Of a stretch of 64,000 bases of DNA, positions 1-64,000 are shown piece after piece. A program made the translations under genes and the position numbers. The stretch covers positions 26,379 through 90,378 of the forward strand of contig JAJYXT010000086.1 in NCBI GenBank assembly GCA_021801645.1, written 5' to 3'. The notes beneath the pieces were generated by a model. It had not been told where the DNA came from. It ran no database searches and saw only the letters and a list, made by a program, of their open reading frames with translations. Each line of letters opens with the position of its first letter. The first letter of the stretch is position 1. The stretch comes from a bacterium. GTDB taxonomy: Bacteria > Chloroflexota > Dormibacteria > Aeolococcales > Bog-877.

Positions 1-3
1 GGG

Positions 4-858
4 GTGAGGGCGTACTCCCGCGGAAGCAGGGTGGTCAAGGCGTGGCACGGCTTTCTCCACATGGAGGTCATCGACCACTTCACCCACGCGCCGTTGACCA
101 GCCGCCTGATCCCCGCCGATCAACAGGAGCACGCCGCCTACGAGTCAGTCTTCCGGCGCGCCCAGACCAATCTCGACTCCATCCCGTACCTGGTTGCCGG
201 TGATGCCGGGTACTCGGTGGAGCACGTGTTCAGGTTCAACAGCAATCTTGGCGTGGGCTCGGTGTTCCCCTACCGCCGACACAGCGGCAGCGATTCAGAA
301 CGTCGCCAGCCCACCGCCAAGTACGACGAGCACGGCCTTCCGAAGTGCCGCCATTGCGGAGGGGAGTCGGAGTTCGTCCGTTTCGCGGTGACCAACGAAA
401 AGGGGCGGACCTGGTTCCGCTGCCGGCTGCCCCAGTCACCGAAGTGCCAAGGCGAGCAGACCATCCTCTGTGACGAGGCTCCTCGCCACATCATCCCGGT
501 GTGGCGCATCGAGGAGGCGTACGCCGCCATGCGGGTCTCCCACCAGTCCTACGAGCACAAGCACCGCGACCTGCGCATCCAGTACCTGGTCGCGCCTGAC
601 TGCCTGGCGCTCAGACCAAAGCGCCCAGGGATGGGCTGGCAGCAGCTGCGGGCGTCGGCGGCCATGCTCATCGAGTGGCTCCGAGTGCTCCAGCGGGCCG
701 GCTGGGGCACGGCCAAGGCGACGGTCGACACCGCCCGCGTATCCAGCGGGGGCACCATGGTGAAGCGCCTGCTCGAGCAGCGAGCGGACCGCCGGGCCGC
801 AGCCCGAGCACCCACCGGGTCCGACCCACCGGTGACGCTGGTACCCCCAGCCGCCTGA
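4..858 (+). CDS. Transposase, C-terminal part (DDE/IS1182-like); 5' end probably outside the window
   Basis: Protein has a transposase-like pattern (WHGFLHMEVIDHFTHAPLTSRLIPADQQEHAAYE...LVAGDAGYS) with a CxxC...C zinc-ribbon-like insert; reading frame runs to the window edge. Confidence 0.6.
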   Translation: MRAYSRGSRVVKAWHGFLHMEVIDHFTHAPLTSRLIPADQQEHAAYESVFRRAQTNLDSIPYLVAGDAGYSVEHVFRFNSNLGVGSVFPYRRHSGSDSERRQPTAKYDEHGLPKCRHCGGESEFVRFAVTNEKGRTWFRCRLPQSPKCQGEQTILCDEAPRHIIPVWRIEEAYAAMRVSHQSYEHKHRDLRIQYLVAPDCLALRPKRPGMGWQQLRASAAMLIEWLRVLQRAGWGTAKATVDTARVSSGGTMVKRLLEQRADRRAAARAPTGSDPPVTLVPPAA

Positions 859-1059
859 TCTACCCTCCCAGCCGAACGGGAGCAGTTCGGCACAGCTTCA
901 GATAGGCGGACCGCACAACCCAGCCCGCAAAGACGGGTTCCGGCCCCACCACTGGCCTCGGTTCGCCCACCCCGGCACGCTCAAACCGACTTCAGTCGCC
1001 CTCAATTGCCCAAAAAACGCCCATTCGGGCCAACCTTGCAACTCTCTTTGCAACAACCC

Positions 1060-1447
<388 letters not shown>

Positions 1448-1488
1448 AAGGGAACCAGGAAGCCACTATACCCGCTGCCCGGGGGCTG

Positions 1489-1965
1489 TCAACCGGCCGC
1501 CTTCCAGTTGCGGGAGAGGGCTCGTTGCATCTCGCGCTTGGCGTCCCTCTCGGCCAGCGCAGCTCGCTTGTCATGCTCCTGCTTGCCCCGGCATACCCCG
1601 AGCTCCACCTTGACCCGGTTGCGGCGCAGGTGCAGGTCCAGCGGCACCAGGGTTATCCCGGGCTGCTTGGCCAGTCCCAGGAGGTGGTCGATCTCCCGGC
1701 GGTGGAGGAGGAGGCGCCGAGCCCTCAGCGGCTCATGGTTCTGCCGGTTCCCGTAGAGGTGGGGCCGGATGTGGGCGCCCAGCAGGAAGGCCTCGCCCCG
1801 CTCGATCCGGACATACGCCTCGGTGATCTGGGCCCCTCCGGCCCGGAGCGAACGAACCTCCGTGCCCTGGAGCTCGAGCCCCGCCTCCAGCTGCTCCAGC
1901 ACCCGGTACTCGTGCCAGGCTCGCTTGTTCCGGGCGAGGATCGGCGAGCTGGTGGTCTCGGTCAA
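1489..1965 (-). CDS. smpB: SsrA-binding protein SmpB
   Basis: ARNKRAWHEYRVLEQLEAGLELQGTEVRSLR...AHIRPH...LHRREIDHLLG; adjacent to tmRNA. Confidence 0.95.
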   Translation of the reverse strand: MTETTSSPILARNKRAWHEYRVLEQLEAGLELQGTEVRSLRAGGAQITEAYVRIERGEAFLLGAHIRPHLYGNRQNHEPLRARRLLLHRREIDHLLGLAKQPGITLVPLDLHLRRNRVKVELGVCRGKQEHDKRAALAERDAKREMQRALSRNWKAAG

Positions 1966-2861
1966 GAGCGCTGCCCGGCAGGCGCCCGCCGGCCCCGCAT
2001 GAAGGCGGCGGCGGTCATCGGGCGGCCGCCCGGGGGCTGGACCAGGTCGATCTGGAACATCCCAGAGCCGGTGGCCACGACCACGGACTCCGAAGGGCCG
2101 GCGGCCGCCTGGTCGGAGCTAGCGCTGCCAGCCAGCAGCTTCACCTCCGCCCCGCCCAGCTCCGCCGTCACCCCCGGCCACGGCTGGAGCGCTCTGAGCC
2201 GCCGCTCGATCTCCTCGGCCGGCTGGTCCCAGGTCACGCGCCCGTCCGCCCGGGAGAGGCGCGGCGCGTACGTCGCCTGGCCCTCTGACTGAGGCTGGGG
2301 AGTGATTCTCCCCTGTTCCAGGCGATCCAGCGTCGCCGGCAGAAGGCGGGCAGCCACCACTTCGAGGGACGCCTGCAGCGTGGGGGTCGTCGCCTCCCGG
2401 GAGATTGGCAGCGACTCAGCGGCCAGGATGGGACCTGAGTCAAGCCGCTCATCCATCTGGTAGATGGTGACGCCCGTCACCTGGTCCCCGGCGAGGATGG
2501 CTGCCGCCACCGGCGAGGCCCCCCGATGCCTGGGAAGCAGAGAGGGGTGGACACCCACAGCGCCCCGGGGAAACGCCGCAAGGACCGGGCGGCGCACCAG
2601 CTGCCCGTAGGCGCAGACGACCAGCAGCTCGGCCCCCGCGCGAAGCGCCCCGGACAGGTCGTCGGTTGTGAGCCGCGTCGGCTGAAGCACGGGCAGGCCC
2701 AGCTCTCCGGCCAGGTCGCGGACCGGCCGGGGCGCGGGCCGGCCCCGGTCCCCAACGCTTTCCGGGGCCGTGAGCACGGCGAGCACGCGGTGGCGAGAAT
2801 CGGCCAGAGCCCTCAGGGGACCCAGGGCGAACTCCCCCGACCCGGCGTAGACGACCAGCAA
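1962..2861 (-). CDS. fmt: Methionyl-tRNA formyltransferase
   Basis: HPSLLPRHRGASPVAAAILAGDQVTGVTIYQMDERLDSGPIL motif. Confidence 0.95.
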   Translation of the reverse strand: MLVVYAGSGEFALGPLRALADSRHRVLAVLTAPESVGDRGRPAPRPVRDLAGELGLPVLQPTRLTTDDLSGALRAGAELLVVCAYGQLVRRPVLAAFPRGAVGVHPSLLPRHRGASPVAAAILAGDQVTGVTIYQMDERLDSGPILAAESLPISREATTPTLQASLEVVAARLLPATLDRLEQGRITPQPQSEGQATYAPRLSRADGRVTWDQPAEEIERRLRALQPWPGVTAELGGAEVKLLAGSASSDQAAAGPSESVVVATGSGMFQIDLVQPPGGRPMTAAAFMRGRRAPAGQRS

Positions 2862-2917
2862 AGACCGACCTCCCTTGATTGACCAGCCTCGCCATTATCG
2901 GCAGCAGGCCGTGCGCG

Positions 2918-4921
2918 CTAGGCCGGGTCGACGTCCAGCGCCCACCCCTTGCCCGCGGGCAGAAGCTCGGCCACATCCTCCATTCGAGTGCCCTTCAGGG
3001 TCAGCTGCCAGCGGTGCAGGGAGCGCAGCCGGGGGATGAACGCGGGGCTCGGTCCCAGGACCTCGACGCCCTTACCCCGCAGTGCCTCCCGGAGGCGTGC
3101 CCCCTCGCGCTCGCAGTCCTGGCGGGCCACCTCCTCGCGGGGATCGCTGCGGGTGACCACCAGCAGCCGGGTGAACGGAGGGTACCCCAGCCGCCTCCTC
3201 ACCTCGACCTCTTCGCGGGCGAACCCCTCGTAGTCATGTTCCACTGCCCGCAGCACCGCCGGGTGCTCGGGACTGTAGGTCTGGAGGATCACCTCCGCAG
3301 GCTCGTCACCCCGGCCGGCCCGGCCGGCCACCTGGGTGAGGAGGGAGAAGGTGCGCTCGGAGGCGCGGAAATCCGGGAAGTGGAGGGCGATGTCGGCGTT
3401 GACGATCCCCACCAGCCGGACCCCGGGCAGGTCCCACCCCTTGGCCACCATCTGGGTGCCGATCAGGATGTCCGCGCGCCTCTCGGCGAAGGCCTCGTAG
3501 ATCTCCCGGTGGGCGTCCCGGTGCCCCACGGTGTCCCGATCCATGCGCAGGATCCTGGCCCCCGGCCAGCGCTGAGCGGCCTCCGCCTCCACCCGCTCGG
3601 TGCCGGCTCCCAGGGCGCGGAGGAGCGGGCTTCCGCAGCTGGGGCAGGTCTCGGGAAGCTCCTCCACGTGGCCGCAGTAGTGGCAGCGGCAGAGCCGGCC
3701 CGGGAGGTGCAGCGTGAGGGAGACCGAGCACTCCGGACACCCCAGGGCCTCCCCGCAGCTGCGGCACAGGACCACGCTGGAGGTGCCCCGGCGGTTGAGG
3801 AAGAGGATCACCTGCCCCCCCTCGGAGAGGGCCCCGTCCACCGCGGTGACCAGGTCACGGGAGAGCGGCGAGCGGTTGCCCCGGGCCAGCTCCTCCCGCA
3901 GATCGACCACCCTAACTGGGGGGAGCGGACGCCGGTTGTAGCGCTGGGAGAGGCGGAGCAGCCGGGGGCTGTCCCGGGTCTGGGCCAGGTGGTACGTCTC
4001 CAGCCGAGGGGTCGCGCTCCCCATGACCACCGGAACCGAGAGGATCCGCCCCAGCCGGCGCGCGACCTCGACCGCGTGGTAGCGGGGTACCCGGTCGTAC
4101 TGCTTGTAGGAGGTGGAGTCCTCCTCGTCCACGATGATCACCCCACAGTTGGGCATGGGGGCGAAGACGGCGCTGCGCGACCCCACCACCACCTGGACCT
4201 GTCCCGAGCGTACCCGGCGCCACTCCGATCCCCTCTGGCCCGGGGTCAACCCCGAGTGCAGCACTGCGACCCGGCTTCCGTGGTGACGCGCGAACCGGGC
4301 CACGGTCTGCGGGGTGAGGGATATCTCGGGGATGAGGACGATCGCTCCCCGCCCCCGCTCCTGGGCGGCGCGGATGGCGGCCAGGTAGAGCTCGGTCTTG
4401 CCGGAGCCGGTGACCCCGAAGATGAGGAACTCCTGGAAGCGGGACCAGCGCACCGCCTCCTCGATCGGTACGAAGGCCGCCAGCTGTTCCTGGCTGAGGT
4501 TGAGCTCGGGCGCCCCCTGTGCCATCTCGGCCTTTTGGGACTCGGGTCGGCTCCGGCGGCGGACCGGCCGGGCATCCGCCCTGCCTCCGCGCATGGCCGG
4601 GGGCACCATGGCCCTGATCACCTCGGGGAGTGGGGTGAGGTAATGGTCGCTGATCCAGTGGGCCAGGCTGATCTGGGCCGGCAGGAGCAGCGGCTCGGGA
4701 TCCCGGATCCGCTCCACCGCGCGGAGCTGCTCCAGCCGGGACTCCTGGACCAGCGCCACCACCATGCCAAACACCCGCCGCCGCCCGAAGGGAACCACCA
4801 CCCGCTGCCCCAGGACCAGCTCGTCCTGGAGCTCTGGGGGCACCAGGTAGTCGTAGACACCTGCGGGCGCCGCCGGTCCCAGGTCGGGCACCACCTTGGC
4901 GATGGGCCCGCCCCCGCTCAA
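2918..4921 (-). CDS. priA: Primosomal protein N' (replication restart helicase PriA)
   Basis: GVTGSGKTELYL Walker A, multiple CxxC zinc motifs, VAGRAGRGDEPAEVILQTYSPEHP; TTG start overlaps coaBC stop (TTGA). Confidence 0.93.
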   Translation of the reverse strand: MSGGGPIAKVVPDLGPAAPAGVYDYLVPPELQDELVLGQRVVVPFGRRRVFGMVVALVQESRLEQLRAVERIRDPEPLLLPAQISLAHWISDHYLTPLPEVIRAMVPPAMRGGRADARPVRRRSRPESQKAEMAQGAPELNLSQEQLAAFVPIEEAVRWSRFQEFLIFGVTGSGKTELYLAAIRAAQERGRGAIVLIPEISLTPQTVARFARHHGSRVAVLHSGLTPGQRGSEWRRVRSGQVQVVVGSRSAVFAPMPNCGVIIVDEEDSTSYKQYDRVPRYHAVEVARRLGRILSVPVVMGSATPRLETYHLAQTRDSPRLLRLSQRYNRRPLPPVRVVDLREELARGNRSPLSRDLVTAVDGALSEGGQVILFLNRRGTSSVVLCRSCGEALGCPECSVSLTLHLPGRLCRCHYCGHVEELPETCPSCGSPLLRALGAGTERVEAEAAQRWPGARILRMDRDTVGHRDAHREIYEAFAERRADILIGTQMVAKGWDLPGVRLVGIVNADIALHFPDFRASERTFSLLTQVAGRAGRGDEPAEVILQTYSPEHPAVLRAVEHDYEGFAREEVEVRRRLGYPPFTRLLVVTRSDPREEVARQDCEREGARLREALRGKGVEVLGPSPAFIPRLRSLHRWQLTLKGTRMEDVAELLPAGKGWALDVDPA

Positions 4922-6162
4922 CTCGCCTCCGAGCCGTCCCCGGGGGAACTCAGCAGCTCCGCCGCCAGGTCGAGGATCCGCCCCGCGACCAGGGACTTGG
5001 GAGACCAGGGCAGGTCGACCTCGCGGCCGTCCGGGTAGAGAACCACCGCCTCGGCCCACTCCCCCCCCATCGCGGAGCGTGGTCCCGCAACCGGGTTGGC
5101 GACCAGCAGGTCACACCCTTTCCGGTGCAGCTTGTCCCGCCCCCGGCCGCGCACGTCGTCGGTCTCGGCGGCGAAGCCGACCACGCGCAGCCCCTCCGGC
5201 CGCCGGGCCACCAGCTCCTGAAGGAGGTCGGGGTTGGGCACCAGGTGGAGGTCCAGTGCCTCGTGCTCAGCGCGATGGAGCTTCTGCCCGAAGGGCTGCG
5301 CCAGGTGGTAGTCCGCGACCGCGGCGGCCATCACCAGGAGCCGGGTGCGCGGGAGCCGCTCCAGGCAGGCCTCAAGCATCTGCTCCGCCGTCTCCACCTG
5401 CACCAGCTCACCTCCTGGAAGTGGCTCAGGGGATTCCGCGGCCGTCACCAGGTGCACCTCGGCGCCGCGCCGGAGCGCCGCCCGGGCCAGCTCGGTGCCC
5501 ATCCGGCCGCTGCTCCGGTTGCCCAGGTAGCGCACCGGGTCGATTGGCTCCCGGGTTCCTCCGGCGGTGACCAGCACCACCACCCCCTGGAGCTCCCTGG
5601 CTGGTTCGAGCAGAAGGCGGGCGGCCTCGAGGATCTCAGCCGGCTCGGCCATCCTCCCCATCCCCACATGGCCCGAGGCCAGCCTGCCCGAGGCCGGCCC
5701 CACCAGATGGGCGCCACGAGCCCTCAGGGTCTGCAGGTTGGCCTGGGTGGCCGGGCTCTCCCACATCCCGCTCTCCATGGCGGGGGCCAGCAGGCGGGGG
5801 GCCTGGCTGGCCAGCAGGGTGGCGCTGACGATGTCGTCGGCCAGCCCGGCGGCCAGCCGGGCGATGGTCGAGGCGGTGGCCGGGACCACCAGGTGGGCCT
5901 CGGCCCACTGGGCAAGGTCGATGTGGGGCATGCCGGACTCACCCCCGGCGCCCCCCCGACCGGGGTGGGCAACCGGATGTCCGGATAGGGCCTGGAGAGC
6001 CAGCGGCGAGATGAAGCTGGTAGCCGCCGCGGTCATCGCCACCCGCACCTCCGCCCCCTCCTGGCGCAGGGCGGTGACCAAAGAGGGGGCCTTCACGGCG
6101 GCGATGCCTCCGCACACGTGGAGGAGGACCCTCCTCCCGGCCAGCCCGCTCCCCTCCATCAC
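4918..6162 (-). CDS. coaBC: Bifunctional phosphopantothenoylcysteine decarboxylase / phosphopantothenate-cysteine ligase
   Basis: CoaC part (GGIAAVKAPSLVTALRQEGAEVRVAMTAAATSFI...PAMESGMW) and CoaB part (VTAGGTREPIDPVRYLGNRSSGRMG...NPDLL). Confidence 0.95.
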   Translation of the reverse strand: MMEGSGLAGRRVLLHVCGGIAAVKAPSLVTALRQEGAEVRVAMTAAATSFISPLALQALSGHPVAHPGRGGAGGESGMPHIDLAQWAEAHLVVPATASTIARLAAGLADDIVSATLLASQAPRLLAPAMESGMWESPATQANLQTLRARGAHLVGPASGRLASGHVGMGRMAEPAEILEAARLLLEPARELQGVVVLVTAGGTREPIDPVRYLGNRSSGRMGTELARAALRRGAEVHLVTAAESPEPLPGGELVQVETAEQMLEACLERLPRTRLLVMAAAVADYHLAQPFGQKLHRAEHEALDLHLVPNPDLLQELVARRPEGLRVVGFAAETDDVRGRGRDKLHRKGCDLLVANPVAGPRSAMGGEWAEAVVLYPDGREVDLPWSPKSLVAGRILDLAAELLSSPGDGSEAS

Positions 6163-6166
6163 CCCG

Positions 6167-6748
6167 TCATTGTGGCAGCCGGGGGCTTCGTGCCCGATCC
6201 CCAGTCAGGATGCGGACCACCTCATCGGCAGCCCTCTCCACCTCGTCGTTGACGACCAGATGGTGATACCAGCCAGACTGGGCCAGCTCCCGGTCGGCGT
6301 CCTCGGTCCGACGCGCCAGCTCGGCAGGGCTCTCGGTCGCCCGCTCGCGCAGCCGCGCCAGCAGCACCTCGCGACTGGGGGGGGCCAGGAAGATGAAGGT
6401 GGCATCGGGTTGATCCGCCTGCAGCTGCGAGGCTCCCTGAACGTCGATCTTGAGGAGGACGTCGCGACCTCTCTGGAGCAGCTCCTCCACCCTCCGCTTG
6501 GAGGTCCCGTAGAGGTTGCCATGCACGGTGGCGGTCTCCAGGAACTCCCCGCCCTCCCGAAGGCGCAGGAACTCATCCGGGCTCACGAACGAGTACTCCC
6601 GGCCATCCTCCTCCCCGGGGCGGGGCGCCCTCGTCGTGTACGCAACCGGGCGCTGGAGTTCCGGCAGCCGGCGGCGCACCGCCTGGATGACCGTGTCCTT
6701 GCCCACCCCGCTTGGTCCCGACAGGACCACGAGCCTGCCCCTGGCCAC
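6167..6748 (-). CDS. gmk: Guanylate kinase
   Basis: LSGPSGVGKDTV P-loop, YTTRAPRPGEEDGREYSFVS, KIDVQGA. Confidence 0.95.
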   Translation of the reverse strand: MARGRLVVLSGPSGVGKDTVIQAVRRRLPELQRPVAYTTRAPRPGEEDGREYSFVSPDEFLRLREGGEFLETATVHGNLYGTSKRRVEELLQRGRDVLLKIDVQGASQLQADQPDATFIFLAPPSREVLLARLRERATESPAELARRTEDADRELAQSGWYHHLVVNDEVERAADEVVRILTGDRARSPRLPQ

Positions 6749-6751
6749 GTC

Positions 6752-7705
6752 TCAGACTCCGCCCGGAGGCGGCCATGGCCAGACCAGGTCCCCCGAGCCC
6801 CCGAGCCTTACCCGCAGCGAGCGCAGGTCCTCAGGAAGCGGGCTCACGAAGGTCATCTCCCGACCGGTCCCGGGATGGCGCAGGTGGAGCATGGCGGCGT
6901 GGAGGGCAGGACGGGGCGCCGCCTGCGCGTGGCCCCCATAAAGGGGATCGCCCACCACCGGGTGGTGGATGTAGGCAAGATGGACCCGGATCTGGTGGGT
7001 GCGTCCGGAGAGCAGGCGGAGGCGGAGGGCGACGTGGGCGGGTAGGCGCTCCAGTACCCAGAACTCGGTCGCCGCGTCCCGTCCACTCGTGGTCACGCTC
7101 ATCCTTCCCGGGCGCGCCCGCTGCCGCCCCACCGGAGCCTCGATCCGGCCCCGTCCCTCCGTCAGGGCCCCCTCGGCCAGCGCCCAGTACTCCCGCCCCA
7201 TGGTGCGCAGCCGCAGCTGCTGAGCGAGGTCGAGATGGGCGGAGTCGGTTCGCGCCAGGCAGAGGAGGCCGCTGGTCCCCCGGTCCAGGCGGTGGACGAC
7301 TCCCGGGCGCTCCGGCCCACCGGCCAGGGACCAGGGGCCCGGCTGGGTCTGCAACCAGTCGGTGAGGGTGCCGGCGGATAGCCCAGGCGCCGGGTGGACC
7401 GCCAGCCCCGGCGGCTTGTCCACCACCATCAGCTCTCCGTCGTCGTAGACCACCCTCGGCTCCGGCCCCGCCTCAGCCGGGGTTGGTGCCGACTCTTCCT
7501 CCACCTCGACGGTCTCACCCTCGTGAAGCAGCAGGGAGGCGCGCAGCGCCTTGCCCGCCTCCAGCCGCACCAGCCCCAGCCGCAGCCGCCTCTGGGCCAC
7601 CTGGCGCGAGACGCCCAGGCTGGAGGCCAGGAAGGCGTCCAGCCTGCTCCCTCCGTCCGTGGGCCCCACCTGAAGCCGGCGGACGGGGCGATCAGGCGTC
7701 GGCAC
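6752..7705 (-). CDS. RluA/RluD-family pseudouridine synthase with N-terminal S4 domain
   Basis: SRLDAFLASSLGVSRQVAQRRLRLGLV S4 domain; VHRLDRGTSGLLCLART catalytic motif. Confidence 0.93.
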   Translation of the reverse strand: MPTPDRPVRRLQVGPTDGGSRLDAFLASSLGVSRQVAQRRLRLGLVRLEAGKALRASLLLHEGETVEVEEESAPTPAEAGPEPRVVYDDGELMVVDKPPGLAVHPAPGLSAGTLTDWLQTQPGPWSLAGGPERPGVVHRLDRGTSGLLCLARTDSAHLDLAQQLRLRTMGREYWALAEGALTEGRGRIEAPVGRQRARPGRMSVTTSGRDAATEFWVLERLPAHVALRLRLLSGRTHQIRVHLAYIHHPVVGDPLYGGHAQAAPRPALHAAMLHLRHPGTGREMTFVSPLPEDLRSLRVRLGGSGDLVWPWPPPGGV

Positions 7706-8213
7706 GGGCCTGCATCAGGAGCCGCACCACCAGCAGGACCATGCCCACGGTGATGCCGCTGTCGGCGACGTTGAACACCGGCCAGTGGGGCAGCTGGATG
7801 AAGTCCACCACGTACCCCTGGGTGAGCCGGTCGATGGCATTGGCCAGCGCCCCTCCCACCACCATCCCCACCGCCGCCTGGACCCACCAGCCCTCGGCGG
7901 CCAGCCGGTGGCGGTACCAGATGGCCGCCCCGATCACGGCCGCCGCAACCAGGAGGAACAGCCAGTCATAGTTGGGCAGGATGCTGAACGCCGCTCCGGA
8001 GTTCTCCACGTACTGTATGTGCACCGGCCAGCTGGGGAAGAGCTCCTGCCCGGGGACCAGGGAGCGGGTCACCCAGAACTTGGTGAGCCGGTCCAAGCCG
8101 AAGGTGATGGCCGCCGCGGCCAGGGCTGTTACCGGCCAGCTGCCGAGCCCGGTCCTGGCCCGGGACGCCTCAGTCGCGCCGGGCCTCCTTGCAGGGAATG
8201 CAGCGGGTCGCAT
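7692..8213 (-). CDS. lspA: Signal peptidase II (lipoprotein signal peptidase)
   Basis: NAIDRL and FNVADS catalytic Asp motifs; 4 hydrophobic segments. Confidence 0.93.
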   Translation of the reverse strand: MRPAAFPARRPGATEASRARTGLGSWPVTALAAAAITFGLDRLTKFWVTRSLVPGQELFPSWPVHIQYVENSGAAFSILPNYDWLFLLVAAAVIGAAIWYRHRLAAEGWWVQAAVGMVVGGALANAIDRLTQGYVVDFIQLPHWPVFNVADSGITVGMVLLVVRLLMQARADA

Positions 8214-8544
8214 AGGGAAGCGCCTTCAGGCGCTCGATGTCGATCTCCTTGCCGCAGCTTCGGCAGATGCCATACTCGCCCCGGTCGAGCCGCCCCAGCG
8301 CCTCCTCGCATTGAGCGAACATCTGCTCAAGGTTCTCCCGGATGGCCAGGAGCCGCTCGTGCTCCTCCATCTCCCCGGCGTGCTCGGTGGGGTGCTCGTG
8401 GAAGGGGGCCTGCTTGCCGATCCCGCCCGGGTTCTCCCCGCGCAGCCGCGAGAGCTCCTGGGCCAGCCGGTCGCGCTCGCTCTCCACCTGGGTCCGGATC
8501 TCAGCAAGATCACGCTCGCGGGTGGCGCTGGTCATTTCAGCCAT
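8170..8544 (-). CDS. TraR/DksA-type C4 zinc-finger protein
   Basis: EEALGRLDRGEYGICRSCGKEIDIERLKALPYATRCIPCKE. Confidence 0.92.
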   Translation of the reverse strand: MAEMTSATRERDLAEIRTQVESERDRLAQELSRLRGENPGGIGKQAPFHEHPTEHAGEMEEHERLLAIRENLEQMFAQCEEALGRLDRGEYGICRSCGKEIDIERLKALPYATRCIPCKEARRD

Positions 8545-8632
8545 GCTTGCTAACCTCGAATTTGGTCGCTGGTCCCCGCGCCGCCACTGCCGAGCAGGGA
8601 CGGCCCGCGGGGGGCGGGGGAATTATCGACCG

Positions 8633-11530
8633 TCAGGGCTCGCCCTGCATAGGGGGATGGCCATCGGATAGCTCCAGACCGATCCCCACCACCTCCCCCT
8701 CCAGCCGCGCCTCGGAGCGGTGTCGGTAGCCGGAGGGCACCGCGGCCCCGGCGGTCCCGAGCTCGATGTGAGTCAGGAAGCACTGGCGTCGGAGCTGCTC
8801 CTGGCCGTCGCGGGCCGCGGCCAGCAGCGGCTCGGAGGCGGCCAGGAAGAGGCGGGCAGGCTGGCCCGCGCTGAGCCCCGCCACCTTCCTCTGGTTCTGC
8901 ACCTGCCTGATCAGCCCGCGGAGGATGCCCTCCTGCCGCAGCTCCTGGGTGAGCTCGAAGTCGAGCTCGATCGAGGCCTGCCCCTCCGCGGCAACGCAGC
9001 GTACGTCCCGCACATTGATCTCCTCAGCCAGCACCGCCGCCAGCTCCGACGAGAGCTCGGCGCCCAGCACGATGGCTTGGGGCAGCGGCTGGCGGATCGG
9101 GACACCGGCCGCCTCCCGTCTGGCCCGCGCCTCCTCGGTGAGGCGGCGCACCAGCTCCATCTCACGAAGCAGCTGGTCGTCCGCCGGACCAGCATCCGGG
9201 TACCCCTCGAGGTGGACGGAGACCCCGTCGCCCCCGGGGGACAGCTCACGGTAGATGGCGTCGGCCGTAAAGGGGGTGAAGGGAGCCAGCAGCCGGCAGG
9301 TGTCCAGCAGCACCCGGTGGAGGGTGGCGAAGGCGGCCTCCGGGTGCTGGGCCTCGGGGCGCAGCCGCACTCGGGAGCCCCGGAGGTACCAGGTGCTGGT
9401 GTCCTCGACCAATCTCTGGATCGCCCGGCAGGCGCTGTGGGCGTCGTAGCGATCCATCGCCTCCCGGGCCTCCGCCACGGTTTGGGCCAGGCGGGCCAGG
9501 ATCCAGCGGTCCAGGGGGTGGTCCGGGGCCGGAGATGCATCCCCCGCTTCCCATCCCCGAAGGTTGGCGTAGGTCACGAGGAAGCTCTGCGCGTTCCACA
9601 GGAGGTTGAGGAAGCGGGCGCCCCCGTCCACCACCCGGCGCGCGGAGATGCGGTATTCCTGGCCCACCTTCACGGTGGTGTAGAACCACCACCGAAGGGC
9701 GTCCGAGCCGGTCTCCGAGAGCAGCTTCCAGGGGTCGATGACGTTCCCCCGGGACTTGGACATCTTCCGCCCCCGCTCGTCCACCACCAGGCTGGGCACC
9801 ACCACATTGCGGTAGGCGGGCTCATCGAAGAGCATGGTGGACTCGGCGAGGAGGGTGTAGAACCAGCCCCGTGTCTGGTCCAGCGCCTCGCAGATGTAGT
9901 CGGCCGGGTGCTCGTTCTCGAACCGCTCCCGGTTCTCGAAGGGGTAATGCCACTGGGCGAAGGGCATGGCCCCCGAGTCGTACCAGCAGTCGATGACCTC
10001 CGGGACCCGGCGCATCAGCCCGCCGCAGTCACAGGCGAGGGTGACCTCGTCGATGTAGGGCTTGTGGGGGTCGAAATCCTCCGGCAGGGACAGCTCGACG
10101 AAGCTGCCGATGCAGCGCTCGGCCTGGCAGTCCGGGCAGACCCAGATCGGCAGCGGGGTGCCCCAGTACCTGGCCCTGGAGAGGTTCCAGTCCTGGAGCG
10201 TCTCCAGCCAGTTGCCCATCCTCCCGTCACGAAGGTGGGAGGGCACCCAATGGATGGCCCGGTTGTTGGCCAGGAGCCGCTCCTTGACCGCCGTGGTGCG
10301 GATGAACCAGGAGTCCAGCGCGTAGTACAGGAGGGGCGTCTCGCAGCGCCAGCAGAAGGGATAGGTGTGATGGATGGTCTCGGAGCGGTAGAGCAGGCCA
10401 CGGGACCTGAGGTTCTCCTCGATGGCCGGGTCGGCTTCCTTCACGAACTGCCCGGCGAAGTCGGAAACAAATGGCAGGAACCGGCCGTCGGGACCTACGG
10501 TGTGGCGGATCTCCAACCCCTCCTCCTGGCAGAGCCGGAGGTCGTCCTCACCGTAGGCACCGGCGGTGTGCACCACCCCGGTCCCCTCCTCGGTGGAGAC
10601 GAAGTCGGCGGACACCACCCGCCAGGCGGCCTCCTGCTCTGGGAGATAGGGGAAGAGCCGCTGGTACCGAAGGCCCAGAAGCCGGGTCCCCGGGAACTCC
10701 TCCTCCACCAGGTAGTCCCCCTCCAGCATGGAGAGGCGGTCCCGGGCCAGGATGAGTCGCTCCTCCCCCTGGCGCACCCGGACATAGGCGATCTGCTCAC
10801 CCACCGCCAGGGCGAGGTTCCCCGGAAGGGTCCAGGGGGTGGTGGTCCAGGCCAGGATGCTGGTCAGAGGATCGTCCACCAGCCGGAAGCGCACCGTCAC
10901 CCCGGGATCGGGAACGTCGTCCCGGTAGGCGCCGGGCTGGCCGAGCTCATGGCTGGAGAGTGAGGTCTGGCAGCGTGGGCAGTAGGGGGCCACGCGGAAG
11001 CCGCGGTAGAGCCAGCCGTGGTCGTATAGCTGGCGCAGGCTCCACCAAACCGACTCGATGTACGAGGGGTCGTAGGTGCGGTAGGCGTGGTCCAGGTCCA
11101 GCCAGAACCCGATCCGCGCGGTGAGCCGCTCCCACTCGTCGATGTACTCCATGACGCTGTTACGGCAGAGACGGTTGAACTCCTCGACCCCGAACTCCTC
11201 GATCTCCGGCTTGGCCCGGATCTTGAGGCTGCGCTCCACCTCCAACTCCACCGGCAGCCCGTGGGTGTCCCACCCTCCCCGGCGCTCCACCCGGCGGCCG
11301 AGCATCTCCTGGTAGCGCAGGAAGCAGTCCTTGAAGGAGCGGGCGAGTATGTGGTGGACCCCGGGTAGCCCGTTGGCCGTGGGCGGACCCTCGTAGAAGA
11401 CAAACGGCTTCCCCTCACGACGCCGCTCCAGACTCCGCTGGAAGAGCTTCTCCCCCTCCCAGTGCGAGAGCATCTGCTCCTCGAGTTCGGGGAGGTTCAG
11501 CCGGGCGGGGAGCGGTTGGAACGGGGGCAT
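8633..11530 (-). CDS. ileS: Isoleucyl-tRNA synthetase
   Basis: EGPPTANGLPGVHHILARSFKD (HIGH region), KMSKSRGN (KMSKS). Confidence 0.97.
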   Translation of the reverse strand: MPPFQPLPARLNLPELEEQMLSHWEGEKLFQRSLERRREGKPFVFYEGPPTANGLPGVHHILARSFKDCFLRYQEMLGRRVERRGGWDTHGLPVELEVERSLKIRAKPEIEEFGVEEFNRLCRNSVMEYIDEWERLTARIGFWLDLDHAYRTYDPSYIESVWWSLRQLYDHGWLYRGFRVAPYCPRCQTSLSSHELGQPGAYRDDVPDPGVTVRFRLVDDPLTSILAWTTTPWTLPGNLALAVGEQIAYVRVRQGEERLILARDRLSMLEGDYLVEEEFPGTRLLGLRYQRLFPYLPEQEAAWRVVSADFVSTEEGTGVVHTAGAYGEDDLRLCQEEGLEIRHTVGPDGRFLPFVSDFAGQFVKEADPAIEENLRSRGLLYRSETIHHTYPFCWRCETPLLYYALDSWFIRTTAVKERLLANNRAIHWVPSHLRDGRMGNWLETLQDWNLSRARYWGTPLPIWVCPDCQAERCIGSFVELSLPEDFDPHKPYIDEVTLACDCGGLMRRVPEVIDCWYDSGAMPFAQWHYPFENRERFENEHPADYICEALDQTRGWFYTLLAESTMLFDEPAYRNVVVPSLVVDERGRKMSKSRGNVIDPWKLLSETGSDALRWWFYTTVKVGQEYRISARRVVDGGARFLNLLWNAQSFLVTYANLRGWEAGDASPAPDHPLDRWILARLAQTVAEAREAMDRYDAHSACRAIQRLVEDTSTWYLRGSRVRLRPEAQHPEAAFATLHRVLLDTCRLLAPFTPFTADAIYRELSPGGDGVSVHLEGYPDAGPADDQLLREMELVRRLTEEARARREAAGVPIRQPLPQAIVLGAELSSELAAVLAEEINVRDVRCVAAEGQASIELDFELTQELRQEGILRGLIRQVQNQRKVAGLSAGQPARLFLAASEPLLAAARDGQEQLRRQCFLTHIELGTAGAAVPSGYRHRSEARLEGEVVGIGLELSDGHPPMQGEP

Positions 11531-11648
11531 GCGCGCCTATGTCTCCTGATGAGTTCCGCGGCCCCAGCGTAGGTGCCCGGCGATGGCAGGTTAGCATGGC
11601 AGGTGATCTGCGCCGGGGCTCCCGGCCCCTTCAAGAGAGGAGACCGCC

Positions 11649-12164
11649 GTGCCGCTGGAAGCCGCCCCCGGACCCGTGGAGCGCCCCATCGACCTCTACT
11701 TCGACGATTTCCGGCCCGGGCAGCGATTCCAACTGGGCGGCTGGCTGGTCACCCAGGAAGAGATCCTGGAATTCGCGCTGAAGTACGACCCCCAGCCCTT
11801 CCATCGGGACCCCGAACTGGCGCGCACCACCGCGTTCCAGGGGCTGATCGCCTCGGGCTGGCAGACCGCCGGCTTCTGGATGCGCCTCTACTGCGAGGAG
11901 GTGCTGCTGCGGTCCTCCAGCCTGGGATCGCCGGGAATCGAGGAGGTGCGCTGGCTGGCGCCGGTTCGCCCCGGAGACCGGCTCACGGGCGAGGTCGAGG
12001 TGGTGGAGGTGCGTCCGTCCACGCGCCACCCGGAGCGGGGCACGGTGGTGATGCGGGGTCGGCTCTGGGATCAGCGCGAGGAGGCGAAGATGCGGATGAC
12101 CGCCTTTGGCCTCTTCGGACGACGACCGGGGTCGGCCAAGCCCGGGGCCGCTGAGGGCTCCTAG
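11649..12164 (+). CDS. MaoC-like hot-dog dehydratase/hydratase
   Basis: DFRPGQRFQLGGWLVTQEEILEFALKYDPQPFHRDPELARTTAFQGLIASGW typical MaoC (R-hydratase) region. Confidence 0.88.
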   Translation: MPLEAAPGPVERPIDLYFDDFRPGQRFQLGGWLVTQEEILEFALKYDPQPFHRDPELARTTAFQGLIASGWQTAGFWMRLYCEEVLLRSSSLGSPGIEEVRWLAPVRPGDRLTGEVEVVEVRPSTRHPERGTVVMRGRLWDQREEAKMRMTAFGLFGRRPGSAKPGAAEGS

Positions 12165-12362
12165 GGCCGGCTCTCCCGGAGGACGGGGAGGCGCTGGGAG
12201 GGGTCAGTCCTCTGGGCGCGTCGTCCAGGTGCACGGTGCCGCACATGGCCGGGGGCCGCCGACCAAGGGGCATCAACCGTTCATCCTCCGGGGACCGGCC
12301 TGCGGCTGCGGGAACAGGATGGCCGTCCGCGAGTGGGGCCCCCGGAAGACTCTGGCTGTGCT

Positions 12363-12399
12363 ATGGTTCAACCATGATTGATTCAATGGTCACTGAATC
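12363..12399. promoter_or_regulatory. Cluster of overlapping palindromes at the first arsR start: putative autoregulatory operator
   Basis: ATGGTTcAACCAT (12363-12375), ATTGAtTCAAT (12377-12387), GATTCA-N8-TGAATC (12380-12399), all perfect dyads. Confidence 0.6.
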
Positions 12400-12706
12400 G
12401 TCGCTCACCCGGGCTGGGCTGCTGGCCCTGGCCGCCGACCCCGTTCGCTATCAGCTGCTCACCACCCTGTCCCAGGGCGAGGAGTGCGTCTGCGACCTCC
12501 AGAAGGAGGTGCCGGTGCCGATGAACCTTCTCTCGTACCACCTGCGAGTGCTGCGTGAGGCCGGGCTCGTGACCTGCACCCCGAGGGGGAGGCGGCGCGA
12601 CTACCGCCTGGCTGAGGGGGCGATGGAGCGGCTTGTGGCGGCCCTGCCCGGCGCGGGCCTGTCGGCGGGCGTGAGTGAAACCCGGGGCCCGGGAGAGGAG
12701 GAGTGA
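12374..12706 (+). CDS. arsR: ArsR-family repressor with canonical As(III)-binding motif
   Basis: GEECVCDLQKEVPVPMNLLSYHLRVLREAGLV; ECVCDL is the classic ArsR alpha3 site. Start could also be ATG 12386. Confidence 0.92.
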   Translation: MIDSMVTESSLTRAGLLALAADPVRYQLLTTLSQGEECVCDLQKEVPVPMNLLSYHLRVLREAGLVTCTPRGRRRDYRLAEGAMERLVAALPGAGLSAGVSETRGPGEEE

Positions 12707-12707
12707 G

Positions 12708-14021
12708 ATGCAGAGCCGAGCTGGTGGGGCGGACAGCCCCCTGATCGGGCAGGACCGCATCGACCCGGTCGCCGACCCTACGGACGGCGTCCGGGCCCTG
12801 GGCGCCACTGGTGAGGTGGAGGTGCTGCGGGGTGAGAACGCCGCCCTGCGAGCGGAGATGCGTCACCTGGCCCATGAGCTGGAGCGGGAGGAGCGCCGGC
12901 ACCGATTCTGCCTCCGTTGCTTCCACCCCGGCTGGTACGCGGTGGTGATGGGCACCGGGATAGTGGCGATCGCCCTGGCGGCCAACCCCGGCACCTGGTC
13001 GGGGCTTCGCGGGCCGGCCCTGGACGGCGCCCGGGCGGTGGCGGTCCTGGTGGCGCTCCTCATGGTGGGGCTGGCGGTCCCGTATGCGGCCCGGTTGGTC
13101 CGCTACCCGAGGGAAGCGCTGGCCGACCTCCGCAGCCCGGTTCTCGGCCCCATGTACGCGACGGTTCCAGCCGGGCTGCTCGTGGGTGCGGTGATGGCGG
13201 GCGCCGTGGGGCCGCTGATCCTCTCCCGCGTCGTGGTCTATGACCTGGTCTTCTGGCTGGCGTGGGTCGGGGTGCCGCTGACCTTCGCGGTGAGCGTGGC
13301 CTTCGTGTACGCCATGCTCTCCCAGCGCGACAACTCCATGGCTCAGGTGAGCGGCTCCTGGTTCATCCCCCCGGTGGCCAACATCGTGGTCCCTCTGGTG
13401 CTGGTCGAACTGGCCGCCCATGCCGACCCCGCCACCCTGCGGCTCCTCACCTTTGCCGGCTACGCCTTCTGGGGGATGGGCTTCGTCCTCTTCCTCCTGG
13501 TGCTCTCGCTGCTCCACGACCGGCTGGTCCTCCACCCCATGCCCCCGGCGGGGATGGCGCCCTCCTTGGTGATCGGGCTCGGGCCGGTGGGGGTGGGGGC
13601 CCTGGCGCTGCTCCGGCTCTCCGCCACCTCGGCGCCCCTTTTCGGCCACTTCGCCGGATCGGTCTCGGCACTCTCCCTGATCGCCGCCTCGGTGCTCTGG
13701 GGCTTCGGCCTCTGGTGGTTCTTCACCACGCTGGTGGTCATGGTCCGGTACCTCGTGGAGGGGCCTTTGCCCTATGGGATGGGCTGGTGGGCGTTCACCT
13801 TCCCGCTGGGCGCCTTCACCATGGCCACCCTGGCCCTGGCTCGGGCCTGGCGGCTCACTGATGTCGAGTACATGGGGGTGGGGCTGGTGGCCCTGCTCCT
13901 GGTCCTCTGGCTGGTGGTGACCCTGCGCACGCTCTGGGCCTCGATCAGCGGTGAGGCCTGGGCGCCGGGGCGGGGTGGGGCCTCCCCGGGGATCGGCGCC
14001 CCCACATCGGTATTGCCCTGA
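12708..14021 (+). CDS. TDT-family (TehA/Mae1/SLAC1-type) anion channel/permease with extra N-terminal coiled-coil and CxxC
   Basis: RCFHPGWYAVVMGTGIVAIAL signature of TDT family, ~10 TM segments; strong SD GGAGAGGAGG before ATG 12708. Confidence 0.85.
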   Translation: MQSRAGGADSPLIGQDRIDPVADPTDGVRALGATGEVEVLRGENAALRAEMRHLAHELEREERRHRFCLRCFHPGWYAVVMGTGIVAIALAANPGTWSGLRGPALDGARAVAVLVALLMVGLAVPYAARLVRYPREALADLRSPVLGPMYATVPAGLLVGAVMAGAVGPLILSRVVVYDLVFWLAWVGVPLTFAVSVAFVYAMLSQRDNSMAQVSGSWFIPPVANIVVPLVLVELAAHADPATLRLLTFAGYAFWGMGFVLFLLVLSLLHDRLVLHPMPPAGMAPSLVIGLGPVGVGALALLRLSATSAPLFGHFAGSVSALSLIAASVLWGFGLWWFFTTLVVMVRYLVEGPLPYGMGWWAFTFPLGAFTMATLALARAWRLTDVEYMGVGLVALLLVLWLVVTLRTLWASISGEAWAPGRGGASPGIGAPTSVLP

Positions 14022-14063
14022 ACTGCTGCCCACGAGCAGCGCCATCTGCGAAAGGAGACGGAG

Positions 14064-14447
14064 ATGAATGACCAACCAGACGTCCAGAGCGTGCTCGGCA
14101 ACATGAAGGCCGGGCTCGGCACCCTGCCGGCCGCGATCCAGCTGGCCGCCACCGCGGACCCGGCCATGGTGCTGGAGCAGGCCAGGAGCAGCGCGTTCGC
14201 CATGCCGGCGGACGGGGCACTCGACCCGGAGACCCGGACCATCGTCTACCTGGCCGCCGCGCTGGCGGCCTCCAACCACGCCTGCGTCACCGCCATGACC
14301 GGCAAGGCCAAGCTGCAGGGGATCGCTCCCGCGAAGCTGCTGGAGGCCTTCCACATCGCTCGCTACGCGCTCGCCACCCGGGTCGTCGGGGACGCCGAGC
14401 CGCTGCTATCGGAGCTGGCGGCCCGGGCCAGCTCGCAGGCCGCTTGA
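14064..14447 (+). CDS. Carboxymuconolactone decarboxylase/AhpD-fold-like protein
   Basis: LDPETRTIVYLAAALAASNHACVTAMTGKAKLQGIAPAKLLEAFHIARYALA resembles CMD fold; good SD (AAAGGAGA). Confidence 0.65.
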   Translation: MNDQPDVQSVLGNMKAGLGTLPAAIQLAATADPAMVLEQARSSAFAMPADGALDPETRTIVYLAAALAASNHACVTAMTGKAKLQGIAPAKLLEAFHIARYALATRVVGDAEPLLSELAARASSQAA

Positions 14448-14509
14448 GGACCATAGCCCAGCCCGCACCCGGGGCCCTGAGCGGCCCCGGGTGCTACGGT
14501 TTACTCCTG

Positions 14510-14929
14510 ATGCGCACCATGCCCCGGATGGTCGAGCAGCCCTGCTGCGACCCGGTCCCCGGGCCAGACACCGTGGCCCCCCCGGACGATGTCCGACTGG
14601 CCCTGCTGGCCAAGGCGCTGGGACACCCCGTCCGGGTGCGGATCCTGCGACTGCTGGCCAGCCGCCGCTCCTGCATGACCGGGGAGATGGTGACCCACTT
14701 CGACCTGGCCCAGTCCACCGTCTCCGAGCACCTGCGGATCCTCAAGACGGCCGGCCTGATCCAGGGGGAGATCGAGGGTCCGCGCACCTCCTATTGCCTC
14801 TCCGGGAGTGGGTTGGCGGCGCTGGAGGCCGGGGTGGCCTCGCTGGCGGCCGGGGCAGAGTGCGCTCCCTCCGCCCCGGCAATGGAGGCCGGCCCCGCCG
14901 GACAGCCGGCCTGGGCAGGGGGGCACTAG
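14510..14929 (+). CDS. Second ArsR-family winged-helix regulator
   Basis: LLAKALGHPVRVRILRLLASRRSCMTGEMVTHFDLAQSTVSEHLRILKTAGLIQGEIEGPRTSYCLS. Confidence 0.92.
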   Translation: MRTMPRMVEQPCCDPVPGPDTVAPPDDVRLALLAKALGHPVRVRILRLLASRRSCMTGEMVTHFDLAQSTVSEHLRILKTAGLIQGEIEGPRTSYCLSGSGLAALEAGVASLAAGAECAPSAPAMEAGPAGQPAWAGGH

Positions 14930-15074
14930 CCCGGCCCCTCCGCGTTCCGGCCCAGCGCTGGCCAGAATCAACGCCTGAGCGGGGCGGGGCGGGCGCTCAC
15001 CGCTTGGACCGCCAGGACCCGCTCCCCCGAAACCCGGCACCCCGACCCGACCGAGGGAAAACCCGCGGTTGCAC

Positions 15075-15092
15075 CATCGTCCATCGACGATG
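15075..15092. promoter_or_regulatory. Palindromic putative ArsR-type operator upstream of arsD
   Basis: CATCGTC-CATC-GACGATG, perfect 7-bp arms, ~60 bp upstream of arsD start. Confidence 0.55.
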
Positions 15093-15150
15093 TACGATTG
15101 CTTCGAGCCGGGCGGTGCCCCGGCCAGATCGGAGACCAAGGAGATCGAGA

Positions 15151-15540
15151 ATGAGAGTGGAAGTCTACGACCCGGCGATGTGCTGCTCCACCGGCGTCTG
15201 CGGCCCCAAGGTGGATCCCGCCCTCGCCCAGTTCGCCAGCGACCTTGACTGGCTGGCCGGACAGGGGGTGGAGGTCACCCGTTTCAACCTGAGCCAGGAG
15301 CCGGGCGCCTTCGTCGCCAACCCCGCGGTCAGCCAGCTGCTCCAGCAGGCCGGGGACTCGGCCCTTCCCGCGGTCCTGGTCGACGACGCGGTCCGCTCCT
15401 CAGGCCGATTCCCGAAGCGGCACGAGCTGGCCGAATGGACGGGGGTCGAGGCGCCCGCCGAGGCGGCCACCAGGATCCCCGTGCCGGTGGCGGCCGGGGA
15501 CTGCTGCGGTGGGTCCGGCTCGCAGGCCGGGTGCTGCTGA
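15151..15540 (+). CDS. arsD: Arsenic metallochaperone ArsD
   Basis: VEVYDPAMCCSTGVCGPKVDPALA (C12/C13/C18 site) and C-terminal vicinal Cys pairs CCGG...GCC. Confidence 0.96.
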   Translation: MRVEVYDPAMCCSTGVCGPKVDPALAQFASDLDWLAGQGVEVTRFNLSQEPGAFVANPAVSQLLQQAGDSALPAVLVDDAVRSSGRFPKRHELAEWTGVEAPAEAATRIPVPVAAGDCCGGSGSQAGCC

Positions 15541-15549
15541 GGAGCTGAC

Positions 15550-17340
15550 ATGCTGAACCTGGTCCTGGATGCCGCCCCCCGTTTTCTCTTCTTCACCGGC
15601 AAGGGTGGGGTGGGCAAGACCTCCCTCTCCTGCGCCACCGCCCTGACCCTGGCCGAGCGGGGCGCCCGGGTGCTGCTGGTCAGCACCGACCCAGCCTCGA
15701 ACCTGAGCGAGGTGCTCGGTACCCGCCTGGGCAACGAGCCCGGGCCGGTCCCCGGGGCCCCTGGGCTCATGGCCCTGGACATCGATCCCATGGCGGCGGC
15801 GTCCGCCTATCGCGACCGGGTGGTCGGTCCCTACCGGGGAGTGCTACCGGACCAGGTGGTGGAGGGGATCGAAGAGCAGCTCTCCGGCTCGTGCACCGTG
15901 GAGATCGCCGCCTTCGACCAGTTCACCGCCCTGCTGTCGGCGCCCGGGGACTTCGACCACGTGGTCTTCGACACCGCCCCCACCGGGCACACCCTTAGGA
16001 TGCTGGCCCTGCCCGGCGCCTGGACCAGCTACCTCGACACCAATGAGGTCGGGGTCACCTGCGTGGGGCCGCTCTCGGGCCTCACCCAGCAGCGCGCCCG
16101 CTACCGCGAGGCGCTCCAGGTCCTGGCCGATCCCGGGAAGACGACCCTGGTGCTGGTCACCAGGCCGGACGCCGGCGCGTTGCAGGAGGCCGGACGCGCC
16201 AGCTCGGAGCTGGCCGCCATCGGGCTCCGCAATCAGCTGCTTCTGGTCAACGGGGTCCATCCTGGCCTGGAGGACGCGGGCGACCGGGTGGGCCAGGCCT
16301 TCGTGGCCCGGCAACGCGGGGCGCTGGAGCTGATGGCCCCGGACCTGGCGCAGCTGCCGCGGGAGTCCATCCCGCTCATGGGCCGTCCACCCGTGGGGCT
16401 GGACGGCCTCCGCTCGCTGCTGCAATCCGAGGGGCCGGATCCGCTTCGCCCACCGAGCCTCGGCGAGGGCCTGCCCGACGAGTACGAGCTCGGACTGGCC
16501 CGGCTGGTCGAGGAGGTCGCGCACCGTGGTCGCGGGCTGGTCATGACCATGGGCAAGGGCGGAGTTGGCAAGACGACGGTGGCTGCCTCCATCGCCGTGG
16601 CGATCGCCCAGCAGGGGGTCCCGGTGGTGCTCTCGACCACCGACCCGGCCGCCCACCTGATCTCGGTCCTGGGGAGCGGATCAGACCTGCCAGCGCGCCT
16701 CAGCGTGGAGCGGATCGACCCGGCCGCGGCCACCGCCGCGTACACCGCTGAGGTTCTCGAGGGTGCCGGGGCGGGCCTGGAGCAGGCGGCCCGGGACGTC
16801 CTGGTGGAGGACCTGCGCTCTCCCTGCACCGAGGAGATCGCCGTCTTCCGGGAGTTCGCCGCCACGGTGGCACGGGCGCAGGACCAGGTGGTGGTGTTGG
16901 ACACCGCCCCCAGCGGGCACACCCTCCTGCTCCTGGATGCCGCGCGCAGCTTCCAGCGCGAGGTCAGCCGGCAGTCCGCCGAGGTGCCGCCGGAGGTCGA
17001 GGCCCTGCTCGACCGGCTCTCCGACCCGGAGTTCACCAGGATCGTGGTCGTCACCCTGGCGGAACCGACCCCGGTGCATGAGGCCCAGTCGCTGCAGGAG
17101 GACCTGCTGCGAGCGGGGATCCGGCCGCTGGCCTGGGTGGTGAACCAGAGCCTGCTGGCGACCGGCACCGAAGACACCCTGCTCGCGGCTCTTGCCGGGC
17201 ACGAGCGGCGCTGGATAGACGAGGCGGCCCGGATCGGCGGACGGGTGATGGTGGTGGGGTGGCAGCCGGCCCCACCCCTCGGAGCGGACGGCCTGCTGGC
17301 CCTGGTGGGAGCCGCCCCGGCGGCGGCGCTCGCGGGGTAG
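15550..17340 (+). CDS. arsA: Arsenite-activated ATPase ArsA, tandem A1-A2 domains
   Basis: Two P-loops (FTGKGGVGKTS and TMGKGGVGKTT); metal-site cysteines present (SGSCTVEIAAF, GVTCVGPL, RSPCTEEIAVF). Confidence 0.96.
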   Translation: MLNLVLDAAPRFLFFTGKGGVGKTSLSCATALTLAERGARVLLVSTDPASNLSEVLGTRLGNEPGPVPGAPGLMALDIDPMAAASAYRDRVVGPYRGVLPDQVVEGIEEQLSGSCTVEIAAFDQFTALLSAPGDFDHVVFDTAPTGHTLRMLALPGAWTSYLDTNEVGVTCVGPLSGLTQQRARYREALQVLADPGKTTLVLVTRPDAGALQEAGRASSELAAIGLRNQLLLVNGVHPGLEDAGDRVGQAFVARQRGALELMAPDLAQLPRESIPLMGRPPVGLDGLRSLLQSEGPDPLRPPSLGEGLPDEYELGLARLVEEVAHRGRGLVMTMGKGGVGKTTVAASIAVAIAQQGVPVVLSTTDPAAHLISVLGSGSDLPARLSVERIDPAAATAAYTAEVLEGAGAGLEQAARDVLVEDLRSPCTEEIAVFREFAATVARAQDQVVVLDTAPSGHTLLLLDAARSFQREVSRQSAEVPPEVEALLDRLSDPEFTRIVVVTLAEPTPVHEAQSLQEDLLRAGIRPLAWVVNQSLLATGTEDTLLAALAGHERRWIDEAARIGGRVMVVGWQPAPPLGADGLLALVGAAPAAALAG

Positions 17341-17413
17341 GGCGGCGGAGACGGTGCGCCCGGCGGGGTCACTGATGGATTAGAGGGCCGGCGGGTCCTT
17401 GGAGGGGTGGAGG

Positions 17414-18496
17414 ATGGCCGACAACAAGCTGACGCGACCGTGGCACGGGGTGCCACGTGAAGAGATCCCCTGGTACCCGGTGATCGACGTGGATGCCTGC
17501 ATCGGTTGCGGCACCTGCGTCACCAGCTGCGGGCGGGACGTGTACCGGTTTGACTTCGAGGCCAAGAAGGCCGTGGTCGCCAACCCGATGAACTGCATGG
17601 TGGCCTGCCAGACCTGCGCCAACACCTGCCCCTCTCGGGCCATCTCCTTCCCCGCCGAGGACGAGATCCTCCGGATGGAGGACCTGGTCTTGGTGCACCA
17701 CTCGGTGGAGGACGAGCTCCTCTCCCGCCGAGACCAACTCGAGGTTGACTCAGGGCTGCCCAGGGGCGACCTGGTCCACCTCAAGGTGACCAGGATCCAG
17801 GAGGTGGGAGGGGGCACCCGGATCTTCACTCTGAGCCCGGTCGGCGAGGCGGATCGGCTTTGCCAGTTCGTCCCCGGGCAGTACCTGGAGATCGCCGTGC
17901 CGGACTCCCACTTCATGGCCCGCGCCTACTCCATCGCCAACGCCCCAAGGTCGGATGACACCGTGGAGCTGCAGATCCGCCGGGTGAAGGGCGGGCGGCT
18001 CTCAGCCTGGGCCTTTGACTCAGCCCATGAGGGGGAGGTCATCCAGGCGCGGGGGCCTCTCGGGGCGTTCACCATGCGCTCGCCGGTGGACCGCCCGCTG
18101 GTCTTCGTGGCCCGAGGGACCGGCTTCGCTCCCATCAAGTCGCTGCTGGAGCAGCAGGTGAACATGCTCCCCCAGCGGCCGATGCTCCTCTTCTGGGGTG
18201 CCACCAGCTCCGATGACTTCTACGAGCTGGAACAGATGGCCACCCTGATGCGCCGTGCCCCCAATCTCCGAGTGACGCTGGTGGCCCGCCGATTTGACCC
18301 CGACTTCATCCCGCCGGAGCGGGCCGGGGTGGCGACGGGGAGACTCTCGGACGCTCTGGCCGCCAGCGGGCTGGACCTCTCCGGCTTCGACGCCTACCTG
18401 GCCGGTCCCCGACTCACGGTCACCGACTGCCTCCTGGCGCTGCGCGGCCTGGGGGTGGAGGAGGATCGCCTCTTCGCCGATTCGATGTCGACCTGA
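17414..18496 (+). CDS. 4Fe-4S ferredoxin domain fused to FNR-type FAD/NAD(P)H reductase
   Basis: CIGCGTCVTSCGRDVY and CMVACQTCANTCP clusters; QFVPGQYLEIAVP...RAYSIANAP FAD motif; GTGFAPIKSLLE NAD motif. Confidence 0.88.
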   Translation: MADNKLTRPWHGVPREEIPWYPVIDVDACIGCGTCVTSCGRDVYRFDFEAKKAVVANPMNCMVACQTCANTCPSRAISFPAEDEILRMEDLVLVHHSVEDELLSRRDQLEVDSGLPRGDLVHLKVTRIQEVGGGTRIFTLSPVGEADRLCQFVPGQYLEIAVPDSHFMARAYSIANAPRSDDTVELQIRRVKGGRLSAWAFDSAHEGEVIQARGPLGAFTMRSPVDRPLVFVARGTGFAPIKSLLEQQVNMLPQRPMLLFWGATSSDDFYELEQMATLMRRAPNLRVTLVARRFDPDFIPPERAGVATGRLSDALAASGLDLSGFDAYLAGPRLTVTDCLLALRGLGVEEDRLFADSMST

Positions 18497-18528
18497 GCTC
18501 CGGGGCGCCGCTCCTGCATGATCTCCGG

Positions 18529-18888
18529 ATGAGCGAGTACCGGGGCGTCGGTGCCGGGCGTCGGCGCCGTGGCTATCTGCTGGTCCTGGTGGCGCTGCTG
18601 GGGGCGGCCGACGTCGCTGAGCTCATGGTCACTGACCCCTCCCTGATGGCCGGCTCCCCCACCCGGGCCATGGGCTCAGCCGTCGGGCTGGCGCTCTTCC
18701 TGGCGCTGGCGGCGCTCGGAGCACGGTCGGTGCGGCACCCTGGCGCGGAGCTCGTCAGGCGCTGGCTGGCCGCGGTGCTGGCGGCCGGCAGCCTGGTGCT
18801 GGTGGTCATCCACCTGGCCGCCCACGTGGGGGGCCTTCGCCCCGCCTCGGTCGCCGTGCTGGCGCTTGTTGCCCTGGCGCTCGCCTGA
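18529..18888 (+). CDS. Small integral membrane protein (3-4 TM), unknown function
   Basis: Hydrophobic segments; ORF follows FNR gene on same strand. Confidence 0.6.
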   Translation: MSEYRGVGAGRRRRGYLLVLVALLGAADVAELMVTDPSLMAGSPTRAMGSAVGLALFLALAALGARSVRHPGAELVRRWLAAVLAAGSLVLVVIHLAAHVGGLRPASVAVLALVALALA

Positions 18889-18900
18889 GCCCCGCCCCCC

Positions 18901-20019
18901 TCAGCGCTGCTCGCGCAGGAACGCGGGGATGTCCAGGTCGTCGAAGGCGTCCTCGGCGACCTTGGGTCGGCGCAGCGTGTCGGCGATCGGCTCCTGCAGC
19001 TCCTGGGGACGGGTGGTCCGGTAGCGCTCGGCCAACTCCTGATTGACCTGGGGGCCGGAGCTGAAGCCGGTGGCGATGACCGTGATCTTCACGTCCCCGC
19101 CCATGCGATCGTCCAGCACCGCCCCGAAGATGATGTTGGCGGTGGGGTCCGCGGTCTGCCGGATCATGTCGCAGGCCTCGGTCACCTCATGCAGGGTCAG
19201 GTCGGGACTGGCCGTGATGTTGAGCAGGATCCCCTTGGCTCCGGCGATCGAGGTCTCCAGCAGCTGGCTGGCCACCGCGTCCCGGGCGGCGTCCTGTGCC
19301 CGGTTGTCCCCACTCCCGTAGCCGATGCCCATGAGGGCCGCGCCCTGCCCGGACATGATCGCCTTGACGTCGGCGAAGTCCAGGTTGATCAGCCCGGGGT
19401 AGACGATCAGGTCAGAGATCCCCTGCACCCCCTGGCGGAGCACGTCGTCGGCCTTGCGGAAGGCGTCCACCATGGTGGTGCGGCGGTCGGTCACCGCCAG
19501 CAGACGGTCGTTGGGGATGGTGATGAGGGTGTCGACCCGTCCGGAGAGCCCCTGGATCCCCCTCTCCGCTGAGTCCATCCGCCGCTTGCCCTCGAAGTTG
19601 AAGGGCTTGGTTACCACCCCGATGGTGAGCGCCCCGCTGGAGCGGGCGATCTCGGCGATGATGGGCGCCGCCCCGGTTCCCGTGCCCCCGCCCATACCGG
19701 CGGTGACGAAGACCATGTCCGAGTCGTGGAGCACCGCCGCCAGGTCATCACGGGACTCCTCGGCGGCGCTCTCCCCCACCTCGGGATCGCCTCCCGCCCC
19801 CAGCCCCCTGGTCACCTTGCGCCCGATGTGGATCTTGGTGGGGGCCTCGGAGGCGTCCAGAGCCTGGCGGTCGGTGTTGACGGCGATGAAGTCGACCCCG
19901 CGGAGCTTGGCCCGGATCATCCGGTTGACGGCGTTGCTGCCCCCGCCGCCCACTCCGATCACCTTGATCCTGGCGTTCCCCTGGGTGGTCCGGTCGAGGT
20001 CGTCCTGGGGCATGTTCAA
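18901..20019 (-). CDS. ftsZ: Cell division protein FtsZ
   Basis: [24 protein letters not shown]-terminal [13 protein letters not shown]. Confidence 0.98.
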
Positions 20020-20029
20020 CTCCTTAAGC

Positions 20030-21250
20030 CTAGAAGAGCTCGTGCAGCCAGCGGTTCAACCGGCCGGAGCTACGCTCCGCCCGCGGGCTGCTGTGGTCGC
20101 GCCGGGTCCCGGAGCGCTGTCCCCAGCGCAGGAGTCCGGCGATGGTGGCGTGCTCGGGCATCCCCAGCTGGTCTGTGAGGCCGGTGAGGCCCTCGGGGAG
20201 GGCCACCCGGACCGGGAGCTCGAGGAGCTGGTGCACCGCCTCGGGGAATCCGCGCAGGCAGGAGCCCCCGCCGGTGAGCACCACCTTGGCGGGAGCATGC
20301 GGGCCCTCCAGCGCCTGGCCGATGAGGCGGACGATCTCACGGGCCCGGGGCTCGATGATCTCCGCCAGCATCCGGCGGGACACCTCGTCGGCACCCACGC
20401 CCGAGGGGCCCACCACCCGCACCAGCTCCTCAGGGAGGACCCGGGCCGGGTCGCAGTGGCCGTGGCGCCGCTTCAGGGACTCCGCCTCCGCCTCGCCGCA
20501 CCGCAGCCCGACCGCCAGGTCCGCGGTGACGTGCTGGCCCCCGACGGGGAGGACCCGGATCCCCTCCAGGGTGCCGTGCCAGAAGGTGGCGATGTCGGTG
20601 GTGCCGGCGCCAACGTCCACCACCGCCACCGACTCCTCCAGTTCCGCGTCCCGCACCACCCCCTCGGCCGCGGCCAGTGGCTGGACCACGAGGTCATCGA
20701 CCCGAAGACCGGCCGAGTGGGCGCACTCCACCAGGGCCTCCAGATGGGCCACCGAGGCCAGGACCAGCTCGCAGTCGACCGAGAGCCGGCTTCCCGCCAC
20801 CCCTCTGGGGTCCCGCAGGCGCTGGTTCTCGTCCACCGCGTACCAGCGGGGGATCAGATGAACCACCTCGGTGCCCTCCTCGCCGGGAAGGTCCCGAGCC
20901 GCCTCCAGCACCCGGTTGAGGTCCGAGCCGGACACGGCGCCGCTCCGCGATGCCACGGTGACCGCGGCCCGGCTCGGCTGGCTGCGGACGTGGCGGCCGC
21001 CCAGGCTGAGCAGCGCGGCCTCCACCTCCATCCCGGCGGCACGCTCGGCCGCGTCCAGAGCCTTGGAGAGAGCGGCCACGGCCTGATCCGGGTCGGCGAC
21101 CACCCCCCGGCTCACCCCCTTGGAGTCCACCTCCCCCACTCCCAGCACCTTGAGGCGGGCTCCGTCGTCCTCGGCTATGGCGCAGCGAACCCGGTGGGTG
21201 CCCAGATCGACCGCGACCAGGCGGCGTCCGCTCATGGCGCCGTGGTCCAA
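20030..21250 (-). CDS. ftsA: Cell division protein FtsA
   Basis: Actin-like ATPase, [16 protein letters not shown]; amphipathic C-term ([10 protein letters not shown]); upstream of ftsZ. Confidence 0.95.
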
Positions 21251-21419
21251 GCCCCGTGGCGGCTCACGGGATCCCAGCCGGACTGCATCGGAGAAGCCCC
21301 CAGGTGTTGTTCGATCTCATGGAACGCTTGCTTGGTGAAGAACTCGCGAGACGGGACTCCGGGCCTCCGCAGAGGTCCTACGAAGTGTAGCCGCCCCACG
21401 GTGGGAATACAAGCCCGAA

Positions 21420-21437
21420 ACCACATCATCTTGTGGT
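21420..21437. repeat. Perfect hairpin ACCACA-TCATCT-TGTGGT in the ftsQ-ftsA intergenic region
   Basis: 6-bp stem, 6-nt loop, just downstream of ftsQ stop; may be terminator or processing site. Confidence 0.4.
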
Positions 21438-21473
21438 CTCGCCGCCTCTGACCCACCGCAGTTTGGGTCGCAC

Positions 21474-22583
21474 CTAGGGGTTGACCACCACCTGGGAGGG
21501 GTCCTCGAGGTAGATGGTGTGGATACCGGGTCCCTTCAAGTTGATCTTGGCGGCGAGCGCCCGCAGCGCCTCCAGCTTGGGCCCCAGGTTCGCCACCTGG
21601 GAGGCGGTGAGGATGGGGCCAAGATCAGCTGTCCACCCCGCCGAGCTCTGGATCTCCAGCGCCCCCACCGCGCTGATCAGGTACCGGCTCACCGAGACCC
21701 CGTAGGCGGCGGGGAAGGCGGAGCTGAGCTGGGCCAGGGCGCTCGTGAGCCGGGAGGGCAGGACGACCTGCCCGGCCCGGAGCCGGCTCCCCCTCTGGAG
21801 ATCCTGGAGGAGGGGGAGAGGAGCGGATGCCGGTCCCGAGGGCACCGGGCCGAGTACCGCTCCGGACGCCGCCAGCAGGTACTCCCTCTTTCCCTGCTGG
21901 TAGATCAACACCGGGGGCAGCGGGGTCACCGTGAGGACCAAGGTCCCGGGCCAGCGGACCGCGGCGCTGGCGCTCTGCACCCAGGGCTGGCTGAGCAGGC
22001 TCTCGGTGAGCCTCTCGGTGTTGACCTGGAGCGTGCTCTGGCCCATCACAACCCCCGCCTCCGCCAGCAGCTGGGCGCGGCCGACCACCGGGCTCCCCTC
22101 CACCTCCACCCTCTGCACCTTGAGGAAGGGAAGGTTGAGCGCCAGCAGTCCCGCCACCGCCAGGGAGGGAATCAGGACCGACACCACCCGGGCCGGCCGG
22201 CGGAGCTCCTTCCAGGCCAGATACCAGGAGGGCGGCTTGGGCCGTGAGATCCGCATCCTCCCCGCCAAGTGACGCCGGGCCTCGTCCCGTGCCTGCCGGC
22301 GGGAGGCCGCCTGGCGCGCCACCTCGGCCAGCACCTCGTCGGCGACCTCGTTCTGGCGCCATCCACCGGTCCGGGTGCGGGGCCGCCGCCGCTGCCCCCC
22401 GCCCGCCAAGGGCCTCCGCCCCCCCACCCTGCGCTCGGGCACGGCGGCACCGAAGCGGGTGGGCGCCGGTGGGCGCTCCTTGCGCGTCAACGGTTCGATG
22501 TCTGCCCCTTGTGCTGTGACGTGGATCTGGGACGGTAGGGCCTCCCGGGGCCGCCCGGGAGCATCGCCCCAACCATGACGCAT
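21474..22583 (-). CDS. ftsQ: Cell division protein FtsQ/DivIB (POTRA), long basic N-terminus
   Basis: LPFLKVQRVEVEGSPVVGRAQLLAEAGVVMGQSTLQVNTERLTESLLSQPWVQSASAAVRWPGTLVLTVTP. Confidence 0.9.
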   Translation of the reverse strand: MRHGWGDAPGRPREALPSQIHVTAQGADIEPLTRKERPPAPTRFGAAVPERRVGGRRPLAGGGQRRRPRTRTGGWRQNEVADEVLAEVARQAASRRQARDEARRHLAGRMRISRPKPPSWYLAWKELRRPARVVSVLIPSLAVAGLLALNLPFLKVQRVEVEGSPVVGRAQLLAEAGVVMGQSTLQVNTERLTESLLSQPWVQSASAAVRWPGTLVLTVTPLPPVLIYQQGKREYLLAASGAVLGPVPSGPASAPLPLLQDLQRGSRLRAGQVVLPSRLTSALAQLSSAFPAAYGVSVSRYLISAVGALEIQSSAGWTADLGPILTASQVANLGPKLEALRALAAKINLKGPGIHTIYLEDPSQVVVNP

Positions 22584-22591
22584 TTGCGCCG

Positions 22592-24049
22592 CTAGCGCAA
22601 GCCCTTCTCCCCCTCGCCGGCGGCTAGAGCCGCCAGCAGGCGCTCCGCCACCTGGTCGAAGCCCCGGACCGAGCAGCAGACCACCAGCGCCGGCGGCCGG
22701 ACTCTCTCGAGCACCGCGGACACCGCCTCCCCGGCTGACCGGACCAGGACCACCTCCGGCCCCTCCACCAGCCTCGCCACGTCCTCGGAGCTGACCGACC
22801 CCTCAAGGTGACGCTCCCGGGCCGGCTCGATGGGGCCGAGGATCAGGACGTCCGCCCCCCGGAAGGCCTCCCGGTACTCCGGCAGCAGGGCCCGGGTGCG
22901 CGAGTAGGTGTGGGGGACGTCAACCAGGATCAGCTGGCGCCCGGGGGCCATCTGGCGGGCCGCGGCCACGGTCGCCCGCAGCTTGGTGGGGTGGTGGGCA
23001 TAGTCATCCACCACGGTGGCCCCACCAGCCTCCCCCACGATTTCGAAGCGCCGGCCGGGGCCCCTGAAGCTCGCGGCGGCGCCGGCCGCGGCCGACGGGT
23101 CGGCCCCCAGGGCCACCGCCAGTGCCAGTGCCATGAGGGCGTTCTCGGCGTTGTGCAGGCCGAAGAGGGGAAGGCGCATGGAGACGCGCAGCCCCAAGGG
23201 GCCGCTCACTTGCAGCAGCTGGCCGTCGGGGAGAGCGCGAGGAGGGGGCTGGAGCCGCCACTCCCCCTCCTCCCCACCGACCAGGGTCACCGGGCAAGTG
23301 GCTGCCTCCGCCAGGTCCCGGACCGCCTGATCGCCGGCCCGGAGGAGGAGACGCCCCGAGGGCGGCATCCCGGCCACCAGCTCAAGGTACGGAGCCCGGT
23401 AGGCCTCCAGGTCCGGGTAGAGGTCGGGATGGTCCAGCTCCAGGTTGAGTACCCCGACGTAGTCCGGGCTCCAGTGCAGGAACTTGGCCCTCCGGTCCAG
23501 GGCTGAGGTGGTGTATTCGTCCCCCTCGAACACGAAGGGGGAGCGGTGCTCCAGCCCCCCCAGGCGCACCGAGACCCCGAAGTTGCGCGAGGTGGCCCCG
23601 AGGCGGAAGCCAGGCCCCATCCCCGCCACCTCCAGCATGTGGGCGAGCAGGGTGGACGTGGTGGTCTTGCCGTGGGTTCCGCAGACCACCGCCCGGGGCC
23701 GGGACGCCGCCAGCCGGCCCTCGGCCTCGGCCTCCGACACCACCTCGAGGCCGGCGGCGAGCGCCGCCGCCAGCTCGGGGTTGCCGGGCTGGACCTGGTT
23801 GCCCAGGATCACCAGGTCCGGGCGCCCGAAGGTGGTGAGGGCGCCCTCGCTGTGCCGGCTGGCGTAGGGGATGCCGGCCGCCCGGAGGAGGTCGGTGGTC
23901 GGGGGATAGGGATCCTCGTCCGAGCCGCTGACCCGGTACCCCAGCTCGGCCAGGGCCAGGGCCAGCCCGGAGACGGCGTAGCCGCATATGCCGAGGAAGT
24001 GGAGACGGGCGGGAGGCTCCGGCCACCCTGGGATCTCGAGGCGGGTCAC
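22592..24049 (-). CDS. Mur ligase at the murC position but Mpl-like (UDP-MurNAc:tripeptide ligase type)
   Basis: LHFLGICG...VSGSDEDPYPPTTDLL...PDLVILGNQVQPGNPE...CGTHGKTTTS...PGFRLGATSRNFGVSVRLG...PFVFEGDEYTTSALDRRAKFLHW. Confidence 0.85.
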   Translation of the reverse strand: MTRLEIPGWPEPPARLHFLGICGYAVSGLALALAELGYRVSGSDEDPYPPTTDLLRAAGIPYASRHSEGALTTFGRPDLVILGNQVQPGNPELAAALAAGLEVVSEAEAEGRLAASRPRAVVCGTHGKTTTSTLLAHMLEVAGMGPGFRLGATSRNFGVSVRLGGLEHRSPFVFEGDEYTTSALDRRAKFLHWSPDYVGVLNLELDHPDLYPDLEAYRAPYLELVAGMPPSGRLLLRAGDQAVRDLAEAATCPVTLVGGEEGEWRLQPPPRALPDGQLLQVSGPLGLRVSMRLPLFGLHNAENALMALALAVALGADPSAAAGAAASFRGPGRRFEIVGEAGGATVVDDYAHHPTKLRATVAAARQMAPGRQLILVDVPHTYSRTRALLPEYREAFRGADVLILGPIEPARERHLEGSVSSEDVARLVEGPEVVLVRSAGEAVSAVLERVRPPALVVCCSVRGFDQVAERLLAALAAGEGEKGLR

Positions 24050-25128
24050 GCGCCGGCGGCCGTGGAGAGGAGGAGTCTCGCCACGTCCTGGGCGGCCCCG
24101 GGGCGGGCCAGGGTGAGGCTGGCCCGGGCCATCTGCTCGGCTCGCCCCTCCTCGGTGAGGACGGCGAGGATCAGCTGCGACAGCCGCTCCAGGCTCAGCT
24201 CGGAGTCCTCTAGGAGCAGTGCGGCTCCCGCCTGGGCGAAGGCCTCGGCGTTGGCCAGCTGGTGGTTGCCCGCGTGAGGGTAGGGCACCAGCACGAGCGG
24301 GCGGCCCATGCAGGCCATCTCGGCAAGAGAGCTCCCCCCCGCGCGCATCACCACCAGCCGGGAGGAGGCCGCCAGCTCGGCCACATGGTCCGAGAACGGC
24401 AGTGGCCGGTAGCGCGGGTCCCGGTCCAGCCCGAGGGCACGAGCCTCGGCAGCCACTCGCAGCTCCTCCCGCTGGCCGGTCAGGTGGGTGACCTCCATCT
24501 CCGGCAGCCGGCGCAGGAGGCCGGGGAGGGCTGCCAGCAGCGCCTGGTTCAGGTGCCGGGCACCCTGGGAGCCGCCCATCACCAGCACCGAGGGGCGAGT
24601 GGGGAGCTCCGGGCTCACTCCCTGAAAGGCGGCGCGGACCGGGTTGCCGGTGAACACCGCCCGCCCGGGCGGCAGGTGGTCCGCCGTGTCGGCGAAGGAC
24701 ACCGCGATCTTGCTGGCCAGGGGTGCCAGGCGGTTGATCGCCCGCCCGGGCAACCGGTTCTGCTCCAGCAGGACCACGGGAAGCCGGTGCCGGCGGGCGG
24801 CCAGCACCACCGGTACACAGACGTACCCCCCGGTCCCCAGCACCACCTGCGGGCGGAAGCTGCTGACCTCACGCCCCGCCTGCCGGTAGGCCAGCGGCAG
24901 GCGGGTCAGGAGACGGGGGGTGGCGGTGAGGGGGGAGGAGCCCATGCTCCCCAGCGAGAGCCCCCGGAACTCCAGCCCCGCCCTGGGGACCAGGACCGAT
25001 TCGGGGCCGCCGCTGCGTCCCACGTAGCGGAGCTCCAGGGTGGGGTCAATCGACCGCAGCGCCTCGGCCACCGCCATCGCCGGAGTGCAGTGGCCACCGG
25101 TCCCGCCGCCGGTGATCAGAACGCGCAT
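24046..25128 (-). CDS. murG: UDP-GlcNAc:lipid I transferase MurG
   Basis: ITGGGTGGHCTPAMAVAEAL; VMGGSQGARHLNQAL; LVPYPHAGNHQLANAE. Confidence 0.96.
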   Translation of the reverse strand: MRVLITGGGTGGHCTPAMAVAEALRSIDPTLELRYVGRSGGPESVLVPRAGLEFRGLSLGSMGSSPLTATPRLLTRLPLAYRQAGREVSSFRPQVVLGTGGYVCVPVVLAARRHRLPVVLLEQNRLPGRAINRLAPLASKIAVSFADTADHLPPGRAVFTGNPVRAAFQGVSPELPTRPSVLVMGGSQGARHLNQALLAALPGLLRRLPEMEVTHLTGQREELRVAAEARALGLDRDPRYRPLPFSDHVAELAASSRLVVMRAGGSSLAEMACMGRPLVLVPYPHAGNHQLANAEAFAQAGAALLLEDSELSLERLSQLILAVLTEEGRAEQMARASLTLARPGAAQDVARLLLSTAAGA

Positions 25129-26305
25129 TGGCCTCCCCCGCTCGGCGGCGCCGGGCCGAAATGTTCAGCAGTATCCCGGTGGCCGCCAGCGAGAGCGCCA
25201 GCGACGACCCGCCGTAGCTTATGAAGGTGAGGGGGACCCCGGTCGAGGGGATCGTGTCGGTCACCCCACCGACGTTGATCAGCGCCTGCCCCACGATCCA
25301 GATGGTGACCCCGCCGGCCAGCAGCATCCCCAGGCGGTCGGGGGCACTCCGGGCGATCTTCAGCCCTCGCCAGCAGAACAGCCCGAAGAGGAGCAGGACC
25401 AGCAGCGTCCCGATCAGCCCGAGATCCTGACCGATGACCGCGAAGATGAAGTCGTTCTGGGACTCGGGCAGCCACTGGGCCGGCGGCACCGGGCTGGAGA
25501 AGCCAGTCCCGAAGACCCCGCCGGCGCCCAGCGCGTAGAGCGCCTGGACCGCCTGGTAGCCGGAGGTTTCGGCGTGGGCGAAGGGGTGCAGGTAGGCGAG
25601 CATCCGGGCCACCCGGTAGGGCTCGGCGAGGATCAGCAGCCCCCCCAGCCCGAGCCCCGCCACGCCGGCCACCAGCAGGTGGCGGAGGCGGGCGCCGGCC
25701 AGCACCAGGAGGCCGAGGGCGAGTACCCCCACCACCAGGGTGGAGCCCAGGTCCTTCTCCAGGATGATCAGCGCCCCGACCGCCCCCACCTGGAGGGCGT
25801 AGGGCCGGATGCCCTGGCTCAGGCTTCCGATCTGGCGGCGCCGGCGGTCCAGCCAGACCGCCCCACTCACCAGCACCATGAACTGGGCGATCACGCTGGG
25901 CTGGATCTGGATCGGCCCAGCGCCGATCCACCGCCTGGCGCCCTGGACCTCTTTCCCGATGTGGGGGACCAGGACCGCCACCAGGAGCAGCATGGACACC
26001 GCTGTGAGGTAGGGGGCAAGCCGGCGCCACTCGTGGTAGTCCAGCCTGTAGCAGAAGACCAGGCCGCCCACCCCGAGGGCCAGCCAGAGGGCCTGCCGCT
26101 CAAAGAAGAAGGCCGGGTTGCCGTAGTCCGCATACGCCGACGGGGCGCTGGCTACGAAGACCATGATCAGCCCCAGAGCGCAGAGCGCCGCCGTCACCAG
26201 GGTGAGGCCGAGGTCCAGGTTGGGCATCCGGCCCAGCCACCCCCGTCTCCGGCCGGCGGCACGGGCGTGGGCGACAGGGATCCACCGCTCGACCCTGGCG
26301 CTCAC
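25046..26305 (-). CDS. ftsW: SEDS glycosyltransferase FtsW
   Basis: Multi-TM SEDS protein, ALYALGAGGVFGTGFSS...NDFIFAVIGQDLGLIGTLLVLLLFG...GVPLTFISYGGSSL; GTG start overlaps mraY stop. Confidence 0.93.
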   Translation of the reverse strand: MSARVERWIPVAHARAAGRRRGWLGRMPNLDLGLTLVTAALCALGLIMVFVASAPSAYADYGNPAFFFERQALWLALGVGGLVFCYRLDYHEWRRLAPYLTAVSMLLLVAVLVPHIGKEVQGARRWIGAGPIQIQPSVIAQFMVLVSGAVWLDRRRRQIGSLSQGIRPYALQVGAVGALIILEKDLGSTLVVGVLALGLLVLAGARLRHLLVAGVAGLGLGGLLILAEPYRVARMLAYLHPFAHAETSGYQAVQALYALGAGGVFGTGFSSPVPPAQWLPESQNDFIFAVIGQDLGLIGTLLVLLLFGLFCWRGLKIARSAPDRLGMLLAGGVTIWIVGQALINVGGVTDTIPSTGVPLTFISYGGSSLALSLAATGILLNISARRRRAGEANARSDHRRRDRWPLHSGDGGGRGAAVD

Positions 26306-27270
26306 CCGGGACGCCCCCCTAGCCCGGTGGCGATGGCCCAGAGGAGGGCCAGAGCCCCGGCCACCCAGGACGCCGCCCAGAGTCGGAGGTCCACCGCCCA
26401 CTCCCCCAGACCGCCAATCTCGAGGTGGTGGTGCAGGGGGCTCATCCGGAAGAGGCGGCGGCCCCCGGTGAGCCGGAAGTAGCCAACCTGCAGGATCACC
26501 GAGCCGGTCTCGACCAGGAAGACGGCCGCCAGCAGGGGCAGGAGGATCAGCAGCCCGACCTCGGCGGCGGCCACCGCCAGCATCAGGCCCAGCGCCAGTG
26601 ACCCGGCGTCGCCCATGAAGATCTTGGCCCGCGGCCGGTTGAACACCAGGAAGGCCAGCAGCACCGCCCCCACGGACCAGCAGGTGCCCGCCAGCTCCGG
26701 CCTGCCCTGGAGCTGAGCGGCCAGCCCGAGGGCGAGGAAACCGGGCACCGCGGTCCCCGCGGCCAGCCCATCCACGCCGTCGGTCAGGTTGACGGCATTG
26801 GAGGTGGCCAGCACCGCCAGGGCGGCCAGGGCGATTCCGAAGAGCCCCAGGTCGCGCCAGCCGACCACCGGGATCAGCTGGGACCAGGCCCCCGTCAGCG
26901 CCAGCCCGACCCCCAGGACGGCCGCGCAGATGGCCAGGAGGAGGAACTTGGGCACCACTCGGATCCCCTCACCGCTGCGCACCTTGGTGAGGTCGTCGAA
27001 GAGGCCCACGGCCATGCCCAGCACCCCGGCGCCAACCACCACCCCCCCGGCCGCGCCGCGCAGCCCGACGAGCCAGGCGACCACCAGCACGGCGCAGAAG
27101 ACCACCCCGCCCGCGGTGGGCGTGCCCGCCTTGCGCAGGTGGGAGCTGGGGCCATCCTGGCGTTCGCGCTGGAGCACCCCAAGGCGCCTCAGACCGACGA
27201 TCGCGGGTGGGTAGAGCACCAGTCCCCCCACCAGGGCGCCCGCCGCCGCCAGCTGTGTCACCCTGGCCAT
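26302..27270 (-). CDS. mraY: Phospho-MurNAc-pentapeptide transferase MraY
   Basis: GTPTAGGVVF, VGLFDDLTKVR, NAVNLTDGVDGLAAG, FMGDAGSLALG, PLHHHLE. Confidence 0.96.
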   Translation of the reverse strand: MARVTQLAAAGALVGGLVLYPPAIVGLRRLGVLQRERQDGPSSHLRKAGTPTAGGVVFCAVLVVAWLVGLRGAAGGVVVGAGVLGMAVGLFDDLTKVRSGEGIRVVPKFLLLAICAAVLGVGLALTGAWSQLIPVVGWRDLGLFGIALAALAVLATSNAVNLTDGVDGLAAGTAVPGFLALGLAAQLQGRPELAGTCWSVGAVLLAFLVFNRPRAKIFMGDAGSLALGLMLAVAAAEVGLLILLPLLAAVFLVETGSVILQVGYFRLTGGRRLFRMSPLHHHLEIGGLGEWAVDLRLWAASWVAGALALLWAIATGLGGRPG

Positions 27271-27271
27271 C

Positions 27272-29065
27272 TTATGGTTGGAGGTGGAAGCGGGAGATGA
27301 GCGCCTCGGTGATCAGCTTGGAGGTGGGCGCAGCGTCGTAGGCGCCCTCGCGCAGGGCAGCCGGCACCTGGGGGTAGCGGATGATGCAGATCATCGAGTA
27401 CTGAGGGTCGCTGGCGGGGAAGAACTCCACGAAGGAGTCGATGGTGTTGGGCCCGTAGCTGCCATGGCCGTCGGAGACCGAGGCGGTGCCGGTCTTGCCG
27501 GCGATCTGCCCCTTCCAGGCTGGCCAGATGCGAGCCTCGAAGCCGGACGCCCCGGGGGCGTCGACGACACCCACCATCATCTGGGTCAGGGTCTGGGCGG
27601 TGGTGTCGCTGATCACCCGTCGGGTCTTGGGCTTGATCACGGTGGGGGGCTGGTTCCCGCCGACGATCTCGCTCACCACGTGGGGCTGGACCCAAACCCC
27701 GCCGTTGGCGATGGTGTTCACCGCCGCCAGCATCTGGATCGGGGTGGTGACGTACCCCTGGCCGAAGCTGTAGGTGGCGAACTGCAACGGCTGGGTCTGG
27801 GAGTAGGGCGGCAGAGGCTGGTTGGACTCGCCGGCCAGGTCGATGCCGGTGGGATGGCCGATCCCAAACGCCTGCATGTTCTGGTAGAACGGCTGCGAGC
27901 CCTCGATCTGCTCGATGTGGACCGCGCCCACGTTCAGCGAGTCCTCCAGCACCCAGGTCATGGTGATCACCCCATGGGCCCTCAGGTCCCAGTCACGGAT
28001 GGTCTGGCCCTGGACGGTGACCTGACCAGTCTCGTCGAAGGTCTCGTTGGGGGTGATGGCGTGGCGCTGGAGGGCCCCGGCGAAGGTGATGAGCTTGCCC
28101 ACCGACCCCGGCTCGTAGAGGTCGGCGACACCGGCGTCCTTGAAGAGCTTCTCCGGCTGCTGGCTGTAGTTGTTGGCGTTGTAGGAGGGGTAGTCGGCCC
28201 AGGCCACGATCCCCCCGGTGTGGACGTTCATCACGATCATCGTCCCCGAGCTGGCGTTCACCTTCTGGACCTCGGCGGCCAGGTCCTTCTCAACCGCGGC
28301 TTGGATGGGGGCGTCAATGCTGGTCACGAGGCTGCGCCCCGGAACGGCCGCCGTCTTGGGGCTGGAGCCCAGGACCACGGGGTTGCCCTGAAGATCGGTG
28401 ACCGCGGACTCCGAGCCCGACTTGCCGGCCAGCACCGAGTTGTAGTAGCCCTCCAGCCCGTACTGCCCCACACCGTTGGCATTGACGAAGCCCACCACGT
28501 TGGCGGCCAGGCTGGTGTTGGGCAGCGCCCCCGGACCGTAGGTGGCCTGCTCCCCCTGGATCGCCCCCACCCCGGTCAGGTTCAGCGCCTGCAGCCGCTG
28601 CTCCACGGAGAGCGGCTCTCCCTTGGCCAGGTACACGAAGTCCAGGGGGCGCTCGAGCTGGGTGAGGATCTGGGAGACCGGCAGCCCGAGAACCGCGGCG
28701 AGCCGCGCCGCCTCGGCATTGCGCTGCCCGGCGAGGATCTGGTTGGGGGCGGCGTAGATGTCGTAGACGGCCACGTTGCCGGCCAGGACCTGGCCCTGGT
28801 CGTCCAGGATCTGGCCGCGCACCGCGGGGATCGTGACCTGGGAGACCTGCTGGGCCACGGCGGCGGCCGCCAGCTGGGAGCCCTGGCTAATCTGCAGCAG
28901 GACCAGCCGTCCACCCAGCCCCATCACCGCCACCACCATGATGACCAAGAGCCAGCCCAGCCGCCGTCCGGGGTCCGGAGTGGCCCCCGGGTGACGGTCG
29001 AGGTCGGCGGGGCGCCGGCGCCTCGGAGCCGCCGGCCGGCGCGGGCTGGCAGTCCTGCCCGCCAC
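27272..29065 (-). CDS. ftsI: Class B penicillin-binding protein (FtsI/PBP3)
   Basis: EPGSVGKL (SxxK), DSLNVG (SxN), AGKTGTA (KTG). Confidence 0.95.
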   Translation of the reverse strand: MAGRTASPRRPAAPRRRRPADLDRHPGATPDPGRRLGWLLVIMVVAVMGLGGRLVLLQISQGSQLAAAAVAQQVSQVTIPAVRGQILDDQGQVLAGNVAVYDIYAAPNQILAGQRNAEAARLAAVLGLPVSQILTQLERPLDFVYLAKGEPLSVEQRLQALNLTGVGAIQGEQATYGPGALPNTSLAANVVGFVNANGVGQYGLEGYYNSVLAGKSGSESAVTDLQGNPVVLGSSPKTAAVPGRSLVTSIDAPIQAAVEKDLAAEVQKVNASSGTMIVMNVHTGGIVAWADYPSYNANNYSQQPEKLFKDAGVADLYEPGSVGKLITFAGALQRHAITPNETFDETGQVTVQGQTIRDWDLRAHGVITMTWVLEDSLNVGAVHIEQIEGSQPFYQNMQAFGIGHPTGIDLAGESNQPLPPYSQTQPLQFATYSFGQGYVTTPIQMLAAVNTIANGGVWVQPHVVSEIVGGNQPPTVIKPKTRRVISDTTAQTLTQMMVGVVDAPGASGFEARIWPAWKGQIAGKTGTASVSDGHGSYGPNTIDSFVEFFPASDPQYSMICIIRYPQVPAALREGAYDAAPTSKLITEALISRFHLQP

Positions 29066-29069
29066 CTCC

Positions 29070-29474
29070 TCAGGCGCCCTTCAGAGCGAGCAGCACGGGG
29101 AGCAGGGGGTCGGAGCCCGTCGGTGGGGTGAGCACCTGCCAGCCCCCGGCCGACTGGTAGCCGAGATGGTCAGCCGCCTGGTTGAGTGCGCCGGCGCTCT
29201 CGAGCTGCCCGATCTGCTGGGAGAGGATGCTGCTGGTGTTCGCCAGCTGGGCCTTCTCGGCCTGCAGGGAGGCGACCTGGTAGGTGAGAGCCGTTCCCCG
29301 GGCTGTCTGCGAGATGTAGGCGGTGGCGGAGACGGCCACCATGCCCAGCGCCACCAGAAGGGCCCACCCGGTCCCGGCCCGCGCCTTGAGGCGGGTGCGG
29401 CGGGACGGGGCGGCGGCCTCCTCCTCGTCGTCGAAGGGAAGGAAGCGAAAACCTGGTGTGGCGATGCTGGTCAT
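29070..29474 (-). CDS. FtsL-like bitopic septum protein
   Basis: Short protein, one TM then coiled-coil, located between rsmH and ftsI. Confidence 0.75.
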   Translation of the reverse strand: MTSIATPGFRFLPFDDEEEAAAPSRRTRLKARAGTGWALLVALGMVAVSATAYISQTARGTALTYQVASLQAEKAQLANTSSILSQQIGQLESAGALNQAADHLGYQSAGGWQVLTPPTGSDPLLPVLLALKGA

Positions 29475-29537
29475 GGCTGCTGCGACTGCCTCTTGAGGTG
29501 GGACGGAGAACTGGGACGGGGGCGGCGCAGGCCGCCG

Positions 29538-30557
29538 TCAGGGGCTGGGATCAGGAAGGCGCAACGCCGCCCGCAATCGGGCCGAGCGGGCCCGGGGATT
29601 GCGCAGGATCTCGGCCGCAGAGGGCTTTATGACCCGGCGGCTGAGGAGGGAGAGGGTGGCCCGGTGGGCGCAGGTGCAGACGGGCCTTTGGGGAGGACAT
29701 ACACAGTTCTGAGCAAGGACGTGGAGAGAACGCTTGGCAAGGTAGTCCTCACTGGAGTGGAAGGAGATGACCCCAATACGCCCACCGGGCCGAAGTAGTT
29801 GAACTAAGGAATTTATGCCCTCCTCGATCTCCGCCAGCTCGTCGTTGACGGCGATCCTGAGGGCTAGGAAGGTCTTGGTCGCGGGGTGGATGCGGAGGTG
29901 CCGTCCCCGCCTGGGGTATGCCGCCCGGCAGATCTCCGCGAGCTCAGTGGTGGTGGTGATCCGTCCCTGCTGGCGGTGGTGGACGATGGCCCGAGCGATC
30001 CGCCGGGAGTGGACCTCGCCCGCCAGCTGGAAGAGTGCGTCCGCCAGCTCGGTCTCGGACATGGTGGCCAGCAGTTCCGCCGCTGTCGGGATGTTGGCGG
30101 TCGGGTCCATGCGCATGTCCAGCGGCCCCTCCTGCTGGAAGGAGAAGCCTCGGCCAGGGTCGTCCAGCTGCAGCGAGGAGATCCCCAGATCCATCACCAC
30201 CAGGTCCGGGCGCAGACCCCTCCCCTCCAGCACCGCGGCGGCCTCGGAGAAGCGGCCCACGATGGCCTCGAAGGCCCCCTGGTGGGCGGCGAACCGCTCC
30301 CGGGCCCGCCCTACAGCGGCCGGATCCCGATCAAAAGCCAGGACCCGGCCGCCTGGGAGGACGCGTTGGAGAAAGGCCTCGGCGGTGCCCCCGGCACCCA
30401 GGGTGGCGTCCAGCACCACCTCACCGGGTCGTGGGTCGAGGACCGCCAGGAGCTCGGGGACCATCACCGGCAGGTGGCCGGCGGCAGCAGGAGTCGCCCG
30501 CACTTTGGCGGGAGCTACGCGGCGCCTGTTGGTCATCGTGGCCAGCATGACGCTCAC
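29538..30557 (-). CDS. rsmH: 16S rRNA (cytosine1402-N4)-methyltransferase RsmH
   Basis: GHLPVMVPELLAVLDPRPGEVVLDATLGAGGTAEAFL; ISFHSSEDYLAKR. Confidence 0.96.
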   Translation of the reverse strand: MSVMLATMTNRRRVAPAKVRATPAAAGHLPVMVPELLAVLDPRPGEVVLDATLGAGGTAEAFLQRVLPGGRVLAFDRDPAAVGRARERFAAHQGAFEAIVGRFSEAAAVLEGRGLRPDLVVMDLGISSLQLDDPGRGFSFQQEGPLDMRMDPTANIPTAAELLATMSETELADALFQLAGEVHSRRIARAIVHHRQQGRITTTTELAEICRAAYPRRGRHLRIHPATKTFLALRIAVNDELAEIEEGINSLVQLLRPGGRIGVISFHSSEDYLAKRSLHVLAQNCVCPPQRPVCTCAHRATLSLLSRRVIKPSAAEILRNPRARSARLRAALRLPDPSP

Positions 30558-31033
30558 GCGTCCGGCTCCGATCCGAAGGAGCTCACCGCCCCCGTCCCGA
30601 CCACCTCGGCCGCCCGGGCCCGCACCCGCTCCCAGACCGCCGGGTCGAGCCGCTGGGCGCGCTGGTCGAAGTGCTCCTGGCTGAACACCTCGACCACCTC
30701 GTTCATGCCCACGAACACCACGTCCCGGCGCAGCTCAGCGTGCTCCCGCAACTGGGGGCTGAGCAGGATCCGCCCCTGGGCGTCCCAGTTGATCTGCTGG
30801 CTCTGGCCGAAGAGATGGAAGAGGTACTGCCGGTAGTCGGGGTCGGCGAGGTCGCTGTAGGCGCGCTGCTCGGTGAGCCGCTGCCAGTAGGTGGGCGGGT
30901 ACATCACCAGGGCGAAGTCCGGGCCGCGGGTGACGACCCCGCCCAGGAGGCTGTCCCGGAAGCGTGCCGGGACCGCCACCCTTCCCTTCTCGTCGAGCGA
31001 GTGCTGGTAGGAGCCATAGAAGGGCATCCCCAC
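30554..31033 (-). CDS. mraZ: Transcriptional regulator MraZ
   Basis: FYGSYQHSLDEKGRVAVPARFR; LFGQSQQINWDAQGRILLSPQLREHA. Confidence 0.95.
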   Translation of the reverse strand: MGMPFYGSYQHSLDEKGRVAVPARFRDSLLGGVVTRGPDFALVMYPPTYWQRLTEQRAYSDLADPDYRQYLFHLFGQSQQINWDAQGRILLSPQLREHAELRRDVVFVGMNEVVEVFSQEHFDQRAQRLDPAVWERVRARAAEVVGTGAVSSFGSEPDA

Positions 31034-31270
31034 ACCTCAGCGGGGGTTCCGCTGGTCGGACTGCCCATGAGCACGATTCACCACTTCTCCCCACCAACTT
31101 CCGCGTTGGTCGGAACTGTATCAGCTCAACTTGGGCCGGTCAAGCGAACTTTAGTACGGTTTGCAATTCGCTCGGTGAATTCGAGAGCGGTGGTGATTCA
31201 CACCCACATCCACCCTGCCTTTGGTGGGGGCCGGTGGCGCAGGGGGGCCGGGCCCCCCTGCGGGGAGCGG

Positions 31271-31665
31271 GTTGGGCGGGCGATAAGCCGAGTTCTGTGC
31301 CCCCTCGGGCCTCCCGCACGGCGGGGCTCCCCCCGAGGGGCGATGGCCATCCATCTAGGGCGGCGGTCTCCCGCCACCTCCAGCGACCCACCCGAGCCTG
31401 TCCGGACGAGCAGCCCGGCGGTGCGTGCACCGAGGCTCTGCTGGGTCTTGCTCCGGGCGGGGTTTACCTGGCCGACCGGTCACCCGGCCGCCGGTGGGCT
31501 CTTACCCCACCATTTCACCTTTGCCGGCGGGAGCCCCGCCGGCCGTGTATTTCTGTGGCACTCTCCCTGAGGTTTCCCTCGCCGGGTGTTACCCGGCGCC
31601 CTGCTCTTCGGAGCTCGGACTTTCCTCGACCGGACGCTCCGGCCGCGGCCACCTGCCCGCCACCC
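31271..31665 (-). ncRNA. rnpB: RNase P RNA (ends approximate)
   Basis: Minus strand contains GAGGAAAGTCCGAGCTCC...CAGGGAGAGTGCCACAGA...GGTAAACCCCGCC...ACAGAACTCGGCTTATCGCCCGCCC; 5' GGCGGGC pairs with 3' GCCCGCC (P1). Confidence 0.94.
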
Positions 31666-31958
31666 GGCTCAATGGTAGCCCCAGGCGCGGGCGGTGGTGA
31701 GCCGTCCCTGGCGAGGCGACCTCCGGGCGATCGGGAACTGGGGCACGGCCCGCCTCGGGGCCGACCACCCCTCCTCGGCCGGGGACGGGACCAAGCAGAC
31801 AACACTCGTCGCCGCGACACGGCCACGACCGGGTGCGCCCGCGGAATGACCAAAGAGTTTCGGGCCCAACCTGTTGGAGCTGCACCGGCGTGACTTTCAA
31901 CCGGATGCCCCCGCGCGAAGGCAGGCATCGGCTCCTGGACCCGGCAGACCCGCGGCGT

Positions 31959-32915
31959 CTACAGGTCCATGCGCTCGGTCATCCTCTTCGACCGGGCGGT
32001 GGCCGCCCGACCAAGGAGCAGGAGCACGAGGATGATCCCCACGGTCACCAAGGCGGCGGCGGCGGCCAGCTCGTGGGCCTGGGCGTAGGGGAGGATCAGG
32101 GTGTTGTAGGTGACCCCGGTGAGGTACGGCTCGGGGTTGTTGGTCAGCTTCAGCACCGGGTTGGCGTCGGTCCAGTTGGCGGTGAAGAGCAGGGGCGCGG
32201 TCTCGCCCATGGCGATGGCCTGGGCCAGGATGAGTCCGCCGACTATCCCCGGAAGTGCGGTCGGGAGCAGCACTTTGCGAATGGTGGTGAACCGGGAGAT
32301 GCCCAGGGCCAGCGCTCCCTCGCGCAGGCTGCGCGGAGCCTGATCAAAGGCCACCTCGGTGTTTTTGATGATGTAGGGAATGGTTATCACCGAGAGAGAG
32401 ATAACCGCTGCCAACAGCGAGTAGTGCCACTGGAGGGGACCATTCACCAGCACCGTGTAACCGACCAGACCGATGACGATTGAGGGGACACCGGAGAGGA
32501 CCTCGGAGCAGAAGCGCATCACCGCCCGAGGACGGGGAGGGGCGAACTCCACGATGTAGAGGCCGGCGAGCACCCCGATGATCCCGGCGACGATCAGCAC
32601 GCCCAGGCCGAGAAGCAGTGAGCCCAGGATGCCATCCTCCACGCCGATGGGGGCGCTCAGGTGGGCCGGGTCGATGGCGCTGCCGTGGGTGAAGAGGTTG
32701 AGGTTGAGCAGCGGCGCCGCCTGCGAGATGAGGGTCCAGACCATGTCCAGCAGCGGCACGATGATCGCCAGCAGGGCCAGGCCGCACAGCCCCCAGAAGA
32801 TGCCGCTACGCATTCGACGGATCAGCGGCGATCTCTGGGCCCGGTCCAACCCGTCGTCGAAGCGCGACAGGCCGCTGTGCGGCGCGGGGAATCTGAGGCT
32901 AGACACCGCGGCCAA
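31959..32915 (-). CDS. pstA: Phosphate ABC transporter permease PstA
   Basis: Binding-protein-dependent permease with SVITIPYIIKNTEVAFDQAPRSLREGALALGISRFTTIRKVLLPTALPGIVGG. Confidence 0.93.
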   Translation of the reverse strand: MAAVSSLRFPAPHSGLSRFDDGLDRAQRSPLIRRMRSGIFWGLCGLALLAIIVPLLDMVWTLISQAAPLLNLNLFTHGSAIDPAHLSAPIGVEDGILGSLLLGLGVLIVAGIIGVLAGLYIVEFAPPRPRAVMRFCSEVLSGVPSIVIGLVGYTVLVNGPLQWHYSLLAAVISLSVITIPYIIKNTEVAFDQAPRSLREGALALGISRFTTIRKVLLPTALPGIVGGLILAQAIAMGETAPLLFTANWTDANPVLKLTNNPEPYLTGVTYNTLILPYAQAHELAAAAALVTVGIILVLLLLGRAATARSKRMTERMDL

Positions 32916-34125
32916 CCGGGAGAGCCTGGTCGCCAGCGACCCGGCGGATGATCAGGCGGCCTCCGAAGTTGCTGAGCAGGCTGATCACGAGCAGGAAGAG
33001 GCCGGCAGCGAACAGGGCGCTGACGTCGGTCTTCGCCTGGAGGACGGCGTCGAGGGTGCCCGCGATCAGCGAGGAGAGCGTCGCCCCGCTGTGGTAGATG
33101 TTCACCGGGATCCCGGTGAAGATGTTGCCGATGATGAAGAACATGGCGATGGTCTCGCCGATGGCCCGGCCCCACCCCAGAAGCGAGGTGGCCAGCACTC
33201 CGGTCGAGATGTAGGGGAGGGTCACCACCCTGGCGGTCTCGTGCTTGGTCATGCCCAGGGCGAGGGAGCCCTCCTTGGCTAGCACCGGGACATGGCGCAC
33301 CAGCTCCCGGGTGGTGGCGGCGATGATCGGGACGACCATCAGGGCGAGGACCAGCGACGCGGTGAGCACACCACCCGCGGTGTTGACCTCCCCGGTGAAC
33401 CATGGCGCCACTGCTCCCCACAGGGAGATGAACAGAAAGACGAGGGCCAGCCGGCGAAACCGCCGCCGCCGCTGGCCGTGCACCGAGGCGCGGATGATGA
33501 TGAAGGCCGCGATGGCCACCCCCAGCAGAGCCCATGCCATTCCCTGCGGCAGCCAGGGGAACACCCAGGGAAACCCGCCGATGATTCCGGTGAGGGCAGG
33601 GGAGACGGTGCTCAGCATGAAGGGCCCGAAGGTGAGCACCCCCCAAAGGCCGAAGACCACGCTGGGCACGCCGGCGAGGAGCTCGAGGAGGAGGCCGACG
33701 CCACCCTGCGCCCACCTGGGCACCCACTCGGTGAGCATCAGCACACCCCCCACCGAGATCGGCACCGCCAGGGCGAGGGCGATGGCCGAGGTGACCAGGG
33801 TGCCCAGCATCTCCGGGAGGAAGCCGAAGGCGGCGGTGTGGGGGGCGGCGATCCCGTTGTGAACTGTCGGCGCCAGGTAGTAGTTGCCCGGGCTGAAGTA
33901 GGTGCCGAAGAAGCCGGTCCCGCTGAAGAGAATGGCCGGCACCGCGGTCACCGCCATGATGACCAGGATGAAGACCAGGAGCGCAGTGGGAACGCTTCCG
34001 AAAACGCCGGTCAGCGCCTGCGTTACCGCGTCGCCAATGGGGGTGTCGCGCTCGCGTCGTGCCGCCGTGGGGGCCGGCGCCGGGCCGGGGGGCGTCCCCA
34101 CGGCCCGGCGCCTCAACAGGATCAT
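32899..34125 (-). CDS. pstC: Phosphate ABC transporter permease PstC
   Basis: GVPSVVFGLWG...TRELVRHVPVLAKEGSLALGMTKHETARVVTLPYISTGVLATSLLGWGRAIGETIA. Confidence 0.93.
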   Translation of the reverse strand: MILLRRRAVGTPPGPAPAPTAARRERDTPIGDAVTQALTGVFGSVPTALLVFILVIMAVTAVPAILFSGTGFFGTYFSPGNYYLAPTVHNGIAAPHTAAFGFLPEMLGTLVTSAIALALAVPISVGGVLMLTEWVPRWAQGGVGLLLELLAGVPSVVFGLWGVLTFGPFMLSTVSPALTGIIGGFPWVFPWLPQGMAWALLGVAIAAFIIIRASVHGQRRRRFRRLALVFLFISLWGAVAPWFTGEVNTAGGVLTASLVLALMVVPIIAATTRELVRHVPVLAKEGSLALGMTKHETARVVTLPYISTGVLATSLLGWGRAIGETIAMFFIIGNIFTGIPVNIYHSGATLSSLIAGTLDAVLQAKTDVSALFAAGLFLLVISLLSNFGGRLIIRRVAGDQALPVGRGV

Positions 34126-34165
34126 GACTTGGGTTCCAGGGACTCGCTGGATAAGCTCTGTTCAG

Positions 34166-35383
34166 CTAGCCGGTGATGCTGTCCACCTCGGCCTCTACGC
34201 CGGGGAGTGCGTTGCTGGGCAGAGCGATGAAGCCGACGGTACCCAGATTGGCGGGGGTCGCGCCCCCGGTCGGCGAGAGCGCCCAGGAGAAGAAGTCCTT
34301 GATCGCGGTGGCGATGTCCGCCGACGGCTGGGTCTTCTTCACCACCAGGTACTCGAAGTTGACGATCGGGTACGAGTCAGCGCCCTTCTGATAGATGAGC
34401 GACACAGCCAGATCGGCGGGGATCTTGCTCGCGCCGGCGCTCACCGCCGCAGCCATGTTCGTGCCCGTGGGGAGAACGAAGTTGCCGGACTGGTTCTGCA
34501 GAAGCGCCTCACCAAGGCCGGCGCTCGATGCCTGCGACTCCACGCTCACCCCGATGTAGGCGACGCACCCGGGGTTGGCTGAGCAGGCCTGGACCATGGC
34601 GGGGTTGCCGTTGGCGCTTACCTGGCTGGCCGTGGGCCAGCTCACCAGGGTGCCGAAGCTTGGCCCGCTGGCCCAGGCGCTGCTGGTGTCGCTGAGGAAA
34701 GAGGTGAAGATGAAGGTGTCGCCCGAGCCGTCGACGCGGTGGATGGGCACGATCGGCAGACTGGGCAGCTTGGCGCCGGGGTTGAGAGCGGCGATGCTGG
34801 GGTCGTCCCAGTTGGTGATGTTGCCCATGTACATGTTGGCGAGAATGCATCCGCTGAGGTGCAGCCCGCTCTGGCCGGTGGGCAGCACCAGCCCCGGGAT
34901 GTTGTAGTTGACGGCCTGAGCGGAGACCGAGATGGGGATGTTCATCAGGCCGGGGTTGGACGAGAACTGCGAGGAGCTGAGGAAGGCGTCCGACCCCCCA
35001 AGCTGCACGTTGCCGGCGATGGCGTCCGTCTGCCCCTTGCCGGAGCCACCTGAGGCGGGGCTGAGGGTGATGTTCGAGTACGCCGACGGGAACTCAGGCG
35101 CAAGCGCCAGCAGGTAGGGGTAGATCAGCGAGGACCCGTCCTCGTGGAGGGTGACCGCCGAGGTGGGGTTGGCCGTCGGAATCGGCGAGGCGGAGGTGGG
35201 GGCGGCGCTCCCACTGGGGGCGTTGGCGGCCCCGCTGTTGGCGACCGCCGAGGTCTTGCAGGTGAGGCTCGTCGTCTTGGCCTGGCCCTTGGTGGTCGAG
35301 GCGGGCGTGGAGCCGCAGGCTGCCAGGGCGACCCCTCCGGCAAGGAGCGCCGCGGCGAAGATCGAGGGTCGTCGAATGGTCAT
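34166..35383 (-). CDS. pstS: Phosphate-binding lipoprotein PstS
   Basis: Lipobox ALAAC; ALAPEFPSAYSNITLSPASGGSGKGQTDAIAGNVQLGGSDAFLSS. Confidence 0.92.
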   Translation of the reverse strand: MTIRRPSIFAAALLAGGVALAACGSTPASTTKGQAKTTSLTCKTSAVANSGAANAPSGSAAPTSASPIPTANPTSAVTLHEDGSSLIYPYLLALAPEFPSAYSNITLSPASGGSGKGQTDAIAGNVQLGGSDAFLSSSQFSSNPGLMNIPISVSAQAVNYNIPGLVLPTGQSGLHLSGCILANMYMGNITNWDDPSIAALNPGAKLPSLPIVPIHRVDGSGDTFIFTSFLSDTSSAWASGPSFGTLVSWPTASQVSANGNPAMVQACSANPGCVAYIGVSVESQASSAGLGEALLQNQSGNFVLPTGTNMAAAVSAGASKIPADLAVSLIYQKGADSYPIVNFEYLVVKKTQPSADIATAIKDFFSWALSPTGGATPANLGTVGFIALPSNALPGVEAEVDSITG

Positions 35384-35440
35384 GGGACCTCCCCTTGGTT
35401 GGATGAACTCTGCACGTGGGTGAGGGCAAATTGGCCGGAC

Positions 35441-36253
35441 TCACCCGATACGACCGGTGATGTAGGCCCGGCTCCGCTCGTCGGCCGGGTTCTGGAAGAA
35501 GGTTTGCGCCGGGGCGAACTCGACGACCGAGCCCGCCATCAGGAACAGAACGTCGTCGGCTATCCGGTTGGCCTGGGCGAGGTTGTGGGTGACGATGAGG
35601 ACGGTGACGCGCTCGGAGAGCTGCTTGACCAGGCCCTCGATGTGCTCGGTGGTGTCAGGGTCGAGCGCGGAGGTGGGCTCGTCGAGAAGAAGCACCTCCG
35701 GTGACAGCGCCAGGGTGCGAGCCAGGCAGAGCAGCTGCTGCTGGCCGCCCGAGAGATGGAACGGTGAGCGATCCAGGCGGTCCTTGACCGCATCCCAGAG
35801 CCCGACCAAGGTGAGGTGTTGCTCCACCAGTGCCGCCACCTGGTGCCGGCTCACCATCCCGTGAGCCCGGGGAGCCAGCGACACGTTGTCGGCGATGCTC
35901 TGGGGGAAGGGGTTGGCCCGCTGGAAGAGCATGCCCACCTTGCGCCGCAGACCGCGCACCCCCACCCCGCGCCCATAGACCTCCTCTCCCCCGATAGTCA
36001 CGGAGCCGGTGACCCTCATCCCAGGAGTGCTGTCATGCAGCCGATTGATGGAGCGCAGCAGGGTGGTCTTGCCGCAGCCGGTGGGCCCCACAATGGCGGA
36101 AACCGCGTTGGGGCGAAAGGAGTAGCTCACTCCGTGGAGGAGCTCGCTTTCCCTGTACAGAACGCGCAGATCTCGCACGTCCACGCCGCTTTCAGCGCTT
36201 GCCGCCCCCCGGTGGGAGCCCGCGCTAGCCAAACCGGAAGCTTTCGTCACCAC
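35441..36253 (-). CDS. pstB: Phosphate ABC transporter ATPase PstB
   Basis: VGPTGCGKTTLLRSINRLHDSTPG, LFQRANPFPQSIADNV, LSGGQQQLLCLARTLA. Confidence 0.93.
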   Translation of the reverse strand: MVTKASGLASAGSHRGAASAESGVDVRDLRVLYRESELLHGVSYSFRPNAVSAIVGPTGCGKTTLLRSINRLHDSTPGMRVTGSVTIGGEEVYGRGVGVRGLRRKVGMLFQRANPFPQSIADNVSLAPRAHGMVSRHQVAALVEQHLTLVGLWDAVKDRLDRSPFHLSGGQQQLLCLARTLALSPEVLLLDEPTSALDPDTTEHIEGLVKQLSERVTVLIVTHNLAQANRIADDVLFLMAGSVVEFAPAQTFFQNPADERSRAYITGRIG

Positions 36254-36276
36254 GGCTCGATGCTAGGAGGGCCGCG

Positions 36277-36315
36277 ATTATGGCCGAGTTAGCAAGCGGT
36301 TAAGCGGGGGTTATG
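36277..36315. promoter_or_regulatory. Four-copy direct repeat in exact 11-bp register (PHO-box-like) upstream of pstB
   Basis: ATTATG(36277) N5 GTTAGC(36288) N5 GTTAAG(36299) N5 GTTATG(36310), ~24 bp from pstB start. Confidence 0.75.
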
Positions 36316-36707
36316 GACCGAGCGGAGATGGTCACTCTGGGCAGGGCCCATGTGAGAACGAGATGTTGGTGGGGCTCAGCCGTCGCGGAGACAAGGCGCC
36401 AGCGGCCGTCACCACCCCACACTGGTCGTGCTCCAGGGAGTACCTGACTGGGCGAGCGGGCTCAGCGAACGTCCCCCGCTCCGCCGATCTGCGGGACAGC
36501 GCCTTGGATCTGGGTGGGGGCCGGGGACCCAGCCACGTCGACGGAACCGCCCCAACCTCGGAACGCGCCCTACCTCGCCCATCCGCTCTGACTTCACTCG
36601 ATCGGCCCACTAAGGGAGGCAAGTCCGGGGCGCCGGGGAAGCCCCAGACCTACCGGTCGGCCGCCGCGCCGTGCCGACGACGCGACGCCCGGGCATGTCG
36701 GGGAAGG

Positions 36708-37157
36708 TCAGACGGCCACGCCCCCGGGACCCTGGGGGCCGGGCCCGCCTCCCCAGCGCGACCCGTACCGGCGATGGCCGTGCCGCCCCCTCATGAAGAT
36801 GAAGCCGACCCAGAGGATGGGCAGGGGAAAGGCGAACTCATGTCCAGACACCCCTCCCCAGACGGCACCCGCGGCCAGGCCACCGAGGACGACCGCGCCC
36901 GCGCCGTACCCCACATAGGGCCGCAGCCGCTGGAGCCCCTTGGGAGGGGGTGGGGGAGGCGCCGGAAGGTCGTGGACCACCTGGGAGAGCTCCCCCATGG
37001 TCTTCGCCTGATAGGCCTTCCCTACCCGCTCCTCCAGCTCATCCGTCGCCAGGCGTCCGTCCGAGTGATGGCGGCGAAGCTCCTCGACCACCGCCTCGCG
37101 GTCCTGGTCCGACGCGCGGACCTCGGGCGGCCCCACCGGCCGGATCAAGGCGTCCAC
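36708..37157 (-). CDS. DUF1707 (SHOCT-like) domain protein with two C-terminal TM segments
   Basis: RASDQDREAVVEELRRHHSDGRLATDELEERVGKAYQAKTMGELSQVVHDLP. Confidence 0.88.
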   Translation of the reverse strand: MDALIRPVGPPEVRASDQDREAVVEELRRHHSDGRLATDELEERVGKAYQAKTMGELSQVVHDLPAPPPPPPKGLQRLRPYVGYGAGAVVLGGLAAGAVWGGVSGHEFAFPLPILWVGFIFMRGRHGHRRYGSRWGGGPGPQGPGGVAV

Positions 37158-37302
37158 GGGTGAATTGTAAGCCGGGTTCGAAGAGTTCACTCCTGGGCCG
37201 CCTGCCGTGGAGCCTCGAGCACCCCGCTCGTCTCCAAGCGGGAGCGCGCACAAGGCCTCCGGCTCCGCCGTTGCGCAGGGGCCGGGCAAGTGCGGGATCC
37301 CC

Positions 37303-37734
37303 CTAGGGTTGGATCCTTCGGCTCGCCTCCACTGCCAGCCGGTCAACCCGGTTGTTGCCCTCGCTGTCGGCATGGCCGCGCACGTGCACCAGCCGGAGCG
37401 CCCCGTCCAGCTCCGCCAGCAGTCGGTCGATCGCCGGGTAGAGGTCGCGGTTGGCGTTGCGCTTCCAGCCGCCCACCAGCCATCCGATCACGTTCTGGGA
37501 GTCCACGTGGAGCCGCAGCCCCTGGTCCTCGGCCCGCCGGGCCAGGAAGGCTGCCATGGCCTCCCTCGCCGCCACCAGCTCCATGCGGTTGTTGGTGGTG
37601 TCCCGTTCACCGCCGGAGCCCTCCTCCGGGCCGTCATCCCACCGCAGTAGGAAGGCCCAGCCTCCGGGGCCGGGGTTGCCGCTGCAGGCGCCGTCGCTGT
37701 AGGCGTCCACCCACCGCCGGACCGTCCCGGTCAC
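37303..37734 (-). CDS. rnhA: Ribonuclease HI
   Basis: DAYSDGACSGNPGPGGWAF...TTNNRMELVAAREAM...LHVDSQNVIGWL...VHVRGHADSEGNNRVDRLA. Confidence 0.93.
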   Translation of the reverse strand: MTGTVRRWVDAYSDGACSGNPGPGGWAFLLRWDDGPEEGSGGERDTTNNRMELVAAREAMAAFLARRAEDQGLRLHVDSQNVIGWLVGGWKRNANRDLYPAIDRLLAELDGALRLVHVRGHADSEGNNRVDRLAVEASRRIQP

Positions 37735-38423
37735 GGGATCAGGATCCTCTCGCAGTTCTCGCAGGTCACCAGGCGGCCGGCGCGCGCCTCCTCCACGACC
37801 CGGTGGGCCACGGGCAGGCGACAGCCGGAGCACACCCCGCCGTCGATGCGGACCACCGCCGGTCTGCGCCGAGGTGCCGTGGCGGCGTAGAGGCGGAGGG
37901 GGGCGGGACCGAGCTGGGCTGCCAGCTCCGCCCGTTCGGCCTCGGCGGCATCCAACTCCTGCTCCAGCCCGGGGCGCCGCCGAGCGTCCTCCGACCGGAG
38001 GCGCTCGAGCTCCGCGGCGCGGACCCCTGCCGCCGCCTCCGCGGCCCGGAGGTCGGCCTCCATCTGCTCCTGCTCCTCCATCGCCGCCAGCTCCCGCTCC
38101 TCGGCGGCGGAGATCCGCTCCTTCAGCATGCGGATCTCGTGCTGGTAGCGTTCCAACTCCGCCGGATGGCGCACGCTTCCACCGTAGATGGCGCGCTCGT
38201 GACTGGCCGCCCGCTCCCGTAGCTCCTCCACCTCCAGCTCCTCCTGCCTGAGCCTGGAGGCGAGCTGGCTGAGGGACGCCCTGAGCTCCTGCACCCGGCG
38301 GCCCAGGGCTCTCTGCTCGGGGTCCACTGCTGCGCGCCTGTCCGCGGCGTCCCGCTCGGTGCGCAGCAGCTCCAGCCGGTGGTCCAGCTCCTGCAGGTCG
38401 AAGAGTCGCTGGGAGTCGCTCAC
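37731..38423 (-). CDS. Coiled-coil C4-type zinc-ribbon protein
   Basis: SDSQRLFDLQELDHRLELLRTERDAADRR... coiled coil then CSGCRLPVAHRVVEEARAGRLVTCENCERIL. Confidence 0.88.
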   Translation of the reverse strand: MSDSQRLFDLQELDHRLELLRTERDAADRRAAVDPEQRALGRRVQELRASLSQLASRLRQEELEVEELRERAASHERAIYGGSVRHPAELERYQHEIRMLKERISAAEERELAAMEEQEQMEADLRAAEAAAGVRAAELERLRSEDARRRPGLEQELDAAEAERAELAAQLGPAPLRLYAATAPRRRPAVVRIDGGVCSGCRLPVAHRVVEEARAGRLVTCENCERILIP

Positions 38424-38920
38424 CTTGGGCGCAGCAGCATGGATCGGTACACCCGGGAACGCTCCCAGCAGCTGGTGCCCTGGAGCTCCCACCACCCGCT
38501 CCCCGACACCCAGGACCAGAGCGGCTCCCAGTCCTGCATCGGCTGCAGGCAGAGCCAGTCCAGCCCCAGGGCCACGGATGGACTCAGCTCCAGGATCTCT
38601 CGGATTGTGTGGCCCCCCATGCCCGCGATCACGGCTCCCCGGCACCCAAGGCCCTGGAGGGGCTCCAACCCCTGTCCCTCCAGGACCCGGACCGGTGAAC
38701 CGGACCCGAGCAGCCGCCGGAGCTCCCGGGCGGGGCCCGGCCTGGCCTCGGTCGCATACACCGTGGCGCCGGGCCGGCGAAGCGCCAGCTCCAGCGCCAG
38801 CCGGCCGTGCCCGCTTCCCACGTCCGCCACCGGATATTCCTCTGGGCACAGCTCCAGGAGATGACGCAGACGGGGGCCGAGGCGGGCCGGAGCACTCCTG
38901 GTCGCGATCACCCGCTCCAC
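38420..38920 (-). CDS. trmK: tRNA (adenine22-N1)-methyltransferase TrmK-like
   Basis: VADVGSGHGRLALELALRRPGATVYATEARPGP...VIAGMGGHTIREIL. Confidence 0.85.
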   Translation of the reverse strand: MERVIATRSAPARLGPRLRHLLELCPEEYPVADVGSGHGRLALELALRRPGATVYATEARPGPARELRRLLGSGSPVRVLEGQGLEPLQGLGCRGAVIAGMGGHTIREILELSPSVALGLDWLCLQPMQDWEPLWSWVSGSGWWELQGTSCWERSRVYRSMLLRPR

Positions 38921-39951
38921 TCCTGGGAGACGCGGCGCAGGCGCTCCAGCGCTTCGTGCGCCGCGCCTGAGGAGAGGCTCTCCCGGGCCGTGGCGAGCCC
39001 GTCGGCAAGGTCCGCAGCCCTGCCGGCCGCGACCAGCCCAGCGGCGGCGTTGAGAGCCACAACGTCCGACCTCGGGCCGGGCTCCCCCTCGAGTACCGAG
39101 ACCGCCAAAGCGGCGTTGGCGTCCGGGCCGCCTCCCGCCAGCTGCGCCGGGGCAGCCGGGGCCAGGCCCAGCTCCCTGGGGTCCACGCTCTCCCGGACCG
39201 CACGGCCTCCCTCCACCCTCCAGCAGAGGGAGGGACCGTCCAGGCCCAGCTCGTCCATCCCCGAGGGTCCGGCGAAGACCAGGGCTCGCTCGCCGCCCAG
39301 GTGGGCGAGCACCCCGGCCATCCGCTCTGCCAGGGCGGGGTCGGCGACCCCCAGGGACTGAAAGGGCACCTGGGCAGGATTGGAGAGCGGCCCCAGGATG
39401 TTGAACACCGTGCGGATCCCCAGCTCGGCGCGCGGCGCCGCCACGTGGCGCATCGCCGGGTGATACCGGAGGGCGAACATGAAGCCCACGCCCGCCTCCC
39501 GGACGCAGGCGGCCACACCCTCAGGTGGCAGGTCGATCCTCACCCCCAAAGCCTCCAGGACGTCCGCGCTGCCGCAGCGTCCGCTGGCCGCCCGGTTGCC
39601 GTGCTTGGCCACCGCCACCCCGGCTCCGGCCACCACCAGCGCCGCCACCGTGGAGATGTTGAAGGTGCCCAGCCCGTCCCCGCCGGTCCCGCAGGTGTCC
39701 AGCGCCGGACGGTCCAACTCCACCTTGAGGCTGTGGTCCCGCATCGAGGTCACCAGCCCGGCCAGCTCGGCCACCGTCTCCCCCTTGGAGCGCAGCAGCG
39801 CCAGCACCGCCCCCATCTGGGCGCCGGAGAGAGCGCCCTCCATCATCCGGTCGCCGAGCCAGCGCGCCCTCTCCTCCCCCACCTCCTCCCGCCGAACCAG
39901 CCGCTCCAGCAGCGGGGGCAGCTCTCGGGCGATCTCCTCGGTGGCAGCCAT
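38908..39951 (-). CDS. trpD: Anthranilate phosphoribosyltransferase
   Basis: DTCGTGGDGLGTFNISTVAALVVAGAGVAVAKHGNRA...ADVLEALG. Confidence 0.92.
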   Translation of the reverse strand: MAATEEIARELPPLLERLVRREEVGEERARWLGDRMMEGALSGAQMGAVLALLRSKGETVAELAGLVTSMRDHSLKVELDRPALDTCGTGGDGLGTFNISTVAALVVAGAGVAVAKHGNRAASGRCGSADVLEALGVRIDLPPEGVAACVREAGVGFMFALRYHPAMRHVAAPRAELGIRTVFNILGPLSNPAQVPFQSLGVADPALAERMAGVLAHLGGERALVFAGPSGMDELGLDGPSLCWRVEGGRAVRESVDPRELGLAPAAPAQLAGGGPDANAALAVSVLEGEPGPRSDVVALNAAAGLVAAGRAADLADGLATARESLSSGAAHEALERLRRVSQEWSG

Positions 39952-40006
39952 GGGAGGGAGTGTACGGTCGACCTGGCGGAGCCGGCCCAGCGGCTAACCT
40001 GAGCTG

Positions 40007-40795
40007 GTGGCGGGGTGGAAAGACAGCACCGGGATCCCGGAGTGGGCCAGCCGCCCGTTCTGGCTGGGAGATGGGCCCCGAGGGGTGCTCCTGCTCCACG
40101 GGTTCGCCGGCACCCCACCCGAGCTGATCCGGCTCGGCGAGTGGCTGGCGGGGCACGGCATCCTGGCCCACGCTCCCCTGCTGGCAGGCCACGGGACCAC
40201 TCCGGAGGAGATGGCCAGAACCGGGGCCGGCGACTGGATCCGGTCGGCCAACCGAGGGCTGGACGAGCTCTTGGCCCGCTGCCGCACGGTCGGCGTCGCC
40301 GGGCAGTCCATGGGGGGCACCCTCGCCCTGCACCTGGCGGCGACCCGGCCGGAGGTGAGGGCGGTCGTGACCCAGGCAGCGTTGCTGAGGCTCTCGGACT
40401 GGCGGCTGCGCGTGCTCCCCGCCCTCCATCCCCTGGTCCGCTGGGACACGCCTTCCGGCAAGGTCGACCTATACCTGCCCGAGCGGGTCGGCATGCTCCA
40501 CAGTTACCGGCGCCGCCCCACCCGAGCCATCCTGCAGCTGGTCCGGCTGGGACGGCTGGTGGAGAGGGAGCTCCGGGCCGTCTGGCAGCCAATTTTGGTG
40601 CTGCACGGAGGCCGGGACGGGGTGGTCAGCCCGGCCAATGCTGACCAGATCGTGGGTGGAGTGGGCAGCTCGGTCCGAGAACTGCGTCTCTTCCCGCGCA
40701 GCGGTCATGGCATGAGCGTTGACGTGGACAGCGCCGAGGTGGCCGAGCTGGCGGGACGCTGGTTCGCCCGGCACCTGCCGGGGGGTTCTGCCTAG
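40007..40795 (+). CDS. Alpha/beta-hydrolase carboxylesterase (Est30-like)
   Basis: GVLLLHGFAGTPPEL, VGVAGQSMGGTLALHLA nucleophile elbow, ILVLHGGRDGVVSP, SGHGMSVD. Confidence 0.9.
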   Translation: MAGWKDSTGIPEWASRPFWLGDGPRGVLLLHGFAGTPPELIRLGEWLAGHGILAHAPLLAGHGTTPEEMARTGAGDWIRSANRGLDELLARCRTVGVAGQSMGGTLALHLAATRPEVRAVVTQAALLRLSDWRLRVLPALHPLVRWDTPSGKVDLYLPERVGMLHSYRRRPTRAILQLVRLGRLVERELRAVWQPILVLHGGRDGVVSPANADQIVGGVGSSVRELRLFPRSGHGMSVDVDSAEVAELAGRWFARHLPGGSA

Positions 40796-41079
40796 CCACC
40801 CCCCTGCGAGCCCAGGATGCGCCTGGCGATCTCCGGATCCAGCACCGGGTTGTCGGGGGAGCCGCCCTCGGGAAGGGGCTTGCGGCTGCGACGTGGGGAC
40901 GGGGACGGCGCCGCCGCACCGTCCCCACGGTATCCCAGGCCACAGCCGGAACAGACGTAGACCGGCAGCGAGCGTCCCGCCCCGAGGTATTCCAGATGGC
41001 TCCACCCCACCCGGCCGCCGCAGCCGCACACCCTCGCTCTCGGCACCGGCGGCAGCTGGAGGAGCTGCTCGCGATTCAT
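40792..41079 (-). CDS. Small zinc-ribbon-like protein, unknown function
   Basis: Two CxC/CxxC pairs (VCGCGG, YVCSGCG). Confidence 0.6.
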   Translation of the reverse strand: MNREQLLQLPPVPRARVCGCGGRVGWSHLEYLGAGRSLPVYVCSGCGLGYRGDGAAAPSPSPRRSRKPLPEGGSPDNPVLDPEIARRILGSQGGG

Positions 41080-41174
41080 CTACGACCCTGGGGGCGGTGG
41101 AGGCGTGCAGGCATCGGCTGGGCCAGAGCATAGCCGGATGCGCCCCGCGCCGGCCGCCATAAGATGGGGGCGAA

Positions 41175-42212
41175 TTGCAGGTGGATCAGCTCACCGGGAC
41201 CACCGTCGGACGGTACCGACTCAGGGGCCGTCTTCAGCTGCTCCCGTACGCCTCGGTTCATCAGGGGGAGTCTCTGGATGGCGCGGGGCCGAACCTGTTG
41301 TGGATCTTCGGCGAACCCTACAGCGGGGCCCTCGGGTTTCAGGAGGCGCTGCAGAGACTGGCCGGGGACCCGCGGGCCCGAGGGCTCTCCGGGGTTGCCC
41401 AGACGCTGGAGATCGGGGGGCGGGAGCTCCCCTCCCCGCTCACCTTCCTCGTCAACGAGGACGTCCCCGGAGGCTTTCTGGTGAGCCTCCTGCAGCAGGG
41501 CCGGGCGCCCGGTGTCCTGGCCACGGTCGGAACCCTGGCGCAGACGCTGGACGAGGTGCATCGCCGGGGACTGGTCCACGGCGATGTCCAGCCGGCCACG
41601 GTGGCGGTCGGCCGCGCGGGAACGGCCGTGCTGGTGGGCATGGGGATACGCACCGTCGTGACCCGGGTCAACCCCCACGCCGCCTGGCTGGACGCGACCC
41701 GTGGGTTCCGCCCCCCCGAGGGCCGCACGGATCCCAGCCCGGCCGCCGACCGGTACGGACTCGCAGCCCTGACCTACTACCTGCTGGTGGGCCGGCCGCC
41801 GGCCCCGGACGGTGTGATCGAGCCGCCCAGCCGGATCCGCAGCCAGCTCCCCACGGCGGTGGATGACGTGCTCCTCCGGGCGCTGGCACCTAACCCGGCG
41901 GCCCGCCACTCTTCCGCGGTGGAGATGGCGGAGGAGCTGCGCCTCGCCGTATCCGGCCAGAGGCAGGCCCCGGCCGCACCCCGCCCGGTGGTCGCCCCGC
42001 CGCCTGTGGCCCAGGGATCGGCCAACCACCCCTGGCAGCCGGCGCACGGAGGCGAGCCGGCTGCATCTCGCACCGTGGCCCTGGTCCCCATGGAGCAGCT
42101 GGAGATTCACCCCCACGTCAGGCGGACCGGGGGGATCGTGCTTCTCGGCCTCCTCGTGGTCGTCGCCGCGGCCCTCCTGGTGCTGTTCGCGACCGGTCGG
42201 CTCTACCTCTGA
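41175..42212 (+). CDS. Membrane-anchored Ser/Thr kinase-fold pseudokinase
   Basis: Kinase C-lobe pattern (LVHGDVQPATVAV... DRYGLAALTYYLLVGRPPAP) with altered catalytic motifs; single C-terminal TM. Confidence 0.78.
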   Translation: MQVDQLTGTTVGRYRLRGRLQLLPYASVHQGESLDGAGPNLLWIFGEPYSGALGFQEALQRLAGDPRARGLSGVAQTLEIGGRELPSPLTFLVNEDVPGGFLVSLLQQGRAPGVLATVGTLAQTLDEVHRRGLVHGDVQPATVAVGRAGTAVLVGMGIRTVVTRVNPHAAWLDATRGFRPPEGRTDPSPAADRYGLAALTYYLLVGRPPAPDGVIEPPSRIRSQLPTAVDDVLLRALAPNPAARHSSAVEMAEELRLAVSGQRQAPAAPRPVVAPPPVAQGSANHPWQPAHGGEPAASRTVALVPMEQLEIHPHVRRTGGIVLLGLLVVVAAALLVLFATGRLYL

Positions 42213-42842
42213 TTGGCTGAGGACGGGGCTGGCACCGCCGCCGCCTCCAGGGCGCTGGAGCGGCTCATGGGGACCCTCCGGCCGCTGGCGGAGGAGCCCG
42301 ACCGGCCGGTGAACCTGAAGGCCGCGGGGGTGCTGGCCCTCATCGACGGAGGTCGGGCCGAGCTACCCATTCTCCTGGAGCGGCGCAGCCACCGGCTGCG
42401 CTCCCACCCCGGTCAGGTGGGGCTGCCGGGCGGCAGCCTGACCGACTCCGACGGAACCCTCTGGAGAGCTGCCCTCCGGGAGGCGGAGGAGGAGCTCGCG
42501 GTGCCGTCCGATGCCGTGCGCCTCCTGGGATACCTGGACCCGGTGGTGATAGCCCACTCGGGATTCCTCATGGTCCCGGCGGTGGCGCTGCTGACCCGCG
42601 ACTTCACCCCCCGTCCCAATCCCTCCGAGGTGTCCGGCTGGTTCTGGCTGCCGCTGCTGCAGGCCCACACCGGGGTGACGGACGTGGTGCGCCGGCGACG
42701 CACCAGCCGCGGCTCCCTCTTGGTGCCCGGCTACCTCCAGGGAGGAGACTTCGTCTGGGGGGCGGCGCGGATGGTGGTCGACCGGCTGCGGCGGGGGCTG
42801 GGAGAGCAGTTCCCGGGGCCGACCCCGATCCGGGAGAGCTGA
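42213..42842 (+). CDS. NUDIX hydrolase, CoA pyrophosphatase-like
   Basis: HPGQVGLPGGSLTDSDGTLWRAALREAEEELAV Nudix box; TTG start. Confidence 0.9.
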   Translation: MAEDGAGTAAASRALERLMGTLRPLAEEPDRPVNLKAAGVLALIDGGRAELPILLERRSHRLRSHPGQVGLPGGSLTDSDGTLWRAALREAEEELAVPSDAVRLLGYLDPVVIAHSGFLMVPAVALLTRDFTPRPNPSEVSGWFWLPLLQAHTGVTDVVRRRRTSRGSLLVPGYLQGGDFVWGAARMVVDRLRRGLGEQFPGPTPIRES

Positions 42843-43197
42843 CCACAGCCGAGGCGGCCGCGGATGGACGGCCCCCGTGGCCGGCCTGGGTCCTGAGTCG
42901 AGGCCATTCGCGCGAGGGGCCGTTGGGGAAGAGCGGTGCCGCTCGTCACGGACACCCTGCATCAGCTCGGAGCTCGTTTCTCGAGTCGCGCCCCGGGGGA
43001 TGCCTTACCACCTGGGCGGCGCTGCGGGCGCGGGGCCGGCCGACGGCTCCATCGGGGGTGGGTTGGGCCCGACCGAGGCTCGACGATCGCAACAGGCGAT
43101 GTGCCGGCGTTGCCTGCCGGAGACTCTGGCCGGCGCGCGGAGCTCCCCCCTCGAGGAGCTGGTGCAGCCCCTCTCCCCCTCGTGGCGCCGTGGTCGC

Positions 43198-43605
43198 CTA
43201 TCGGCTCGATGCTCGAGAGGTGGAAAAACCCTGGCCCCCGGCATCGACGGCCCACCGGCCGTAGCGTCGAGCTCTTTCGACCTCGGCCAGCCCGTGAGGA
43301 TGCATTCGTCCCTCCCCCATGAGGCGCTCAGCCAGGCGGATGTTGGACTCAGACCACCTGGTTCGGGAACGTCGCGGGGTGAAGCGCAACAGGTAGGTGG
43401 CGGAGTCGCGCCGTGCCGTCTGGCTATCCACCCATCCGAAGCAGGCGGCCTCCTCCTGTGCTTCGCCCATCGACAGCGTCGTGGGTGCAGTCTTGCCTAC
43501 CTTGGCGATCACCACCCAGACGCCTTCAGGCTGTAGGTGGTGTGCCTCCAGCCAGGCGCGCCACCCGGCGGCGTCAGGGACGGTCAATTCCGCAGGTTGG
43601 GTCAT
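43198..43605 (-). CDS. YdeI/OmpD-associated (bacteriocin-protection) family protein
   Basis: GVWVVIAKVGKTAPTTLSMGEAQEEAACFGWVDSQ...FTPRRSRTRWSESNI. Confidence 0.88.
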   Translation of the reverse strand: MTQPAELTVPDAAGWRAWLEAHHLQPEGVWVVIAKVGKTAPTTLSMGEAQEEAACFGWVDSQTARRDSATYLLRFTPRRSRTRWSESNIRLAERLMGEGRMHPHGLAEVERARRYGRWAVDAGGQGFSTSRASSR

Positions 43606-43878
43606 ACCGAGGGCAGGGTACCTCTCCCCAAGTCCACGATCTCGGAGGACAACTGATTGGCATGAGGGGCGAGTCAGCCAGGAGGAAGGCGGACGCACGG
43701 GAGGCCGCAGCGGCTGAGCGGGGAGGTTGGGACGGCGTTCCCCGATCCGGGCGCAACCCGGTGGCGAAGGTCTCGGCGACACGGGGGGCGCTTGTTCCGC
43801 TGGGTAGCCGCCCCAGGTTGTCAGTCGAGGACGTTCTTGGGAGAATCCGGGTGCTGTGGGTCGCCCAATTCGGCGCCG

Positions 43879-44691
43879 GTGACCGATCACGACCCCGGGG
43901 CGGGTCTCGTCCCCCTGCGTCGCGACCACCCCATGCCGCTCTGGGCCCAGCTCTCGGAGGAGCTTCAACGGAGGATCGCCAGCGGCGAGTTGCAGGGGGC
44001 CTTTCCCACAGAGTTGGAGCTCTCCACCGCCTACCGGGTGAGCCGCCACACCGTCCGGGAGGCGCTGCGCTCGCTCCGGGCCAAGGGGCTGGTGGACTCT
44101 CGGCGGGGTCTGGGGTCCAGGGTGACCACTCCGGAGTTCCACCAGCCGCTCGGGGCCCTCTACAGCCTCTTCCGCTTCGTGGAGGCCCAGGGCGCAAGGC
44201 AGCACAGTGAGGTCCTGCGCCTCGAGCCCACCTCGGATCCAAAGGTCGCGAGCCGCCTCGGGCTTCCGGCCAGCTCCCGGCTGGTCTACCTGGAGCGGCT
44301 GCGTCTGGCGGACTCCGCTCCCCTGGCGCTGGACCGCGCCTGGGTGCCGGCGGCACTGGGCTGGCCGCTGCTGGAAGCCGACTTCACCCACTCCGCGCTC
44401 TACGACCAGATGGCGGAGCTCTGCGGCGTCCGCCCGGACAGCGGGACCGAGGAGATCCGCGCCGTGGTGCCCGCCAACGAGGAGCGCGCCCGCCTGCGAC
44501 TTCGAGTTGGGACGCCCGCCTTCCGCATCGAGCGACTCGGCCGCTCGGGCCTGGAGCCCGTGGAGTGGCGGAGCACACTTATCCGCGCCGACCGCTACAG
44601 CTTCCGGGTGGACTGGGTCGGACCCAGGGAGGTGAGCGTGGATGCCCTTGGCCGGCCCTCTCCCCAGGAGGAGCCGACCGGGTCCGGGTAG
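43879..44691 (+). CDS. GntR/HutC-type regulator with UTRA effector domain
   Basis: PLWAQLSEELQRRIASGELQGAFPTELELSTAYRVSRHTVREALRSLRAKGLVDSRRGLGSRVT; UTRA-like C-terminus; GTG start inferred. Confidence 0.9.
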   Translation: MTDHDPGAGLVPLRRDHPMPLWAQLSEELQRRIASGELQGAFPTELELSTAYRVSRHTVREALRSLRAKGLVDSRRGLGSRVTTPEFHQPLGALYSLFRFVEAQGARQHSEVLRLEPTSDPKVASRLGLPASSRLVYLERLRLADSAPLALDRAWVPAALGWPLLEADFTHSALYDQMAELCGVRPDSGTEEIRAVVPANEERARLRLRVGTPAFRIERLGRSGLEPVEWRSTLIRADRYSFRVDWVGPREVSVDALGRPSPQEEPTGSG

Positions 44692-44762
44692 CTCGGAACC
44701 CGAGCGGAGGCCGGTGCTCCCCTGTAAACTCCGGACAACCGGTCAAACGCGAAGGGAACCGC

Positions 44763-46307
44763 TTGAGATACGGGTTTGCCATCGACCAGGGCACCTGCAT
44801 CGGCTGCCACGCCTGCACGGTAGCCTGCAAGACCGAGCACCGGGTGCCGGTAGGTCAGTTTCGAACGTGGGTGAAGTACGTCGAGAAGGGCAGCTTCCCC
44901 AACACCAACCGGGAGTTCGCGGTCCTGCGCTGCAACCACTGCAGTGACGCCCCCTGTGTGCGCATCTGCCCGACCAAGGCCCTCTTCAAGCGCCCCGACG
45001 GGATCGTGGACTTCGACAGCGACCGCTGCATCGGCTGCAAGAGCTGCCTGCAGGCCTGCCCCTACGACGCCATCTACATCGATGCGGACACCCACACGGC
45101 GGCCAAGTGCAACTTCTGCGCCCACCGGGTGGACTCCGGCCTGGAGCCCGCCTGCGTCGTCGTCTGCCCGACCCACTCCATCTGGGTGGGGGACCTGGAC
45201 GACCCGCGAAGCGGGATCAGCCGGCTGATATCCGAGCGTCCGACCGCGGTGCGCTCCCCGGAGCAGAACACCCACCCCAACGTCTTCTACCTGGGCGCGG
45301 ACCGGGTCGCGCTGGACCCCCTGGAGGCGCCGGTGGACTCCAGCTACATCTACTCACGCCCCGACCGGCAGCGGCTCGAGTTCTCGCAGGGGGTGGGGGA
45401 GCGGCCACCCGAGGCGGCCCGCACCACCCTCAACACCGCCCACCCACGGCCGTGGGGCTGGCGGGTCTCCACCTATCTCTGGACCAAGTCGGTGGCCACA
45501 GGAGCGCTCCTGACCGCGGCTCTGGCCCTCCTCTTCGGCGCGCGGACGGGCCCGGAGACCGAGCTGCTGGCCCCGTCGGTGGCCCTCCTCTTCTCCGTCC
45601 TGACCGGGATCCTCCTGATCTGGGACCTGAAGCGCCCGGAGCGCTTCTATTTCCTCTTCCTCAAGTTCAACCCCACCTCCTGGCTGGTCTGGGGGACGTT
45701 CGCCTTCGGCCTCTACTCCCTGCTCAGCGCCACCTGGCTGGGGCTCGGCGCCCTGACCGCCTCGGGGGTGCTCCCGGCGGGGGCGGCTCGTCTGGCCTTC
45801 GGGGTCCTCCCCTGGGTGGCGTTGCCGGTCGGGGTGGTCACCGCCGGGTATTCGGCGATGCTCTTCAACCAGGCGGAGGGCCGGGATCTCTGGCAGTCGC
45901 CGATCTTCTTCTGGCACCTGCTGGTCCAGGCGATCATGGCGGGCTCAGGGGGGCTGGTGCTGCTGGGGCTCCTCACCACGACCACCTCCGCAGAGGTCCG
46001 CTTCCTGCTCACCTGCCTTGTGGTGGCGGCCGCGCTCCACCTGCTGCTGCTCGCCCTGGAGCACGTTGGCCAGCACCCCAGCCGCCAGGCGGCCACCGCG
46101 GCCCGGCTGATGATCCTGGGGCCGTACGCGAGGGAGTTCTGGCTCGGTGCCGTGGCCGCCCCGATCCTGGCGATCGGCCTGGCCAGCTTCGCCATCCCCG
46201 GCGCCATCGCCGCGGTCGGCGCCCTTGCCGGAGTCCTGGTCCAGCCCGGACTGCTGGCCTACGAGACCGCGTTCGTGAGGGCGGGTCAGGATGTCCCCCT
46301 CTCGTGA
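44763..46307 (+). CDS. Fused electron-transfer subunit: 4Fe-4S dicluster domain plus NrfD/PsrC-type membrane domain
   Basis: CIGCHACTVACKTEHRVPVG, CNHCSDAPCVRICP, CIGCKSCLQACPYDA, CNFCAHRVDSGLEPACVVVCP followed by ~8-9 TM NrfD domain; TTG start. Confidence 0.9.
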   Translation: MRYGFAIDQGTCIGCHACTVACKTEHRVPVGQFRTWVKYVEKGSFPNTNREFAVLRCNHCSDAPCVRICPTKALFKRPDGIVDFDSDRCIGCKSCLQACPYDAIYIDADTHTAAKCNFCAHRVDSGLEPACVVVCPTHSIWVGDLDDPRSGISRLISERPTAVRSPEQNTHPNVFYLGADRVALDPLEAPVDSSYIYSRPDRQRLEFSQGVGERPPEAARTTLNTAHPRPWGWRVSTYLWTKSVATGALLTAALALLFGARTGPETELLAPSVALLFSVLTGILLIWDLKRPERFYFLFLKFNPTSWLVWGTFAFGLYSLLSATWLGLGALTASGVLPAGAARLAFGVLPWVALPVGVVTAGYSAMLFNQAEGRDLWQSPIFFWHLLVQAIMAGSGGLVLLGLLTTTTSAEVRFLLTCLVVAAALHLLLLALEHVGQHPSRQAATAARLMILGPYAREFWLGAVAAPILAIGLASFAIPGAIAAVGALAGVLVQPGLLAYETAFVRAGQDVPLS

Positions 46308-46320
46308 GAAGGAGATGACC

Positions 46321-49167
46321 ATGCCGTCCCAGCCTCCTCTCCCCCAACCCGACCTCCCCGGGCAGCGCCGGCACGAGCTGCTGCGCAACTTCCCACCACC
46401 GGAGGCCTGGGACGACCACGTCGAGCTGGACGCCCAGGCTCATCCACGGCGGGTGGAGCACCACTACACCCTGGTCCCCACCACCTGCTTCAACTGCGAG
46501 TCGGGATGCGGCCTATTGGCCTACGTCGATCAGGAGGATCTCTCGATCCGCAAGCTGGAGGGCAACCCCGCCCACCCCGGCTCGCGGGGCCGCAACTGCG
46601 CCAAGGGGCCGGCCACGGTGAACCAGCTGGAGGACCCCGAGCGCATCCTCCACCCCCTGCGCCGCACCGGGCCGCGAGGGGGCGGACAGTGGGAGCAGGT
46701 GAGCTGGGACGAGGCGCTGGAGGACATCGGCGCCCGGGTCCGCCGGGCCATCACTGAGGGCCGCCGCCGGGAGGTGATGTACCACGTGGGCCGTCCCGGG
46801 GAGGATGGCTTCGCCGAGCGCTTCCTCATGGCCTGGGGGGTGGACGGCCACAACAGCCACACCAACATCTGCTCCGCCGGGGCCAGGCTGGGAATGACCC
46901 TGTGGGCGGGATATGACCGGCCCTCACCGGACTACGCCCACGCCAAGGTGATCCTGCTCCTCTCCAGCCACCTGGAGACCGGCCACTACTTCAACCCCCA
47001 CGCCCAGCGGATCATGGAGGCCAGGCAGAGCGGGGCCCGGCTGGTGGTCATCGACCCCCGGCTCTCCAACACCGCCTCCAAGGCCGACCTCTGGCTCTCC
47101 CCCTGGCCCGGGAGCGAGGCGGCCATCCTCCTGGCGATCGCCTCCCACCTGCTCCGAACCGGGAGAATCGACCGCCCCTTCATGCGCCGCTGGCTCAACT
47201 GGCGCACCTACCTGCGCGAGCTCCACCCGGAGGCGGAGGAGACCTTCGACTCCTTCGTGGAACGGCTGGAAGGGGACTACTCCAAGTACACCTTCCAGTT
47301 CGCCGCCGAGGAGGCGCAGCTGCCGGTGGAGGAGATCGAGCGGCTCGCCGAGATGGTCGCCAACTGCGACCACCGGCTCGCCGCCCACGTGTGGCGCTCG
47401 GCCTGCGCCGGCAATTACGGGGGCTGGCAGGTGGCCCGCTGCCTCTGGCTGGTCCTGGTCCTGACCGGTTCGGTCGGCACCAGGGGCGGCACCAGCCCCA
47501 ACGGCTGGGACAAGTTCATCCCTCACGGCCCCAACATGCCCGGACCGGTGAACGAGTGGAACGAGCTCACCTGGCCGGAGGAGTACCCGGTGTGCACCAA
47601 CGAGATGTCGTTCCTCCTCCCCCACCTGCTGAAGGATGGGCGGGGCCACCTGGAGGTGTACTTCAGCCGGGTGTACAACCCCATCTGGACCAACCCCGAC
47701 GGCTTCTCCTGGATGGAGGCGCTCAGCGATGAGCAGCTGGTGGGCTGCCACGTGGCCCTCACCCCGACCTGGTCGGAGACCGCCCAGTTCGCCGACTACG
47801 TGCTGCCCATGGGCCATTCGGCGGAGCGGCACGATACCCAGTCGTATGAGACCCACGCGGGAAGATGGCTCTCCTTCCGTCAACCCGTCCGCCGGGTGGC
47901 GATGGAGCGTCGGGGGCAGCAGGTCCGCGACACCCGCGAGGCCAACCCCGGGGAGGTGTGGGAGGAGAACGAGTTCTGGTTCGAGCTCTCCTGGCGCATC
48001 GACCCGGACGGCGCCCTGGGCATCCGGCGCTACTTCGAGTCCCCGTACCGCCCAGGAGAGCGGATCACGGTGGACGACTACTACCGCTGGGTGTTCGAGA
48101 ACGAGGTTCCCGGGCTTCCGGAGAAGGCCGCCCAGGCCGGGCTGACCCCCCTCGACTACATGCGCCGGTACGGGGCGGTGGAGCTGGCTCAGGAGCAGTA
48201 CCGGCTGGATGAGCGCCAGCTCTCCCCGGAGGAGATGGAGGGCACCGCACCGGACGCCGAGGGGGTGCTGCGGCGCCCGGTTCGCGACGACGAGGCGGCA
48301 CCGCTGGTCGGGGAGGCCGGCTCCGTGGGGGTCCTGCACGAGGACGGGTCGGCGACCCAGGGCTGGCTCACCCCGTCGAGGAGGCTGGAAGTCTACTCCA
48401 CCAGCATGCGGGACTTCGGCTTCGCCGACCAGGCGGTTCCCGGATACATCGAGTCCCACGTCTCCCGGCGCCGGATAGACGAGGCCGCCGGCGAGCTGGT
48501 GCTGGTCCCCACCTTCCGCCTTCCCACCCTGATCCACACCCGCTCCGGCAACGCCAAGTACCTCAACGAGATCTCCAACACCCACCCCCTCTGGCTCAGC
48601 GCCCAGGACGCGGCCCGCCACCGCCTGGTCACGGGGGACCTGGCCCGGGTCTCCACCGCCATCGGGCATTTCGTCTGCCGGGTATGGGTCACCGAGGGAA
48701 TCCGGCCGGGGGTCTGCGCCCTCTCCCATCACCTGGGGCGCTGGCACCTCCACGAGGGGGAGGGCAGCCGCTGGAGCTCAGCTTCGGCGGAGATCTCCCA
48801 GCCCAGGCCGGGGGCGTGGCTGCTCCGCTACCGCGGGGGCGTCGCCCCCTTCGCCTCCAGCGACCCAGACAGCGAGCGGATCTCCTGGGACGACCCCGGT
48901 GTGCACCAGAACCTGGCCTTCCCGGTGCAGCCCGATCCCTGGTCAGGGATGCACTGCTGGCTCCAGAAGGTGCGGCTGGAGCCGGCCCACGACGGCGACC
49001 GCTACGGCGACGTCTTCGTGGACACCGAGAGGAGCCGGCAGGTGTACCGAGAGTGGCTGCAGCTGGCCCGTCCCCACCGGGGACCGGGGGGCGAGCGGCG
49101 CCCGGAGTTCCTGATGCGGCCGGTCAAGCCCACCCGGGCCGCCTACCGCTCCCGGCCGGCGGGCTGA
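46321..49167 (+). CDS. Molybdopterin (bis-MGD) oxidoreductase catalytic subunit, PsrA/PhsA/FdhG-like, no Tat signal
   Basis: CFNCESGCGLLAYVDQ...GRNCAKGPATVNQLEDPERILHPLRRTG [4Fe-4S]; NICSAGARLG putative Mo-Cys; GTRGG, THPLWLSAQDAARHRLVTGDLARVST. Confidence 0.92.
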   Translation: MPSQPPLPQPDLPGQRRHELLRNFPPPEAWDDHVELDAQAHPRRVEHHYTLVPTTCFNCESGCGLLAYVDQEDLSIRKLEGNPAHPGSRGRNCAKGPATVNQLEDPERILHPLRRTGPRGGGQWEQVSWDEALEDIGARVRRAITEGRRREVMYHVGRPGEDGFAERFLMAWGVDGHNSHTNICSAGARLGMTLWAGYDRPSPDYAHAKVILLLSSHLETGHYFNPHAQRIMEARQSGARLVVIDPRLSNTASKADLWLSPWPGSEAAILLAIASHLLRTGRIDRPFMRRWLNWRTYLRELHPEAEETFDSFVERLEGDYSKYTFQFAAEEAQLPVEEIERLAEMVANCDHRLAAHVWRSACAGNYGGWQVARCLWLVLVLTGSVGTRGGTSPNGWDKFIPHGPNMPGPVNEWNELTWPEEYPVCTNEMSFLLPHLLKDGRGHLEVYFSRVYNPIWTNPDGFSWMEALSDEQLVGCHVALTPTWSETAQFADYVLPMGHSAERHDTQSYETHAGRWLSFRQPVRRVAMERRGQQVRDTREANPGEVWEENEFWFELSWRIDPDGALGIRRYFESPYRPGERITVDDYYRWVFENEVPGLPEKAAQAGLTPLDYMRRYGAVELAQEQYRLDERQLSPEEMEGTAPDAEGVLRRPVRDDEAAPLVGEAGSVGVLHEDGSATQGWLTPSRRLEVYSTSMRDFGFADQAVPGYIESHVSRRRIDEAAGELVLVPTFRLPTLIHTRSGNAKYLNEISNTHPLWLSAQDAARHRLVTGDLARVSTAIGHFVCRVWVTEGIRPGVCALSHHLGRWHLHEGEGSRWSSASAEISQPRPGAWLLRYRGGVAPFASSDPDSERISWDDPGVHQNLAFPVQPDPWSGMHCWLQKVRLEPAHDGDRYGDVFVDTERSRQVYREWLQLARPHRGPGGERRPEFLMRPVKPTRAAYRSRPAG

Positions 49168-49196
49168 CGGGCCTGCCGGCCGGGAGCTGAGTTCGC

Positions 49197-51662
49197 TCAG
49201 GCGGGCAGCGCCGGACCGATGACGGCATCGGCTCCGAAGCCCATCGGACGGCGGGCGGGGTGCCGCTCCACCCGGGGCATGAGGGCCCGGTCCAGGACCT
49301 CGCTCAGCGAGCGGACGTAGACCACCTCCATCCCCTCCAACGCCGAGGGGTCGATCTCATACAGGTCACGGCGGTTGCGCTCCGGGAGCAGAAAGATCTT
49401 GATCCCGGCCCGGTGGGCGGCCAGCAGCTTGTCCTTCACCCCCCCGATGGGCAGGATCCGGCCCCGCAGAGTCACCTCGCCAGTCATGGCCAGGTCGTGG
49501 CGCACCGGCCGGTCGCTGGCCACGGACACCAGGGTGGTGGCCAGGGTGACCCCGGCGGAGGGCCCGTCCTTGGGAATGGCCCCGGCCGGCACGTGGACGT
49601 GGACGCTGTGGTCGTCGAAGAAGCCCTGGGGCACCCCGTACTCGGACCCGTGGACCCGGACCCAGGAGAGCGCCGCCCGGGCCGACTCCTGCATCACGTC
49701 GCCGATCTGCCCGGTGAGCTGGAGCTCAGGACGGCCCTCGATGGCCAGCGCCTCCACGGTGACCAGGTCGCCACCCACCTCGGAGACCACCACCCCGGTG
49801 GCCAAGCCGACCTTGTCCTCGGGCTCCGCCTCCACCGAGTCGAAGCGGATGGGTCCGAGGTACTCCACCAGCTGCTCCTCCCCCACCGCCACCGAGGTGA
49901 GCTCGGGGTGCTCCACCAGCTGGCGAGGGATCTTGCGCATCACCTGGGCCACCTGTCGCTCCAGCCCCCGGACCCCGGCCTCGTGGGTGTAGTTGCGGAT
50001 GATCACCCGCAGGGCCCCATCCGAGATCGAGACCTCCTCCGGTGCCAGGGCATGCTGCTGGAGCTGGCGCGGCACCAGGTGCTGCTTGGCGATTTCCAGC
50101 TTCTCCTCCTCGGTGTAGCCGTTGATGGCGATGATCTCCATCCGGTCGCGGAGGGGCGGGGAGATGGTGTCGATGACGTTGGCGGTGGTGATGAAGAGGA
50201 CCTGGGAGAGGTCGTAGGGCACCTCCAGGTAGTGGTCGGAGAACTCCCGGTTCTGCTCCGGGTCGAGGACCTCGAGAAGGGCGGCCGCGGGGTCGCCGCG
50301 GAAGTCCAGCCCCACCTTGTCGATCTCGTCCAGCATCATCACGGCGTTCTTGGTGCCGGCCTGCTTCATGGCCTGGATGACCCGGCCGGGCAGGGCGCCG
50401 ATGTAGGTGCGCCGGTGGCCACGGATCTCGGCCTCGTCGCGGATGCCTCCCAGAGAGATGCGTACCAGCTTGCGTCCCAGCGCCCGGGCGATGCTCCGAC
50501 CCAAAGAGGTCTTGCCCACCCCGGGCGGCCCCACGAAGCAGAGGATCGGGGTCTGCAGCGGCGGGGGCGCCTCCCCCTCACCGAGGGCGCGACGGCGCTC
50601 CAGCACCCGCTGGCGGACCGCCATCCACTCCAGGATCCGCTCCTTCACCTTGGGCAGCCCGTAGTGGTCCTCGTCCAGGATCCGGGCGGCGCCCTCGATG
50701 TCCAGCCGCTCCTGGTCGGGGTCCTGCCAGGGCAGGTCCACCAGCCAATCGAGGTAGTTGCGCAGCATCCCCACCTCTGGAGAGGCGCTGGGGGTGGCCT
50801 CCATGCGGTCCAGCTCCTTCAGGGCACGCTTCTGGACCGACTCGGGCATCCCGGCAGCCAGGATCTTCTCGCGCAGGTCCTCCTCCTGGCCGGAGTCACC
50901 CCCGAGCTCGGCCAGCTCCTTGCGGATGGCCTTGAGCTGCTCGCGCAGGATGGCCTCCCGCTGCCCCTGGTTGATCGTCTGGGCCACGTCCTGTTGGATC
51001 TTGTTGCGCAGCTGGGCGACCTCCACCTGGCGGGCCAGGAGGGGCACCAGGCCCCGCAGCCTTCTCTCCACGTCCGGCTCCTGGAGAAGGGCGATCCGGT
51101 CCTTGGCCTCCAGGTCCGGGGCGGTCCCGGCCAGGTCGGCCACCTTGCCGGGCTCCTTGGCCCGGGCCACGGCCACCGCCAGCTCCGGAGGCACCTGGGC
51201 CCCGGCGGCGACGTAGTCCTGGAAAAGCTGCCGCACCGTTCCCGCAAGGGCCTCGATCTCTGTCCCGGTGGGGTCCACCTCGGGAATCGCTTCCACCGTG
51301 GCCAGCCACTGCTCCCCCACCTCCACAGCAAGCAGGCGCACCCGGCGCTGGCCCTCGACCAGCACCTGGGCCCCCGCCGCACCGCGGCGGAAGGCGCCGA
51401 TCTGGGAGACGGTGGCTATCGGATAGAGGTCCTGAAGACCCACCTCGTCCTGCTCACTCTCCCGCTGGACCGCCAGGACCACCTTTCCCTCGGCGGCGAC
51501 GGCCGCCTCCAAACTGGCCACCGACCGATCCCGTCCGGCCCCCAGCGGGGCCAGCTGGTGCGGCAGGACGACGTTGTCACGAAGGGGCACGAGGGGGAGG
51601 GTCTCGACCCCGGGCGCGCTGGGGAGGGGCTCCTGCCCCTCGACCGCGTTGGGCTCACTCAA
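49197..51662 (-). CDS. lon: ATP-dependent protease Lon
   Basis: FVGPPGVGKTSLGRSIA Walker A; KDGPSAGVTL catalytic Ser. Confidence 0.97.
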   Translation of the reverse strand: MSEPNAVEGQEPLPSAPGVETLPLVPLRDNVVLPHQLAPLGAGRDRSVASLEAAVAAEGKVVLAVQRESEQDEVGLQDLYPIATVSQIGAFRRGAAGAQVLVEGQRRVRLLAVEVGEQWLATVEAIPEVDPTGTEIEALAGTVRQLFQDYVAAGAQVPPELAVAVARAKEPGKVADLAGTAPDLEAKDRIALLQEPDVERRLRGLVPLLARQVEVAQLRNKIQQDVAQTINQGQREAILREQLKAIRKELAELGGDSGQEEDLREKILAAGMPESVQKRALKELDRMEATPSASPEVGMLRNYLDWLVDLPWQDPDQERLDIEGAARILDEDHYGLPKVKERILEWMAVRQRVLERRRALGEGEAPPPLQTPILCFVGPPGVGKTSLGRSIARALGRKLVRISLGGIRDEAEIRGHRRTYIGALPGRVIQAMKQAGTKNAVMMLDEIDKVGLDFRGDPAAALLEVLDPEQNREFSDHYLEVPYDLSQVLFITTANVIDTISPPLRDRMEIIAINGYTEEEKLEIAKQHLVPRQLQQHALAPEEVSISDGALRVIIRNYTHEAGVRGLERQVAQVMRKIPRQLVEHPELTSVAVGEEQLVEYLGPIRFDSVEAEPEDKVGLATGVVVSEVGGDLVTVEALAIEGRPELQLTGQIGDVMQESARAALSWVRVHGSEYGVPQGFFDDHSVHVHVPAGAIPKDGPSAGVTLATTLVSVASDRPVRHDLAMTGEVTLRGRILPIGGVKDKLLAAHRAGIKIFLLPERNRRDLYEIDPSALEGMEVVYVRSLSEVLDRALMPRVERHPARRPMGFGADAVIGPALPA

Positions 51663-51816
51663 TTTGCAGATCTCCGTACAGTTGTGGGACCCGCCGGCCT
51701 GACCGGCGCCCGAGCCAGAGTTTGCCCGAGGCCCCTAACCCCGAAACCTAAGGGGCGGCGCGGGGGCCGGCCCCGCCGGCGACTGAGACCCGGGGTCGAC
51801 TCGATGGCCGCCCCGG

Positions 51817-53055
51817 TCAGATGGGACGCTCGGCCGGTCGCTCCTGGGTGATCACCACCTTCACCGCGCCACTGCGGTCGGGCCGGGCCGCGGCCTGGAA
51901 GGCCGCCCGCCACCGCGGCAGCGGGAACCGGTGGGTGATCCATTCCGCGGCCAGCGCCTGGTCCGACTCCAGGAGGGCCAGCGCCAGGTCCAGCTGGTGC
52001 CCCTCCCGGGTCATCCCGTATCCGTTGGAGCCCACCTGGCGCACCTCTTTGAAATAGGCGAGAGTCGTCTCCGCCCGTCCCGGGCGGGCCACTCCTACGG
52101 TCACCAGCTGTCCCCGGGGACGGACCGCGCGGAGGGCCAGCTCCACCGTTCCCGGGGTTCCGATCGAATCCAGAACCAGCTCCGGGCCGGCGTCCAGGGC
52201 CCACCTTCCTCCTCTCCAGGGTCGAACCAGCCCCGCCCCGGTGAGCTCGGCGACCCGCTCCAGCACCGCGGCGGGTGCGGGGGCCACCGGCACCCCGGGT
52301 AGGCTCTCGACCAGCTTCCGCTGGTGCCCCCAGGCGCAGGTCACCAGCAGCTCCGCCCGGGGCCAGCGGCGGCGGGCTCCGAGAGCCAGACTCAGCCCGA
52401 TGGTCCCCGCCCCCAGGACCAGGACCACCTCCGGCACGCCCTCGACCCGGTCCAGGGCATGCAGGGCCACGGCCAGCGGATCGGCCAGGACCGCCAGCTG
52501 CGCAGGCAGGGCCGGGGGCAAGGGGTGGAGCTGCGAGGTGTGCGCCGTGATTCTGGGGGCGAACCCGCCCGGGAGGCCCCGGACGTTGCCCAGATGCATC
52601 CCGTACCCCGAGCCCCAGGGGCCGCCGCTGCGCACCCAGCTGCAGTGGGGAGGGAAGCCCCGCTCGCAGGCGGGGCAGAGCCGGTCCAGACCTCGGGCGC
52701 AGCAGCCGAGCCAGGGGTCCACCGCGACCAGCTGACCGGCTGCGAAGTCGCCCTGCACGGGCGGCTCCACCACCCGGGCGAGGATCTCGTGGCCGGGAAC
52801 GTGGGGGAAGGAGATCAGCCCGCTGAGCGGGTTGTCCGAGCTCGCCTGGAGCAGGGCCTCCTTGACATCCGAGCCGCAGACGCCGGTGGCGAGCGGCTCC
52901 AGGAGGGCCCACTCCGGGCGTGGTCGAACTGGTTCGCGCACGTCGCGCAGACCCAGAGGGCCCCCCGCCACCAGTGCCCACTCAGGGCGCAGCCTGGACG
53001 CTGCCCCTCCGAGCAGGAGGGTCCGCGGCCGGGGATCGAAGGTGAGCGCCAGCAT
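51817..53055 (-). CDS. Zinc-binding MDR-family dehydrogenase
   Basis: GVCGSDVKEAL, HVPGHEILARVVEP, LVLGAGTIGLSLALGAR. Confidence 0.85.
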   Translation of the reverse strand: MLALTFDPRPRTLLLGGAASRLRPEWALVAGGPLGLRDVREPVRPRPEWALLEPLATGVCGSDVKEALLQASSDNPLSGLISFPHVPGHEILARVVEPPVQGDFAAGQLVAVDPWLGCCARGLDRLCPACERGFPPHCSWVRSGGPWGSGYGMHLGNVRGLPGGFAPRITAHTSQLHPLPPALPAQLAVLADPLAVALHALDRVEGVPEVVLVLGAGTIGLSLALGARRRWPRAELLVTCAWGHQRKLVESLPGVPVAPAPAAVLERVAELTGAGLVRPWRGGRWALDAGPELVLDSIGTPGTVELALRAVRPRGQLVTVGVARPGRAETTLAYFKEVRQVGSNGYGMTREGHQLDLALALLESDQALAAEWITHRFPLPRWRAAFQAAARPDRSGAVKVVITQERPAERPI

Positions 53056-53111
53056 CCATCCAGGGTACCTTTGACCGGTCCCTCGCGGCGGGTTCCATAA
53101 CGGATAGGTGA

Positions 53112-53148
53112 GATCACTCTTGACTAGGATCACAACCAACGCGATCCT
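53112..53148 (+). promoter_or_regulatory. Putative promoter/operator of the ispH-hopanoid operon
   Basis: TTGACT (-35-like) 53120-53125; inverted repeat AGGATC-N11-GATCCT 53126-53148; GATCAC direct repeat 53112 and 53128. Confidence 0.4.
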
Positions 53149-53205
53149 GGCGGGGTAACTTGGCCCTGGGGATCATTTAGGGCCTTTAAGCGATCGGGGA
53201 GAGGT

Positions 53206-54057
53206 ATGGGCTTGTCGGTGGAGGTGGTCCGCCCTCGGCACACCGGGTTCTGCTTCGGAGTGCGGGATGCACTCGAGCTCACCCGCAGGACGGTGGAGGA
53301 GGGCGGTGAGGTGCTGGCCCTCGGTCAGGTGGTCCACAACGCCAGGGCGCTGGAGGAGCTGGAGGCGCGTGGGCTGCGCGAAGCCGATGCCCTGCCAGAG
53401 GCTGCCGGCCCGAGCGTGGTCGTCACCGCCCACGGGGCTCCTCCTGAACTCTTCGCCGAGGCCAGCCGCCGGGGTCTCAGGGTGGTGGACACCACCTGCC
53501 CCCTGGTGCGCCGGGTGCAGCGCCACGCTGAGGACCTGGGCCAGGTGGCGGGGACGGTGGTCGTGGTGGGACACTCGGAGCACAGCGAGGTGCGGGGGGT
53601 GGTGGGATGGGCCGCCTCCCAGGGGGCGGAGGTCGAGGTGGTGGCGAGTCTCGAGGAGGCGCAGCGGCTGCCCTGGAAGGCGCGCCGTGGCGTGGTCTCC
53701 CAGAGCACCTTCCCGCAGTCTCGGTTCCGGCAGATCGCGGAGGCGGTGGCCGGACGCAGCGGGGAGGTGGAGGTGCGCGACACCACCTGCCCGGTGGTGA
53801 CCCAGCGGCAGCGCGAGGCGCTCCGCTCCCTGCTCGACCAGGTGGACGTGGTGGTGGTGGTCGGGGGGCGGGGGTCGGCCAACACCAGGGCGCTGGCCGA
53901 GACCTGCGCTGCGGTCCGGCCGACCCACCTCGTGGAGAGCGCCGCCGAGATTCGTGCGGAGTGGTTCAGCCGGGGGCAGCGCGTCGGGATCACATCCGGA
54001 ACCTCCACCCCCTCGTGGGTGGTTGACGAGGTGGAGGCCGCCTGCCGTGCCCTCTGA
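53206..54057 (+). CDS. ispH: 4-hydroxy-3-methylbut-2-enyl diphosphate reductase
   Basis: HTGFCFGVRDALELT, QVVHNARALEEL, VVTAHGAPP, DTTCPLV, GHSEHSEVRG, SGTSTPSWVVDEV. Confidence 0.95.
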   Translation: MGLSVEVVRPRHTGFCFGVRDALELTRRTVEEGGEVLALGQVVHNARALEELEARGLREADALPEAAGPSVVVTAHGAPPELFAEASRRGLRVVDTTCPLVRRVQRHAEDLGQVAGTVVVVGHSEHSEVRGVVGWAASQGAEVEVVASLEEAQRLPWKARRGVVSQSTFPQSRFRQIAEAVAGRSGEVEVRDTTCPVVTQRQREALRSLLDQVDVVVVVGGRGSANTRALAETCAAVRPTHLVESAAEIRAEWFSRGQRVGITSGTSTPSWVVDEVEAACRAL

Positions 54058-55105
54058 GGAGCCAGCCACCCTGGAGGCGCGCCCGGAGGGGATGACCGAG
54101 GGGCTGGCCCGGGCGGCGCAGGAGCTCCTCGGGCGGTACCAGGAGCGGGTGACCTCCGGCCTGGAGCGGGCCTGCTCGCTCCTGCCCCCCGAGGTCGCCG
54201 GCCCCGGGCGCTACCACCTCGGCCTGGAGGAAGGCGCCCGGCCCGGCAAGGCTCTCCGACCCACCCTGACCATGCTGGTCGGCGAGGGGTTGGGGGCGGA
54301 TCAGCGAGTGGCCGCCCACCTGGCCGCCGCCGTCCAGTTGGTCCACGACTTCTCCCTCGCCCACGACGACATCGTCGACGAGGACCGTGCGCGGCGGGGG
54401 CAGCCGGCGCTCTGGGTGCGATACGGGCTGCCCACCGCCCTCAACACCGGAGACGCCCTCCTCACCCTCGCCTTCCAGCTGCTGGCCGCCCGGGAGCTGG
54501 ACCCGGTGGTGGCCCAGAGAGCGAGCGCCGAGCTGAGCCGCGCCACCATGGAGATGGTGGCCGGGCAGCAGGCCGACATCTCGGGCACCGGCGCCCCCTT
54601 CCAGGGTCTTCCTGCCTACATGAGGATGGTGGAGCTCAAGACCGGGGCGCTCATGGGGGCGGCCACCGCTCTCGGGGCGATCGCCGCCGGAGCCGGGCCG
54701 GACACGGTGTCGGCGTGCGAGGCATTCGGCCGCACGCTGGGCATCGCCTTCCAGCTCCGGGACGACGCCCTCGGCGTGTTCGGCGACGAGGTGGTGACCG
54801 GCAAGCCGGTGGGCAACGATCTGGTGCGCGGAAAGCAGGGACTCCCGCTGCTTCTGGCGCTGAGCGGCAACGGCCACCTGGGGAGCGCGGCCCGAAGCTG
54901 GCTGGAGCCCCCTGGGCTGGGTCCGGGCGAACTGCCGGCCGCGGTGGCTCTGCTGCGCGAGGGAGGGGTGGCGGACCGCTGCCAGGGCCTCACCACGACG
55001 TGGACCGAGAAGGCACTGAACGCCGCCGCCAGACTGCCCCTTCAGGAGGTGGTGGCGGGGGAGATCGAGGTGCTCTGCCGCTGGTTGGGGGAGAGAGCCT
55101 CTTGA
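54047..55105 (+). CDS. Trans-isoprenyl diphosphate synthase (FPP/GGPP synthase type)
   Basis: DFSLAHDDIVDEDRARRG and FQLRDDALGVFGDE Asp-rich motifs; GKPVGNDLVRGKQGLP. Confidence 0.93.
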   Translation: MPSEEPATLEARPEGMTEGLARAAQELLGRYQERVTSGLERACSLLPPEVAGPGRYHLGLEEGARPGKALRPTLTMLVGEGLGADQRVAAHLAAAVQLVHDFSLAHDDIVDEDRARRGQPALWVRYGLPTALNTGDALLTLAFQLLAARELDPVVAQRASAELSRATMEMVAGQQADISGTGAPFQGLPAYMRMVELKTGALMGAATALGAIAAGAGPDTVSACEAFGRTLGIAFQLRDDALGVFGDEVVTGKPVGNDLVRGKQGLPLLLALSGNGHLGSAARSWLEPPGLGPGELPAAVALLREGGVADRCQGLTTTWTEKALNAAARLPLQEVVAGEIEVLCRWLGERAS

Positions 55106-57042
55106 CCCTGGAGGTGGCCCTGCCACCGAGCCCGGACGCTGCCCGGGGGGAGGCGGGGGCCGTCCTGGAGCGGGCGGTGGAGAGCCTCCTGCGGCGCCAG
55201 CATCCGGACGGCCACTGGATGGGGGAGCTGGAGAGCAATGCCTCCATCACCGCCGAGTACGTCCTCCTGTGCCGGTTCCTGGAGATCGTCGACCCAGCGA
55301 GGGAGGCCGCGGCGGTCCGCCACCTCCTAGGGGAGCAGGGCGCGGATGGCGGCTATCCGATCGCTCCCGGGCTGGAGGGAGACGTGAGCGTCACCACCGA
55401 GGTGATGGTTGCGCTGAGGGCTGCCGGCCTGCCGCCGGGCCACCCTCAGGTGAGTGCGGCCCGGGACTTCGTGGCGGCACACGGCGGAGTGGAGGCCACC
55501 CGGATGTTCACTCGACTCTGGCTGGCGCTGGGGGGGCTCTGGCCCTGGCGGGAGTTGCCCGCGGTTCCTCCGGAATGGGTGCTGCTCCCCGGCCGCTTCC
55601 CCGGCAGCATCTATGACCTGGCCTCCTGGGCCCGGGCCACCACCGTTCCCCTGAGCATCCTCCGTACCCAGGAGACCGTCTTCCCCCTCTCCGAGCCCAA
55701 GCCCGATGAGCTGCCCCGAGGTGCCCGGGGCCCGGCGGCAGGGACCTGGGGATGGCGGGTGGCGGAGCGGCTGGCGCGCCACTACGAGCGGCTGCCATGG
55801 ACACCCACCCGCAGGCTGGCCCTGGCCCGGGCGGAGAGGTGGGTCCTGGACCACCAGGAGGCGGACGGCTCCTGGGCGGGAATCCAGCCCCCCTGGGTGT
55901 ACGGGCTCATGGCCCTCCGGGCCCGGGGGCTGGGGCTGGACCACCCCGCCATGCGCTCCGGGCTGGCGGCACTGGAGAGCTTCGGTATCGAGGATGAGAA
56001 GGGATTCAGGTTGCAGGCGTGCATCTCGCCCGTCTGGGACACCGCCCTGGCGGTCTGGGCGCTGGCCGATGCCGGCCTTCCCGCCGATCACCCGGCCATC
56101 CGCCGGGGGGTGGAGTGGCTCATGGGGCGGGAGGTGCGGCGCCCGGGCGACTGGGCGGTGAGGCGCCCCGGAGTCCCCCCGGGCGGGTGGCCGTTCGAGC
56201 TGTTCAACGACCAGTACCCGGACACCGACGACACCGCCGTGGTTCTCTGCGCCCTGACGGCGGCCGGCCACCGGCGGCACGAGCCCGGCGAGGTGGGCGC
56301 GGCCATGGAGCGGGCACTCCGCTGGCTCCTAGCCATGCAGGGCGAGGACGGCGGTTTCGGGGCCTTTGACGTGGACAACCGGCGCAGCTGGGTGGAGCAC
56401 CTGCCCACCTCGGACTTCGGAGAGGTGCTGGACCCGCCCAGCCCCGACGTCACCGCCCACGTCGTCGAGGCCCTGGTGCGCTGCGGGGGTGATGATCTGG
56501 AGCCGGCGCGGCTTCGGGCGCTCGCGTGGCTTCGCCGCTCCGAGGAGGGCTCCGGCTCCTATTACGGCCGATGGGGGGTGAACTACGTGTACGGCGCGGC
56601 CGCCGTGGCGCCGGCGCTGGGGGTGAGCGGGGACCCGGTTGATAGCGAGCGCCTTGTGCGGCTGGGCCAGTGGGTGGTCGAGCATCAGCACGCCGACGGC
56701 TCCTTCGGGGAGTCGGTGCTCTCCTACCACGAGCCGGAGCACATCGGACGCGGAGAGGCCACCCCCTCGCAGACCGCCTGGGCACTCATGGCACTCCTGG
56801 CGGCGGCCCGGGTGTCCGGAGAGCTGGACAGAGAGGGCCGGCTCTGGGCTGCGGCCGCTGCCGCCGCTCGCAGCCTCGCTATGACGCAGCTCCCGGAGGG
56901 GGGATGGGAGGACCCCTTCTTCACTGGCACCGGATTCCCCCGCGCCTTCTACCTGCGCTACCGGCTGTACGCCACCGTGTTTCCGGTGATGGCTCTCGCC
57001 CGCTTCTCGACCCCGGGCAGGGAGCTGGGATCCAGCTGGTGA
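55102..57042 (+). CDS. shc: Squalene-hopene cyclase
   Basis: QW motifs, FELFNDQYPDTDDTAVVL (DxDD catalytic), PSQTAWALMAL; TTG 55102 or GTG 55114 start. Confidence 0.95.
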   Translation: MTLEVALPPSPDAARGEAGAVLERAVESLLRRQHPDGHWMGELESNASITAEYVLLCRFLEIVDPAREAAAVRHLLGEQGADGGYPIAPGLEGDVSVTTEVMVALRAAGLPPGHPQVSAARDFVAAHGGVEATRMFTRLWLALGGLWPWRELPAVPPEWVLLPGRFPGSIYDLASWARATTVPLSILRTQETVFPLSEPKPDELPRGARGPAAGTWGWRVAERLARHYERLPWTPTRRLALARAERWVLDHQEADGSWAGIQPPWVYGLMALRARGLGLDHPAMRSGLAALESFGIEDEKGFRLQACISPVWDTALAVWALADAGLPADHPAIRRGVEWLMGREVRRPGDWAVRRPGVPPGGWPFELFNDQYPDTDDTAVVLCALTAAGHRRHEPGEVGAAMERALRWLLAMQGEDGGFGAFDVDNRRSWVEHLPTSDFGEVLDPPSPDVTAHVVEALVRCGGDDLEPARLRALAWLRRSEEGSGSYYGRWGVNYVYGAAAVAPALGVSGDPVDSERLVRLGQWVVEHQHADGSFGESVLSYHEPEHIGRGEATPSQTAWALMALLAAARVSGELDREGRLWAAAAAAARSLAMTQLPEGGWEDPFFTGTGFPRAFYLRYRLYATVFPVMALARFSTPGRELGSSW

Positions 57043-57905
57043 GCCAGGCCACGCTGCCGGAGTACTCCCGGACCCGGCTGGCGGAGGCCCGAGGGCGTGA
57101 GAACTTCCCCATCGCAGCCTGGCTGCTTCGCCCCTCGCGGCGGGAGGCCAGGGCCGCCATCTACGGCTTCTGCCGGCTGGTGGACGACATCGGGGACGAG
57201 CGGCTGGGGGACCCCGTGGGCCAGCTCGACCGCTGCCGGGAGGAGCTCGAGTCCTGCTACACCGGCGAGCCCAAGCACCCGGTCTTCGTGAGGCTGCGCC
57301 CGGTGATCAAGCGCTTCAACCTGCGCCGGGATCCGTTCGTCCGGCTGATCGCGGCCAACCAGCAGGACCAGGAGGTGCTCACCTACTCGACCTGGGAGGA
57401 GCTCGATCGATACTGCGACCTCTCCGCCAACCCTGTGGGCGAGCTGGTGCTGGCCCTGGAGGGAATCTCCGATCCCGAGCGGATCGCCCTCTCCGACTCC
57501 ATCTGCACCGGGCTGCAGCTGGTCAACATGTGGCAGGACGTGGCCGCGGACCGGGAGCGGGGGCGGCGCTACCTGCCAGGGGAGGTGCTGGCCCAGCACG
57601 GGGTGGATGAGGCGGATTGGTGGCGGGGTTACCCAACGCCGGCCATGCGGGCGGCCATGGCCCACGCTGTGGGCCGGGCGAGGAGTCTTCTGCGCCAGGG
57701 GTGGCCGCTGGCGGGCAAGACGCCGGGGCTGATGCGCCTGGAGATGGCCACCTTCATCCTCAGCGGGCTGGAGGCCTCGGACGGGGTGCTGGCGGATGGG
57801 GACCTGGTGTTCCAACGTAAGGCCCGGTTGCCGCGGGGCTCGCGCCGCCGGGCCTTCCTCGGATCCCTCGCCGCGCTGCGGGCCGGACGACCCCGAACCG
57901 AGTGA
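57039..57905 (+). CDS. hpnC: HpnC-type squalene/hydroxysqualene synthase-like
   Basis: ENFPIAAWLLRPSRREARAAIYGFCRLVDDIGDE...LCTGLQLVNMWQDVAADRERGRRYLP-like. Confidence 0.92.
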   Translation: MSQATLPEYSRTRLAEARGRENFPIAAWLLRPSRREARAAIYGFCRLVDDIGDERLGDPVGQLDRCREELESCYTGEPKHPVFVRLRPVIKRFNLRRDPFVRLIAANQQDQEVLTYSTWEELDRYCDLSANPVGELVLALEGISDPERIALSDSICTGLQLVNMWQDVAADRERGRRYLPGEVLAQHGVDEADWWRGYPTPAMRAAMAHAVGRARSLLRQGWPLAGKTPGLMRLEMATFILSGLEASDGVLADGDLVFQRKARLPRGSRRRAFLGSLAALRAGRPRTE

Positions 57906-58780
57906 GCGTCAGCTCGGGCGAGCTGGAGCTGGGGTACCGCCGCTGCGCCCGTGAGGTGAGGGCGGCAGCGGGCAACTTCTACTACGCCTTCCGGCTCCTG
58001 CCCGCCGAGAAGCGCCAGGGGCTCCATGCCCTCTATCGCTTCTGCCGGGGCGCGGACGACATCGCCGATGCCCCCGAGGACGCCGGAAGGCGGCTCCGGC
58101 GACTCGAGTCCTATCGCAGCATCCTGGACCGCAGCCTGGCAGGGGACCCGCCGGACGCGGGATGGCTCATCCTGATGGACACGGCCCAGCGGTTCTCGCT
58201 CTCGCCCCGACACCTCCATCAGGTGATCGACGGCTGCGCCGCTGACTGCCGGCCCATGAGGATCCGTTCCGAGCAGGAGCTGGCCGACTACTGCTATGGG
58301 GTCGCCGGGGTGGTCGGGTTGCTCAGCGCCCGTATCTTTCGCTACCAGGATCCCCAGGTGGAGGGGCTGGCCGTGGCGCTGGGAGAGGCGATGCAGCGCA
58401 CCAACATCCTCCGCGACCTCGGTGAGGACCTGGCCGCCGGACGCCGCTACCTGCCCGACGAGGTGATGGACCGCTTTCAGCTCTCCGAGGAGGATCTCCT
58501 GGTGGGGGGAAGGGGGCCCAACGCCCACCGATACCACGAGCTCATGGCCCATGAGGTGGAACTGGCCCGAGATCGCTTCCGGACCGGCCTCCAGCTGGTG
58601 CCGCTGGTGGAGCGGGACGCCCGCGGCTGCCCGGCGGCGCTGGCCGCCCTGTACCAGGCTCTGCTGGACCGGATCGAGCGAGGTGGATACGACGTGCAGG
58701 GCCAGCGGGTCCGGCTCAGCTCCGGCCACAAGGTCGGGCTGGCGCTCCTCGCCTGGGCAACCGCCACCCTTAGGCCCTGA
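57902..58780 (+). CDS. hpnD: HpnD-type presqualene diphosphate synthase
   Basis: AAAGNFYYAFRLLPAEKRQGLHALYRFCRGADDIADAP; GEAMQRTNILRDLGEDLAAGRRYLP; GTGA overlap. Confidence 0.93.
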   Translation: MSVSSGELELGYRRCAREVRAAAGNFYYAFRLLPAEKRQGLHALYRFCRGADDIADAPEDAGRRLRRLESYRSILDRSLAGDPPDAGWLILMDTAQRFSLSPRHLHQVIDGCAADCRPMRIRSEQELADYCYGVAGVVGLLSARIFRYQDPQVEGLAVALGEAMQRTNILRDLGEDLAAGRRYLPDEVMDRFQLSEEDLLVGGRGPNAHRYHELMAHEVELARDRFRTGLQLVPLVERDARGCPAALAALYQALLDRIERGGYDVQGQRVRLSSGHKVGLALLAWATATLRP

Positions 58781-58787
58781 GTCACCG

Positions 58788-60104
58788 ATGCGGGCGGTGG
58801 TGGTGGGAGGTGGCCTGGCCGGGATAACTGCGGCGCTGGATCTGGCGGCCGCCGGAGTCCAGGTGGCCCTCCTGGAACGCTCCGGCCAGCTCGGTGGGCT
58901 CTGCCGCTCGGTGGCGGACCCGGTGGCCGGCCGGGTGGACACCGGGCAGCACGTGTATCTCGGATGCTGCACCGAGCTGGAGGCGCTGCTGGGCCGCCTC
59001 GGAGTGGAGCCGGCGCTCCGCCAGGACCGCCTGGAACTCACGGTCGTGGACCCCGGGCACCCCCGCCCACGCCGGCTCTCCGCCGCGCCGCTGCCCGCCC
59101 CGTTCCACCTCCTGCCGGTGCTCGGAGCCTGGCCCAGGCTGCCCAGGGGCTCGCTGCTCCATGTCGCCCGGGTGGCCACCGCGCTGAGGCAGGGGTCAAG
59201 CGGCCTCGACGACCTGCCCGCGCTGGGCTGGCTGAGAGCCATGGGGCAGCCGGAACAGCTCATCTCCCAGCTCTGGGAGCCCTTCCTGGTGGCCGCCTGC
59301 AACGCCCCGCTGGACCGCTGCAGCGCCGAACTGGCCGCCTTCGTGGTCCGGGAGGGGCTTCTCAGCTCATCCGGCGCCGGGGCTCTTCGCGTCCCAGGGA
59401 CCAACCTCACCCAGTGGCTGGACCCTCCGGCGCGCAGTGCCCTGCAGGCGGCCGGGGTGGAGCTCCGCCTCGACTCCCGCGTCCACTCGGTCAGCGGCGG
59501 ACCGGACTCACAGCTCCGTGTGACCCACGGCTCCGGCGATGAGGAGGCCTTCGATGCGGTGGTCCTGGCGGTGCCCGCCAGGTCGGCCCACCGCCTGCTC
59601 CTGGCCGGGGGACGGTCCACCCCGGCGCTGGAGGCGGCCGCCGGCATCCCCGATTCCCCGATCGTGAACGTGCATCTCTTCACCGACCGCCCCTTCCTGC
59701 CCGGCGCCGTGACCCTCATCCCCACGAGCCAGCTCCAGTGGGCCTTCGACCGCTCCCGGCTGGACGACCGGCTGCTGGACGGGAGCTGGCACGCGGCCAT
59801 ATCGATCTCCGCGGCCGAAGCAGAGGTGGGGATTCCCGAGAGCCGCCTCTCCGCCGACATCTGGCAGCTGTGTCAGGCGACGTTCCCACCCGCGGCCCGG
59901 GCCCGGCTGGTGCACAGCCGCGTGACGCGGGAGGCCCACGCCACCTTCTGGCCCGAACCCGGCACGGCGGCCCGGCGGCCCGGCCCCGGAGATGCCATCC
60001 CCGGCGTGGCCCTGGCTGGGAGCTGGACCAGTACCGGGTGGCCGGCGACCATGGAGAGTGCGGTGCGCAGTGGGAGTGCCGCGGCCCGGCATCTTCTCGC
60101 CTGA
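58788..60104 (+). CDS. hpnE: HpnE hydroxysqualene/squalene-associated FAD-dependent desaturase
   Basis: VVVGGGLAGITAALDLAAAGVQVALLERSGQLGGLCRS; VDTGQHVYLGCCTEL. Confidence 0.93.
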   Translation: MRAVVVGGGLAGITAALDLAAAGVQVALLERSGQLGGLCRSVADPVAGRVDTGQHVYLGCCTELEALLGRLGVEPALRQDRLELTVVDPGHPRPRRLSAAPLPAPFHLLPVLGAWPRLPRGSLLHVARVATALRQGSSGLDDLPALGWLRAMGQPEQLISQLWEPFLVAACNAPLDRCSAELAAFVVREGLLSSSGAGALRVPGTNLTQWLDPPARSALQAAGVELRLDSRVHSVSGGPDSQLRVTHGSGDEEAFDAVVLAVPARSAHRLLLAGGRSTPALEAAAGIPDSPIVNVHLFTDRPFLPGAVTLIPTSQLQWAFDRSRLDDRLLDGSWHAAISISAAEAEVGIPESRLSADIWQLCQATFPPAARARLVHSRVTREAHATFWPEPGTAARRPGPGDAIPGVALAGSWTSTGWPATMESAVRSGSAAARHLLA

Positions 60105-60203
60105 CCGCCTACCCGGCTCACCGGTAGTGGACTTGGCCACCCGTGGTACAGGTTCCGCCAGGGCCGGAACTCGGTGGCGCGGTGTCGCCCAGGCGCCGGG
60201 CGG

Positions 60204-61697
60204 TCAGCGGCGCGGACCGGCCACCGGCTGGGCGGCGCCGACCAGGTCGTCGGCCGTCCCGACCAAGCGGGGGACCACCTGGGCCACCGCGCGTCCCAGC
60301 TGGACCAGTGCCCGGCGCTGACTGCCGCCAAGACGGATCAGAGCCGGCAGTGATCCCGGCCGGCTGGCCACGAGCGACACCACGCGCAGCGGAGAGGCAC
60401 CACGGCTGCCCTCGGCCACCAGGGCGGCGAGCGGTCCCAGGGGTTCCGCGGGCCGGTCCAGAACGACGCGGAGGCCCCCCACGGCCAGCCCGCGCCTCAA
60501 GACCCAGCCGGCCGTCTCCATCTCAACGACGTCGGCGCCGAGGGTGCGCAGCCGCCGGCGCTCGTTTGGGTCGTCCGCCACCTTATCCACCGAGGCCAGG
60601 GTCGCCGGACGGGCGGCGGGGAGGTCGCCCAGCTGCGCGGTGATGCCGGGATCGAGTCCGTTAGCCTCACGACCACCGGCCACCAATCGGCGCGCCACGG
60701 CGACCGTCCCGGTCTCCCACGAGTCGTCCAGAGCGCCCGCCACCCCCGCCACCAGGACCCGGGCATCCGGTGGGGCCATGGCGGAGGCCGCCCGAGCCCT
60801 GGCCTGGCCGGTCCCGGTAGCCCACACCTCCACGTCGCCGCCCCGGCGCCTCCAGCGCACCAGGCCGTGGGTCGCATCGCGCTCCCACGCTCCGCCCAGC
60901 GCACGCCGACAGGTGGCCGCCTCGGAGTCCAGTGCACAGGCGACTAGGAGATCAGGAGCCCGCGGCGCCGGCCAAGCGCCGCCGCGGGCCACAAGGCCGG
61001 TGATAACGAGGACGAGCGCCGCCGCCAGCGCGCTCGGGCCCACCCCGAGCAGCACCGCCAGCACCGTGCTCTGCAGCATCACCCCCAGCAGCAGGAGGCC
61101 GCTCAAGGTGAGCGGGAGCCGCGGCGACCCCGGGTAGTCCCCGAGGCACAGGCGGATCCAGAGGGCGACGGCCAGTCCGACGGCCAGCCAGCCTACGTAG
61201 TTGAGGAGGCTGACCCCGTACCAGACCCCGCTCCCCCTTGGGTAGCTGTAGATCGAGCCCAGCCACCAGCGGCCGCCGCGGAGGGCCACCGGGTCCACCA
61301 CCAGGTCGATGGCGACCATGGCGAGGCCCGTGAGCCCTACCCGGACCGCCCCTCGGGAGCCCACCCACCCGAGGACGGTGAAGGCGGCGACCGCCAGCCA
61401 GGTGAAGCTCAGGCTGTCGAAGAGCGGGACCCCCAGGACCCGCAGGTCGAAGCGGAGCCCTGACGGCCGATAGTGGTAGACCCCAAAGGGAATCCCCGGC
61501 CCGGTGGTGGAGCCCCACTCCGCCAGCCAGGCGATCAGGTACCCCCCCGCCAGAAGTGGCAGCGCCCGGCGCCAGCCGAAGGTGCGGATCAGGACCGCCG
61601 CGGTCAGCAGCCAGGGCAGGATGGCGTACCACCGGCCGGCCAGGGCCGGGATCCAGGCGGGCAGCTCAGCCGTCTCCGCGGGAAGCCTGCTCGGCAA
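60204..61697 (-). CDS. Fusion: N-terminal CruF/DUF422-like carotenoid-biosynthesis membrane domain + C-terminal HpnG-like nucleoside phosphorylase
   Basis: N-term LAEWGSTTGPGIPFGVYHYRPSGL...DLVVDPVALRGGRWWLGSIYSYP..VWYGVSLLNYVGW; C-term LLVACALDSEAATCRRAL..VLVAGVAGALDDSWETGTVAVA..ADVVEMETAG. Confidence 0.85.
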   Translation of the reverse strand: MPSRLPAETAELPAWIPALAGRWYAILPWLLTAAVLIRTFGWRRALPLLAGGYLIAWLAEWGSTTGPGIPFGVYHYRPSGLRFDLRVLGVPLFDSLSFTWLAVAAFTVLGWVGSRGAVRVGLTGLAMVAIDLVVDPVALRGGRWWLGSIYSYPRGSGVWYGVSLLNYVGWLAVGLAVALWIRLCLGDYPGSPRLPLTLSGLLLLGVMLQSTVLAVLLGVGPSALAAALVLVITGLVARGGAWPAPRAPDLLVACALDSEAATCRRALGGAWERDATHGLVRWRRRGGDVEVWATGTGQARARAASAMAPPDARVLVAGVAGALDDSWETGTVAVARRLVAGGREANGLDPGITAQLGDLPAARPATLASVDKVADDPNERRRLRTLGADVVEMETAGWVLRRGLAVGGLRVVLDRPAEPLGPLAALVAEGSRGASPLRVVSLVASRPGSLPALIRLGGSQRRALVQLGRAVAQVVPRLVGTADDLVGAAQPVAGPRR

Positions 61698-62667
61698 CCG
61701 CCTGTTGGAGCGCCTCGTTCAGGTCGCCGGGAGTCCAGCCCAGCTCCGACCGCGCCCGCTCCGACGTCACGTACATCGGCCTGGCCGCCATCCGCACGGC
61801 CGTCATGGGGATCCCGGGCGCCCGCCGCCGGACCGCCGCCGACCCCTCGCTGACCGCGGCCGCGGCGAAGCCCACCCAGATCGGGATCCGGAACCGGGGT
61901 GCGGGGCGCCCGGCCAGCCGGGCCAGCTCGGTCAGGAGCCGGCTCATGGTCCAATTCTGGTCACCCAGGATGTAGCTCCGCCCGGGCCTGCCCCGCTCCA
62001 GCGCGAGAACGTGTCCTGTTCCCACCGCCCGGACGTCGACCAGGTTGAGGCCGGTGTCGGTGGCAGCCGGAATCCTGCCCGAGAGGAAGTCCCGGATGAT
62101 GGCCCCGGTGGGGGTCGGACGGCTGTCGCCCGCCCCCACCGGGGTGCTCGGCTGGACCACCACCACCTGCATCGATCCCGAGAACTCCTCCGCCAGCCTC
62201 TGGGCCGCCCACTTGCTGCGCTTGTAGGCGCCGGGCAGCTCCGACGCGTCTCGAGCCAGATCCAGCTCGGAACGAACCTCACCGGCGCGACTGAAGTGCA
62301 GGGTGCCAACGGTGCTGCAGTGGACGAACCGCGACACTCCGGCCCGGGAGGCTGCCTGGAGCAGGGCCGCTGTCCCCCCGACGTTGACCTCCAGCATCCG
62401 GCGGAGGTCACCAGGGCCGAGGGCCAGGCGGTAGTCCGCCGCACAGTGCACCACCCCCCAGCATCCGTCCAGTGCCGGGGTCAGGGTCGCCGGGGCAGTG
62501 AGGTCACCCTGGGCCACCTCCATCCCCACCAGTTGAGGCGGGACCCGGTCAGGCGACCGCATCAGGAGCCGCGGCCGGTAGCCGGACATCCCCAGCGCGG
62601 CCGCCACCCAGCGCCCGACGAAGCCCGAGGCTCCGGTGACCAGGACCGTCCTCCCCCCGGCGCTCAC
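61666..62667 (-). CDS. hpnA: Hopanoid-associated sugar epimerase HpnA
   Basis: VTGASGFVGR; VVVVQPSTPVGAGDSRPTPTGAIIRDFLSGRIPAATDTGLNLVDVRAVGTGHVLALERGRPGRSYILGDQN. Confidence 0.93.
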   Translation of the reverse strand: MSAGGRTVLVTGASGFVGRWVAAALGMSGYRPRLLMRSPDRVPPQLVGMEVAQGDLTAPATLTPALDGCWGVVHCAADYRLALGPGDLRRMLEVNVGGTAALLQAASRAGVSRFVHCSTVGTLHFSRAGEVRSELDLARDASELPGAYKRSKWAAQRLAEEFSGSMQVVVVQPSTPVGAGDSRPTPTGAIIRDFLSGRIPAATDTGLNLVDVRAVGTGHVLALERGRPGRSYILGDQNWTMSRLLTELARLAGRPAPRFRIPIWVGFAAAAVSEGSAAVRRRAPGIPMTAVRMAARPMYVTSERARSELGWTPGDLNEALQQAVAEQASRGDG

Positions 62668-63377
62668 CGTGCGCCCTGAGGCAACGGCTGCAGCAGGTAG
62701 CCGCCACCTCGGCTGGAGCGCAGCAGGTTCGGGTGTTGGGGATCGGCCTCAAGCTTGCGGCGGAGCCGGTGGACACACATGGTGACCGCGGCCGGGGTCG
62801 CTCGCGGGTCACCGCTCCACGCCCCCTCGATGATCTGCTGACGGGACAGCACGGTCCCGGCGTTGAGCGCCAGGTATTCCAGGAGGTCGGCTTCACGGGG
62901 GCTGAGCAGGTGCCGCCGTCCCTCGATCCGGGCACTGCGCCGGGCGGGTTCGACTATGAGTGGGCCCACCTCAACAACCCGGCCGGCGGACCGCCTCTCC
63001 ACCTGCCGGCGGCGGAGAACCGCCCGGAGGGTGGCGGTGAGCAGCGCGGGCGGGTAGGGCTTGGGCAGCACGTAGTCGGCGCCCGCCTCCATCAGCGAGG
63101 GAGCCTGGAGAGTCTCCCCCAACACCACCAGTGGGGAGGTGGACATCGCCCTGACCGCCTCGACCCCGCGCAGCCCCTGGAGGAGGCCGAGGTCGGCCAG
63201 GATGGCGGCGGGCGCCTCCTCGCGAAGGGCCAGCTCCAGCACTTCCAGCGAGGCGGCCACGCGCGAGGTGAGGCCGGGGACCTGGCCCACCAGGTGGGCA
63301 GCCACGGCCGCGTACTCCGGCTCGGCCTCCAGGATCAGGACGACCATTGGGGTTATTGTGGGTCTCCGAGAGCGCAC
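62664..63377 (-). CDS. OmpR-type response regulator
   Basis: Receiver with ILADLGL Asp and LPKPY Lys, winged-helix LLSPREADLLEYLALNAGTVLSRQQIIEGAWSG...VHRLRRKLE...RGGGYLL. Confidence 0.9.
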   Translation of the reverse strand: MRSRRPTITPMVVLILEAEPEYAAVAAHLVGQVPGLTSRVAASLEVLELALREEAPAAILADLGLLQGLRGVEAVRAMSTSPLVVLGETLQAPSLMEAGADYVLPKPYPPALLTATLRAVLRRRQVERRSAGRVVEVGPLIVEPARRSARIEGRRHLLSPREADLLEYLALNAGTVLSRQQIIEGAWSGDPRATPAAVTMCVHRLRRKLEADPQHPNLLRSSRGGGYLLQPLPQGAR

Positions 63378-63400
63378 GGACCGGGTTCAGGAGGTGGCCC

Positions 63401-64000
63401 ATGAAGAACTTGGATCCTGACGGCTGGGTGAGAGCCATGGGGTTCCTCGATCCCCTGGCCGACATGGGCCAGCGTCTGGTCGGAGCTGGGATCAGGCGCG
63501 GCGGTACCCCGGCGGCCACGGCGAAGAACCTTCTCAACGGCCCCTGGCTCCGGCACCCGCTGCATCCCGCCCTCACCGACATACCAATCGGCACCTGGAC
63601 CGGAGCGGCCCTGCTCGACCTCGCCGGGGAGGAGCGGGCGGCCGACCTGCTCATGGCCGCCGGCTGCGCCGCGGGCGTGGCTGCGGCGGCCTCGGGGATC
63701 GCGGACTGGCAGGACAGCTACGGCCACGAGCGCCGGACGGGGGCGCTCCACGGCATCCTCAACCTCTCCGCGCTGGTCATCCTCACCGGGGCGGTGGCGC
63801 TGCGCGCCGCCGGGAGACGTGACGCTGGCCGTCCGCTCGGCCGACTGGGGCTGGGGCTGGCCCTGGGAGCGGCCTATTTCGGGGGGGAGCTGGTCTTCCG
63901 CCAGGGGACGCAGGTCAACCGCAACGCCTTCACGGAAGGCCCCTCGGACTGGACTCCCGCGGTCCTCGAGTCGGAGGTCCAGGAGGGCGTCATGACCACC
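63401..64000 (+). CDS. DUF2231 membrane protein (truncated by window end)
   Basis: LRHPLHPALTDIPIGTWTGAALLDLAG; SD GGAGG; open at window end. Confidence 0.85.
   Translation, partial: MKNLDPDGWVRAMGFLDPLADMGQRLVGAGIRRGGTPAATAKNLLNGPWLRHPLHPALTDIPIGTWTGAALLDLAGEERAADLLMAAGCAAGVAAAASGIADWQDSYGHERRTGALHGILNLSALVILTGAVALRAAGRRDAGRPLGRLGLGLALGAAYFGGELVFRQGTQVNRNAFTEGPSDWTPAVLESEVQEGVMTT

Follow-up and report, generated by a model that had tools for sequence, protein, structure and literature searches.

Several steps in the tailoring of hopanoids, the cholesterol-like lipids of bacteria and major geological biomarkers, have no known enzymes. In the building of the side chain, HpnH adds 5'-deoxyadenosine to diploptene and HpnG then removes adenine to give ribosylhopane; HpnA is without an assigned function, and the enzyme that converts ribosylhopane to bacteriohopanetetrol is yet to be identified (PMC12583986). 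The hopanoid locus in the window (the whole 64,000-nucleotide stretch of bacterial DNA that was analysed) encodes an HpnG-like nucleosidase that is joined, in a single protein, to a membrane domain of the CruF family (Table 1). Hydration of a terminal isoprenoid double bond to a tertiary alcohol is the reaction of CruF enzymes. The open-access papers searched describe no protein of this architecture, and within that literature the statement of the preliminary description that none has been characterised stands.

Table 1. Features of the hopanoid locus and of the CruF-HpnG fusion, in window coordinates.
Feature	Position	Strand	Evidence and remarks
ispH/lytB	53206..54057	+	TIGR00216, 220.7 bits, above cut-off
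Polyprenyl/farnesyl diphosphate synthase-like	53954..55105	+	PF00348, E=4e-54
Squalene-hopene cyclase	55102..57042	+	TIGR01507, 635 bits, above cut-off; ORF from 54715, start inferred
hpnC, squalene synthase	57045..57905	+	TIGR03464, 251.6 bits, above cut-off; ORF from 56670, start inferred
hpnD-like, presqualene diphosphate synthase	57902..58780	+	TIGR03465, 245 bits, below curated cut-off of 278.6
hpnE, hydroxysqualene dehydroxylase	58785..60104	+	TIGR03467, 375 bits, above cut-off; start inferred from domain; convergent with fusion
Fusion ORF, CruF-family membrane domain and HpnG-like nucleosidase	60204..61697	-	497 aa from TTG; about 486 aa from probable CTG at 61664
HpnG-like nucleosidase domain, residues 250-470	60288..60950	-	TIGR03468; Foldseek; MTAN profile alignment; invariant E259/E394/D414; predicted cytoplasmic
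CruF/Caroten_synth domain, residues 23-236, seven TM helices	60990..61631	-	Pfam E=9e-18; model; residue comparison
Probable start codon CTG	61662..61664	-	one base past hpnA stop; GTG/TTG at same site in relatives
hpnA, hopanoid-associated sugar epimerase-like SDR	61666..62667	-	TIGR03466, 313 bits, E=1.5e-93, below curated cut-off of 367.65; immediately upstream of fusion
OmpR-type response regulator	62664..63377	-	first gene of the run response regulator-hpnA-fusion; syntenic in family; receiver-domain match weak (E=0.0023)

The preliminary description placed both domains in one ORF, and all of the motifs it cited are found in the translation. A seven-helix Caroten_synth/CruF-family domain comes first and is followed by an HpnG-like nucleosidase with the MTAN fold. 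Both domains score above their Pfam cut-offs: PF04240 (Caroten_synth) matches residues 23-231 with 65.4 bits (gathering cut-off 25), and PF01048 (PNP_UDP_1) matches the C-terminal half with E=5e-8 and 33 bits (cut-off 25.1). A search of PHROGs gave no match. Structure prediction agrees with this arrangement. The full-length model contains a helical bundle and then an alpha/beta domain that resembles nucleosidases (pLDDT 81, pTM 0.68), and the N-terminal domain, modelled with 32 family members, gives a confident seven-helix fold (pLDDT 91.8, pTM 0.90). An assembly artefact or a frameshift, the danger foreseen when the fusion was first described, is ruled out by the recurrence of the same one-frame fusion in independent assemblies. 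All 18 genomes of the window's Dormibacterota family (f1) match the fusion, 16 of them with both domains in one open frame; in the remaining two (G010 and G014), the gene is cut by contig ends just past the membrane domain.

The TTG at 61697 is internal to hpnA and lacks conservation. One congener has an in-frame TAG between the TTG-equivalent position and the domain, which rules out upstream starts there. Most aligned genomes have a CTG (in the window's genus), a GTG, or a TTG one base past the hpnA stop codon (TGA), and the more distant L011 and L013 have a slightly different arrangement at the hpnA stop and fusion start. Judged from these alignments, translation of the fusion likely starts at the CTG and is likely coupled to that of hpnA.

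The placement of the gene within a hopanoid locus is also borne out. The fusion lies directly after hpnA, the response regulator gene and hpnA are upstream and codirectional with it, and the genes from ispH through hpnE converge on it. In the sister family the order is FPPS-hpnC-hpnD-hpnE-SHC-hpnH-hpnA, with a standalone hpnG directly after hpnA. In f1 the fusion occupies this hpnG slot, and HpnH is encoded at a separate locus. HpnH scores above its cut-off in 16 of the 18 f1 genomes, and the other two are incomplete MAGs, one of them the window's own assembly (84.7% complete). CrtI exceeds its cut-off in just 3 of the 18, on contigs other than that of the fusion. These frequencies make a role in carotenoid synthesis unlikely and, together with the slot after hpnA, tie the fusion to hopanoids rather than carotenoids. 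The response regulator may regulate the hopanoid genes, since in L070 and L077, two genomes of the sister family, a related gene adjoins an hpnG-like gene that stands alone.

In a phylum-wide sample of 301 genomes, the complete fusion is confined to f1, and a scan of genome contigs likewise gave matches only in MAGs of this family. PF04240 itself is present in 102 of the 301, and several of the strongest matches, when inspected, lie near phytoene-synthase-like genes. No CruF gene was found beside hpn genes outside f1 in the 20 neighbourhoods inspected elsewhere in the phylum. PF04240 is single-copy in the f1 genomes: it belongs to the fusion or, where the gene is truncated (two genomes), sits at a contig end. 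Two fusion copies (L002 and L033) are present in G004, one of them 100% identical (rounded) to the window's protein, so this genome may be a mixed bin. As for carotenoid genes in the family, contig C67 of the window's genome (L084 457-3398) encodes a UbiA prenyltransferase, with a lycopene-elongase-like model over its cut-off, followed by crtI, which is cut by the contig end; in two other family genomes (L085 and L086), crtI lies beside a phytoene-synthase-like gene.

Synteny, co-occurrence, and conserved catalytic residues together make it likely that the C-terminal domain performs the HpnG step, the removal of adenine from adenosylhopane. HpnG (TIGR03468) is the best-scoring NCBIfam model for the fusion, matching residues 287-469 with E=1.7e-15 and 57.2 bits, below the curated cut-off of 187.1; CruF models, matching the N-terminal half, rank second and also fall short of their curated levels. 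None of 61 related genomes passes this cut-off, including those with standalone genes beside hpnH/hpnA, and thus it seems too strict for the lineage. Residues E259, E394, and D414 do not vary among the aligned fusions; from the alignments and what is known of MTAN, we take them to be the equivalents of E. coli MTAN Glu12, Glu174, and Asp197. A profile built from the fusions together with HpnG sequences of the sister family hits MTANs at 8e-13 and aligns the catalytic Glu and Asp with theirs, while a PDB search with the single HpnG-domain sequence returned nothing useful. The best Foldseek matches of the alpha/beta domain in the PDB are MTA/SAH and aminodeoxyfutalosine nucleosidases. These matches, along with a weak futalosine hydrolase score, would also fit an MTA/SAH- or futalosine-type nucleosidase unrelated to hopanoids. 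Such an assignment is improbable, however, given the top rank of the HpnG model, the position in the sister-family hpnG slot, and the presence of HpnH in most of these genomes, in which no other HpnG candidate was recognised. A second nucleosidase as the real HpnG was ruled out in the one congener checked, where the best score is that of a uridine/purine phosphorylase.

The fusion thus resembles HpnG in its nucleosidase domain, its invariant Glu/Glu/Asp, its slot, and its association with HpnH. It differs in scoring below the curated level and in having a seven-TM domain in front; HpnG is standalone in the sister family and in the other matches of the phylum search. Because of the score, the protein is not classed as a verified HpnG, and an HpnG-like action is predicted as the most likely one. 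Loop charges (mean K+R of 2.1-3.0 on the side of the C-terminus versus 0-1.6 on the opposite side) place the HpnG domain in the cytoplasm by the positive-inside rule. The earlier suggestion of a membrane-tethered step gains support from this arrangement, in which a seven-helix domain is fused to a predicted cytoplasmic enzyme.

The membrane domain combines a conserved family core with altered surroundings. Residues E60, Y74, Y76, P91, D131, P136, N166, and W170 are present in all of the fusions and in 17 of 17 standalone CruF-type relatives, D135 is also retained, and 15 positions are common to all fusions and at least 15 of the 17 standalone proteins, which come from the same phylum. Another 26 positions, including D94, S95, S63, W61, R140, Y150, and Y152, are fixed in the fusions and rare elsewhere, and there is a short insert around residues 147-152. 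In 12 of 13 pairs, dN/dS is smaller for the CruF domain than for the HpnG domain (roughly 0.1-0.35 versus 0.2-0.46 by Nei-Gojobori, for pairs that are not phylogenetically independent), as in 0.16 versus 0.42 and 0.10 versus 0.46. In the tree, the membrane domains of the fusions group together in a single long-stemmed clade (support 98/97); their wider grouping with CruFs from carotenoid clusters has moderate support (84/92), and some of the neighbours are long branches. The PDB contains no solved fold relative, every match having an E above 0.4.

Known CruF carotenoid 1',2'-hydratases and bisanhydrobacterioruberin hydratases (PF04240, TIGR03460, NF041333) have in common with the fusion a Pfam score over the gathering level and the residues E60, Y74, Y76, D131, N166, and W170. 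Unlike them, the fusion is far below the equivalog scores (39.6 bits against a cut-off of 154.7 for TIGR03460 and 26.1 against 300 for NF041333), lies outside a carotenoid cluster, and contains the fusion-specific residues and insert. Since neither the equivalog score nor a carotenoid gene context is found, the protein is not classed as a CruF carotenoid hydratase; it is classed as an HpnG-like nucleosidase fused to a PF04240 domain. A divergent family member that hydrates a C30 isoprenoid end group does exist: Planococcus CruF (Orf7), with 22% identity to CruF, has been shown to hydrate C30 carotenoids. Unlike the fusion, it is a diaponeurosporene hydratase that uses a linear carotenoid and is a standalone protein in a crt cluster (PMC8502411). 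CruF domains are also joined to other enzyme-like domains, but in none of these cases to a nucleosidase or near hpn genes. A Deinococcus deserti plasmid protein (L081 3110-4558) contains a lycopene-cyclase-like segment (below the Pfam cut-off) and then a CruF domain, in a carotenoid gene neighbourhood. Two CruF-acyltransferase fusions are encoded in G121, a genome of the wider phylum (L165 7086-8807 and L166 7070-8668, both on the minus strand), and one of them adjoins phytoene-synthase-like and other crt-like genes. Thus, in at least two cases a CruF fusion lies in or near a carotenoid gene set, which favours a shared pathway for the two domains of the CruF-HpnG fusion as well.

Whether the CruF domain acts on some hopanoid-pathway substrate is about an even question, and two other roles have to be weighed against it. 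It could be an ordinary carotenoid hydratase whose joining to an HpnG-like domain has no functional meaning. In the tree it lies closest, at moderate support, to CruFs of carotenoid clusters, and the window's own genome contains the UbiA elongase-crtI contig, yet 15 of the 18 fusion-carrying family genomes lack a CrtI over its cut-off, the fusion resides in the hpn locus rather than on crt contigs, and its score is far from that of the CruF equivalogs; this role is quite improbable. A C30-carotenoid route through the CrtI-like oxidoreductase of many relatives is disfavoured too, because the copy checked matches best as CrtO-like (far below the cut-off) and is also below the crtI_fam cut-off. 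Alternatively, the domain might have no catalytic action on hopanoids and might anchor the protein or bind lipid, so that membrane-embedded adenosylhopane is presented to the HpnG domain in the cytoplasm. In favour of this, HpnG has a membrane lipid as its substrate, the N-terminal region folds as a bundle of seven helices, and the consecutive intermediates offer no double bond to hydrate. However, anchoring alone would not require the polar core of a hydratase family to be retained, nor slower evolution than that of the attached catalytic domain. The retained family residues and the stronger purifying selection indicate that the CruF domain is probably more than an anchor, and an anchoring role by itself is somewhat unlikely. 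With its kept core, strong constraint, and changed surround, the domain is more plausibly an active enzyme that has changed substrate than a passive anchor.

The whole best explanation, which we regard as evenly balanced between right and wrong, is that the fusion would be a membrane-bound adenosylhopane nucleosidase with a CruF-type hydratase domain recruited to hopanoids. It would sit in the inner membrane as an enzyme with two domains and take part in the C35-hopanoid side-chain pathway. The cytoplasmic MTAN-type domain would remove adenine, at the membrane, from the adenosylhopane made by the radical-SAM enzyme HpnH. The seven-helix CruF-family domain would go back to a single capture, probably of a carotenoid-type ancestor, and would since have adapted to a substrate of the hopanoid pathway; it retains the family core residues and has about 26 fixed positions specific to the fusion. 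The most likely chemistry would be hydration in the Markovnikov sense, or the reverse dehydration, of a terminal isopropenyl/isopropylidene group. The best chemical match would be the interconversion of diploptene and diplopterol at the branch point with HpnH, as hydration of diploptene's isopropenyl group should yield diplopterol; as a substrate assignment, this pair is a tentative leading guess. Squalene-hopene cyclase can itself make diplopterol, so a separate hydratase is not needed for that product. Adenosylhopane and ribosylhopane have no side-chain C=C, and therefore the pathway would not pass an intermediate straight from one domain to the other; the domains would act at the branch point or on different pools. 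In addition, with the core residues of the CruF domain positioned in the membrane or on its outer side and the HpnG domain in the cytoplasm, no direct channelling is apparent. Another possible role for the CruF domain would be hydration of a side-chain enol, a reaction that has been proposed for the bacteriohopane-pentols and -hexols, with its enzyme yet to be identified (PMC12583986). That the domain is a dedicated hopanoid hydratase or dehydratase, acting on diploptene/diplopterol or on the side-chain enol and fused to an adenosylhopane nucleosidase, is a possibility with somewhat less than an even chance. If true, a carotenoid-tailoring enzyme would have been recruited into hopanoid biosynthesis, with a new way to set the C30/C35 balance or to make extra-hydroxylated hopanoids. 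A natural fusion of HpnG and CruF domains throughout a family is a link between carotenoid and hopanoid tailoring, and a Rosetta-stone clue to an unrecognised hopanoid modification.

Other members of PF04240 were encountered in different settings. Plasmid genes of Legionella, Vibrio, and Bradyrhizobium (L101, L102, L103, and L106), which are named 'carotenoid biosynthesis protein', form a separate PF04240 clade and have no carotenoid genes annotated nearby. In the sister-family genome G019 (L061 6763-8821), a standalone CruF-family gene is followed directly by a cytochrome P450 gene.
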